This document shows, piece by piece, positions 1 to 36,437 of a DNA stretch of 36,437 nt. The position numbers and the translations under genes were made by a program. Within the stretch, counting starts at the first letter, position 1; the number at the start of each line of letters is the position of its first letter. Origin of the DNA: a virus; the IMG/VR virus record IMGVR_UViG_3300031658_000035, positions 1-36,437 of that record; one strand, given 5' to 3'. A model generated the notes under the pieces. It saw only the letters and a list, made by a program, of their open reading frames with translations, had not been told where the DNA came from and did no database searches.

Positions 1-323
1 AGGCTGGCGTCGGTATAATCCTTCTCGTTAACCTGAAAATTCGCGTCTGCCAAGGTATTTTGGAACGCAGCATTTAACCGGCCAGATACACATAATGGCC
101 CCTCGTAATAAAGCAAGTACTGACCGTGCAGGTCGTGGTTTGCCCTGCCATCGAAGATACCGTCAGAGCGTATTGTATTGGAGGGGAGCGCAAGGCCATT
201 AGGGTTTATGTACTGGTCGGAGGTGATAACATCCGTAACAACAACGCCGATGCGCCGAGTTCCATAGACGCGCTCTAGGTCATGATCGACCCCTTGCCGG
301 TGAACTTGGTTAGTTGCTTTCCG
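1..323. repeat. Terminal redundancy, left copy (partner 36115-36437)
   Basis: Bases 1-323 match 36115-36437 with 9 substitutions and no indels (positions 128, 239, 282, 291, 294, 297, 303, 308 and 312). The overlap shows that the genome is circular or circularly permuted, with a unit of about 36,114 bp. Seven of the nine differences fall in the last 42 bases, and six of those seven are silent in the hub gene, so they look like natural allelic variation and not sequencing errors. Confidence 0.95.
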
Positions 324-407
324 TTCCTTCTGCCTGTTCATTGCCTGAAGGACGAACGAGACCGCTATCGAGATAGCCAGATTAATAAAAAACGTAGCTA
401 CAGCCAT
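1..407 (-). CDS. Tail hub / central tail-tip protein, N-terminal part (continues at 36114)
   Basis: This is the 5' part of the giant tail-tip gene that continues, across the point where the circle was opened, at 36114 and ends at 31755. The joined product is 1588 aa. The ATG at 407 lies 1 base after the stop of the preceding tail gene. The first ~25 residues are hydrophobic (FFINLAISIAVSFVL), which is common at the start of lambda gpJ-like and related hub proteins, and are followed by a basic stretch and then RVYGTRRIGV. Bases 1-323 duplicate 36115-36437, so this reading frame appears twice with small differences. The hub is expected at the tail tip, where it joins the tape measure and contacts the cell. 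I am confident of the joined gene; the exact hub fold is inferred. Confidence 0.85.
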   Translation of the reverse strand, partial: MAVATFFINLAISIAVSFVLQAMNRQKERKATNQVHRQGVDHDLERVYGTRRIGVVVTDVITSDQYINPNGLALPSNTIRSDGIFDGRANHDLHGQYLLYYEGPLCVSGRLNAAFQNTLADANFQVNEKDYTDAS

Positions 408-408
408 G

Positions 409-972
409 CTAAGTGCCCCACTCCAAAGTTACGTTATCGCTAACAGCGTCAGCCTTATCAAACGACGTGTCTGTACTGGAGTAGCGGGCAATACTGCCTC
501 GCGTTGTTCTGAGTTCGCGCAAGGTATCTAGCTTCCCGTAAGCGTTTGAGAATTCAATAATGACTTCGTTGGTATCACGAGAGCGCGATTTAATAATGCC
601 CTCGGTGTAGTACACGGTATCGGCGGCACTTGTGTATAAAACGCCTGCGGAATCAGCAAGATAGACGCGAGCGCGCACCGTAGCGCCATGATAGTCAGAC
701 CCCATCGCGGTAATGATATCGGTCGAGGAATAACCCGCTAGGCCCTCAGCTATAGAGATAGTCTGAACCTCTTGGGTGACATTGCCTGTCTTTGGGGGAA
801 CTTGAAGTTGGCTTAGTACGCTGGAAATATAGGCGTTTGAATTAGTGGTTATGTCAAAATGGTAGTCGGTCAGGTAGAGGGGGGTCGTCAACTCAAGATC
901 AATGAAATTGAACAGTTGGTAGTTGCCAGACCTAATAGCGTTCCACACAGTGCTGGAAAATAACGCAGCCAT
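409..972 (-). CDS. Tail-tip assembly protein (187 aa)
   Basis: A 187-aa protein that starts in a TAATG overlap with the stop of the upstream tail gene and ends 1 base before the hub gene. The opening (LFSSTVWNAIRSGNYQLFNFIDLEL) and the ending (DNVTLEWG) resemble tail proteins that sit just before the hub in siphophages, of the DUF2163/gpL-like kind. No enzymatic motif is visible. By position it should be a tail-tip component bridging the distal tail protein and the hub. The family assignment comes from position and general resemblance, not a defined motif. Confidence 0.6.
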   Translation of the reverse strand: MAALFSSTVWNAIRSGNYQLFNFIDLELTTPLYLTDYHFDITTNSNAYISSVLSQLQVPPKTGNVTQEVQTISIAEGLAGYSSTDIITAMGSDYHGATVRARVYLADSAGVLYTSAADTVYYTEGIIKSRSRDTNEVIIEFSNAYGKLDTLRELRTTRGSIARYSSTDTSFDKADAVSDNVTLEWGT

Positions 973-1601
973 TAAGAGATCGCCTCAAGAAGTTGGAAGG
1001 GGCCGAAGGTGGCAGTGATACCGCCGTCTATTCTGTGAAGTGTTCCGCCGAAATCGGGGTTTCTGAATTTCCCTAGAACACCATCGAAAGAGCCGCCTTT
1101 CCCATCAGTGCCGGAGTACTCAACGGTGTGAGATGTTGTCAGCGCCTGCCGTAAGGGCTTGGTTAGGGTGATAATGCCGGTTGTACCGGTTGATACAGCA
1201 TAGGAGCTAACCCGATAGACTTTGCTTTTGTTTGAGAATCGAATGTATTGCCCAGGTTTGGGAACATTGCCAGAAACGGCCATAGAAATACTAACCGTCA
1301 AGCCGCCAACAGCCGCCGCACCAGCAACAGAAACAACGCCTGTCAGCTCGGTAGGCATAAGGTTCTGCATTGGCATATCAAAGGTAGGATTAGTCGCTAG
1401 GAATACATCGAGGGAGGCAAATTCATCGCCGTTTGAAATAATATTAAGAGGCCAGATTGAGAACCCAAAAGACCATCGAGAACCGCCCCGGCGCACAATG
1501 GCGTTCGTGTGGTTCGCGGTATCCAGATAATCGGTGACCTCATCTTCATTGAGTGCATAGGGCGTCATGATCTGGGATATGAATATTGGAAGGGTGGCCA
1601 T
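972..1601 (-). CDS. Distal tail / minor tail protein (209 aa)
   Basis: I choose the ATG at 1601 because AAGGAG sits 4 bases upstream of it; the frame is open to 1625 but that extension would run over the preceding gene. The protein (MATLPIFISQIM...) is rich in beta-strand-type sequence, contains RGGSRWSFGFSIWPL near residues 40-55 and a Gly/Ala/Val-rich middle, and ends GGITATFGPFQLLEAIS. Order (tape measure, this gene, 187-aa protein, hub) suggests a distal tail or minor tail protein. No catalytic motif is seen. Confidence 0.6.
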   Translation of the reverse strand: MATLPIFISQIMTPYALNEDEVTDYLDTANHTNAIVRRGGSRWSFGFSIWPLNIISNGDEFASLDVFLATNPTFDMPMQNLMPTELTGVVSVAGAAAVGGLTVSISMAVSGNVPKPGQYIRFSNKSKVYRVSSYAVSTGTTGIITLTKPLRQALTTSHTVEYSGTDGKGGSFDGVLGKFRNPDFGGTLHRIDGGITATFGPFQLLEAIS

Positions 1602-1609
1602 GTTTCTCC

Positions 1610-2116
1610 TTAAAGACCCCAGCAACTGACGCTTTTAGCGACAACATTTGGGCAGTAGTCGAAGCTATAAAGCTGGATGTTGGTATTAATATATTTTTGG
1701 GCGCGCTCTGAATCGAACGCAATCCCTAAGTATTTGTGTATTTCTTCTAGCCGGTGATCGATCTCATCAAAGCCAACCCTCAAGCCTTGTAGTTTGTTCA
1801 GTGCTGACGCGCATCTAGCCAGCCCGCCAGCGGGAATATTCTGTTTCTTGAGGCTCTGCACCACATCTTTAATGGGTCTCTCTATGATCAATACAGGAGC
1901 TTCTGGGTATCGCTCTGTAAAGCGCGTTATGTAAAGCGCGCAGTCGCTATTGCCGATGGCGCTGTACTCGCCTCGCTCCATCCGGTCGTAGAAGTCTTTC
2001 GGGGTTACGCATCCATACATAGCTTCGTGCCAACAATGTACGCTTTTATGCGTCAGGTATTCGGAGAACCACAATGTCCGGCTACGGGGTAACCCAGTAA
2101 TAAAGAATTGCTCCAA
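1610..2116 (-). CDS. Sulfotransferase-like P-loop protein, copy 1 (168 aa)
   Basis: The protein opens with FITGLPRSRTLWF, the pattern of the 5'-phosphosulfate (PAPS) binding loop of sulfotransferases, followed by a conserved HE pair (WHEA) where the family often has its catalytic base region. Around residues 85-105, APVLIIERPIKDVVQSL fits the R-x-x-x...S pattern that binds the 3'-phosphate. At 168 aa it is shorter than most cellular enzymes (250-300 aa). It starts with TTG in TAATTG, directly after the tape measure stop, and overlaps the next frame by only a few bases, so it is made with tail proteins. A paralogue lies at 17126-17668. The substrate is unknown, and a structural, non-enzymatic role is possible. 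Confidence 0.6.
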   Translation of the reverse strand: MEQFFITGLPRSRTLWFSEYLTHKSVHCWHEAMYGCVTPKDFYDRMERGEYSAIGNSDCALYITRFTERYPEAPVLIIERPIKDVVQSLKKQNIPAGGLARCASALNKLQGLRVGFDEIDHRLEEIHKYLGIAFDSERAQKYINTNIQLYSFDYCPNVVAKSVSCWGL

Positions 2117-4204
2117 TTACGCCGCTTTAAATACTGGCTGACCGCCGTTCTGGATGTTGGAACCGTTGAGCGTGTTCTGTAGCATGCCCGTTTGTATCAT
2201 CTTGCGAATTGACCGCTGTGAGCGCTCGTCAAATCCACCCTCTAGGGCAAATGTTACGTTCCCGCCACCTCCGCCCATCAGTGCATCGCGATCCTTGGAG
2301 CGGTTTGGAATAATGATCTCTCCAGGCTCAAGTAGTGCGCGGATTTTGTCGCCTGTTCCTGTACCTGGGACAACAATACCGCCAGCCTTCGCTTTGTGGA
2401 GAACGGGGCCGCTACCACCTCCCGTGCCACCTCCCGCTCCACCTCCCGCACCACCTACCGCGCCACCAGCCGCAGCACCAAACAGGCCCGCTATCATCGC
2501 GCCGAACCCGCCACCGCCATCGCCGGAATTCATGCTGGAAAGTATTTTCCCAAACTCAACAACCAGAGAATTCACAGCCTTGAATGTGTTGATAAAGGCG
2601 TCCAGTGCTGCCAGTGCACTATTCCCCGTGATACTGGCAAGCTGCCCTATAGCTGAAGCTGCACTGTTACCGGCTGCGCTTAGATCAATGTTGGATTGAG
2701 TCACCTTCTCGTTGGCCTTTCCTGCGCCCTCTTCGAGGCTGTCAGCAACAATCCTGAACTTTTGAGCCGATGCCGTTATTTCCGCGAAGAAATCAGCAAT
2801 TGCGTTCCCACTTCCCGACTCACCAGCATCTCCGCCGACACCAGTAAACACATCGCCTTTGCCCTTGAATTTACCTTCTAGGTTTGATTTTGGTAGCTCA
2901 ATGGGCTTTTCTGGAAGCGCTGGAACACGAGTGGAAAAGTATCTGAGCTTGTCGAGTAATGCGTTAACAGCCCCTATTACTTTGTTCATAATGAAGGCGA
3001 AATTAGTGCCCATAATTTCCAGAAGTCCGGCCAGAGAATTGATTATTGTATCGGCGAAACGCAAACCGAATCTTGTAAAGTCAATCCCGTCTAATGCGCC
3101 CTTTACATTATTAAATATGGTTACTCCGAAGCCTATGGCTGCATCACGAAGGGAAGCAACCAACCCTGATAAATCACCTACCTTGATATTCGCGAAGAAC
3201 CCGATAAACCCACGCAGGACTGTACCGATAGCGGTTCCAAGGTTTTTAGCTAAACCGCCGAAGTCGATAGAAGAAAAGAAGCCGATAGCCGCAGCTATAC
3301 CACTTTTCGCGCCTTTGATAATTCCGTCAGCCAAGGCGAGTCCGACACTGCCGCCGCCCTTCAGGGTTTTAGTAAACGTATCTAGCCCTGCTTTGGCCTT
3401 ATTGATACCGCCTCGAATCCCGCCAAGCGCACCTGTTGTCTTGTCTATCTGCGCGGAAGCCAGAGCAAAGGAGATGCCGAAGCCCGCCCTAATCTCTCCC
3501 AGCGTTGGCGCTATACGAGAGCTTTCCTCCCTCAGTATTTCTAACTGGCTGTTCAGTGCTGGGATAACAACAGAGGATATTAATTGTCCACTGTTGGCCA
3601 TCTTGCGGAGTTCGCCGGTGGTTACTCCAAGCCCTTTAGCAAGAGCAATGGCTACCCGTGGGGTTTGCTCCATGACTGATCTAAATTCTTCGCCGCGCAA
3701 CTCGCCAGAGGCCAGTGCCTGGGAAAGCTGTATAGCTGCTGCGGAGGCCTCAGTGGTAGACGCCGATGTAATACGCGCACCGGCGGCAAACGCCTCCACA
3801 AAGTTAGCAAGGTCTTTCTGGCTAGTACCTAAGTCCTTGGTGGATATTTGCAGGCGTGAATAGAGCTTGCCGAGTGCATCAAGGGACTGGAATTGGTCTT
3901 TGGAAACGCGCACAACATCGCGCATTCGGCTTGCTGCCTCGGTGGAGTTGTCAGAGAAAGCAGATATTCGGTTGCTTAAAGCTGTGACATTATCAGCCGC
4001 CGCTATACCTTTGCTTGCGCTTACGATACTACCGATAGCCACCGCAGCCAGTCCCGCCGCTTTTGCAATACCTCGATAGGCTGTGTTCGATACTCTGCCA
4101 GCCCTCTGGCTTGACGTACCCGTGCCACTGATATTCCGGTTAAGTTGCTTAATCTTCCGGTTAGCGTTGCGGGTATTCGCCTGAAATGGAACCTTAATAG
4201 TCAT
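2117..4204 (-). CDS. Tape measure protein (695 aa)
   Basis: This long tail gene lies between the chaperone/neck genes and the tail-tip genes. It has the tape-measure N-terminal pattern LSQALASGELRGEEFRSV followed by MEQTPRVAIALAKGLGV at about residues 160-200. Hydrophobic, Gly/Ala-rich stretches fill the middle (residues ~290-420), and a Gly-rich run of GGG-x repeats occurs near residues 575-600. The product sets tail length and passes through the tail tube; 695 residues at roughly 1.5 angstrom each would give a tail near 100 nm. The ATG at 4204 immediately follows the stop of the neck-like gene. Confidence 0.93.
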   Translation of the reverse strand: MTIKVPFQANTRNANRKIKQLNRNISGTGTSSQRAGRVSNTAYRGIAKAAGLAAVAIGSIVSASKGIAAADNVTALSNRISAFSDNSTEAASRMRDVVRVSKDQFQSLDALGKLYSRLQISTKDLGTSQKDLANFVEAFAAGARITSASTTEASAAAIQLSQALASGELRGEEFRSVMEQTPRVAIALAKGLGVTTGELRKMANSGQLISSVVIPALNSQLEILREESSRIAPTLGEIRAGFGISFALASAQIDKTTGALGGIRGGINKAKAGLDTFTKTLKGGGSVGLALADGIIKGAKSGIAAAIGFFSSIDFGGLAKNLGTAIGTVLRGFIGFFANIKVGDLSGLVASLRDAAIGFGVTIFNNVKGALDGIDFTRFGLRFADTIINSLAGLLEIMGTNFAFIMNKVIGAVNALLDKLRYFSTRVPALPEKPIELPKSNLEGKFKGKGDVFTGVGGDAGESGSGNAIADFFAEITASAQKFRIVADSLEEGAGKANEKVTQSNIDLSAAGNSAASAIGQLASITGNSALAALDAFINTFKAVNSLVVEFGKILSSMNSGDGGGGFGAMIAGLFGAAAGGAVGGAGGGAGGGTGGGSGPVLHKAKAGGIVVPGTGTGDKIRALLEPGEIIIPNRSKDRDALMGGGGGNVTFALEGGFDERSQRSIRKMIQTGMLQNTLNGSNIQNGGQPVFKAA
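2413..2475 (-). repeat. Gly-rich minisatellite inside the tape measure gene
   Basis: On the plus strand the sequence is built of imperfect ccacctcccg/ccacct units about 12 bases long. On the minus strand they encode runs of Gly-Gly-Gly-x near the C-terminal third of the tape measure. It probably acts as a flexible linker and could vary in copy number among relatives. Confidence 0.7.
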
Positions 4205-4591
4205 TTATTCACCCTCAAAAGTTCCTTTTAGTCCTAGCCGATTAAGCGTTGGCCTCACAACACCTTGAGGAGCCTGCCTGCTACTGCCTTTTTCCAAATC
4301 ACTAGCATATGGGACGTTGTTATTCAGCCAAACTTTCCCACTAAATCCAGAATCAGAAAGGCTGGGGGTCTCAGGGCTGGCTGGGAAAGGCTCGACAGGA
4401 AAAGGCTCGCGGTTTGTGTTGTCATAATCTACAACCCAGTTCGCCCTGTAGCGACCTGTTCGCACCGGGGCAACCGAAGTCACACCGTTAAGTACCTCAA
4501 TCACTGCCTTGCTCACACCCAAACGTTCCCGCTCCAGCATCTCCTGCGCTATCCGCTTCTGTGTCGCCCGTATCCCCGTCACTCTCAGCAT
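4205..4591 (-). CDS. HK97 gp10-like neck/tail-completion protein (128 aa)
   Basis: The protein contains SVAPVRTGRYRANWVVDYD and, later, VWLNNNVPYASDLEKGSSRQAPQGVVRPTL. These are the marks of the HK97 gp10-like family (a VPVDTGxLR-type segment, then N..xYAxxLExG and a terminal ...PxG...). Such proteins act at the head-tail joint or in tail completion. Here the gene lies between the tail chaperones and the tape measure and not beside the connector genes. Its first 95 bases overlap the 3' end of the T-frame in another frame. No clear ribosome binding site precedes the ATG at 4591, so translation may depend on the upstream T-frame; an internal ATG at 4540 is possible. Confidence 0.65.
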   Translation of the reverse strand: MLRVTGIRATQKRIAQEMLERERLGVSKAVIEVLNGVTSVAPVRTGRYRANWVVDYDNTNREPFPVEPFPASPETPSLSDSGFSGKVWLNNNVPYASDLEKGSSRQAPQGVVRPTLNRLGLKGTFEGE

Positions 4592-5197
4592 TAGTATTTA
4601 GCCAGTTAATCAAGCGTTGTTGGTTGGTCTTGTCTGTTGATTCCTTTGACAGACGCGCATAGACGCTGCTGAACTCTGCCATTTTGAAGGGGCTAGATTT
4701 CTTTTTAGCATCACGATTAGCGTTTGCAAGAATCGTAGTATTTGCGGCCACAGCAACTTCTGTGCGCCAGCCTGGGGGAAACTTGGAGGCATACTCCACA
4801 AGAATCTGAAGCTCTATTAATGGGAGAGCAAGCATCTCTGTCGGTGTTCTGCCCCCAAAGATTTCACCGGCTGTGCACAGTAGCTCGATCTCCGGTGTTA
4901 GTTTCCCTCTGGGGCTTCCTCACCTTCAGGGGCTGCGAGGTTGTTGTATTCGAGAACCTTGTTACTAAGCTCTGTCATATGCTGGATGGGAAGCGCCAAG
5001 ATTTCCTCATCTTTGATATCTTCCTCCAGCACAACGCCCGCACGAATAGCCGCGACCATTTGGTCGCTAGCATCCTCGATACCATCCATCGCCAACCCCT
5101 CAGAGGCCTTGATCTTTTTGAGCGAGAATTTCTCCCCGCCGATCTCAACCTCTTTGAAGTCTTCCGATAACGCTTTTAATGAGTCTCTAAAACCCAT
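4497..5197 (-). CDS. Tail assembly chaperone GT fusion made by -1 frameshift
   Basis: The G frame (5197-4898) ends with GGA AAC TAA. If the ribosome slips -1 on G-GGA-AAC (4907-4901), translation continues as LTPEIELLCTAGEIFGG... into a frame open to 4497. The T part is about 134 aa, starts with a helix-rich segment (MLALPLIELQILVEYASKFPPGW) and ends with an acidic Asp/Gly/Ala tail. This is the organisation of lambda G/GT: the fusion recruits major tail protein, while G coats the tape measure. The T frame is in the correct -1 register and has no stop between the slip site and 4497. Confidence 0.82.
4898..5197 (-). CDS. Tail assembly chaperone G (99 aa)
   Basis: A small, acidic, helix-rich protein lies between the major tail protein and the tape measure, the standard place for chaperone G. 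It opens MGFRDSLKALSEDFKEVEIGGEKFSLKKI and ends in a charged EGEEAPEGN tail. The ATG overlaps the upstream stop in TAATG. The last two sense codons are part of the slippery heptamer that gives the GT fusion. Confidence 0.82.
   Translation of the reverse strand: MGFRDSLKALSEDFKEVEIGGEKFSLKKIKASEGLAMDGIEDASDQMVAAIRAGVVLEEDIKDEEILALPIQHMTELSNKVLEYNNLAAPEGEEAPEGN
4901..4907 (-). other. Programmed -1 ribosomal slippage site GGGAAAC
   Basis: The plus strand reads gtttccc, so the message reads G-GGA-AAC just before the G-frame TAA (4900-4898). It matches the X-XXY-YYZ rule exactly, in the right register, and the -1 frame stays open for about 134 codons. No separate start with a good ribosome binding site is needed for the T part. 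A downstream stimulatory RNA structure was not modelled. Confidence 0.85.
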
Positions 5198-5760
5198 TAG
5201 GAGAACCCAACAGCAGATGGAGTATCAAATACAATTGCCGTTCCAAGGGGGCCGTTTGGCAATGCTTCAGGCGCGAAAACCACTGTTGCTATAGTCTGGT
5301 CATCAACAGAAAAACCAAACTTAAAGGACGCTACTTTTGCGGTGAATGTATAGGCGGATACATTAGCGGCACCCGGAGATTGCTTACCCTCTAATACCAC
5401 TTGAATAACCTGCCCTGGAGTAAAAATCTGCGTACTAGTCGCGTTGCTTTCAGTGACCGTGCATGTAGTTTGCCCGTCCGTCTGAAGCATTCCATTTAGG
5501 TGTGAAAGGGTCTGAGCCATAACATCTCCAGGCTTGAGATTAATTTCAAACTCAAAATCTACTAGTTCGCCCTGCCCTACCCCTGAGCCTGCTGTTGCTT
5601 TATTAAAGCCGGGAATGCTAAATCGGGCTGCCTCATTGCCAATTTCAGGGGTTCCGCGAAGCCCTGGAACATCCAAGTAAATAGGTGTGCCTACACCCGC
5701 TGTGCCTTTGATGCCAAGCTGGGTATAAATCGCAGCACCATATTCATTTAATAACGCCAT
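5197..5760 (-). CDS. Major tail tube protein (187 aa)
   Basis: The 187-aa product lies between the tail terminator and the chaperones, the canonical position of the tail tube subunit. It opens MALLNEYGAAIYTQLG. The interior has beta-rich segments such as LVDFEFEINLKPGDV and AYTFTAKVASFKFGFSVDD, typical of tube proteins. It should assemble as stacked hexamers around the tape measure. The stop overlaps the G start codon (TAATG). Assignment rests on position, size and beta-rich composition. Confidence 0.8.
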   Translation of the reverse strand: MALLNEYGAAIYTQLGIKGTAGVGTPIYLDVPGLRGTPEIGNEAARFSIPGFNKATAGSGVGQGELVDFEFEINLKPGDVMAQTLSHLNGMLQTDGQTTCTVTESNATSTQIFTPGQVIQVVLEGKQSPGAANVSAYTFTAKVASFKFGFSVDDQTIATVVFAPEALPNGPLGTAIVFDTPSAVGFS

Positions 5761-5773
5761 TTCGACATCCTCA

Positions 5774-6175
5774 CTAGTTGATTAAATAGCCCACTGTGTA
5801 GACAGACTGTATATATTGGCTTTCCGTTTCGGGAGCACTGCCCCCGCGAATCGGTTCGCCAAACTGGTACGACTGAATGCCCAACTCGATAAGAGTATCC
5901 AAGGCATCGCAGTACGAATTCACTAATTTTGCGCCTGTACCTTTTGCGGTATAGACCTGTACAAATATGGTTCCTGAATGCTCGAATTGAGTACCGAACC
6001 CCAGTCGCTCTTTTGTTAACCCGCGCAGGCTAACCCTGATAAAAGGCTGGTGTGTGGCCTTCTGACCATCACTCAACACTGGCACGTTATCGAACCCCAT
6101 AGGGCTTGCTGTGTAGTTGGCCAGAAAGTGAGCCTCTACAGTCTCCATCTGTTGCTGGTAGTCGGAAACGGCCAC
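5774..6175 (-). CDS. Tail terminator protein, gpU-like (133 aa)
   Basis: The size and the place just before the major tail protein fit a tail terminator. The segments QPFIRVSLRGLTKERLGFGTQFEHSGTIFVQVYTAKGTG and DALDTLIELGIQSYQFGEP follow the DUF4128/gpU-type pattern of a beta-alpha-beta protein with a short N-terminal helix. Terminators cap the growing tube and stop polymerisation. Its ATG at 6175 coincides with the end of the short upstream gene. Confidence 0.75.
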   Translation of the reverse strand: MAVSDYQQQMETVEAHFLANYTASPMGFDNVPVLSDGQKATHQPFIRVSLRGLTKERLGFGTQFEHSGTIFVQVYTAKGTGAKLVNSYCDALDTLIELGIQSYQFGEPIRGGSAPETESQYIQSVYTVGYLIN

Positions 6176-6309
6176 TATTTATCAGACTTCTTTTTTGCTA
6201 TTTGGTGGGTAACACCATCAAAGGTGAACTGGGTTTTCCCCTGAGCTTTGTACATCGCTCGGTGATACTCCAACCATTCCGCTTTCGTTTCGGGCTTCTT
6301 GTCAGTCAT
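6175..6309 (-). CDS. Small conserved-context protein (44 aa)
   Basis: I place the start at 6309 because CCGGAG is followed by AAAAC and ATG; a longer reading would run back through the terminator hairpin at 6325-6349. The product (MTDKKPETKAEWLEYHRAMYKAQGKT...) is charged, without a signal or membrane segment, and ends KKKSDK. It lies between the moron terminator and the tail terminator gene. The function is unknown. Confidence 0.6.
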   Translation of the reverse strand: MTDKKPETKAEWLEYHRAMYKAQGKTQFTFDGVTHQIAKKKSDK

Positions 6310-6324
6310 GTTTTCTCCGGGCAT

Positions 6325-6349
6325 AAAAAAACCCGCACTTGGCGGGCTT
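6325..6349 (-). terminator. Intrinsic terminator closing the two-gene moron
   Basis: The minus strand reads AAGCCCGC-CAAGT-GCGGGTTTTTTT: an 8-bp stem with one G-U pair, a 5-base loop and a run of seven T. It lies just after the 119-aa gene ends at 6370. Late transcription must pass it to reach the tail genes, which fits a Q-modified polymerase. Confidence 0.85.
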
Positions 6350-6369
6350 ATAAACAATGTTTAATTTCG

Positions 6370-6729
6370 TTATAACCAGTAATCAGGGTCGAACTCTGGC
6401 GGTAATTTCAAGAACGCGGCGCTGTCTTCGCTATCCTTGCAAACCTTTTCCCTGTCTTGGGCATCTAAGGACAATAAATCAGCTAAATCTTGCCTCTGTA
6501 CTGTCGCCAAAAACGGCCCCAGAGAGATAATTACTGCCGGCGTGTCGTCGCCTATCTCTGGAACGTGGATCATAAACTTAGCATCATCTAACAGCGCTTG
6601 AAATGCAGTGGCTGCGCCCTCCGCTAGCAGCTCATTTAATGCTGGGCCTATTCTGTCTGAGTGCGCAAAGTTCCAACCCTGCTCGAAGTATTTTGAGAGT
6701 TTTTCTATTCCTTCTGGATTTAGAGCCAT
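6370..6729 (-). CDS. Uncharacterised moron protein (119 aa)
   Basis: The ATG at 6729 is preceded by AAGGTGATAGTT, a usable ribosome binding site. The protein is acidic and soluble (MALNPEGIEKLSKYFEQGWNFAHSDRIGPALNELL...), ends PPEFDPDYWL, and shows no motif I recognise. It forms a two-gene unit with the upstream HTH gene and is bounded downstream by a strong terminator. That is the arrangement of a moron placed inside a late operon. Such cargo is often accessory or anti-defence, but nothing in this sequence proves that. Confidence 0.6.
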   Translation of the reverse strand: MALNPEGIEKLSKYFEQGWNFAHSDRIGPALNELLAEGAATAFQALLDDAKFMIHVPEIGDDTPAVIISLGPFLATVQRQDLADLLSLDAQDREKVCKDSEDSAAFLKLPPEFDPDYWL

Positions 6730-6734
6730 AACTA

Positions 6735-6929
6735 TCACCTTATATTAGCTAAACCAGATTCATAGTTCTCTACAGCCGCTAAAGACCATCTTACGGTGTT
6801 ATCTCCAAGCCTAACCGGTCTAGGTATTCTTCCCGCTCGTTTCCACCTGTGAATAGAGTCACGACAGACACCATAGCGATCAGCTAAATCCAAATCCGTA
6901 AGAAATAGTTTTTGTTTTTCATTTTCCAT
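6735..6929 (-). CDS. AlpA/MerR-like helix-turn-helix protein (64 aa)
   Basis: The sequence LTDLDLADRYGVCRDSIHRWKRAGRIPRPVRLGDNTVRWSLAAVENYESG has the order seen in AlpA-family and excisionase-type DNA-binding proteins: a HTH, an x-RxPxP-x turn, then RW...V..Y. The ATG at 6929 is chosen over the ATG at 6941 because GGTGG lies about 6 bases upstream. It is the first gene of the two-gene moron, and its leader (GGTGGTAGTTATGG) nearly repeats that of the next gene (GGTGATAGTTATGG). It probably regulates its own unit. Confidence 0.7.
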   Translation of the reverse strand: MENEKQKLFLTDLDLADRYGVCRDSIHRWKRAGRIPRPVRLGDNTVRWSLAAVENYESGLANIR

Positions 6930-6941
6930 AACTACCACCAT

Positions 6942-7032
6942 ATAGTTGTACCGATTTAAAATAAGTGTGCGGAGGCTGGTCGGTTTCCAGTTTTCGGGGG
7001 CTACCCTATCCGCACTATTTAATTATAGCTGA
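6942..7032 (-). promoter_or_regulatory. Gap upstream of the moron: possible promoter and inverted repeat
   Basis: The minus strand has TATAAT at 7027-7022, but no good -35 hexamer at the right distance. A 7-bp inverted repeat, gtgcgga at 6967-6973 and tccgcac at 7009-7015, spans the space between it and the HTH gene. This could be a control region for the moron; evidence for an active promoter is weak. Confidence 0.3.
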
Positions 7033-7389
7033 TTATCTCCTAACCTGTATTTCATATAAAGCGACCTCATCACCGGCATAGACCGGCCCTGGCTCGACAA
7101 CCTTCCAAGTCTGAGCGCCGAACGCGATCAAACCATCGGCTACAGGGGTAAACTTCAATCCCTCACCCTCTACAGCGATCATTCTGTCGCCCGTTTGGAT
7201 TAATCCGCCTCTCTGGTGATCTTTGTAGTCAGTAATCACGCCTTTAAAGGGGTGGGCCAACGTTGTATCGGTCACTGTGCTGTTTGCGTAGGTTGATGTA
7301 ACCTTTGTGTAGGTCATGCTGACAACGGCGTCACCGAGCTTAAGGAAGGCTTTGCGGACGTGCTTTTGAATGGAGCCTTTAACGCTCAT
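7033..7389 (-). CDS. Head closure / stopper protein (118 aa)
   Basis: The gene follows the head-tail adaptor by an ATGA overlap and precedes the tail genes once the moron is discounted. At 118 aa, with LAHPFKGVITDYKDHQRGGLIQTGDRMIAVEGEG in the middle and VVEPGPVYAGDEVALYEIQVR at the end, it resembles HK97 gp7/gp9-type stopper or closure proteins: a small beta-barrel that seals the head channel. The assignment comes from position and overall pattern. Confidence 0.65.
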   Translation of the reverse strand: MSVKGSIQKHVRKAFLKLGDAVVSMTYTKVTSTYANSTVTDTTLAHPFKGVITDYKDHQRGGLIQTGDRMIAVEGEGLKFTPVADGLIAFGAQTWKVVEPGPVYAGDEVALYEIQVRR

Positions 7390-7865
7390 CCTCGAACCAG
7401 CACCGCGCCTGAGATGGGCTGATAGAACTGCACCATCCGCAGCACTTGCTCGGGAATTGGGCCGTCATTAACGCCCGCTGATTCCATCTCCATTTTTAAC
7501 GAGCCAATGTCGATCTTCCTAAACTCAGTATCGGTGTCGGTCGTGTCCGTGTTAGCCAGTGCATAAACAAACTCACTAGTGGCCCGCTGCAAAAACAAAG
7601 GGATTGTGGCGCTATCCAAAAGGTTCGCGTCTTTGTCATAAACATACTGGCGCGGCCATCGCAGGGAGTTGGTTGCCTCTACTTTGGCACCGTTCCAGTT
7701 CAACCCATCCAGAAGCTCTGATGCGCGCTTGGCGTGGTTCTCGACTGCATCGGTTTTGAGGCCCTGTACAAGCCCGTCAGGGTCTCTTGTGTCGAGGTAG
7801 GCGAGGATAAACTCTACAGTCGCAAAGCTATCCGCCGTGGTTCCTGGTGTGACTACAAGGGCCAT
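7386..7865 (-). CDS. Head-tail adaptor (DnaT-like phage family, 159 aa)
   Basis: The opening TPGTTADSFATVEFILAYLDTR, then LKTDAVENHAKRASELLDGLNWNGAK..SLRWPRQ.V.D, then IPLFLQRATSEFVYALA are the pattern of the helical connector family that databases sometimes label DnaT-like ssDNA-binding. In siphophage head operons this gene sits right after the capsid and attaches to the portal ring. It overlaps the next gene by 4 bases. A DNA-binding role is not implied by anything seen here. Confidence 0.75.
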   Translation of the reverse strand: MALVVTPGTTADSFATVEFILAYLDTRDPDGLVQGLKTDAVENHAKRASELLDGLNWNGAKVEATNSLRWPRQYVYDKDANLLDSATIPLFLQRATSEFVYALANTDTTDTDTEFRKIDIGSLKMEMESAGVNDGPIPEQVLRMVQFYQPISGAVLVRG

Positions 7866-7867
7866 TC

Positions 7868-8080
7868 TTAGCTCTCGGCCTTCTTGGTTGTCATCTTCTC
7901 GAATCGGCCAGTATCAACTAGCTCTTTCGCTTCTTCTTTGTCGCCGATTTCGACCACATAAATAAATTCTGGTGAATCTTCTGAGCCTACATCCTCAATG
8001 GTGCAGATATTGCCCCATAAGGCTTGCTTTGAACCCGCTTCAAGATCGCCTAGTGGTGTGTAATTCGCACGTAATTTCAT
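7868..8080 (-). CDS. Small head-operon protein (70 aa)
   Basis: A short acidic/basic mixed protein (MKLRANYTPLGDLEAGSKQALWGNICTIED...), ending in lysine-rich RFEKMTTKKAES, lies between the capsid terminator and the head-tail adaptor. Similar short genes occur in this place in many head operons. I do not recognise a domain. Confidence 0.6.
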   Translation of the reverse strand: MKLRANYTPLGDLEAGSKQALWGNICTIEDVGSEDSPEFIYVVEIGDKEEAKELVDTGRFEKMTTKKAES

Positions 8081-8102
8081 AATTAGACCCTAATTGGTTG
8101 GG

Positions 8103-8123
8103 AAAAGGGGCGACTAGCGCCCC
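8103..8123 (-). terminator. Intrinsic terminator/attenuator after the capsid gene
   Basis: On the minus strand GGGGCG, a 5-base loop CTAGT and CGCCCC are followed by TTTT. It lies 8 bases after the capsid stop. It may reduce expression of downstream genes relative to capsid or act as a processing signal; Q-modified polymerase would read through it. Confidence 0.75.
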
Positions 8124-8130
8124 ACATATT

Positions 8131-9063
8131 TTAGTTATTGATTGAAGGCAATCGAGCCAAGCCGCGACGGTTAAAGCTCGCAAAGTTGGCGTATTGCTTC
8201 ACACGCCAGATACTTGAGTCTTTCGCTTCTTGGGCACCAACAGCCTCGACCTGGATACCACCAGGAACAGACTCAGGGTGGATGCCAGCAACACCGACTT
8301 TCTGACTACCATCGTCAAATACACCAGCGTAAACCGAAGTCAGCGCACCACCGGTAAGAGCGGCACCGTTAGCAGTCTCAACCACCGACAGAAACTCATT
8401 CTTGAAGATGGGTACACCTTCATACCCGATAGTGGTACGGCCACTAGGAAGGGTTACAACCCAGTCGGCAGGCGTTCCACCTAATGCACGTAACAGCACT
8501 TTGTAAGCGCGGATAGTACGAGCAGGCATCATGAGCCAATCAACCATCCCGTCCTTGGCCTTAACCAAGTCCATAAGCTCATCAAGCAATGCAAAGCTGA
8601 TAGCTTGGCCTGCGGATGCGGTTGTGAACTGGGAAGCGTCAGCCATTGAGTGGAGGCTGTTCATGTTGGGAGTTGAGCCATCTCCGGTTGCCATGCCTGT
8701 CTGGAATTGACGCCCAACAGATTTAGCTTTGGAGCTGATCTCCACTGCGATCTGATCGACACCAGCACTAGCAGACTGCGCTTGCACAAGTCCGTCCATT
8801 TCTGCATCACCGATGATCTTGGTAGCAGTAAAGAGGGCTTGGGTACTGGTTGAGGCGGCTTTGTGGGTGATAGTCGCGTCAACAGCATAGAAACCGGAGT
8901 TTCCAAGCGCGTTTTCACGGTTTACCACGAGGGCCTGACCTGTGTAGCCGACGAATGGAAGCACGTCGAACATGGGATTGACTGAGATAATGTCTTCTGC
9001 GACACCCGCTACAATCTGGTTATTAATCAATTTTGCTGCTTCGGCTAGAGTTTGAGTAGCCAT
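8131..9063 (-). CDS. Major capsid protein (310 aa, HK97-fold type)
   Basis: This lies after the scaffold gene and before connector genes. It has the capsid order: an N-terminal helical arm (MATQTLAEAAKLINNQIVAGV), a long loop region, YEGVPIFKNEFL near residue 220 and an SVYAGVFDDG..VGVAGI segment near residues 245-265, ending RRGLARLPSIN. No protease is encoded nearby, so maturation probably relies on the separate scaffold. It is the most abundant virion protein by inference, with its own terminator downstream. Confidence 0.85.
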   Translation of the reverse strand: MATQTLAEAAKLINNQIVAGVAEDIISVNPMFDVLPFVGYTGQALVVNRENALGNSGFYAVDATITHKAASTSTQALFTATKIIGDAEMDGLVQAQSASAGVDQIAVEISSKAKSVGRQFQTGMATGDGSTPNMNSLHSMADASQFTTASAGQAISFALLDELMDLVKAKDGMVDWLMMPARTIRAYKVLLRALGGTPADWVVTLPSGRTTIGYEGVPIFKNEFLSVVETANGAALTGGALTSVYAGVFDDGSQKVGVAGIHPESVPGGIQVEAVGAQEAKDSSIWRVKQYANFASFNRRGLARLPSINN

Positions 9064-9081
9064 AGTTTTTTACCTCTGCGA

Positions 9082-9783
9082 CTAACTAGCCCTTAACAGG
9101 CCTTGCGCTATTTTTTGAGTTGAAGTTAATGTTTCTTTACTACCACCGCCGCCAGCGTGTGAAGGAGCGCCGCTCCCACCTTGATTACTGCCCTTAATGT
9201 AACGTGCGTACTGCGCGTCTTCTTTAAGATCAGATACCAAATCTTTTATACCCTTGTACGTGCCGTCACCCTTAACGCCGCCTTTGACTCTGGCGGTTGT
9301 CTTGCCGTCTGCCTCGACGGTTTCGATCATGGGTTTAGCTTTGTACATGAGGAAATCGAGGGCGCTTTCATCTACCGCAACGCCCGATAATTCTCTTGTT
9401 AGCTCACTATCAACCACAAGCCGCTGTATCTCGCTCTTGTAGCCGTCTAGTAGGCCTTTGTTGTCTGTAACGTCTTTCTGGTACTGCTCTGACCACTGGG
9501 CCTTCTCTTCGTTATGAAGATCGACCAGCTTATCTATCTGCCCTTTATCGACGAAGTTCTGTCGATCTTTCCCGGCCAAATCTGCGCGGAGTTTGTTATA
9601 GCTATCAATGGAAAAGTCTTTACCTAGCTTCGACACCAAACTCTGCATAGGCTTTAACTCATCCATAAGTTCTTCATTTCTCGCAGCCAATCCTTTAGAC
9701 GCCTCTGTGGCAGCCGCCTCAGAAAGCCTATCGATTTTTTTCTGCTCACTTGGATTTTCTTTTAAAAACTCTTCTAGATTCAT
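9082..9783 (-). CDS. Capsid scaffolding protein (233 aa)
   Basis: This highly charged, coiled-coil-like protein (MNLEEFLKENPSEQKKIDRLSEAA...) lies immediately before the capsid gene. Long helices fill residues 1-150. Towards the C terminus a glycine-serine linker (GGSGAPSHAGGGGS) is followed by a short tail, as in many scaffold proteins. GGAGG lies 7 bases before the ATG. It would be expelled or degraded as the head matures. Confidence 0.8.
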   Translation of the reverse strand: MNLEEFLKENPSEQKKIDRLSEAAATEASKGLAARNEELMDELKPMQSLVSKLGKDFSIDSYNKLRADLAGKDRQNFVDKGQIDKLVDLHNEEKAQWSEQYQKDVTDNKGLLDGYKSEIQRLVVDSELTRELSGVAVDESALDFLMYKAKPMIETVEADGKTTARVKGGVKGDGTYKGIKDLVSDLKEDAQYARYIKGSNQGGSGAPSHAGGGGSKETLTSTQKIAQGLLRAS

Positions 9784-9819
9784 TGCTATGACCTCCAGTC
9801 ATTTAAGGGCACCGCCCGT

Positions 9820-10884
9820 TTATGCCGCTGCGCCAAAGACCTGCTTCCAGGTATCAGCTTCACGTACTCTCAATTGATCTAGGGTTAGCGATCCGCCCTT
9901 GCGATCAACAAACTTGTCCACACTTAAGCCACCGTCCAGAAACAACCGGCCCTTCTTGTCACCCAAGGTGTCTAATACAAATCCTTTATTCTGTGTTCTT
10001 AGCCACTCGCCATAGCTGATATCGGCGGGGACTTGGCCGTTCATGCTGGCTCTCGTTCCTGGTGGAGCCTCATCAAGATTAATGCCCAGTTCGCGCCATG
10101 ATTTGACAATAAAGTTCATAATCGAGCGGCATTGTATGTGCGCCGGAGGCCTTGGCCCTTCATCGACCTTGTAAGCCTTTTTATCTCTTGATTGGCAAAT
10201 AGGCGTTGTGCGCCCGTCGAGAGTAGATAGCCACTGCATCGCCTTGATAGTGCCGGTGTTGGCTTTGCCTAGCTCGCCCCGCGAATGGTTCGATACATGG
10301 TTTACAGCCGTTCTTACAACTGCCTCTGCTTGGCGGTTGGTCTGGCTAATTCGACCCCTAACCCGTGAAACGATGGTGCCTATAGGCTCGCCCTCAACCA
10401 TGCCGATGTTAATTTGCTGCTTAATGAACTTCAGGTCAGCCGCTTTCAAATCGCCCGCCCACTGTCTGAGTAATCGACCCTGGAACGGCCTAGCCTCTAC
10501 CACTGAGCGCAGTAACGCCCTAGAGGGTGATCTAATCGCCACCGCGACCGGTATTACCTCGGCCAATAGTTTGGATTGAAAGCCCACCTCGTAAGAGGCC
10601 AGCTCCACCAGCTCGTCTTTCAACAACGCCTCGAAGTTTTTAAATCCAACCCGCCGAGTCTCTGCAACGGACTCCAGAAGGTTTTGCAGCCTCTTCGCTG
10701 TTGCGGGGCTTATGTCGTATCCCCTCGCGGTTATCTTTGTCAGGCTTGCCTCGATCTGAGCGATCAAATCTGACTCGGTATCTGTAAGCATTCTTAGTGC
10801 CCTAGCAGATAATCCAGAACTAAACCGCTGCGTGTAGACCGCATGGGATAGCTGCCGATCTAGTAGGGATTCGTTAACGCTCAC
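9820..10884 (-). CDS. Head morphogenesis protein (SPP1 gp7 / Mu gpF type, 354 aa)
   Basis: The C-terminal half carries VRTAVNHVSNHSRGELGKAN...MQWLSTLDGRTTPICQSRDKKAYKVDEGPRPPAHIQCRSIMNFIV. This is the standard Mu F-like/SPP1 gp7 motif (TLDxRTxxxC...PP.H..CR), with Cys and His able to bind zinc. The GTG start overlaps the portal stop in GTGA. The protein binds the portal and is packaged in few copies at the head vertex. Confidence 0.9.
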   Translation of the reverse strand: MSVNESLLDRQLSHAVYTQRFSSGLSARALRMLTDTESDLIAQIEASLTKITARGYDISPATAKRLQNLLESVAETRRVGFKNFEALLKDELVELASYEVGFQSKLLAEVIPVAVAIRSPSRALLRSVVEARPFQGRLLRQWAGDLKAADLKFIKQQINIGMVEGEPIGTIVSRVRGRISQTNRQAEAVVRTAVNHVSNHSRGELGKANTGTIKAMQWLSTLDGRTTPICQSRDKKAYKVDEGPRPPAHIQCRSIMNFIVKSWRELGINLDEAPPGTRASMNGQVPADISYGEWLRTQNKGFVLDTLGDKKGRLFLDGGLSVDKFVDRKGGSLTLDQLRVREADTWKQVFGAAA

Positions 10885-12287
10885 TCAGTTACGTCCGGTA
10901 GGTTTTCGACCTCATCCCCCATAGCGTCCTGCATTTCTTCAGCGGTCAGCTTGGTTCTAAGCCCTCGCGCCTTCATCTCTTCCACATACACCTCATAGGG
11001 TATTGCTTGGAGTGAATAGGCTTTGAGTAAGTCTTCGGCAGACATTAGATTTGGATTGTGGATGGAGAAATCACGATAGAGTGTGACCCTTGGTGGCGCT
11101 GTACCCTGCCCTCTAAGCAGATCGGTAAACACATAGGCTTGGTCTAAAGCTGATTCAAGATTGCTGATAATGCTGTGTAGTACGCTGTCGCCCTTGGATT
11201 CTTTTATAGTTTCCTCGGTTGCAGTCTTGGAGCTTCCAGCCTTGCGGAACATCAACTGCCCGCCGAGGGATTCCATCTCATCAACAAGGCGCTCCACATC
11301 AGCCTGCCCTTGAACAATCGAACCATCGCCGGACAACTCAACCCACTTTAGATCGCCTTTCTCAGATGAGGCGGTAACAATCGAGCCGGTACTAATCTCG
11401 CCGGTGGGCCTTCCCTGTTCGTCCTGGGGAATATCTACTGCCTTAGCGAACAGTATTGGAATGCGGGCAAGGTGTAGGATATTGCGCTGGTCGCTTGAAC
11501 TCTGCCAATGCTCTATGTTCTTTTCAGCCAATGGCTTGAGGGGTAGCTCTGAAGCCATAAACTGCGAGCGGTCAGCCTGTGCAGCTACCAGTGTGATAAC
11601 ACCAGAAGCCCTCAACCCCTCATCATATATAGACCACTCCTTGGACTGATCACTGGTTTTCCGCCACACCTCGAACCTGTCAGGGTAGGTCACTCTTATC
11701 TGATCAACCTCTTTCTCGCCGAAATCCTCAAAAGGCTCCATCACGGACTCTCTCACCCGAATACGCACAAGGGTTTGAACGCCGTTGATTACGTCAATAT
11801 CCCATCCAATGAGATTTTCAGCGTGTATGTGCGTCCAGTAGGGGCGAATACCTCGGTCTATCTCGTCTTGGCGCGATGTGGCTTGGCTTGAATCAATAAC
11901 CGGAGCGTCAATGAATATAAACGTCATGCCTTTAGCTAGCATCTGTTTGAGTACATCTTTTGCAAACGACTCTAAATTCACACCCTGTTTGTCTACGTCC
12001 TGGTTGAACGCCTCGTAGAACTCTTCTAGTGGCTCAACACTTGCTGGCTTCTCGAAAGGTTTACCAGACATCGCGTTAACTGTGCTTTTAAACACGTTAT
12101 ATAGGAATGACCGCTGTATTCTGGCTTTGTACTTGGGATCGCTCTCGCGCTCATTTTTAGGCAGGTATACCGTGCCCGCCTCGCGCATAGACTCAGTGCC
12201 GCCAAGCAAGGTATCAGCCTCATCTCTTGCTGGCTGTGCCTCTGTATACGCTGTGTTTGGCTCGTTAACTGTTTTACTCAAAGTCAC
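10881..12287 (-). CDS. Portal protein, DUF4055 type (468 aa)
   Basis: The gene lies between TerL and the head morphogenesis gene. The segment FLYNVFKSTVNAMSGKPFEKPASVEPLEEFYEAFNQDVDKQGVNLESFAKDVLKQMLAKGMTFIFID matches the N-terminal block of DUF4055 portal proteins. A long acidic helix region follows at residues 330-400. The GTG start at 12287 overlaps the TerL stop. It forms the dodecameric ring through which DNA is pumped. Length (468 aa) is normal for the family. Confidence 0.88.
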   Translation of the reverse strand: MTLSKTVNEPNTAYTEAQPARDEADTLLGGTESMREAGTVYLPKNERESDPKYKARIQRSFLYNVFKSTVNAMSGKPFEKPASVEPLEEFYEAFNQDVDKQGVNLESFAKDVLKQMLAKGMTFIFIDAPVIDSSQATSRQDEIDRGIRPYWTHIHAENLIGWDIDVINGVQTLVRIRVRESVMEPFEDFGEKEVDQIRVTYPDRFEVWRKTSDQSKEWSIYDEGLRASGVITLVAAQADRSQFMASELPLKPLAEKNIEHWQSSSDQRNILHLARIPILFAKAVDIPQDEQGRPTGEISTGSIVTASSEKGDLKWVELSGDGSIVQGQADVERLVDEMESLGGQLMFRKAGSSKTATEETIKESKGDSVLHSIISNLESALDQAYVFTDLLRGQGTAPPRVTLYRDFSIHNPNLMSAEDLLKAYSLQAIPYEVYVEEMKARGLRTKLTAEEMQDAMGDEVENLPDVTE

Positions 12288-13597
12288 AGTTCCATGATTG
12301 TCATCGTTTCGCGGTTAATCGGCCACTCTCTGTCAATGCAATAGCCGATCGCTGTTGTGATATGTTGATACTGGTTCTTTTGATCTTCTTGGAATGTAGA
12401 CCCTTGCTGGAGCTGTACAGTCGCCAACCCTTTATCACACCAAGGCGCGGTAACAGGGTTAACAAACAAACGTCGATCTCCGCTTGCTGTGCAAACTTTT
12501 GCCCTGACTGCGTTCTGTCGATCCTTAATAGCAGGGTGTGCTAATCGAACCTTGCGGGTATATCTCCAGCCGCTCGATCTCAATACATCTTCAATCTCAG
12601 TGTAGTCCGATGGGTGGCCATGCTTTTCGCCTGCCCTGCCTGCCGGATCGCCGTAAATAAAAACGTTTTTGTTTTTGTGGTCTTTGAACTTCTCGACAAA
12701 CTCCATTGCTGATTGCCTTGATACCGCGCTAGTCAGTACGATTTCATCTAGCAAATACAGTGAGCCTTCGCGGTTAACACCAACAGCCGACGATAATGGC
12801 GTGTAGTTCTGGTCGTGCATCCACCAAAGCTGCTCGTGCGGCTCAATAGTGGCCGACGTGTGGTTCTCTTTGCCGTAGTCGTCATATATTCGACCGGTAG
12901 CGCCGATAAAATCCGCTTCGTACTCTTGCTTGTACTGCCTAGGTGATAACTGCCGCTTTGCCGCCGCGATAGTCTCAACGGGGAGTATTTCAGCACTCTT
13001 CCAGTGGTACAGCTTCCAGTCTGGGTCGTCTGCATTCTCAGCGTACTGGGCCATGTCGTAGTAATGATTAAGGCCATCAGGTACGCCAATCAACCAACAC
13101 CAAGCCCTGTAGTTAGGTCGGGTGGGGTTGAACGTATCAAGCGCCGGTCTTATATTCGACTCCCACGCCTCCTGCTTTACGTCTGCAATCTCATCAACAA
13201 CACCGCCAGACCAGAAGACACCTTCTATGCGCTCTGGTTTGTCGAGTCCGATTAGTTGTACTTGCGTCCCGTTGTCCAGAAAGATCATCAAGTCGGTTTC
13301 TGAGGGCGGCTTTGTGCAGATACTGGTAATACAGAGCTTTTTCATATCGGCCCAGTAAATCTTTTTTACCTGATCCCTAGTAGGCGCTGCGATAAAATAG
13401 GTTTCGCCTGGGTTGGCCATTGCCATCTTAGCCACAAACCGTTTTGCCCTTTCGGTCTTACCTGATCGCCTGCCAGCGGGAACCACTGGGAACCGGACGC
13501 CGTTTGCTATTGCCTGGACTAGTGCTATCTGGATTGGGTGCTCTATCAGCGGATACCAGCGGGCCATCTCCCTCTGCGTTCTTAGTGCTACACCCAT
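12284..13597 (-). CDS. Terminase large subunit (437 aa)
   Basis: The ATPase half has a Walker A segment AGRRSGKT near residues 42-48, and a Walker B-type GGVVDEIAD near residue 135 with Asp-Glu. The nuclease half has GDPAGRAGE near 317, where an Asp is expected in the RNase H-like centre, plus MHDQNYTPLSSAVGV near 260. The ATG at 13597 follows the TerS stop as TGATG; a TTG one codon earlier is less likely. It pumps and cuts DNA at the portal. Packaging type (pac or cos) cannot be decided here; no cos is visible. Confidence 0.93.
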   Translation of the reverse strand: MGVALRTQREMARWYPLIEHPIQIALVQAIANGVRFPVVPAGRRSGKTERAKRFVAKMAMANPGETYFIAAPTRDQVKKIYWADMKKLCITSICTKPPSETDLMIFLDNGTQVQLIGLDKPERIEGVFWSGGVVDEIADVKQEAWESNIRPALDTFNPTRPNYRAWCWLIGVPDGLNHYYDMAQYAENADDPDWKLYHWKSAEILPVETIAAAKRQLSPRQYKQEYEADFIGATGRIYDDYGKENHTSATIEPHEQLWWMHDQNYTPLSSAVGVNREGSLYLLDEIVLTSAVSRQSAMEFVEKFKDHKNKNVFIYGDPAGRAGEKHGHPSDYTEIEDVLRSSGWRYTRKVRLAHPAIKDRQNAVRAKVCTASGDRRLFVNPVTAPWCDKGLATVQLQQGSTFQEDQKNQYQHITTAIGYCIDREWPINRETMTIMEL

Positions 13598-14031
13598 CAA
13601 TCAGGTAGAAACGATGCAAGCTGCCTGAGAAACGCTTCCTTGTCAGAATCACCACCCTCTGTAAGCTCTGGTTTGTCGCGCCATCTGTCTTTCTGGCGGT
13701 TCTTTAGCCAAAAGATCATCGACGCTGTATCTGGTGGGTAGTGCTTGATAGTCGGTGTGACTACGATCTCATTAAGAATCACCCTTATGTCGTCTTCCTG
13801 GCACTCATAGCCCATAGCTCGCTCGTAGAGTTTTTGGGCTACGTTAGCGTCGGCCATAGTCTTACCGGACTGTAGTGCCTCCATGAATTCAGGGTGTGCT
13901 ATTTTCCAATTATTTAGCGTCTTTTCACTAATACCGAAATATTCAATTAACTCTTTGTCAATTAGTCCGAGCTTGCATAGCTTTTCAGCTTGGTCGCAGT
14001 ATTCTGGCTTGTATAATGTTCGCCTTCCCAT
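13597..14031 (-). CDS. Terminase small subunit (144 aa)
   Basis: The ATG at 14031 is preceded by GGAGGGTGAG, a strong site; the longer reading from 14058 is less likely. The N-terminal part, AEKLCKLGLIDKELIEYFGISEKTLNNWKIAHPEFMEALQSGK, is a helix-turn-helix typical of TerS of the terminase_2-like type that recognises phage DNA. The C-terminal part has IFWLKNRQKDRWRDK, a frequent TerS ending. It overlaps TerL and starts the packaging genes. Confidence 0.88.
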   Translation of the reverse strand: MGRRTLYKPEYCDQAEKLCKLGLIDKELIEYFGISEKTLNNWKIAHPEFMEALQSGKTMADANVAQKLYERAMGYECQEDDIRVILNEIVVTPTIKHYPPDTASMIFWLKNRQKDRWRDKPELTEGGDSDKEAFLRQLASFLPD

Positions 14032-14076
14032 CTCACCCTCCAGGTGATAACACGGCACCGCCGCGCTTATAGTGTC

Positions 14077-14520
14077 TTACTTGTGCTTCCGCCCTTCCCA
14101 TATCGAGTTAGCCCGTACTGCCAGCCATCTAGCCCAGCGCCACTGCCTAAGTATCCAAGTGGACAACTTCTTGATTATCCCAGCGTTAGGGGGCGCAACT
14201 GTGTACTCTCTCAGAGCCTCAAGGAGTAGTGCGTCAAAGGCTTTTCGGTGCTTGTAGTCCAACTCTCCTGAGTTAGTAAGCTCGCAGCCTATGTCATGGC
14301 CCATACTGGCAACGACCATAGCGGGGTCATCTAAAGCGCATGTGCCAGCGTCCCACTCATATCCCTCATATATCTCTAACTCCCCGCACTGTTTGAGTTT
14401 GTAGTAAGGCTTGGCGATGTACCGGCCAAATACGCTAGTAGTGAAGCCAAAGCCGTCTTCTAGCATGTAGGGCTTGCCGGGGTTGCGGCTCGGGTCGTAG
14501 TGGTAGTTAGGCCAGCGCAT
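14077..14520 (-). CDS. DUF1353-like phage protein (147 aa)
   Basis: The middle segment EGYEWDAGTCALDDPAMVVASMGHDIGCELTNSGELDYKHRKAFDALLLEALREY fits the DUF1353 pattern: a beta hairpin leading to DxG, then a HD, then a helix ending in D..F..AL. This family is common next to lysis or packaging genes, and its role is not known to me. The C-terminal third is basic with aromatic residues (WILRQWRWARWLAVRANSIW) and may touch the membrane. The gene overlaps the end of the peptidase gene. Confidence 0.6.
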   Translation of the reverse strand: MRWPNYHYDPSRNPGKPYMLEDGFGFTTSVFGRYIAKPYYKLKQCGELEIYEGYEWDAGTCALDDPAMVVASMGHDIGCELTNSGELDYKHRKAFDALLLEALREYTVAPPNAGIIKKLSTWILRQWRWARWLAVRANSIWEGRKHK

Positions 14521-14942
14521 TAGCTATTCCGAAACACTTCGTCGGGGTCTAAATATTCATTCGCGCTATTCATAATCTCGTAATGTACGTGTGCACCCAT
14601 TGATCTTTCGTTGGGGTATCGTTTGCGGATATCTTGGGCTATTCCTACTTCTATATTTGCCGTCACCGCTTGGCCTACTTTGGCCGTGGGGTTCACATAG
14701 AACAGTCTATGGCGGAGATTGCTGCCATCAGTGACCTCAACGTACCGCCAGCTAAGATCATCGCCATAAGGGAATCCCAGCTTACTAATGACGCCGTTAA
14801 CAGGGCTTAGTACTGAAGCACCGATAACGCAGTCGTAATCTATCCCGTTGTGCAGTCTGTCGCCGCGAGGTGAATGATAATGGCCATCCCCGGCAGCGTC
14901 TGAGCGAACGCCGAGAGTAACTGTGCGTATTTGTCGAATCAC
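14520..14942 (-). CDS. M23-family peptidase, probable endolysin (140 aa)
   Basis: The zinc ligands of M23 metallopeptidases are visible: H31 and D35 in LHNGIDYD, and HVH at 118-120 followed by YE. The phage protein is close to domain size (140 aa) and lacks a signal peptide, so export would need the holin. It should cut peptide cross-links in peptidoglycan. It is surrounded by a lipoprotein gene and a DUF1353-like gene; together these look like the lysis block, though the likely holin is 5.8 kb upstream. Confidence 0.82.
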   Translation of the reverse strand: MIRQIRTVTLGVRSDAAGDGHYHSPRGDRLHNGIDYDCVIGASVLSPVNGVISKLGFPYGDDLSWRYVEVTDGSNLRHRLFYVNPTAKVGQAVTANIEVGIAQDIRKRYPNERSMGAHVHYEIMNSANEYLDPDEVFRNS

Positions 14943-15214
14943 TGGGCGGGCATGACTTCGATTGGGTTTCCAGCTAGAGCCTCATCGTTTGAGCATAGGC
15001 CGTTGTAGAGATTCATCTTTTTCTGTGTATTGAATTTGTGCTTGATTGTTCCGACGGGTGTCGCTTTGCATACAAACCACAGAGCGTCACTTAACGCTGC
15101 TCTGGAGGCTTGCTCTGCGTGTGTTGCTATAGCTATTTTGCCCGATTGCCACTCAGCACAACCGGTTAATACCACACACATCGCGGCTATCAATAACGTC
15201 AATTTAAAATTCAT
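14939..15214 (-). CDS. Small lipoprotein, possible spanin component (91 aa)
   Basis: The start MNFKLTLLIAAMCVVLTGCAEW has a lipoprotein signal with lipobox LTGC and a Cys at about residue 19. The rest is a short periplasmic domain with WFVCKATPVGTIKHKF and further Cys residues. It overlaps the peptidase gene by 4 bases. Size and position suggest a spanin or lysis-associated lipoprotein, but no coiled-coil i-spanin partner is obvious. Confidence 0.65.
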   Translation of the reverse strand: MNFKLTLLIAAMCVVLTGCAEWQSGKIAIATHAEQASRAALSDALWFVCKATPVGTIKHKFNTQKKMNLYNGLCSNDEALAGNPIEVMPAQ

Positions 15215-15528
15215 CGCTCTAATACCTCAATGGAAATGCTGCGGTCTTCAGTGCGCCCGCCGGCTGTAGTGACTCGATTGGTGACGGTGTACGATCTACC
15301 CTCTGTGCCACCTGACAACCAAACTGTGGCTGTTTCAGTCGTATTGGAACTACTCTCAATCACAAGCAAGGCATCAGGGCCAGTGAATGACCATGTGCTA
15401 CCAGAGATTGTGTCACCCTGGAGCCAGCCGTCATCGTCGATACTACCGTCATTGGCAGCGCCGGTTTCTGGCCCCCAGTCTCTTAGGTAGTCCAGTACCG
15501 CGTTTGGGTCTTTGCTAATACTATCCAT
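15211..15528 (-). CDS. Fibre-tail adaptor-like protein (105 aa)
   Basis: The sequence opens with DPNAVLDYLRDWGPE, then DGWLQGDTISGSTWSFTGPDALLVI and ATVWLSGGTEGRSYTVTNRVTTAGGRTEDRSISIEV. This matches the small Ig-like beta-sandwich proteins commonly called phage fibre-tail adaptors. They sit beside fibre genes and a capsid-decoration-like gene, as here. It overlaps both neighbours by a few bases. Confidence 0.7.
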   Translation of the reverse strand: MDSISKDPNAVLDYLRDWGPETGAANDGSIDDDGWLQGDTISGSTWSFTGPDALLVIESSSNTTETATVWLSGGTEGRSYTVTNRVTTAGGRTEDRSISIEVLER

Positions 15529-15965
15529 CAGGCGACTGTGAAGATGCCGCTAGCGTTCATGTTGATTGAGAACGTATTCGTGTCGGTCGCTGTAACGTCA
15601 GCCGGGGTGGTATCAAGTAGACAGTGCGCGATCACTTCATCTGGTGTGGCCGTAGTATCGACGATGGCTGCGAGGCGGGCTGTAATGGAGCCGCCTGCTG
15701 CCGTCCAGACAACGTTGGTAGCGTCAACCGTAGTTGTTCCGGCTGTCTCTGTGGCGCTTAGTGTTGTTGCTATACCGCCTGCCGTGTAACCGTTGGCTGT
15801 TGCAAGCTCGTTGGTTGCCGTTGTTGCATCGCTGACCGTAGTGGTGGCAATGTTCGACGTGCTGGCATAGAGGCGAACAACGAATGAATCACTGTCCATA
15901 TCTATCGCATTATTGACCATTTTGAGTTTTGCTTTGTCGTGTACTACCCAGGCACCTGCGGCCAT
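15528..15965 (-). CDS. Ala/Thr-rich structural protein next to the fibre adaptor (145 aa)
   Basis: The opening AAGAWVVHDKAKLKMVNNAIDMDSDSFVVRLYASTSN, followed by Thr/Ala-rich beta repeats and ending NMNASGIFTVA, is typical of a small virion protein often paired with fibre-tail adaptors. No catalytic residues are seen. It follows the repeat protein and overlaps the adaptor gene by one base. A role as a minor head or tail decoration protein is inference. Confidence 0.55.
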   Translation of the reverse strand: MAAGAWVVHDKAKLKMVNNAIDMDSDSFVVRLYASTSNIATTTVSDATTATNELATANGYTAGGIATTLSATETAGTTTVDATNVVWTAAGGSITARLAAIVDTTATPDEVIAHCLLDTTPADVTATDTNTFSINMNASGIFTVA

Positions 15966-15977
15966 TTCTTCTACTCC

Positions 15978-17078
15978 TTATGCGCGTTTAACGTAAAATT
16001 TTCTAACTTCTTCCGGCGTGTAAAATGTTCGGTTTTCTTCCGGTGTGTAAAATGTTCGGTTTTCTTTCGATGCCTGAAATATTCGGTTTTCTTTCGATGT
16101 ATAAAATGTTCGGTTTTGCTTCTTCGTGTAAAAAGTTCTTACATCGGGGGTTTTCGCGCTTACCGTCAGAACGGTTGGCACTAGTCCCGTGGTCGTCAAA
16201 GACCCAGCCCCAGGCGCTACACCCTGGTTGTTCGACGCCTCAAATTCTGGAGAGAAGCCAGTAATGACTACTGAGCCGACACCGGTGGAAATAACCTGCG
16301 GGTCGCTAATAGTTACCGCTGGAGCGAATCCAGTGATCAATACCGCGCCAATTTGGGCAATTACTGCTTGGTTATTAGAAACCAAGACCGAAGGCGATAA
16401 GCCCGCGATGCTTACTGCGCCCGATTGAGGCTCTACAGTGATTTCTAGGGCTATCTGTGGCGCTTGGCCTGTAATCGATACTGAGCCAGTACTAGGCTCT
16501 ACACTTGTATGGTCGCTAGCAACGAAACTTGGCGCAAGCCCAGTGATCGCGATTGATCCAAGCCCAGGCTCCACCGTAGTGGCTGCGCTCGTAACTACTG
16601 AGGGCGCTATTCCTGTAATGGATACAGAGCCAAGCCCCGGCAGAACTTCTTGATTGTCGCTAGCCGCAACTATTGGGGCGATCCCTGTAATAGATACAGA
16701 GCCAGCCCCAGGTAGGACTTCTTGCTTGTCACTGGCCGTAATTACTGGCGCTAGACCTGTGACTGCCACTGCGCCAACAGCCGGTATTACTACCTTATGG
16801 TCGCTAGACGTTATTACCGGCGTGGATAGCTGGCTCGCAGACTGCAAGTTATCAGCAGCTAGTAAATTGGTATGGCTAGCCGCTGGCTTGGATAGCTGAC
16901 TTGCGCTCTGCAAGTTGTCGGCCATCAAGGCATGTATGTGACCGGCAGCGGGTGTACTTACCTGGGTGGCGGCTCGTAAGTCGTCAGCCAGTAGTGCTTG
17001 TGCGGGTACATGGTCTTGCAGCGCATTATCTGTTTCATCACTTATCTGTGCAGATGCGTGATCTAATATAAGCGCCAT
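15978..17078 (-). CDS. Two-repeat structural protein with ENRTFYT-type tail (366 aa)
   Basis: From about residue 80 to 300 the protein repeats a unit near 27 residues long: ...PGxGSVSITGxAPxVxxSDxQ..., eight or nine times. The final 55 residues are five to six 9-residue units of the type RTFYTxxEN, ending RKFYVKRA. Such ENRTFY/RTF-V repeats occur in proteins coded beside fibre-tail adaptors in other phages, as I recall. The N-terminal ~80 residues have a different repeat (ADDL/NLQSASQLSKPAASH). It is probably a fibrous virion protein. Confidence 0.65.
   Translation of the reverse strand: MALILDHASAQISDETDNALQDHVPAQALLADDLRAATQVSTPAAGHIHALMADNLQSASQLSKPAASHTNLLAADNLQSASQLSTPVITSSDHKVVIPAVGAVAVTGLAPVITASDKQEVLPGAGSVSITGIAPIVAASDNQEVLPGLGSVSITGIAPSVVTSAATTVEPGLGSIAITGLAPSFVASDHTSVEPSTGSVSITGQAPQIALEITVEPQSGAVSIAGLSPSVLVSNNQAVIAQIGAVLITGFAPAVTISDPQVISTGVGSVVITGFSPEFEASNNQGVAPGAGSLTTTGLVPTVLTVSAKTPDVRTFYTKKQNRTFYTSKENRIFQASKENRTFYTPEENRTFYTPEEVRKFYVKRA
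16000..16140 (-). repeat. 27-bp tandem repeats coding RTFYTxxEN units
   Basis: On the plus strand the units read like aaaatgttcggttttctt plus nine variable bases, repeated about five times with 27-bp spacing and in frame. Each codes one 9-residue RTFYT-type unit of the structural protein. Confidence 0.85.
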
Positions 17079-17125
17079 ACTTTTACTCTAGGATTCTTGC
17101 TGAAGAAAACCAATATTGAGCCGGT

Positions 17126-17668
17126 TCACCGAGTAACCCCTTGGGCCGTGTCCCACATGGCTATAATGTGCCGTTTAACAATAATTTCAGGTGTACTTAA
17201 CTTGCGCCCCATCCAGACCTGATGATTCTCTTTTGAATAAGGGATGCCAAATAGCTCGTGAATCTCGGGCAGTCGGTCGTCTAATTCTGGAAACGGTATG
17301 GTGAGATCAGCATTCTCTGCGTAGTAGTCACGCATGGGATGCAAGGTGTGTCTAAGCGCCTCTTTGTTGTAAGGCTTGCCGTGATTTATGAGATGGTCAA
17401 TCGTAGAGTTTAAGGACTCTTCCAAGTCCCTCTCCACATAAACAACAGGGGCGTCGGGCCACTTTTGCTTGTAATCGGTAACAATAAGCAAGGCATCCAC
17501 ATTAATTACGGTGGGGCATTCCTCCATAGCAAAGGCAAACTCCTTTGGACTACTCACCATCATGGATAGCTCATGGTGCGCTTTAACATTATCGTGACTG
17601 TCAAAGTACTGAGCCATCCAGTAGGTACGCGACCGAGGCAGGCCAGTAATAAAGGCTTGCGGGATCAT
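17126..17668 (-). CDS. Sulfotransferase-like P-loop protein, copy 2 (180 aa)
   Basis: It has the same opening as the protein at 1610-2116, FITGLPRSRTYWMAQYFDS, then a HHE segment, then DAPVVYVERDLEESLNSTID, and ends LDDRLPEIHELFGIPYSKE. These fit a P-loop-like PAPS site and the 3'-phosphate Arg/Ser motif, in a shortened domain. It overlaps the GNAT-like gene by an ATGA. The two copies share order and motifs but little else, so the duplication or the acquisitions are old. The substrate is unknown. Confidence 0.6.
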   Translation of the reverse strand: MIPQAFITGLPRSRTYWMAQYFDSHDNVKAHHELSMMVSSPKEFAFAMEECPTVINVDALLIVTDYKQKWPDAPVVYVERDLEESLNSTIDHLINHGKPYNKEALRHTLHPMRDYYAENADLTIPFPELDDRLPEIHELFGIPYSKENHQVWMGRKLSTPEIIVKRHIIAMWDTAQGVTR

Positions 17669-18090
17669 TTATTTACATACTGCTCACGAGTGAAAGAGAC
17701 TTCATATCCCCCATTTATAGGGTGCGGAGTCTGGCCCGTCATCTTTTTAGTCAAGCCCTGCGAGCGCTTATTACCCGCTACAAACTGAGCCGTCACTAGA
17801 CTTGCGCCCAGGGTGTCGAATAAGTACAAGAAAACCAGATCAGAGTTATAAGCCTGCACCTCTGGCCTATTCTCTGCATCTTTGTGGGGTGGTTTTGCTG
17901 CCCACATACCAAGATTTACTGTTTCTCCATCGACCTCATAGAACATGACCCCAGTGATCGCGCCTTGGTAGCGCAAGACAATACACTTCGGCTTGTCGAT
18001 CACAATCCGCAGCTCTGACCATGCCCACTCTCTAGCTTCAATAGAGGTGTCGATGTAGTCAGCCGTTAAGTCGGCCAAGTCTACAATCAT
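17665..18090 (-). CDS. GNAT-like acetyltransferase fold protein (141 aa)
   Basis: The C-terminal part (ASLVTAQFVAGNKRSQGLTKKMTGQTPHPINGGYEVSFTREQY) resembles the last strands of GNAT proteins, where a GNxRSQxLxKKM segment stands in for the acetyl-CoA loop and helix. The N-terminal part has the expected helix and strands (RIVIDKPKCIVLRYQGAITGVMFYEVDG). It is 141 aa, right for one GNAT domain. The gene lies between the DUF4376-like protein and the sulfotransferase-like gene. Substrate and activity are unknown. Confidence 0.45.
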   Translation of the reverse strand: MIVDLADLTADYIDTSIEAREWAWSELRIVIDKPKCIVLRYQGAITGVMFYEVDGETVNLGMWAAKPPHKDAENRPEVQAYNSDLVFLYLFDTLGASLVTAQFVAGNKRSQGLTKKMTGQTPHPINGGYEVSFTREQYVNK

Positions 18091-18749
18091 AAAGCCTCAA
18101 ACTGAGTCTGGAAGTCCACGTCTAAGTTCCCAACCATAACCTGGGCCACGCAAACGGCTTCAGTCTCAAAGCACCTTTGAACATGGGCGTGGATTAAAGT
18201 ACCCAGGTTTCCCAGCTCGATATTGGTCATAGGTCGAAAGGTTAGAGTGGGGTTGCCTAAGTTGTCCACCTGCGCGCATTTCCATACACCACCATCAACT
18301 CGGTCGCCTGTGTCGATAGCGGCTGTGGCAGAAACAATTCTATTCTGGCTCTCGATAGTAGAGTCGAACAGAAACGAATCGCCCTGTACATCTACCCACA
18401 ATATCCCCTCACTTTCTTTGGCCACTCGCTCCAGTTTCAACTCGTCAATACGACTGACAGCAAGCTCGGCAGGTGTGGGTTCCGTCACTATGTCAGCAAC
18501 GGGAGGAACGTAGTCAACTGTGTGCTCAGTGCCGTCAACCAAGTCACCAATAGTATCCGGGGCTGAGTCTATAGAGGCCCACTCGGCTAGCACCGTAGGA
18601 TAACGACTGTTGATTAGCTCGATAATAGCAGTGTCGCTCTGGTCATCAAGGTCAGAAAAGCTCTGACTTAAATCGGGGCCTCCTTCTCGGTGATACACCA
18701 CGCGCATCCACCTCTGCTTAGGTAGTCTCTTGGCTATTGTGAAGTTCAT
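18087..18749 (-). CDS. DUF4376-like tail-fibre accessory protein (220 aa)
   Basis: The C-terminal ~110 residues follow the DUF4376 pattern: short N-terminal helix region (SRIDELKLERVAKES), DVQGDSFLFDSTIESQNRIVSATAAI, then WKCAQ...FRPMTNIELGNLGTLIHAHVQRCFETEAV. Proteins of this kind usually accompany tail fibre genes and act in fibre assembly. The N-terminal half is acidic and has no known motif. It overlaps the GNAT-like gene by 4 bases. Confidence 0.7.
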   Translation of the reverse strand: MNFTIAKRLPKQRWMRVVYHREGGPDLSQSFSDLDDQSDTAIIELINSRYPTVLAEWASIDSAPDTIGDLVDGTEHTVDYVPPVADIVTEPTPAELAVSRIDELKLERVAKESEGILWVDVQGDSFLFDSTIESQNRIVSATAAIDTGDRVDGGVWKCAQVDNLGNPTLTFRPMTNIELGNLGTLIHAHVQRCFETEAVCVAQVMVGNLDVDFQTQFEAL

Positions 18750-18767
18750 AGTCTACCCTTTGTAAAG

Positions 18768-19388
18768 TTATGCCACAGTAAGTACGGCACTAGTTAGTTC
18801 TGAAAACCCAGTAGCGTTTTGAACAGTTGACCCAACGGCATACGCCGACTGGAAAAGGTAGATGGTGGTTCCAACTGGCGTGAAGACAACATTGTGCGAC
18901 CCGCCTGTATTTATAAATGAGCCGCTTATAGCTGTGGATGACAAGCTCATTACTGCGTTAGGGCTGGTAATAGCAGTTTCAGTAACCCCAACCTCCCCAC
19001 CGCCACCCGAGCCTGTACCCGATACCACCGTGTCACATACAAGCCTAAGTTGAACCCCTGCGGTTACAGTAAACGTGCGGTAGATGTAAATATATGAGCT
19101 TAGTGCAAGCTTACCGAAGGTTATACTCGTCTGTGATTTTATCCCACCGGTAACAGAATAAGCTGAGTAGTACGACCCAACATTCGGTATTGTCCACCCA
19201 GCAGTACCTGTAACTTGAGTATAGATGGCAGAGGAAGTGCCATGAAAATCACCAATAGATATAGGACTACCTATAGCAGGAACGCCAGCAGCAGCGCTGT
19301 AGTATTCCGACATAGAATGAGGGATTGTACCGCCGAACTCGCCAGCAATATCGCCTATGCTTAGTGTCCCGCTAGGTGGAAGAGCCAT
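18768..19388 (-). CDS. Virion-associated beta-repeat protein (206 aa)
   Basis: The protein opens MALPPSGTLSIGDIAGEFGGTIPHSMSEYYSAAAGVPAIGSPISIGDFHG. This is the repeated pattern SG-x-ISxGDxxxE...SxxEYYxxAxGxPxSGxISxxDF-xG that I know from tail-associated proteins of several phages. The rest is Ser/Thr/Val-rich beta sequence. It starts inside the end of the fibre gene (17-base overlap). Probably part of the fibre complex. Confidence 0.6.
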   Translation of the reverse strand: MALPPSGTLSIGDIAGEFGGTIPHSMSEYYSAAAGVPAIGSPISIGDFHGTSSAIYTQVTGTAGWTIPNVGSYYSAYSVTGGIKSQTSITFGKLALSSYIYIYRTFTVTAGVQLRLVCDTVVSGTGSGGGGEVGVTETAITSPNAVMSLSSTAISGSFINTGGSHNVVFTPVGTTIYLFQSAYAVGSTVQNATGFSELTSAVLTVA

Positions 19389-20322
19389 TCTTTAGCCCCT
19401 CCACTTCAGCCTTGAGTTCCTTAATGGCCTCGATCAGTAGGCCCACCATGTTGCCGTAGGCGACTGCGTACTTGCCGTCATCCATCTGGGTAACCACTTC
19501 AGGGAGAACTTCCAGAACCTCTTGGGCTATTACTCCAGACTGCCGTGTGTCAGGCACGACCCCTGTGTCTGGGTCGGGTAGGTAGTCGGTTCGATCAAAG
19601 GTGTAACCGCTAATCTGACAAACCTTATTTAGGGCATTAGGTATGCGCTCAATATTAGTCTTTACTCGGATATCTGAATAAGCAGTTACGTCCCCGACAG
19701 CCGTGTAGTTCCCCACCATATCCCAAGTGTGCTTGATGGTGCTTGCACTCCAGCCACCCAACTCCATCTTATTAGCTGTTGATAGGCCGAAGTTTACTGC
19801 GTATGCGCCTGCCCTATGGAATGACATAGACGCGGGGTATGTCGCGTCACCTCGCACAGAAAAACTTCCTGTATCGTTCGATGCGGCAACGGTTGTAACT
19901 GAATTGGTTCTCCCTGCCAGTGCGCCAGTCATCGTACCACCAGCTTTAGGCAGCGCCGCGTTGGCTACTGTATAGGCGGTGTTCCAGTTTGTAGAGCTAC
20001 CGCCAGTAGCTGTTATAACCCCAGTTGTAATTGCATTGGTGGTGGTATTACCCCTGCCAGTAACAGCGTCTAAAGTATCGGTTTCTGTGTATCCGGTGAT
20101 GTACCCAGAGTCGTTAGTCCACTGGCTGATCGCGCCCGATTTGTTGGTAAGTGTTTCGGTGCTGCTGGCCGTGATGTAGGAAAAGTTCGCTTCGTAATAA
20201 ACCTGGAGCTGCGCAACCGTTATGTTCTTAAACTCGACTGCTGATGTGTCCCACACGCCCAAAACATCATCGGTTGCTGTGGTGGCTCCTGTGAGTGCTG
20301 TGTAAGTGTTAAATTTCGACAT
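19372..20322 (-). CDS. Tail fibre with C-terminal S74 chaperone domain (316 aa)
   Basis: Residues 1-200 are low-complexity Thr/Ala/Gly-rich fibre sequence. At about residue 218 comes YSDIRVKTNIERI, the SDxRxK mark of the S74 intramolecular chaperone (Ser at the cut site, Lys nearby), followed by FDRTDYLPD, QSGVIAQEVLEVLPEVV, YGNMVGLLIEAIKELKAEVEGL. The domain should trimerise the fibre and then cut itself off. The SD-R-K residues are intact. The gene is close to the DUF4376-like fibre accessory protein. Confidence 0.88.
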   Translation of the reverse strand: MSKFNTYTALTGATTATDDVLGVWDTSAVEFKNITVAQLQVYYEANFSYITASSTETLTNKSGAISQWTNDSGYITGYTETDTLDAVTGRGNTTTNAITTGVITATGGSSTNWNTAYTVANAALPKAGGTMTGALAGRTNSVTTVAASNDTGSFSVRGDATYPASMSFHRAGAYAVNFGLSTANKMELGGWSASTIKHTWDMVGNYTAVGDVTAYSDIRVKTNIERIPNALNKVCQISGYTFDRTDYLPDPDTGVVPDTRQSGVIAQEVLEVLPEVVTQMDDGKYAVAYGNMVGLLIEAIKELKAEVEGLKNGSST

Positions 20323-20328
20323 TGAGAA

Positions 20329-20712
20329 TCAGACTTCGACCGCGTCAACGAACGTGATAGTGATTGCGTCCAAGGTAAAGGTATTGCCCACGGTTACGGC
20401 TTGGGTGGCTGACAGTAAGCCGTAGGCCAATAACACGCTGGAGCCATCAGTTAGCGCCCAGTAGGTTGCTGTACCTGTAGCTGTTACCGTGCCAGCAGTA
20501 ATCGCAGGTATGGTCACGCCACGCCCTGAAGGTGATCCAGCGGCAGGCGATCCGGTATTTATCGCAGCCTGGACGCCGAGCGAGCTTGTGCCGGTGGTGG
20601 TGGCGATGGAGTACGTTGTTGGCTCCGCAGAACAAATATTAATCTGGGTGCCATTGGTGTCCAGATAGCTCAATCCACTATCGAATGCTGTATCAATCAC
20701 AAAACCTGTCAC
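20329..20712 (-). CDS. Ala/Thr-rich virion protein (127 aa)
   Basis: The product (VTGFVIDTAFDSGLSYLDTNGTQINICSAEPTTYSIATTT...) is beta-rich, has no motif I recognise, and ends DAITITFVDAVEV. The GTG start has GGGGATAGAAA in front of it. Proteins like this often lie next to fibre genes. The role is inferred to be structural. Confidence 0.55.
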   Translation of the reverse strand: MTGFVIDTAFDSGLSYLDTNGTQINICSAEPTTYSIATTTGTSSLGVQAAINTGSPAAGSPSGRGVTIPAITAGTVTATGTATYWALTDGSSVLLAYGLLSATQAVTVGNTFTLDAITITFVDAVEV

Positions 20713-20737
20713 TTTCTATCCCCTGCACTTTTGATCA

Positions 20738-20926
20738 CTACTTGTCTCGGCCCTTTAGGACTGTATAAATAAAACCGCCAATTGAGCAAAGTGCGCCTAC
20801 TATCATGCAGATTGCACCGATTTCGTCGTAGTACATCGATAGCCAGGAACCACCAAGAACCCCACCAGCACCGGCTGTACTCGCCTTAACGCCCGCTACC
20901 ATCTGTGGTATCTGTTCCTGCTTCAT
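20738..20926 (-). CDS. Putative holin (62 aa)
   Basis: The ATG at 20926 is preceded by AAGGAGCACCA, so I start there and not at the longer in-frame reading from 21019. The 62-residue protein has a polar N-terminal part, a Gly/Ala-rich stretch and a clear membrane segment (IGAICMIVGALCSIGGFIYTVL) followed by a charged KGRDK end. This is the size and shape of a small holin. It is the first gene after the Q-dependent leader. A single-pass membrane protein of another kind is possible. Confidence 0.65.
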   Translation of the reverse strand: MKQEQIPQMVAGVKASTAGAGGVLGGSWLSMYYDEIGAICMIVGALCSIGGFIYTVLKGRDK

Positions 20927-21232
20927 TGGTGCTCCTTGGTGTTGGGGCATAGAACACCGCCGGGGAAAGCACCCCTGCGCCGTCATGTGGCTCCAGCGGG
21001 TGCGATAAATAGCCGCCATTAGGAGCAGCTAGATTAGGGCCAGCCCGCAATCAGCAGGGTTTTTGCGTTAAGATCGCAGTTAATTTTTCTGTGTTGGGGC
21101 TGGTGTTTGGTAAAAAACAGGCATAAAAAAACCGCCTCGAAGGACGGTCTAAGTATATCTGTGTCAAAAACTGTACTGTGCCTGAAACAATACCCTCCTA
21201 GTCATGACAGATCAATACTCGACAGTAATTTG
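20927..21232 (-). promoter_or_regulatory. Late leader region between Q and the holin (306 bp)
   Basis: No gene is convincing here. On the minus strand it contains two copies of GTCATGAC (21201-21208, 21232-21239; the second inside TTGTCATGACAA at 21230-21241) 31 bp apart, a strong terminator at 21124-21148 and a possible long-range stem (21040-21046 with 21097-21103). TTGTCA-18 bp-TATTGA (21241-21212) is a weak candidate late promoter; transcripts would then meet the terminator after about 55 bases, as in Q-controlled leaders. Confidence 0.5.
21124..21148 (-). terminator. Terminator in the late leader (tR'-like)
   Basis: The minus strand reads ACCGTC-CTTCGA-GGCGGT followed by seven T. It lies about 85 bases after the Q stop. 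In lambdoid phages an early terminator of this kind is what Q-modified polymerase ignores. It also ends early read-through. Confidence 0.82.
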
Positions 21233-21613
21233 TCATGACAAGCTAAAGTGTTCGCACAATCGACCCTCTACCCACGCCTTTCCGCTGTCTACTCTGCTTG
21301 CTGCAATGGCATGGTGAACCTCTAGCATCTCCCCCAGCGCTCGATAAGTTGGGTTGTACAGGTAGAACTTTGCCAGTGCATCGCCATCCTTTGGTCTTGA
21401 CGCACAGAGTTTAGCGACCGCCCCATCTACGATAATAGCCTCTTCGTCATCGATCATTGCCAGAGGTGCCGTCTTCTCGTCTGAGCGTCTTGCGCGCATA
21501 CGCTCGAACGATTGAGTGCTGGGATAGTTTAGGCTTAAACCTCTGTTCTGGTGCGCCCACCTACCCCAATTTATTAGTAGCCATTCTGTCGTTTTTATAT
21601 CAGCCAAGCCCAT
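21233..21613 (-). CDS. Late antiterminator Q (126 aa)
   Basis: The sequence WLLINWGRWAHQNRGLSLNYPSTQSFERM, then MIDDEEAIIVDGAVAKLCASRPKDGDALAKFYLYNPTYRALGEMLEV..A.S...GKAWVEGRL follows the phage Q family (PF06530-type) with its W-G-W-A opening and DD-A..VD..VA.L core. It lies at the end of the early operon and directly before the late leader and terminator. It should load on RNA polymerase near the late promoter and let it pass terminators, including those at 8103 and 6325. Confidence 0.85.
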   Translation of the reverse strand: MGLADIKTTEWLLINWGRWAHQNRGLSLNYPSTQSFERMRARRSDEKTAPLAMIDDEEAIIVDGAVAKLCASRPKDGDALAKFYLYNPTYRALGEMLEVHHAIAASRVDSGKAWVEGRLCEHFSLS

Positions 21614-21689
21614 AGTTTCCGCCCCGTGGAATTGTTACCAGTCCGTGTCTTTTAGTGTTTCGTCTGACTCTTCCATAACATCATCTTCT

Positions 21690-21896
21690 TCACCCAATGA
21701 TCTGGCTCTCGATCAGAAGCTCTATATAATGTTTAGCCTTGCGTAAATCCTCAACACCGCCCTTGTCCTGCCAGCGAGTCATGTACTTGATCACATTGCC
21801 CTCGCAGTATCCGATACTGTTTGCCAGTATGTATTCGATCGGCTGAATGGGTAGACTGTAGTGATCCCCTGCCACCTGGGTGTCTTTTGCGCTCAT
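21690..21896 (-). CDS. DUF3310 protein (68 aa)
   Basis: The motif DHYSLPIQPIEYILANSIGYCEGNVIKYMTRWQDKGGVEDLRKAKHYIELLIE is a textbook DUF3310 domain. T7 gp1.7, which contains this fold, has nucleotide kinase activity, but this short version may not. The ATG overlaps the NinG stop in ATGA. Confidence 0.9.
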   Translation of the reverse strand: MSAKDTQVAGDHYSLPIQPIEYILANSIGYCEGNVIKYMTRWQDKGGVEDLRKAKHYIELLIESQIIG

Positions 21897-22510
21897 GACT
21901 CTAATTCCTTTTGCACTTCTCGAATTCTCTTGTTGTAGGTGGCCCTGTTAGATTCCAATGTTTCCCACTCCCACTTGACCGGCTTAGTGTCCGCAGCGCA
22001 GAAATCAATAATCTCCTGGCCTCCCTCTTGTCCGAATCTTTCGATCAGGCCCACCTTGTAGCCCCTAGTCGTCCTGTTGCCCTCAATATTCGCTGATAGA
22101 CCCATGTTGCAATAGCGATTGCATTGGAGGTACGTGTTGACTCTTGAGTACCTAAGTCCACCCTGCGCGCCCACGGTCTTGTAATGACCACAGCACCAGT
22201 CCATTCCCGGCTTGTTGCATGAGATGCACGTAGGGATTAACTCTCTCTGCCTGAACCATAGAAGCTCCTCAAGTACGCGCATCCGGTTAAAGGCCTTTTG
22301 CGTTTGCTTGTGCTGCCACCTTAAATCGCGCTGGTTAAACTCCCTCAAATCCTTGCGGCTCTGCTTCCCGGTTTTCGCCCTTTCGTATTTAGCTTTCTCC
22401 GCTGCCTTAGCTCTAGCGTATTTGATTGCACACGCTGGGCTGCACGTTGGCTGGGTCGTGTTGAACTGTGGCGCGAAATCCTCTTTGCATTGGCGGCAAG
22501 GCTTCCTCAC
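21893..22510 (-). CDS. ninG: NinG/Rap-type recombination protein (205 aa)
   Basis: The N-terminal zinc-binding cysteines (KPCRQCKEDF..TQPTCSPACA) and the C-terminal block CISCNKPG..WCCGHYKTVGAQGGLRYSRVNTYLQCNRYCNMGLSANIEGNR are the hallmarks of lambda NinG (Rap). NinG is a structure-specific endonuclease used in recombination. The length (205 aa) is normal. The GTG start overlaps the HTH gene stop in GTGA. It lies in the nin-like region between replication genes and Q. Confidence 0.9.
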   Translation of the reverse strand: MRKPCRQCKEDFAPQFNTTQPTCSPACAIKYARAKAAEKAKYERAKTGKQSRKDLREFNQRDLRWQHKQTQKAFNRMRVLEELLWFRQRELIPTCISCNKPGMDWCCGHYKTVGAQGGLRYSRVNTYLQCNRYCNMGLSANIEGNRTTRGYKVGLIERFGQEGGQEIIDFCAADTKPVKWEWETLESNRATYNKRIREVQKELES

Positions 22511-22698
22511 GTTCTGCCCTTCTTCTCTGCAAATGCCCCTATCCCATGCTCCTCAAAGATTCTTCCGTAGCGCCTAACCTGACTGATACCACGTTTGGTG
22601 GTCTTAGCGATTTTCCCCCATGTGTTGCCGTTCTTACGCATTCGCAGGATTTGCTCTATCTGCGCTTGGGTGCAGTGGGTTATGATTGGCGCGTTCAT
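22507..22698 (-). CDS. Small helix-turn-helix protein (63 aa)
   Basis: The core CTQAQIEQILRMRKNGNTWGKIAKTTKRGISQVRRYGRIFEEH is a simple HTH like those of resolvase/transposase-type families. It is chained to both neighbours (ATGA at its start and GTGA at its end). A DNA-binding role is likely; the target is unknown. Confidence 0.65.
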   Translation of the reverse strand: MNAPIITHCTQAQIEQILRMRKNGNTWGKIAKTTKRGISQVRRYGRIFEEHGIGAFAEKKGRT

Positions 22699-22835
22699 TT
22701 CTCTCCCGCATCCAATCTCTCAGCTATTACGTGCATGATCTTTTCAATTGATTCCAGCGACTCAGCGATTGATACATGGGCATCGCGGAACTCAAGTAGT
22801 AAATCCATAAGCTGTTCCTCTGTGACTTCAGGCAT
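22695..22835 (-). CDS. Small acidic helical protein (46 aa)
   Basis: Translating the minus strand between the NinB-like gene and the HTH gene gives a 46-aa frame, starting MPEVTEEQLMDLLLEFRDAH and ending RLDAGEK. It starts 8 bases inside the end of the upstream gene and its stop overlaps the next ATG (ATGA). The heptad-like Leu/Ile/Met pattern suggests a coiled coil. Gene chaining on both sides supports it as real. Confidence 0.65.
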   Translation of the reverse strand: MPEVTEEQLMDLLLEFRDAHVSIAESLESIEKIMHVIAERLDAGEK

Positions 22836-23289
22836 AGCTCTCTGCCTCGTTAGGATTGATAAGGGATATCCCCTGCTTGCTGTACTCTCGAAGAATTTCT
22901 TCGATGTACTCTGTCGCCTGGGGTTTCTTGAAAGCGTCTGCGCTCGTAATATCCATGTGGCCCATGAGAAATAATTTATCCTCGTAGCTCATTTTCTTGA
23001 TTGCCCTGTCGTAGAACTCACAGAAATCAGGGTCAACAGATTTGAGTATTGCCACGCCGTAATGAAGTTTGCAGAACTTGCGAACGTCTAGGGTCGATTG
23101 GTCATCCATTTGAATTGCTATCTGGCCGTACAAGGCATAAATCATTGAGTTCTGGTCGAGAGTTCTTTTGTCTTTGAGGAATTGAACCGTTGGGGGTTTG
23201 CCCGCAAGCCTGCGCATAGAGACTTCATCGCAGAAGAACTTCCACTTGCTGTCGTTGTCTAGCTTCCAGGTCTGGCCGGTGGCCTTCAC
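22828..23289 (-). CDS. NinB/YbcN-like recombination protein (153 aa)
   Basis: From residue ~37 the pattern RTLDQNSMIYALYGQIAIQMDDQSTLDVRKFCKLHYGVAILKSVDPDFCEFYDRAIKKMSYEDKLFLMGHMDITS...EYIEEI resembles the NinB/YbcN family found in lambdoid phages. I place the start at GTG 23289: AAGGGA lies upstream and GTGA overlaps the stop of the small frame before it. It would act in phage recombination. Confidence 0.65.
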   Translation of the reverse strand: MKATGQTWKLDNDSKWKFFCDEVSMRRLAGKPPTVQFLKDKRTLDQNSMIYALYGQIAIQMDDQSTLDVRKFCKLHYGVAILKSVDPDFCEFYDRAIKKMSYEDKLFLMGHMDITSADAFKKPQATEYIEEILREYSKQGISLINPNEAESYA

Positions 23290-23420
23290 AGCCAATCCCT
23301 TGATTCTGCTATCTCCACAGCAACACACTTCACCCCTTCCCAAGTCCCAGCGATAACGATCAGCATTACAAAGCAGTCGAGAGGCTGCGCGATACGGAAG
23401 GCTTCGACGATTTCTAGCAC
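23286..23420 (-). CDS. Short candidate gene between HTH and NinB-like genes (44 aa)
   Basis: The frame begins with GTG at 23420 with GGAG 8 bases before it, reads VLEIVEAFRIAQPLDCFVML... and ends at a TGA inside the next start (GTGA). Overlap and translation coupling support it, and it fills a 120-bp space otherwise without a gene. The protein is hydrophobic in the middle. I do not recognise it. Confidence 0.45.
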   Translation of the reverse strand: MLEIVEAFRIAQPLDCFVMLIVIAGTWEGVKCVAVEIAESRDWL

Positions 23421-23725
23421 CGGCTCATCTCCACAGAGTGAGGTGATGGCAGGTTGCCCCAGGTCTTTGTAAGAAAGCTCGGGGCTTTTGGTAAGTTAGC
23501 TCGCCGGACATCCAAAGCCTTATATCTCAATAGCGCCTGACCGTTGCCACCTTTCGAGTTTTCGTCAACCACCTTGGCTACCTGACCGTCCCGAATAAAT
23601 CGCTTTAACATGCTGTACAGCGTGTTGTTCATAATGTCCGTGAAATAGGCGTATATTTCTTTATTGGTCTTTCCGTCAACTGAAAGATATTTAAGTACAT
23701 CGCTGTCTCGACCGTTGTCTCTCAT
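23414..23725 (-). CDS. Winged-helix-like protein (103 aa)
   Basis: Residues 10-60 (VLKYLSVDGKTNKEIYAYFTDIMNNTLYSMLKRFIRDGQVAKV) look like a winged helix in which a TNKEIYAYF helix and NNTLYSMLKRFI recognition helix precede a GQVxKV wing. The C-terminal 30 residues have no pattern. It overlaps the replication-protein stop by ATGA, so it may help replication or recombination control. Confidence 0.5.
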   Translation of the reverse strand: MRDNGRDSDVLKYLSVDGKTNKEIYAYFTDIMNNTLYSMLKRFIRDGQVAKVVDENSKGGNGQALLRYKALDVRRANLPKAPSFLTKTWGNLPSPHSVEMSRC

Positions 23726-24171
23726 ATATTCAGCCCCTTGAAAAATTCTGCGCCAGCTTCCTGTGATGCTTCCTTGCTGGTCTTGTTTTCAAGCCTGCGC
23801 TCTGGCTCATAAATCTTGTGGGCTTGGCGCTCCCAGCCTCCAGGATCGTAGTTCTTACAAAGATTTCGGAACTCAATGAGGTTTGGTGGCCATTTTTCTG
23901 CACGATGTAGCAAAGCTCGTAAGCCACTTCCGAGTTGCTCGGCAGTGATATCGTCCAGCCCTCTAATCCAGGTATCGGTAGGCGAGTCGCCGTGTTGACT
24001 GGCCCATTGGTGGCCGTAGATTTCACTGAACCGAAACCACAATGTGTGCAGCGGGTGTTTCTCTGGCAGTGTCTCTTCCGTAAATCTCGGCGTGTTTGGC
24101 CTTGACTCTTTCGGCAGGGGTAGGGTTTCGTTCATTTTGGCTTGTATTGCTTCCAGGTCGATTCTGCCCAT
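23722..24171 (-). CDS. P-like replication protein (149 aa)
   Basis: I choose ATG 24171 because GGGAG lies 10 bases upstream; the frame is open to 24264. The sequence LHTLWFRFSEIYGHQWASQHGD..TDTWIRGLDDITAEQLGSGLRALLHRAEKWPPNLIEFRNLC follows the lambda P-like order (W..F..I....W, then L..GL..L......PP....F...C). P-like proteins bring DnaB helicase to the O-like protein. Its start lies inside the O-like gene, giving a 149-base overlap. Confidence 0.65.
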   Translation of the reverse strand: MGRIDLEAIQAKMNETLPLPKESRPNTPRFTEETLPEKHPLHTLWFRFSEIYGHQWASQHGDSPTDTWIRGLDDITAEQLGSGLRALLHRAEKWPPNLIEFRNLCKNYDPGGWERQAHKIYEPERRLENKTSKEASQEAGAEFFKGLNI

Positions 24172-24808
24172 TGTTTTTATTCTCCCGACTAATCCACGTT
24201 CTAACCGCCGCTTTCCAATCTGCCATTTTCGTACCGCTGGATAACTTCCAGCCTCGGGCAGCATAAAAATCTAAGAAGTGATTAGGGTCGATGGTTGTAT
24301 TTGATTTGCTTGCTAGGTATTCCTGAACCTCTGAAGATTCAGGGGGTTTGAATTGTTTGCGCGTTGTTGGTTTACCAACAGAGTCTTTATCTTTTAACTG
24401 GTTAATGGTTAATGGTTCTTGGTTAATGGTTAGCTTTGCGCTGGGTTTTTCTGGGTTAGCTAAAACAACCGGCTGGGTTTTTCTGGGTTTCTTGGGTCTG
24501 CCTCCCTTGCTGCCATTGACTCTCGCTGTTTCTGCTTTCGTCTTATATAGCGCTATTTCTGCCTCTATTCGCCCATGTGCCCACTCGTCGCCGCTCAAAG
24601 TAAAGAATTCATCGAGCACATTAACCAAGTCGGTTTCGTTTTCAGAGCCTAGGCGCAACCTACGCAAAACCCTTGGGTTATTCTGGGTTATTGGTTGCTC
24701 GTCAAGGTAATACCAGTCCATTAACTCGCGATAAATGTAATGCTCTATCGGGCTAAGGTGCTGGGTGTCCTTGCGGTAGTCAGCTATATTGAATTGGTAG
24801 TAGTGCAT
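24023..24808 (-). CDS. DUF1376 O-like replication initiator (261 aa)
   Basis: The N-terminal 100 residues (MHYYQFNIADYRKDTQHLSPIEHYIYRELMDWYYLDEQPIT...LRRLRLGSENETDLVNVLDEFFTL) are DUF1376, a domain found in phage replication proteins such as YdaU. A basic linker (GSKGGRPKKPRKTQ) follows, with the repeats LTINQEPLTINQ, and a C-terminal block FYAARGWKLSSGTKMADWKAAVRTWISRE that many O-like phage initiators carry. It is the best candidate for the origin-binding protein. It contains repeated DNA at 24400-24489. Confidence 0.8.
   Translation of the reverse strand: MHYYQFNIADYRKDTQHLSPIEHYIYRELMDWYYLDEQPITQNNPRVLRRLRLGSENETDLVNVLDEFFTLSGDEWAHGRIEAEIALYKTKAETARVNGSKGGRPKKPRKTQPVVLANPEKPSAKLTINQEPLTINQLKDKDSVGKPTTRKQFKPPESSEVQEYLASKSNTTIDPNHFLDFYAARGWKLSSGTKMADWKAAVRTWISRENKNNGQNRPGSNTSQNERNPTPAERVKAKHAEIYGRDTARETPAAHIVVSVQ
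24400..24434. repeat. Tandem 7-bp iterons (GGTTAAT type)
   Basis: The plus strand reads GGTTAAT GGTTAAT GGTTCTT GGTTAAT GGTTAGC, five head-to-tail 7-mers with two variants. They lie inside the O-like initiator gene, where lambda has its origin. They are candidate origin iterons. Confidence 0.6.
24441..24489. repeat. Direct 17-bp repeat beside the iterons
   Basis: CTGGGTTTTTCTGGGTT occurs at 24441-24457 and again at 24473-24489. Related TTCTGGGTTA copies lie near 24680. They may be part of the origin, but a coding reason cannot be excluded. Confidence 0.45.
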
Positions 24809-24810
24809 CG

Positions 24811-25005
24811 TTAAGCCACCAAACTATAGCGGGCGTAGAAACTGCCTGTATGACTCTTAACGCGCTCTGTTGTGATGGTATGGCCCTTGCCCCTAAGATC
24901 GCTGATACGGGCAGCAAGGCGCATACAGCCGAACTTATCGAGAGCTTGGAGAGGTGTGATGGTTTGTCTCTTTAGATGCGTGAGTATTTGGCTTGTCTGG
25001 CTCAT
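24811..25005 (-). CDS. HTH_39-like regulator (64 aa)
   Basis: The sequence SQTSQILTHLKRQTITPLQALDKFGCMRLAARISDLRGKGHTITTE has the form of the short helix-turn-helix family HTH_39, whose members often sit in phage early operons before replication genes. It lies just after the terminator that follows the Cro-like gene. Its regulated target is unknown. Confidence 0.75.
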   Translation of the reverse strand: MSQTSQILTHLKRQTITPLQALDKFGCMRLAARISDLRGKGHTITTERVKSHTGSFYARYSLVA

Positions 25006-25036
25006 TCCGTTACCCCTAATTGGTTATTTTTGACCC

Positions 25037-25059
25037 AAAAAAACCACCTCCCGGTGGTT
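25037..25059 (-). terminator. Terminator after the Cro-like gene (tR1-like)
   Basis: On the minus strand AACCACC-GGGA-GGTGGTT is followed by five more T. The stem is 7 bp with no mismatch. It would cut most PR transcripts after Cro unless an N-type antiterminator or weak leakage lets them through. I see no N-like gene. Confidence 0.85.
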
Positions 25060-25261
25060 AAGCTGCCTTCTTACTTGTAAGTAGCGAGACAAAATCAAGC
25101 TCGTTACCGCTGGCCTTGATCAATTTTTCTGCTAACTCTACCGACGGTCTACGGCTACCGTTGATAATCTGGATGAAGTAGCCCCAGTTAGTCCCTGCTT
25201 TTATTGCTATTGTCTCCGTCTTCTCTCTGCCGTTTAAATCGTAAAAGTCTTTTGCGTTCAT
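25058..25261 (-). CDS. Cro-like / YdaS-type HTH repressor (67 aa)
   Basis: The gene is the first on the minus strand from PR and is divergent from the repressor, the place of Cro. The core TIAIKAGTNWGYFIQIINGSRRPSVELAEKLIKASG is a HTH of the YdaS/Cro-like kind. GGGGGT lies 7 bases upstream of the ATG. It should compete with the repressor at the TATCA-N3-TGATA operators. Confidence 0.8.
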   Translation of the reverse strand: MNAKDFYDLNGREKTETIAIKAGTNWGYFIQIINGSRRPSVELAEKLIKASGNELDFVSLLTSKKAA

Positions 25262-25287
25262 TGCCTAACCCCCTATATAGGCATACA

Positions 25288-25317
25288 TTAATATCATAAT
25301 GATATTGGTTAGGTCAA
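25288..25317 (-). promoter_or_regulatory. Promoter PR with operator in the spacer
   Basis: On the minus strand TTGACC (25317-25312), an 18-bp spacer and TATTAA (25293-25288) precede the Cro-like gene. The operator TATCA-TAA-TGATA at 25292-25304 lies between the two hexamers and touches the -10, so bound repressor would block transcription. Confidence 0.7.
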
Positions 25318-25328
25318 GTATTGGCTAA

Positions 25329-25342
25329 TATCAATTTGCATA
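25329..25342. promoter_or_regulatory. Imperfect operator over the repressor promoter
   Basis: TATCAATTTGCATA has the left half-site of the operator and a right half with one inserted base (TGCATA for TGATA). It overlaps the -35 of the plus-strand repressor promoter. It may mediate weak autoregulation. Confidence 0.6.
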
Positions 25343-25364
25343 TTCCAGAATTATGGTCTATACA
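25336..25364 (+). promoter_or_regulatory. Repressor promoter (PRM-like) for a leaderless transcript
   Basis: TTGCAT (25336-25341), 17 bp, TATACA (25359-25364) point to a start near 25371-25372. The ATG of the repressor begins at 25372. No ribosome binding site precedes it. Lambda cI, whose PRM message begins at its own AUG, is the known parallel. Confidence 0.6.
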
Positions 25365-25371
25365 TAACAAT

Positions 25372-25746
25372 ATGATCATGACGACAAAGGAATTTAGACG
25401 GGCATACCTAGAGAAAGCCCTAAAAATATGCGGGACTGCCGAAGAACTAGCGAATCGGACTGGAATCAATCCGCAATACATCTCACTAATGCGTAACAGT
25501 GTGCGTGAGGTCGGCCATAAATCGGCAAGATCAATCGAAATCGGGATGGGATGGGACGAAGGCGCTATGGATCGGCCACCACCAGGGGAAGGTGGGTCAG
25601 TAGAAATTACTCACCTGTTCAAGACCCTGCCAGAGCAAACCTCGGTAGATGCGGTGATCTCGAGCTTACCTGAGCTTTCAGATGCCGGGATTCAGAAGTT
25701 GACGACTGCACTTCTCCGGCGGCTGAACAGCCCCGAAGATTCTTAA
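25372..25746 (+). CDS. Phage repressor, short HTH type (124 aa)
   Basis: The N-terminal half (TTKEFRRAYLEKALKICGTAEELANRTGINPQYISLMRN) is a helix-turn-helix. The C-terminal half (TSVDAVISSLPELSDAGIQKLTTALLRRL) is helical and could dimerise. The protein has 124 residues and no S24 peptidase domain (no cleavage site, no Ser/Lys). I start it at ATG 25372 because the promoter positions the transcript there; an upstream TTG is possible. It is divergent from the Cro-like gene across the operators. Confidence 0.72.
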   Translation: MIMTTKEFRRAYLEKALKICGTAEELANRTGINPQYISLMRNSVREVGHKSARSIEIGMGWDEGAMDRPPPGEGGSVEITHLFKTLPEQTSVDAVISSLPELSDAGIQKLTTALLRRLNSPEDS

Positions 25747-25759
25747 GGATTACATCTTG

Positions 25760-25789
25760 GTCGGCTTTCGACAGGCTTTTTATTATTTT
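25760..25789 (+). terminator. Weak terminator after the repressor
   Basis: GTCG-GCTTT-CGAC at 25760-25772 is followed by AGGC and then TTTTTATTATTTTTT. The stem is only 4 bp, so strength is uncertain. Farther on, three CTGAA units form a short tandem repeat at 25816-25830. Confidence 0.35.
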
Positions 25790-25890
25790 TTCCAAACTAT
25801 CCAACGTTCCTCTCCCTGAACTGAACTGAACTGACTGACACAATAATAACGCTATATTTTAAGGCCTGTATACAACTTGGAGTCGCAATT

Positions 25891-26181
25891 ATGCGCGAAT
25901 CGAACGCCCCCAGCCCACCCACTGTCTTCTTTAATAGTATTGGTCGGCTAGACATTATTAGCCGGACTCGTGACATGCGCTTGAAAGTAGCCAAAGAAAC
26001 CGCTGACGAATTTGGGAGCCATCTGGGTGTGTCAGGCTCCACAATCCATAGATGGGAAAACCCAGCAGAACGCGCTCACCCGAGTTCACGACACTTCTTC
26101 CTTATGTGCCAACGCCTTGATATCAGCGCCAACTGGGTGCTGTTCAATATAGGCCCAAAAGTCCTCTCCGAAATAATCTAA
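25891..26181 (+). CDS. XRE-type HTH protein next to the repressor (96 aa)
   Basis: The core LKVAKETADEFGSHLGVSGSTIHRWENPAERAHPSSRHFFLMCQRLDISANWVLFN is an XRE/Cro-like HTH with the usual SxSTIHRWE recognition helix. GGAG lies 9 bases before the ATG. It is downstream of the repressor and upstream of PL, so a second regulator of the switch is likely. The protein lacks other domains. Confidence 0.7.
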   Translation: MRESNAPSPPTVFFNSIGRLDIISRTRDMRLKVAKETADEFGSHLGVSGSTIHRWENPAERAHPSSRHFFLMCQRLDISANWVLFNIGPKVLSEII

Positions 26182-26235
26182 CCGCAAAACCTCCGACTTT
26201 CCCCGCAGGCACACTGCCGCCTAGAATAAATTTTA

Positions 26236-26285
26236 TATCAAAATGATACATTTACCTTGCTAATATCAATTTGATACAATATTAT
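26236..26285 (+). promoter_or_regulatory. PL promoter with two operators
   Basis: Two sites, TATCA-AAA-TGATA (26236-26248) and TATCA-ATT-TGATA (26264-26276), start 28 bp apart. The second lies inside the spacer of the promoter TTGCTA (26257-26262), 17 bp, TATTAT (26280-26285). The promoter drives the plus-strand operon from 26317. The sequence matches the operator at PR, so one repressor should control both. Confidence 0.75.
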
Positions 26286-26316
26286 TCTCCTAGGCAATAG
26301 AGAAGCGGAGAGAGAT

Positions 26317-26610
26317 ATGAACGCATTAGACAAATCAGAGTTGATCAGAAGCGTAGCAATGTCGAGCGGCTGCATGGCTAGAGTGCGCGCAGCACAGAAC
26401 ATGCCGAGTGAAGGCTACTTCGAGGAAGAGTTCAAGGCGACCCCGTTCAGTGTGTTGATCAGAGGCTCCTGGGGGCTAGACCTTAAGGGCAAAACTGCTG
26501 TTGAGTTCCATGAAATCATCGTTGGTGACGAAGCTGAAATTGAGATTATCCCAGCCTACGAGAGCTACTACAGCCAGCAGATCATTGACCGCATTGAGGC
26601 TAAAGCATGA
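26317..26610 (+). CDS. Unknown early protein (97 aa)
   Basis: This first gene of the PL operon has GGAGAGAGAT immediately before its ATG. The product (MNALDKSELIRSVAMSSGCMARVRAAQNM...) ends with YYSQQIIDRIEAKA. It has no recognised domain, signal or membrane part. The position fits an accessory early function such as host takeover or superinfection control, which is inference only. Confidence 0.6.
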   Translation: MNALDKSELIRSVAMSSGCMARVRAAQNMPSEGYFEEEFKATPFSVLIRGSWGLDLKGKTAVEFHEIIVGDEAEIEIIPAYESYYSQQIIDRIEAKA

Positions 26611-26798
26611 GCACGCCACTAGAAATGCGCGATATGAAGCGCCGAAGATTCGACGATCAGCCAGAGCTTTTATTACTGGCTGCAATGGTCATCACAAGAC
26701 TGTCGTGGGTAGCGGGAGGTGTAGTGCTTTTGTGCATCTTCACATTGGGGACGCCTGAGTTTATCGAGCTGGTATTAAAACTTACAGGGAGAGCGTAA
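26607..26798 (+). CDS. Small membrane protein (63 aa)
   Basis: Two hydrophobic stretches, ELLLLAAMVITRLSWVAGGVVLLCIFTLG and PEFIELVLKL, suggest one or two membrane segments after a basic N-terminal part (MRDMKRRR). It overlaps the previous gene by an ATGA. A role in membrane exclusion is possible, but not shown. Confidence 0.6.
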   Translation: MSTPLEMRDMKRRRFDDQPELLLLAAMVITRLSWVAGGVVLLCIFTLGTPEFIELVLKLTGRA

Positions 26799-26968
26799 TG
26801 AAGACTAACAACCAAAGCCAAACTATCTATCTCCACGAAGTCACTCATACAGACGGCCATACTTATCACGTCATCAATGACAACCGAATGGACACCCAGC
26901 CCACTTACAAAATCATCGATCAGCAAAACGTCACGTTTCAATTACCTTTTGTCGAGGAGGCTGTATGA
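26798..26968 (+). CDS. Small unknown early protein (56 aa)
   Basis: A 56-aa frame (MKTNNQSQTIYLHEVTHTDG...) begins in TAATG with the stop of the preceding gene, has GGGAGAG upstream, and overlaps the next ATG by ATGA. Codon chaining on both sides supports it. It is His/Gln/Thr-rich and lacks recognised motifs. Confidence 0.65.
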   Translation: MKTNNQSQTIYLHEVTHTDGHTYHVINDNRMDTQPTYKIIDQQNVTFQLPFVEEAV

Positions 26969-27162
26969 ATCCCGAGCGATTAAAGGAACTGCAAGACGAG
27001 TTCAGCGAAGAAGCGCGCTGCCCAATGTATGACGAGATAGACGGTATGCGGGATTGCCGCGATGGTGTAGATCATCAACCAGGGCGCGGTAGTGAGTACG
27101 ACAGAGGCTATAACGCGCAGTACGCCAGTGAGCAAGTGATAACAGCGGGGAGCATGCAATGA
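26965..27162 (+). CDS. Small unknown early protein (65 aa)
   Basis: The gene begins with GAGGAGG 6 bases before the ATG and overlaps both neighbours. The product is charged (MNPERLKELQDEFSEEARCPMYDEID...) with two or three Cys; the segment GRGSEYDRGYNAQYASEQ is typical of small phage recombination-region genes. Function unknown. Confidence 0.65.
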   Translation: MNPERLKELQDEFSEEARCPMYDEIDGMRDCRDGVDHQPGRGSEYDRGYNAQYASEQVITAGSMQ

Positions 27163-27635
27163 GCGATATAAAGAGCGGGCTAGAGATACCCTTCCACCCC
27201 AGTAAAATACACTGGCGGGTAGGGGCGACCAACAAAGAAAAGACGAGCGGTATTGCGCTGGCCTACCTGAATGCCCGTGATGTTATGCGCCGCTTTGACG
27301 ATGTTATGGGCTTTGACTGGCAGAACAAATACACGCTTTCTAATGACGGTTTGTTGATTTGCGATATCGGCATCAAGGTTGAGAGCGAATGGATTTGGCG
27401 CGCTAATGGTGCTGGGTCTTCTGACATTGAAGCGGAGAAAGGGCAAGCCTCGGATGCGTTTAAGCGCGCAGCCGTCCTATTTGGGGTGGGCCGGTATCTC
27501 TATTCGCTGGATAATATATGGGTGCCTCTAAAACCCAAAGGAAAATCGCACGTAATGGCAGCACCACCGAAACTTCCAGCCTGGGCAACACCGGAAGGCT
27601 ACCAGCAATTAATGGATCAGAGGAAAGCGGCATGA
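27159..27635 (+). CDS. Rad52-family single-strand annealing protein (158 aa)
   Basis: The segment ALAYLNARDVMRRFDDVMGFDWQNKYTLSNDGLLICDIGIKVESEWIWRANGAGSSDIEAEKGQASDAFKRAAVLFGVGRYLYSLDNIWV carries the Rad52/DdrA fold marks: ARxVMxRxD, a beta sheet, then EKGxxSDAFKRAAVxxGxGRYLY. Such phage recombinases bind and anneal ssDNA. It precedes the Gp157-like and SSB-like genes, forming a recombination unit. Confidence 0.88.
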   Translation: MSDIKSGLEIPFHPSKIHWRVGATNKEKTSGIALAYLNARDVMRRFDDVMGFDWQNKYTLSNDGLLICDIGIKVESEWIWRANGAGSSDIEAEKGQASDAFKRAAVLFGVGRYLYSLDNIWVPLKPKGKSHVMAAPPKLPAWATPEGYQQLMDQRKAA

Positions 27636-28120
27636 GTACATTACGAGAATTAAGCAGCGATTTAATGGGCATTAATGATATGGCCCGTGATCCAGAAATT
27701 GCCGTTTCTGATCTATCCGACACCATCGAAGGGCTGGAGGGTATGTTTGAAGAAAAAGCCCTAAAGGTTGTTCATGTGGTAGCGAATAACGAAAGCGACA
27801 TAGCCGAAGTAGATGCCGAGATTAAGCGGCTGCAAGATCGAAAGAAGGTTATGACGAACGCCAAAGACCGACTTAAAGAATATCTACGATTCAATATGGA
27901 GGCGACTGGCATCAAGAAAATTGAATCACCACTGTTCAATATCACACTCATCAAGGCGCGGGATATTGTGCTTATCAGCGATGAGTCAGAACTCCCCAGC
28001 GACTACACGCGCACAACGATAGCGGCAGACAAAACACTGATCGGCAAGGCTCTAAAGGACGGCTACGCAGTTCCAGGGGCATCACTCACGAAAGGCAAAA
28101 CAGGCATAAGGATTAAATAA
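27632..28120 (+). CDS. Siphovirus Gp157-like protein (162 aa)
   Basis: I start at ATG 27632 (ATGA overlap with the Rad52-like gene). Residues 30-95 are a long coiled-coil (KALKVVHVVANNESDIAEVDAEIKRLQDRKKVMTNAKDRLKEYL), followed by NMEATGIKKIESPLFNITL and TLIGKALKDG..VPGASLTKGKTGIRIK, as in Gp157 proteins. Family members have been linked to phage resistance or DNA metabolism; the mechanism is not clear. The gene lies in the recombination operon. Confidence 0.8.
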   Translation: MSTLRELSSDLMGINDMARDPEIAVSDLSDTIEGLEGMFEEKALKVVHVVANNESDIAEVDAEIKRLQDRKKVMTNAKDRLKEYLRFNMEATGIKKIESPLFNITLIKARDIVLISDESELPSDYTRTTIAADKTLIGKALKDGYAVPGASLTKGKTGIRIK

Positions 28121-28449
28121 TGAAAGTAGGAATATCAGTAAAAATCGACGTTACAAAGATACTCAAAGAGCGAATGTTTAAGGGTGAGAAGGGCACTTAT
28201 GTTGACCTAACAACCTTTATCGATACAGAAGTTACCGACAAGTATGACAACCACGGCTTTATTAGCCAGTCGGTTTCCAAGGAGGAGCGAGAGCAGAAAG
28301 TCCAGACTCCGATACTGGGCAACTGTCGAGTGTTCTTCAAAGGCGAGTCAGACGCTCAGACCGCGCAGGGTTACGACAAGGGTATGGAGCAAGTTAAAGC
28401 TGCAATGGCTCCTGACTTCGGTGATTTCAACGACGACATTCCTTTTTAG
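28120..28449 (+). CDS. SSB-like protein (109 aa)
   Basis: The C terminus (APDFGDFNDDIPF) has the acidic-aromatic tip of ssDNA-binding proteins that recruits partners. The body (VGISVKIDVTKI...KGTYVDLTTFIDTEVTDKYDNHGFISQSV) is a beta barrel-like pattern in keeping with an OB-type fold. It starts in a TAATG with the Gp157-like gene. It probably supports the annealing protein. Confidence 0.65.
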   Translation: MKVGISVKIDVTKILKERMFKGEKGTYVDLTTFIDTEVTDKYDNHGFISQSVSKEEREQKVQTPILGNCRVFFKGESDAQTAQGYDKGMEQVKAAMAPDFGDFNDDIPF

Positions 28450-28459
28450 GTGGCATGAG

Positions 28460-28927
28460 ATGATGAGTACATTGGTAACTCCGCAAGACCTAGAGCGAAT
28501 GGGCGTTGAGCTTGATCCTTGGGTTAGCAAGAAACTCTGGGCGCAACTTAAAGGCATCTCTCTGGACACAGTGAGCGGCTACATGCGCGACACAGCGACC
28601 CGTAAAGGCTGGACTTCTGGCGTGGAATACGTTGTTGTTGGCAGGACTACATTCATTCACAGAGTGAGGGCGATACAATGGTTAACAAAAAGAAACCAAC
28701 TGGTATCAGGCCAAGTGGAGCGGGAATCAGAATCACCGTCTGGTCAAAAGGCAAGGCAGTCTACGACAAGACGCTGCCGGGAGACTTCCACAATAAGAGT
28801 GATCTCGCCAGCGCGGTCAAACATCGCGCAAAGATTATCGCAAGAAAAGAGTACGGCCTGCCAATCTCAGAAAGAGACACAGAAGCCAAGAAATTCATCT
28901 TCAGTACAGCAGCTCAAGACTTTCTAG
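28460..28927 (+). CDS. Excisionase-like protein (up to 155 aa; overlaps integrase)
   Basis: The N-terminal ~75 residues (LVTPQDLERMGVELDPWVSKKLWAQLKGISLDTVSGYMRDTATRKGWTSGVEYVVVGRTTFIHRVRAIQWL) look like a Xis-type winged DNA-binding domain. AGGTGG precedes the ATG at 28460. The frame continues without stop 250 bases into the integrase gene, and this extension is Ser/Arg/Gln-rich, so it may be mere run-through. It would work in prophage excision. Confidence 0.65.
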   Translation: MMSTLVTPQDLERMGVELDPWVSKKLWAQLKGISLDTVSGYMRDTATRKGWTSGVEYVVVGRTTFIHRVRAIQWLTKRNQLVSGQVERESESPSGQKARQSTTRRCRETSTIRVISPARSNIAQRLSQEKSTACQSQKETQKPRNSSSVQQLKTF

Positions 28928-29766
28928 TGCTAATGACCGAGCTGAAGCCGTCTACCGCTTTCGGCTATGAGAACATTATAAACCAGCACTGGATGCCCGC
29001 CTTCGCTAACTGGAGCCTGTCAGAGATTACCCAGCTTGATATTCTGCGGGTCATATCTCCATTGAAGCTAGCACCGCAGACGAAGAAGAATTTACTACAC
29101 CCGCTTTCAGGCATATTCGAGCTGCACAAGATCGCTCCCAACCCTGCTACGGGTATCAAGATCAAAGCAAAGCAGAAAGCCAAGGTCGATCGATACACTA
29201 TTGCCGAGCGATCGACACTACTCCAGCGGCTAGAAGGCCAGCACAAAGTCTATTTCGCCATTCTATTTGGCTGTGGCCTGCGCCCTGGTGGCGAAGTTGT
29301 TTCGCTTACATGGGACGACTACATCGGCGAAGAGTTGAGCGTGAGCAAGATCATCAGCCGGGGCCAGTTGCAGGACTCCACCAAGACGAACAAGGCCCGC
29401 ATGGTCTATGTGCCAAGCTGGGTTCGAGAGATATTAAACGCGCACCCAACAAGGTTTCAAGGAGGCTATATATTCCAGTCGCCAAGAGGTAGCCACTATG
29501 CCGATGGGAAGCCCTTCAATCGCGCGTGGAAGGTAGCGCACCGGGAGGACATACCGTATCGGATTCCTTATACATGCCGCCACACGCGAGCAGCGGAGCT
29601 ATTGAGCCAGGGTATCGAGCCAGCAGACGCAGCGGATCAGTTGGGGCATAGCGTGACCACATTTCTAGGCCGCTATTCAGAATTTAGAGATGAGTATTCC
29701 AAGAGCCAGGATAAATCGAGGTTTGAAGGTGTGGGTATTGGTGTGGATCGGGAGGGTGTGAAATAA
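28678..29766 (+). CDS. int: Tyrosine integrase (362 aa)
   Basis: Catalytic residues in order: R202 (GCGLRPGGEVVSLTW), a Lys-bearing hairpin (KTNKARMVYVP), R301 in YTCRHTRAAEL, where the first His of the usual HxxR is Tyr, H324 in LGHS and nucleophile Y333 in FLGRYSE. The N-terminal part (1-60) is a basic arm-binding domain. Length 362 fits. It recombines attP with attB; attP is inferred at 30231-30414. Confidence 0.92.
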   Translation: MVNKKKPTGIRPSGAGIRITVWSKGKAVYDKTLPGDFHNKSDLASAVKHRAKIIARKEYGLPISERDTEAKKFIFSTAAQDFLVLMTELKPSTAFGYENIINQHWMPAFANWSLSEITQLDILRVISPLKLAPQTKKNLLHPLSGIFELHKIAPNPATGIKIKAKQKAKVDRYTIAERSTLLQRLEGQHKVYFAILFGCGLRPGGEVVSLTWDDYIGEELSVSKIISRGQLQDSTKTNKARMVYVPSWVREILNAHPTRFQGGYIFQSPRGSHYADGKPFNRAWKVAHREDIPYRIPYTCRHTRAAELLSQGIEPADAADQLGHSVTTFLGRYSEFRDEYSKSQDKSRFEGVGIGVDREGVK

Positions 29767-29790
29767 ACTTTATTTATTTTCTATAAACCC

Positions 29791-29818
29791 TTTACATCTA
29801 GTCGGACTAGTCTATACT
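29791..29818 (+). promoter_or_regulatory. Promoter after integrase with palindromic operator in the spacer
   Basis: TTTACA (29791-29796), 16 bp, TATACT (29813-29818). The spacer contains CTAGTC-G-GACTAG (29798-29810), a perfect 6-bp palindrome. It drives the zinc-ribbon and RHH-like genes, and the RHH protein is a good candidate for its regulator. Confidence 0.6.
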
Positions 29819-29845
29819 TACTTATATTGAAACAGGGGAAATAAG

Positions 29846-29878
29846 ATGAAAATTACTAGCGCACAAATCGAGGTTTAA
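29846..29878 (+). CDS. Leader peptide frame (10 aa)
   Basis: ATG AAA ATT ... TAA codes MKITSAQIEV with GGGGAAATAAG just before the ATG. It stops two bases before the next gene. It may be a leader or coupling peptide, or the relic of a longer gene. Confidence 0.35.
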   Translation: MKITSAQIEV

Positions 29879-29880
29879 TT

Positions 29881-30093
29881 ATGAACACGCTAATCAAAGA
29901 AAGCCCGCGCGCAATGGCCTCCGTAGTATCAGTACTTGAGCATGCTGGAATAGATCACCACACCATGACCACCGACGAAATGATCGATAAATCAAGAGGA
30001 CTTAGCGCCCCCTGCGCCCATAACTTTGACCGGCCCTACAGAGGGCGCGGCACTAGGGAATGCACCAAGTGTGGAGGCTTGCAGGATAACTAA
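29881..30093 (+). CDS. Small zinc-ribbon-like protein (70 aa)
   Basis: The C-terminal part CAHNFDRPYRGRGTRECTKCG has C-x-H and C-x-x-C pairs, the pattern of a small zinc ribbon that appears in several phage genomes. The N-terminal part is helical (MASVVSVLEHAGIDHHTM). GAGG lies before the ATG. Function unknown. Confidence 0.6.
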   Translation: MNTLIKESPRAMASVVSVLEHAGIDHHTMTTDEMIDKSRGLSAPCAHNFDRPYRGRGTRECTKCGGLQDN

Positions 30094-30094
30094 A

Positions 30095-30265
30095 GTGCAT
30101 AAAAACCAAGCAGCCCACACTCGCACCCTCCGCGCTAAGATGCAGGCGGAGGGAATGAAGCAAATTACCGTCTGGATTCCCGCCGATAAAGCCGAAGAGT
30201 TGAAAGCCTTGGCTGAGAAATGGCGAATCGAAACCAGCGCGAAACCAGCGCGGATCGACAAATGA
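30095..30265 (+). CDS. RHH-like small protein (56 aa)
   Basis: The core GMKQITVWIPADKAEELKALAEKW is a strand followed by helix with the look of ribbon-helix-helix regulators. GTG 30095 overlaps no gene but directly follows the zinc-ribbon stop; an internal ATG at 30140 is possible. Its last codons contain the left pair of ACCAGCGC repeats. It might bind the palindrome at 29798-29810. Confidence 0.6.
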   Translation: MHKNQAAHTRTLRAKMQAEGMKQITVWIPADKAEELKALAEKWRIETSAKPARIDK

Positions 30266-30414
30266 GGCTTGAAAGCTACTGTTTAATGGGGTGGCCGACG
30301 GGTCTTGAACCCGCCCTGCTACGTTTACCTACCCCCAGTGCCTATATAAATCAACGACTTAGCGGCACTCAAAGTCAGTCAAAGGCTATACACCAGCGCA
30401 AATACCAGCGCAAA
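30231..30414. other. Inferred attP: tRNA-His-like core flanked by paired arm repeats
   Basis: The minus strand 30314-30287 reads like the 3' end of a tRNA: T-arm GCGGG-TTCAAGA-CCCGT, acceptor CGGCCAC, discriminator C, then CCA. A C at the discriminator with CCA is distinctive for tRNA-His. On both sides lie paired ACCAGCGC repeats (30233-30240, 30244-30251; 30392-30399, 30404-30411), 11 or 12 bp apart, the spacing of arm-type integrase sites. Integrase is 465 bp upstream. This is an inferred attP; the host attB is not in the window. Confidence 0.7.
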
Positions 30415-30446
30415 AATGAACAAGCGTTCATTCAGGCTGGTTATAT

Positions 30447-31307
30447 ATGAGCAAATTAAGAGTGCTCGACCTGTTCTCTGGCATTGGCGGGTTCAGTCTT
30501 GGCCTTGAGCGAACTGGCGGATTTGAAACTGTCGCGTTCTGCGAGATTGAAGACTACCCCCAGAAAGTATTAGCTAAACATTGGCCGGGAGTGCCTATTT
30601 ATGACGACGTTAGAGAAGTCACAGCAGAACGACTTATTCGGGACGGAATTGGGGTTGATATCATCACTGGAGGGTTCCCATGCCAAGACATTAGCGCAGC
30701 AGGAAACCAAGCGGGAATCGGGGAAGGTACTCGCAGCGGCCTCTGGTCAGAGTGCGCCCGTTTACTTAGGGAAGTTCAGCCAAGATACGCCATATTTGAG
30801 AACGTTACAGCGTTGCTTAGTGGAGACAACGGAGGATGGTTTCAGCAGGTTCTCTGGGACATTTCCCAGGTCGGGTATGATGCGGAGTGGCACTGTATCC
30901 CAGCTTCCGAACTTGGCGCGCACCACCACAGAGATAGGGTCTGGATTGTGGCCTACCCCGGGGGCGGCAGAGGCGAAAAGCGACACCCTGAACATACAAA
31001 ACAGGATATCAAAAGGGAAGCAGATTATGCTATGCCATGCAGTGAGGATGGTGCCAACACCCACGGCAACAATGTACAAGGGAAGCAGCCCAGCCGCGCT
31101 AACCAGGAAGAACGGCAGGAGCAGAAAGAACGACCGCTTAGACCACTTCTTACAAGCATCGCAGGGAAGTGGGAGCCTGAACCCAGCGTGGGTCGAGTGG
31201 CTAATGGGATTCCCAAAAGATCACACCGACTTAAAGCCCTCGGAAACGCCGTAGTCCCTCAGATACCGGAAATAATCGGCAGGGCAATACTAAAGGGGGC
31301 GCTGTAA
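30447..31307 (+). CDS. Cytosine-C5 DNA methyltransferase (286 aa)
   Basis: All major motifs are present: I DLFSGIGGF (residues 8-16), IV GGFPCQDIS with catalytic C79, VI ENV (118-120), VIII HHHRDRVWIVAY (159-170), X LKALGNAVVPQI near 262. The target-recognition part is short. A second frame (30601-31254) is coded inside it. The stop overlaps the nuclease ATG (TAATG). It may protect phage DNA from host restriction and can act from a prophage; the recognised sequence is unknown. Confidence 0.92.
   Translation: MSKLRVLDLFSGIGGFSLGLERTGGFETVAFCEIEDYPQKVLAKHWPGVPIYDDVREVTAERLIRDGIGVDIITGGFPCQDISAAGNQAGIGEGTRSGLWSECARLLREVQPRYAIFENVTALLSGDNGGWFQQVLWDISQVGYDAEWHCIPASELGAHHHRDRVWIVAYPGGGRGEKRHPEHTKQDIKREADYAMPCSEDGANTHGNNVQGKQPSRANQEERQEQKERPLRPLLTSIAGKWEPEPSVGRVANGIPKRSHRLKALGNAVVPQIPEIIGRAILKGAL
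30601..31254 (+). CDS. Overprinted protein in the +1 frame of the methyltransferase (217 aa)
   Basis: A 217-codon frame lies wholly inside the methyltransferase gene, with GGGAG 9 bases before its ATG. The protein reads SLEGSHAKTLAQQ..., then YLRTLQRCLVETTEDGFSRFSGTFPRSGMMRSGTVSQLPNLA, IGSGLWPTPGAAEAKS, and LNPAWVEWLMGFPKDHTDLKP. From memory, these blocks recur in proteins of phages and plasmids near or over cytosine methyltransferases. The long open frame and the family-like blocks make dual coding likely. No function is known to me. Confidence 0.72.
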   Translation: MTTLEKSQQNDLFGTELGLISSLEGSHAKTLAQQETKRESGKVLAAASGQSAPVYLGKFSQDTPYLRTLQRCLVETTEDGFSRFSGTFPRSGMMRSGTVSQLPNLARTTTEIGSGLWPTPGAAEAKSDTLNIQNRISKGKQIMLCHAVRMVPTPTATMYKGSSPAALTRKNGRSRKNDRLDHFLQASQGSGSLNPAWVEWLMGFPKDHTDLKPSETP

Positions 31308-31645
31308 TGTACCAATACCTCGCAAAAGTAACATCAGTCTACGATGGCGACACAATCACCGTTGATATTGATCTAGGCTTTGGGACTTGGCAGAAAGGGC
31401 AGAAGATTCGGCTGTATGGAATTGATACGCCAGAGGTTAGAGGCGACGAGAGAGCCGCTGGATTAGTCTCTAGGGACTGGCTGAGGAATGCGATACTTGA
31501 CACCATTATTGTCGTTAAGACTCACAAGGACAAAAAGGGGAAGTATGGGCGGTGGCTGGGCGATATATATCTGAATCAGTATGATGATACATCGCTGAAT
31601 GTGATCATGGTTGAGCTTGGGCTGGCTGAAGTGGCCGAGTATTAG
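31307..31645 (+). CDS. Thermonuclease-like (SNase) protein (112 aa)
   Basis: The sequence VTSVYDGDTITVDIDLGFGTWQKGQKIRLYGIDTPEVRGDERAAG and GKYGRWLGDIYL carry the SNase landmarks: DGDT, the RLxGIDTPE loop with catalytic Arg, Asp and Glu nearby, and KYGRxLGxI. It is 112 aa, short for the family but covers its OB fold. No signal peptide is seen, so it acts inside the cell. It is coupled to the methyltransferase (TAATG). Confidence 0.85.
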   Translation: MYQYLAKVTSVYDGDTITVDIDLGFGTWQKGQKIRLYGIDTPEVRGDERAAGLVSRDWLRNAILDTIIVVKTHKDKKGKYGRWLGDIYLNQYDDTSLNVIMVELGLAEVAEY

Positions 31646-31736
31646 ATTTCCGTCTGTGTACGCAAACGGAAAACAAACCCCGACTATAGACTAGACAACC
31701 GTAACTGTAGGTGCTAGGCGAGTATTAGATTTCCGT
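31636..31736. repeat. 18-bp direct repeat and alternative hairpins between convergent operons
   Basis: CGAGTATTAGATTTCCGT occurs at 31636-31653 and 31719-31736. The first copy covers the last codons and stop of the nuclease gene. TTTCCGT (31647-31653), AACGGAAA (31665-31672) and the second TTTCCGTTT can form alternative stems. No strong U-run follows; the 110-bp gap otherwise holds nothing I can name. Confidence 0.5.
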
Positions 31737-31754
31737 TTACTGAGCAGACGTCAA

Positions 31755-34700
31755 TCAGCCTTGGCTATCCTCTTCTACCACGGGTTTAGCCTCAAGTACT
31801 TCAAGGCGTCTTAGTAGTTCTTTGTTCTGCGCCCATAGGAAAGGCACCATCTGTTCGAATGACATTGTTTGGTGCAGTTCCCCATCCCTGTCACCCTGCA
31901 CGACTTCTATATATGGTAGAGCATCCTGTACTTCGTCTGCTATGAAACCTATCTGCCGTCTATCGTCAGATCGCCATGCGTAGTCTCGTACGTTAACGCT
32001 CTTCAGTGCGGCCATAGCCTCTGTCGGATCGTAATCCTGTATGTCGTACTTTAGACGTCTGTCAGAGTTGTTAACCATTGCTACGGTTGTTGTAGTCACG
32101 GCACTCGCCCAACCAGCTACAGTAAGGCCCGTACCGTGGATCAAGGATATGTTTCTATACCCGAATCCCGTATTGTAGCCTTTGGCCCGTAAGGAGCCGT
32201 ACGTCGCGTCTACTGATGAAGTCTCCAGCACGTTACTAAACGTAGCAGTAACACCACCGTTGTAGTACATGTAAGTTTTCCCGGTTCCGCCAACTAGGCA
32301 ACCGAGTTTAAGGCTCTTATTTGCCGCAGGGAATAGTCGCAAACTATCTGCGCTGTCTACATCTAAAGTCCCAGCCCTAGCTGTACCTGCCACGTTTCTT
32401 AAGCTGAGCTGTGCGCCCTCTGTATTAACTCCACCACGACTACCGAGATCAAGGTGAGATGAGCTAAGAGTCGCACATAGGTCGCCGCTAGAAGAAAACC
32501 CAATCTGCCCCGCACTGTACCTGTACATGCCGGTCGAGGCGTCCCCGTCGAATATGTACGCGGGTGTTGCAGCCGATCCTGCGTTCATAATAGAGAGGCC
32601 TGCGCTAACCCACTTCGACCCCATATCCAAACCAAAGGCATTGACCTCGCCAATGAGGGTTGCACCGAGAGAGAACTCAACCCCGCCAGTGGTGGATTCT
32701 AGCCGCTTTGCGCCGTTGTAGTTAAGCCGAACGCCTCCAGCGTCATCGCCCTCGATGAGCAGGATATCGCTTGTGTCAGCTAGCCCGAAGTGGCCAAGAA
32801 AGGAGCTTAATTTGAACCCATCCGAGAAGCGCAGGAGTTTTAACCAGGGGCTATCGCCGTACTGCACAGAGGCTGCGGACAACATATGCTGATACGCGAC
32901 CTGCTTCCACAGGTTATGCCCCTCCTGCGTCATGTGGATACCGTCGATGTAGTTCGACGTGGGAATGTTCCAGATATCAACGCCTTTCGCCACAGCGGAG
33001 TTAGTCACCCACTCGCGAATCGATGTGATATTGGTTACGTCAAAAACATCATTGAACGAGGGCAGAATGCAGTGGACTTGGTAGCCGTCATCAATGAAAT
33101 TCTGAATCAGCGCCTTGTAGTCAGTTTCAAAGGTGGCTTGAGATATGTTTTCGCCGTCACCGTTAACGTGGCCGGAATCATTGCCGCCCAAATGAATGAC
33201 TGCTAGTTGTTGGTCGAAGGTGGCCGCAGGTGCAGCGTAGACATACTTGGTTGTTGATACCGCAACAGACTGGCCGTTTGAGGCGTCTATGGTCATCGGC
33301 ACTTGGTCGTCGTTGTGCAGCTTGAACGCCCAGGACGCGATTGTGTTGGAATCAAGCCCAGTACCTACGCTCACACCGCTCTGGCTGAGTGAAAACGCGC
33401 CTAGCTGCTGATCTAACGCCCCGCTCGTAATGACACCGGAAGCATTCACCGTAAACTCGATATAGGCCCGCGCCGTTCCATCTCGCAGCATGTACAGGAA
33501 GTTTTTCCCGTAGCCCGTGCCGCCGGTAGTCACCGTGATCCCTGTTACATTGCCGCTGCCGTCCGTATTGTAGGTGGCCGCGCCATCATCGCCGCCATTG
33601 GGCGCTGTCAGTGAGTCGCCAACCAAGTAGAACTTGGATATTAGCTGTGTCGTAATATTGGAGCTTGGAAGCCCTTGATCGCTCCAGTCCGTGCCGTTGT
33701 AGATGTACTCGATATTGTTTTCAGTGGTCGATACCCAGCGGTCATTTGATTGTAACTGCCCTACTGGAGAGTCTGCGTCTACCGGCTCAACGGCTTGGAC
33801 AAAGGTTTGGTTGCCCTGAACAATCGCAATACGTACCCACGCAGAACCGTCATAGCGGAAGTATTCAAAGGAGTTGTAAGGCACAAACCATAGGTCGCCA
33901 ATGCCCAGAACGTCTGTCGGGTTGTTGGGAGCGTCTGCGTCTGTGGGTTCGCTGTAGTAGAAAAAGGTGTGGCAGCGGCCTCTAGTCCTTACTGCGGAGT
34001 CAGCAGCGCCACCAAAGAAGTTAGCGAGCTTGTAGTTAGCAACATCTTCCCAGATTGTGCCGTTATAAATCCAGAGGTTGTCGCTGTCATCTTCATCAAA
34101 CCACTGATCGGTTTTGTGCTCACCCTGGCCACTCGGTGCGGCATTTTGGTAGAAGCTCGTAACGACGAACGCTTGGATGGGGTCAACGATGGTCTCAAAG
34201 TATGCAGGGATTCCCATAAACCGCAGGGCTGACTTTGGCCGTATCCTGAAGGCGTAGACTCTGCCTAGCTTAACGTCCGGCACCATAGCGGATAAAGTCG
34301 GAGTATCGGCTACTTGCTGCCAATATAGGTCATCATCGTCTAGCAAATCCCAGTTTGCATTTACATCGGGAGCTGCCCCGCCCGCACTGATCACGGTATT
34401 AGCCTTCCAGTGCTGGGTGTTATAGTAAACCTTTTTATTGTTAGGCCATGCTTCTGACCCATGCCAGACCCGCTTGTGGGATATATCCATCACGTAGGAG
34501 GATACGGTCGCATTCGCGGGGGCGTCCCACGTAACAGAGCCTGGGCCTGATAGATCGTTCGTCAGGTCTGGTGTGTAGGCTAGGTTTAAGACAGGGCCAA
34601 AAGTGCGGTATTCGGGATCGACATTTGTCGTCGAGTAAGATTCCACTAGAAAGGTAAAGTCTTCGGTTTCGTAGCGCACCAGCTTAACTCTAGCGGTCGC

Positions 34701-36437
34701 GTCCGTCTGGATGGCAACCTCACCCACGCGCCATAGCTCTGCGTTGATATTCATAGCAGGGTCGGACACTCTAACCAAGTCGTTAGGCTCTAGCTGTAGT
34801 GATGTAATGTCCAGATGGTAGGAGATGTTATCTGCGCTTCGGCTTTGCCTGACCACAAACTCCGCGAAATCCAGCGCCTTTTCCTGGTCTGTGATCGAGT
34901 TAACACCGAGGGTTTGTATTAACGGCTTGCTATTATCTTCGGCGAGAAAGGTTGTTAACTGTGAGCTGCCATCAGCAGGCCATACTACTTGATTGCTTTT
35001 GTACTTGGTGAACGCATCGGGGAACTTAACCACGCACTGGTTAAATCGGTCGTCAAGAGAAACACCGCTAAGGCTAGAAATAGTCCTATCGTGTATCCGG
35101 CAAAACCGCAGGCCGTCAGAATCAACGTCTGCGTCGTAATCCAAGCCCAAATCCTCGGGGGCTGTGACGATGTGAAGTACTGCCGCCTGCCCTGGAATGC
35201 CTGCCGTATTGGTGCCGTTCTTGAGATAGCTGATTTCTATTGTGTCGCTAGAAATTAGCGGGGTAGTGAAGGTTATCCCGATATTTCCAGTGGGGTCTGT
35301 GCCTGTTGGTGTACCAGCAACCCCAAGCGTGGATAAGGTCGTCAGTGTGGCGCTAAGATTCAGTGTGAATGCAGAGGTTGAGACCGAGTTCTTAGTGACC
35401 TCAATGGCCGCTGTAGCGTAGTCCATAACATAGGGGCCAGCACCTGTCTGGCTTGTAATGGTCTGCGTCAGCGCGTCCTCGTGCAGCCATGCGGGGGCTA
35501 TTGCCCACTTGCCCAGTCTGTTCTTGAATAAGCGCGCTCCACGGCAGGCACCGAGTAGCTGTTCTGCATTCTCGTTTAATGCGTCCTCGGTGGTTAGCGT
35601 GATATTGGATTCCAGCATATTGCTAGGAACGTATTTTTTGACTTCAGTAGACGAGTTATAGCTGCCGAATGAATTGTTTGAAAATGCCTTGAAGGACGTT
35701 TCTGTTTTAATGGTTCCGACAGGGGTATTCCCGATCTCAGCCATTAAATCAAAGGTGCTTAATTCAATCTCTGCAACCGATACGCCGAAACCAAAGTCAA
35801 TGTCTAGCATATAATCGAGAAGCTGAAGCCCTGGGTTATCGGCGCGCCCCGTCCATGTAGCAGAATTGTCTACCGTATCGCCAGCGGATGGCCAAAATAA
35901 AAGGTTCCCCGTTACATCAAAAGTAGCCTCCGGAATACCGCTGTAGGTGATCTCCTTCTTAATATTGAGGGCGAATGCGCACGTTGCTGATACTTGGTGT
36001 GCAAATTTATTTTCAGGCCCGCCAAGGCCAATAGAATCACTAATAGAGTGCCGGACGCCGCCGTTTAGGGATAATTCATAGGCAGCAGGGAAGGCTTGCC
36101 GACTACTGGATTTTAGGCTGGCGTCGGTATAATCCTTCTCGTTAACCTGAAAATTCGCGTCTGCCAAGGTATTTTGGAACGCAGCATTTAACCGGCCAGA
36201 TACACATAATGGCCCCTCGTAATAAAGCAAGTACTGACCGTTCAGGTCGTGGTTTGCCCTGCCATCGAAGATACCGTCAGAGCGTATTGTATTGGAGGGG
36301 AGCGCAAGGCCATTAGGGTTTATGTACTGGTCGGAGGTGATAACATCCGTAATAACAACGCCGATGCGCCGAGTTCCATAGACGCGCTCTAGGTCGTGAT
36401 CGACACCCTGTCGGTGTACTTTGTTGGTTGCTTTCCG
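31755..36437 (-). CDS. Tail hub protein, C-terminal part, with SGNH esterase and S74 domains (joined length 1588 aa)
   Basis: The hub gene that begins at 407 on the minus strand continues here from 36114 and ends at 31755. The N-terminal 500 residues are hub-like. Residues ~620-780 have fibronectin-like patterns (TWDAPANATVSSYVMDI). From about 966 there is a SGNH hydrolase: GDS in FYLVGDSLTAP, GGND near 1110, and DGIHMTQEGH near 1190. From ~1486 SDRRLKYDIQDYD starts an S74 intramolecular chaperone. The SGNH part may remove O-acetyl or other esters from the cell surface. All three SGNH catalytic blocks are intact. Confidence 0.88.
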   Translation of the reverse strand, partial: RKATNKVHRQGVDHDLERVYGTRRIGVVITDVITSDQYINPNGLALPSNTIRSDGIFDGRANHDLNGQYLLYYEGPLCVSGRLNAAFQNTLADANFQVNEKDYTDASLKSSSRQAFPAAYELSLNGGVRHSISDSIGLGGPENKFAHQVSATCAFALNIKKEITYSGIPEATFDVTGNLLFWPSAGDTVDNSATWTGRADNPGLQLLDYMLDIDFGFGVSVAEIELSTFDLMAEIGNTPVGTIKTETSFKAFSNNSFGSYNSSTEVKKYVPSNMLESNITLTTEDALNENAEQLLGACRGARLFKNRLGKWAIAPAWLHEDALTQTITSQTGAGPYVMDYATAAIEVTKNSVSTSAFTLNLSATLTTLSTLGVAGTPTGTDPTGNIGITFTTPLISSDTIEISYLKNGTNTAGIPGQAAVLHIVTAPEDLGLDYDADVDSDGLRFCRIHDRTISSLSGVSLDDRFNQCVVKFPDAFTKYKSNQVVWPADGSSQLTTFLAEDNSKPLIQTLGVNSITDQEKALDFAEFVVRQSRSADNISYHLDITSLQLEPNDLVRVSDPAMNINAELWRVGEVAIQTDATARVKLVRYETEDFTFLVESYSTTNVDPEYRTFGPVLNLAYTPDLTNDLSGPGSVTWDAPANATVSSYVMDISHKRVWHGSEAWPNNKKVYYNTQHWKANTVISAGGAAPDVNANWDLLDDDDLYWQQVADTPTLSAMVPDVKLGRVYAFRIRPKSALRFMGIPAYFETIVDPIQAFVVTSFYQNAAPSGQGEHKTDQWFDEDDSDNLWIYNGTIWEDVANYKLANFFGGAADSAVRTRGRCHTFFYYSEPTDADAPNNPTDVLGIGDLWFVPYNSFEYFRYDGSAWVRIAIVQGNQTFVQAVEPVDADSPVGQLQSNDRWVSTTENNIEYIYNGTDWSDQGLPSSNITTQLISKFYLVGDSLTAPNGGDDGAATYNTDGSGNVTGITVTTGGTGYGKNFLYMLRDGTARAYIEFTVNASGVITSGALDQQLGAFSLSQSGVSVGTGLDSNTIASWAFKLHNDDQVPMTIDASNGQSVAVSTTKYVYAAPAATFDQQLAVIHLGGNDSGHVNGDGENISQATFETDYKALIQNFIDDGYQVHCILPSFNDVFDVTNITSIREWVTNSAVAKGVDIWNIPTSNYIDGIHMTQEGHNLWKQVAYQHMLSAASVQYGDSPWLKLLRFSDGFKLSSFLGHFGLADTSDILLIEGDDAGGVRLNYNGAKRLESTTGGVEFSLGATLIGEVNAFGLDMGSKWVSAGLSIMNAGSAATPAYIFDGDASTGMYRYSAGQIGFSSSGDLCATLSSSHLDLGSRGGVNTEGAQLSLRNVAGTARAGTLDVDSADSLRLFPAANKSLKLGCLVGGTGKTYMYYNGGVTATFSNVLETSSVDATYGSLRAKGYNTGFGYRNISLIHGTGLTVAGWASAVTTTTVAMVNNSDRRLKYDIQDYDPTEAMAALKSVNVRDYAWRSDDRRQIGFIADEVQDALPYIEVVQGDRDGELHQTMSFEQMVPFLWAQNKELLRRLEVLEAKPVVEEDSQG
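36115..36437. repeat. Terminal redundancy, right copy (partner 1-323)
   Basis: This copy matches bases 1-323, with the nine differences listed for the left copy. It continues the hub frame without break, so both copies are translatable versions of the same part of the gene. Confidence 0.95.

Follow-up and report, generated by a model that had tools for sequence, protein, structure and literature searches.

The window analysed, the whole stretch of 36,437 nt of virus record IMGVR_UViG_3300031658_000035 from IMG/VR, carries on its plus strand an open reading frame of 286 amino acids (alpha, 30447–31307) for a C5-cytosine methyltransferase with motifs I–VIII and X and without motif IX. Motif I (DLFSGIGG, 30468–30491), motif IV with the catalytic cysteine (GGFPCQDIS, 30669–30695), motif VI (ENVTALL, 30798–30818), motif VIII (HHHRDRVWIVAY, 30921–30956) and motif X (RLKALGNAVVPQ, 31227–31262) were all located, as the initial annotation of this DNA had indicated. 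The product matches PF00145 (E 7e-48, 164 bits, cut-off 22), with an alignment that stops at alpha residue 224, and TIGR00675 (E 2e-40, score 139, cut-off 100.65); curated cut-offs for C5-cytosine methyltransferases are thus reached and the catalytic PCQ and ENV motifs are in place. An integrase gene (28678–29766) lies upstream, a staphylococcal-nuclease-like gene (31307–31645) shares one base with the 3' end of alpha, and no gene for a restriction enzyme was recognised next to the methyltransferase locus in the window. Near the integrase gene, at 30280–30350, a GGGTCTTGAACCCGCC-type sequence has the look of a tRNA 3' end and is a possible attachment site; ARAGORN detected no tRNA there. Further along, the minus strand (31755–36230) encodes a tail protein of 1491 amino acids whose C-terminus is an endosialidase-type chaperone (Peptidase_S74); another segment shows a weak likeness to GDSL lipases.

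Fully nested within alpha, in its +1 frame, is a second plus-strand open reading frame of 217 codons (beta, 30601–31254), which begins with ATG and lies where the initial annotation had placed it. GGGAG, a Shine-Dalgarno-like site by its sequence and by enrichment in relatives, is found at 30587–30591, 9 nt 5' of the beta ATG. The blocks previously quoted from the inner protein exist, namely FSGTFPRSGM (30850–30879), which overlies alpha motifs VI–VIII where synonymous constraint on alpha is strong (0.77–0.87), WPTP (30949–30960) and LNPAWVEWLMGFP (31177–31215). The last of these blocks, which we take to be similar to motif IX of M.HhaI, is identified as motif IX by its sequence and by profile, and the inner frame thereby supplies the motif that is absent from the outer one; motif X of alpha extends 8 nt beyond the beta stop. 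Beta matches phrog_1008, a family labelled DNA methyltransferase (E 5e-24), in agreement with the link drawn in the initial annotation to phage proteins near methyltransferases, and no family in Pfam or NCBIfam was matched. General family databases therefore miss the nested group, as they hold no model for beta, and public records often annotate alpha alone.

When the alpha codons of the window gene were reshuffled synonymously, the +1 frame was open for 106 codons on average, compared with 226 codons in the real gene, a length reached in none of 200 reshuffles. Because a set of relatives picked with beta is biased by that choice, relatives were also drawn by alpha. This alpha-picked set of 77 genes comprises the window gene and 76 relatives chosen by the outer protein, and leaves out four further loci that lack an outer open reading frame by the search pattern. 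A +1 frame of at least 130 codons is kept in 76 of these 77 genes, with a median length of 221 codons versus 52 in the +2 frame and 95 in synonymous reshuffles, and motif IX was found in the alpha frame of none of them. The combination of an intact methyltransferase with an interrupted inner frame, which had been named as grounds for dismissing the inner gene, occurs in a single one of the 76 relatives (L113), where one in-frame stop lies in beta.

In the identity analysis of 70 distinct genes, consisting of relatives chosen with beta and the window gene, the identity of alpha four-fold third bases is 0.31 upstream of the overlap, 0.64 within it and 0.31 downstream. This doubling bears out the expectation of synonymous-rate suppression and, with it, the earlier claim of two conserved proteins from one stretch of DNA. 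In the bin of 15 codons that covers WVEWLMGFP (31167–31211 in the window), at beta motif IX, third-base identity in alpha rises to 0.995. A Shine-Dalgarno match of at least 6 nt precedes the beta start in 28 of 86 genes, as compared with 7.5 expected under synonymous reshuffling, and in most loci having DLFSG the beta ATG lies 130–136 nt downstream of the DLFSG codon.

Difference rates were obtained from 43 independent pairs, of which only 7 to 9 have an alignable interval between motifs VIII and IX. At alpha third positions, the rate is 0.467 before beta and 0.520 after beta, 0.311 over the N-terminal part of beta, 0.220 over motifs VI–VIII, 0.092 from VIII to IX, 0.088 at IX and 0.262 in the beta tail. 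Alpha first positions, which are beta third positions, vary most in the VIII–IX interval (0.233) and at motif IX (0.229). Among closer pairs, from which one of L090/L091 and L006/L036 was dropped because the two come from the same contigs, differences in the VIII–IX interval at beta positions 1, 2 and 3 number 94, 70 and 220 (p 3e-19). As the differences pile up at beta third positions, beta is the constrained frame in this interval, and alpha acts there like a linker without conservation.

An inner frame that is open merely through codon bias and a conserved outer protein would be in line with the fairly open +1 frames of the reshuffled genes, whose median longest frame of 95 codons was given above. 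However, synonymous suppression is limited to the overlap, the codon-position constraint is reversed between motifs VIII and IX, and the homology of beta to other methyltransferases, described below, is frame-specific; the constraint data refute this explanation, to which we assign practically no probability. These results clearly show that the inner frame is a genuine overlapping gene that is itself under strong purifying selection. Fully nested genes of more than 200 codons on the same strand with selection in both frames are rare, and the locus can serve as an unusually clear benchmark for tools of overlapping-gene detection.

What beta contributes is indicated by single-chain phage methyltransferases, in which the C-terminal half of beta lies in-frame between motifs VIII and X. 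In P0008 (from locus L275) and in L273, L276, L277 and L280 the order is motifs I–VIII, LPTP units, NPRFAEWMMGWP and GNGVVPQQA. The alpha families phrog_363 and phrog_116 match P0008 starting at residue 1, and phrog_1008 matches its residues 258–447 (E 1e-49). When hhalign compared the beta profile to the single-chain/split alignment, the probability was 96% and E 1.7e-9 over 117 columns, with beta residues 91–211 placed after motif VIII. In two actinophages, Firecracker (gp6/gp5) and Backyardigan (gp74/gp73), alpha stops just past motif VIII, and beta begins within alpha in the +1 frame and has motif IX followed by motif X. For a single-chain member, AlphaFold gave a model (pLDDT 73, near 90 in the C-terminal region; pTM 0.74) whose residues 1..408 align to residues 10..327 of M.HhaI (Z 23), and the AlphaFold2 model of beta alone is of low confidence (pLDDT 59). 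Against the PDB, the only matches of the beta profile were weak ones to motif IX of DRM-type methyltransferases (E 1.2), a motif IX–X profile (A3) gave chance matches and no methyltransferase, and P0006 gave no match.

By profile comparison, the C-terminal half of beta is homologous to the VIII–X interval of single-chain C5 methyltransferases, and beta is accordingly predicted to be the methyltransferase's own missing piece and not a foreign accessory protein. It had been suggested at the outset that the inner protein may assist the methyltransferase, which comes close and understates the case, as the enzyme most likely cannot do without beta, its predicted DNA-recognition half with motif IX. 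It had further been suggested that the inner protein may regulate the methyltransferase or counter host restriction. A separate regulator, or an anti-restriction or DNA-protection factor, overprinted by happenstance, would fit the absence of beta from Pfam and NCBIfam and the N-terminal third of beta, for which single-chain enzymes have no in-frame counterpart, but such an accessory protein is highly improbable given the homology of the C-terminal half, the lack of motif IX in alpha and the joint presence of alpha and beta in the classified loci.

The reading preferred here is that of one C5-cytosine DNA methyltransferase which is very probably encoded as two polypeptides in two overlapping frames. 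Alpha, in the 0 frame, would form the catalytic domain with AdoMet binding, the catalytic cysteine, motifs I–VIII and the closing motif X. Beta, in the +1 frame, would be translated from a separate start, with a ribosome-binding site and an ATG that lie inside alpha, and would provide the small domain, made up of a WPTP-type variable region, which probably reads the target, and then motif IX; this putative role for 30601–31254 draws on the phrog_1008 match and on the profile match to single-chain methyltransferases. Since constraint on the VIII–IX interval acts through beta and not through alpha, target recognition probably sits in beta, and the stretch from WPTP to VPTP (30949–31176), in which substitutions among relatives fall mostly at beta third positions, is the probable target-recognition region. 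Alpha and beta would fold together into an active heterodimeric methyltransferase, and the overlap would cause both halves to be co-inherited automatically. Such an orphan phage enzyme may methylate phage DNA, most simply as a shield from host restriction, and as no gene for a restriction enzyme was recognised in the vicinity, the most likely role would be for the phage to protect its own genome.

A programmed +1 frameshift of the ribosome close to motif VIII could instead fuse the N-terminal part of alpha to the C-terminal part of beta, which would then have no start of its own, and the in-frame fused versions of actinophages indicate that the halves are able to work as one chain. Yet beta is constrained far 5' of motif VIII, where the alpha third-position rate falls from 0.467 to 0.311 and 0.220, the beta ATG and Shine-Dalgarno site are conserved without being needed by a frameshift product, and in nested loci that product would be devoid of motif X, all of which renders frameshifting improbable in comparison with independent initiation of beta.

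In M.EcoHK31I the gene for the beta subunit lies inside that for alpha in a different frame, and M.EaeI has a similar arrangement; the same out-of-frame nesting of the smaller polypeptide in the larger occurs in the window and its relatives. As described in PMC3404938, which cites Lee, Kam and Shaw (1995; doi 10.1093/nar/23.1.103), M.EcoHK31I (YGGCCR; sequence accession X82231, PMC6174562) is a C5 methyltransferase of two polypeptides, with motifs I–VIII and X in the larger subunit and motif IX in the smaller. By this description, the division is that of the window, where alpha has I–VIII and X and beta has IX. In contrast, the predicted target-recognition domain of M.EcoHK31I was put in the larger subunit in PMC3404938, whereas in the nested family the constraint lies in the beta frame, and M.EcoHK31I is part of a restriction-modification system, unlike the window locus with no recognised restriction enzyme gene beside it. 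M.EcoHK31I was not seen in the plasmid search, and searches of E. coli DNA turned up only other, prophage copies. The split C5 methyltransferase M.AquI (CYCGRG), as described in PMC3404938, has motifs I–VIII in one chain and IX in the other. Two chains are also found here, and Firecracker gp6/gp5 and Backyardigan gp74/gp73 share the division of M.AquI into I–VIII and IX–X; the window differs in that motif X is in alpha (31227–31262) and not in the smaller chain, and in that the whole of beta lies inside alpha. The nested layout of the window recurs in Paenibacillus phage Shelly gp55/gp56 (NC_041909.1), with a beta in phrog_1008; this pair differs in its host and in that gp56, noted in GenBank as 'g55 internal gene', DNA methyltransferase, is known from annotation alone. 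In mycobacteriophage records, both overlapping open reading frames are often named DNA methylase. In view of the M.EcoHK31I, Shelly and mycobacteriophage precedents, the nested C5 methyltransferase is a known but under-recognised kind. The literature searched on overprinted methyltransferases contained nothing beyond the M.EcoHK31I-type precedent and no account of breadth, of selection analysis or of a recognition interval in beta.

Among the annotated or genome loci classified by profile, 79 of 86 are nested in the +1 frame and the remainder are partly overlapping or special cases. The 80 genome loci carry titles of Proteobacteria, Bacillota, Actinomycetota, Chloroflexi, Bacteroidetes, Planctomycetota and others, many of them being metagenome bins and prophage and bacterial origin being taken together, and nested geometry is uniform over genome loci from many bacterial phyla. 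In an unrooted tree of the catalytic part, obtained by a quick search, a branch of 100% SH-aLRT sets the nested form apart, and the partly overlapping and fused forms interleave, with at least 4 changes over three states. In their +1 frame, fused genes still contain a beta-like YSETWPDSGIT or similar sequence, after which stops occur in L275, L277 and L280, and this resemblance suggests that these fusions may derive from split forms. We favour, with some reserve, the wider reading that nested C5 methyltransferases form a large and old group with catalysis in one frame and recognition in the other, in which beta would be a displaced recognition half and not a new invention, the VIII–X part of alpha would be a free-riding linker, and split forms would have been re-fused more than once in actinophages. 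If true, this would correct the view that alpha carries the recognition domain in such enzymes. One biochemical precedent, M.EcoHK31I, here widens to a group across phages and many bacterial phyla. The series from nested through partly overlapping to fused forms illustrates how an enzyme can split across frames and indicates where its target specificity should be sought.

Two further loci considered as fused were rejected on inspection, L234 as an apparent indel joins its frames and L208 as it is a split form with motifs IX and X in beta. In L208 (1589–2685, from a Desulfobacterales bin), alpha is spread over two frames; between motifs I and IV, an extra stretch encodes a segment rich in Cys and His that is possibly HNH-like, and this stretch might be an intron, an intein or an insertion. 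In Gordonia phage Keitabear (H98, 3291–3581), an alpha match lies under a gene annotated as LAGLIDADG endonuclease, so that a homing element may interrupt the methyltransferase. The nested pair occurs five times with identical match values in one Roseovarius chromosome (OX638333.1; L192, L193, L196, L197 and L198), possibly in repeated prophages. In a prophage of E. coli PCP07014 (L246, 2806–3586), alpha and beta are both broken at or very near 3170, only a few bases away at most; the record lists alpha as a pseudogene containing an internal stop. In a prophage of E. coli PT62 (L247, 2596–3355) and in Acinetobacter phage ABMM1 (L160, 1347–2261), beta starts 4 nt past the alpha start, the former having GTG at 2596, ATG at 2600 and proteins of 245 and 251 amino acids; the two frames are nearly co-extensive in both loci, and beta has a long extra N-terminal part.
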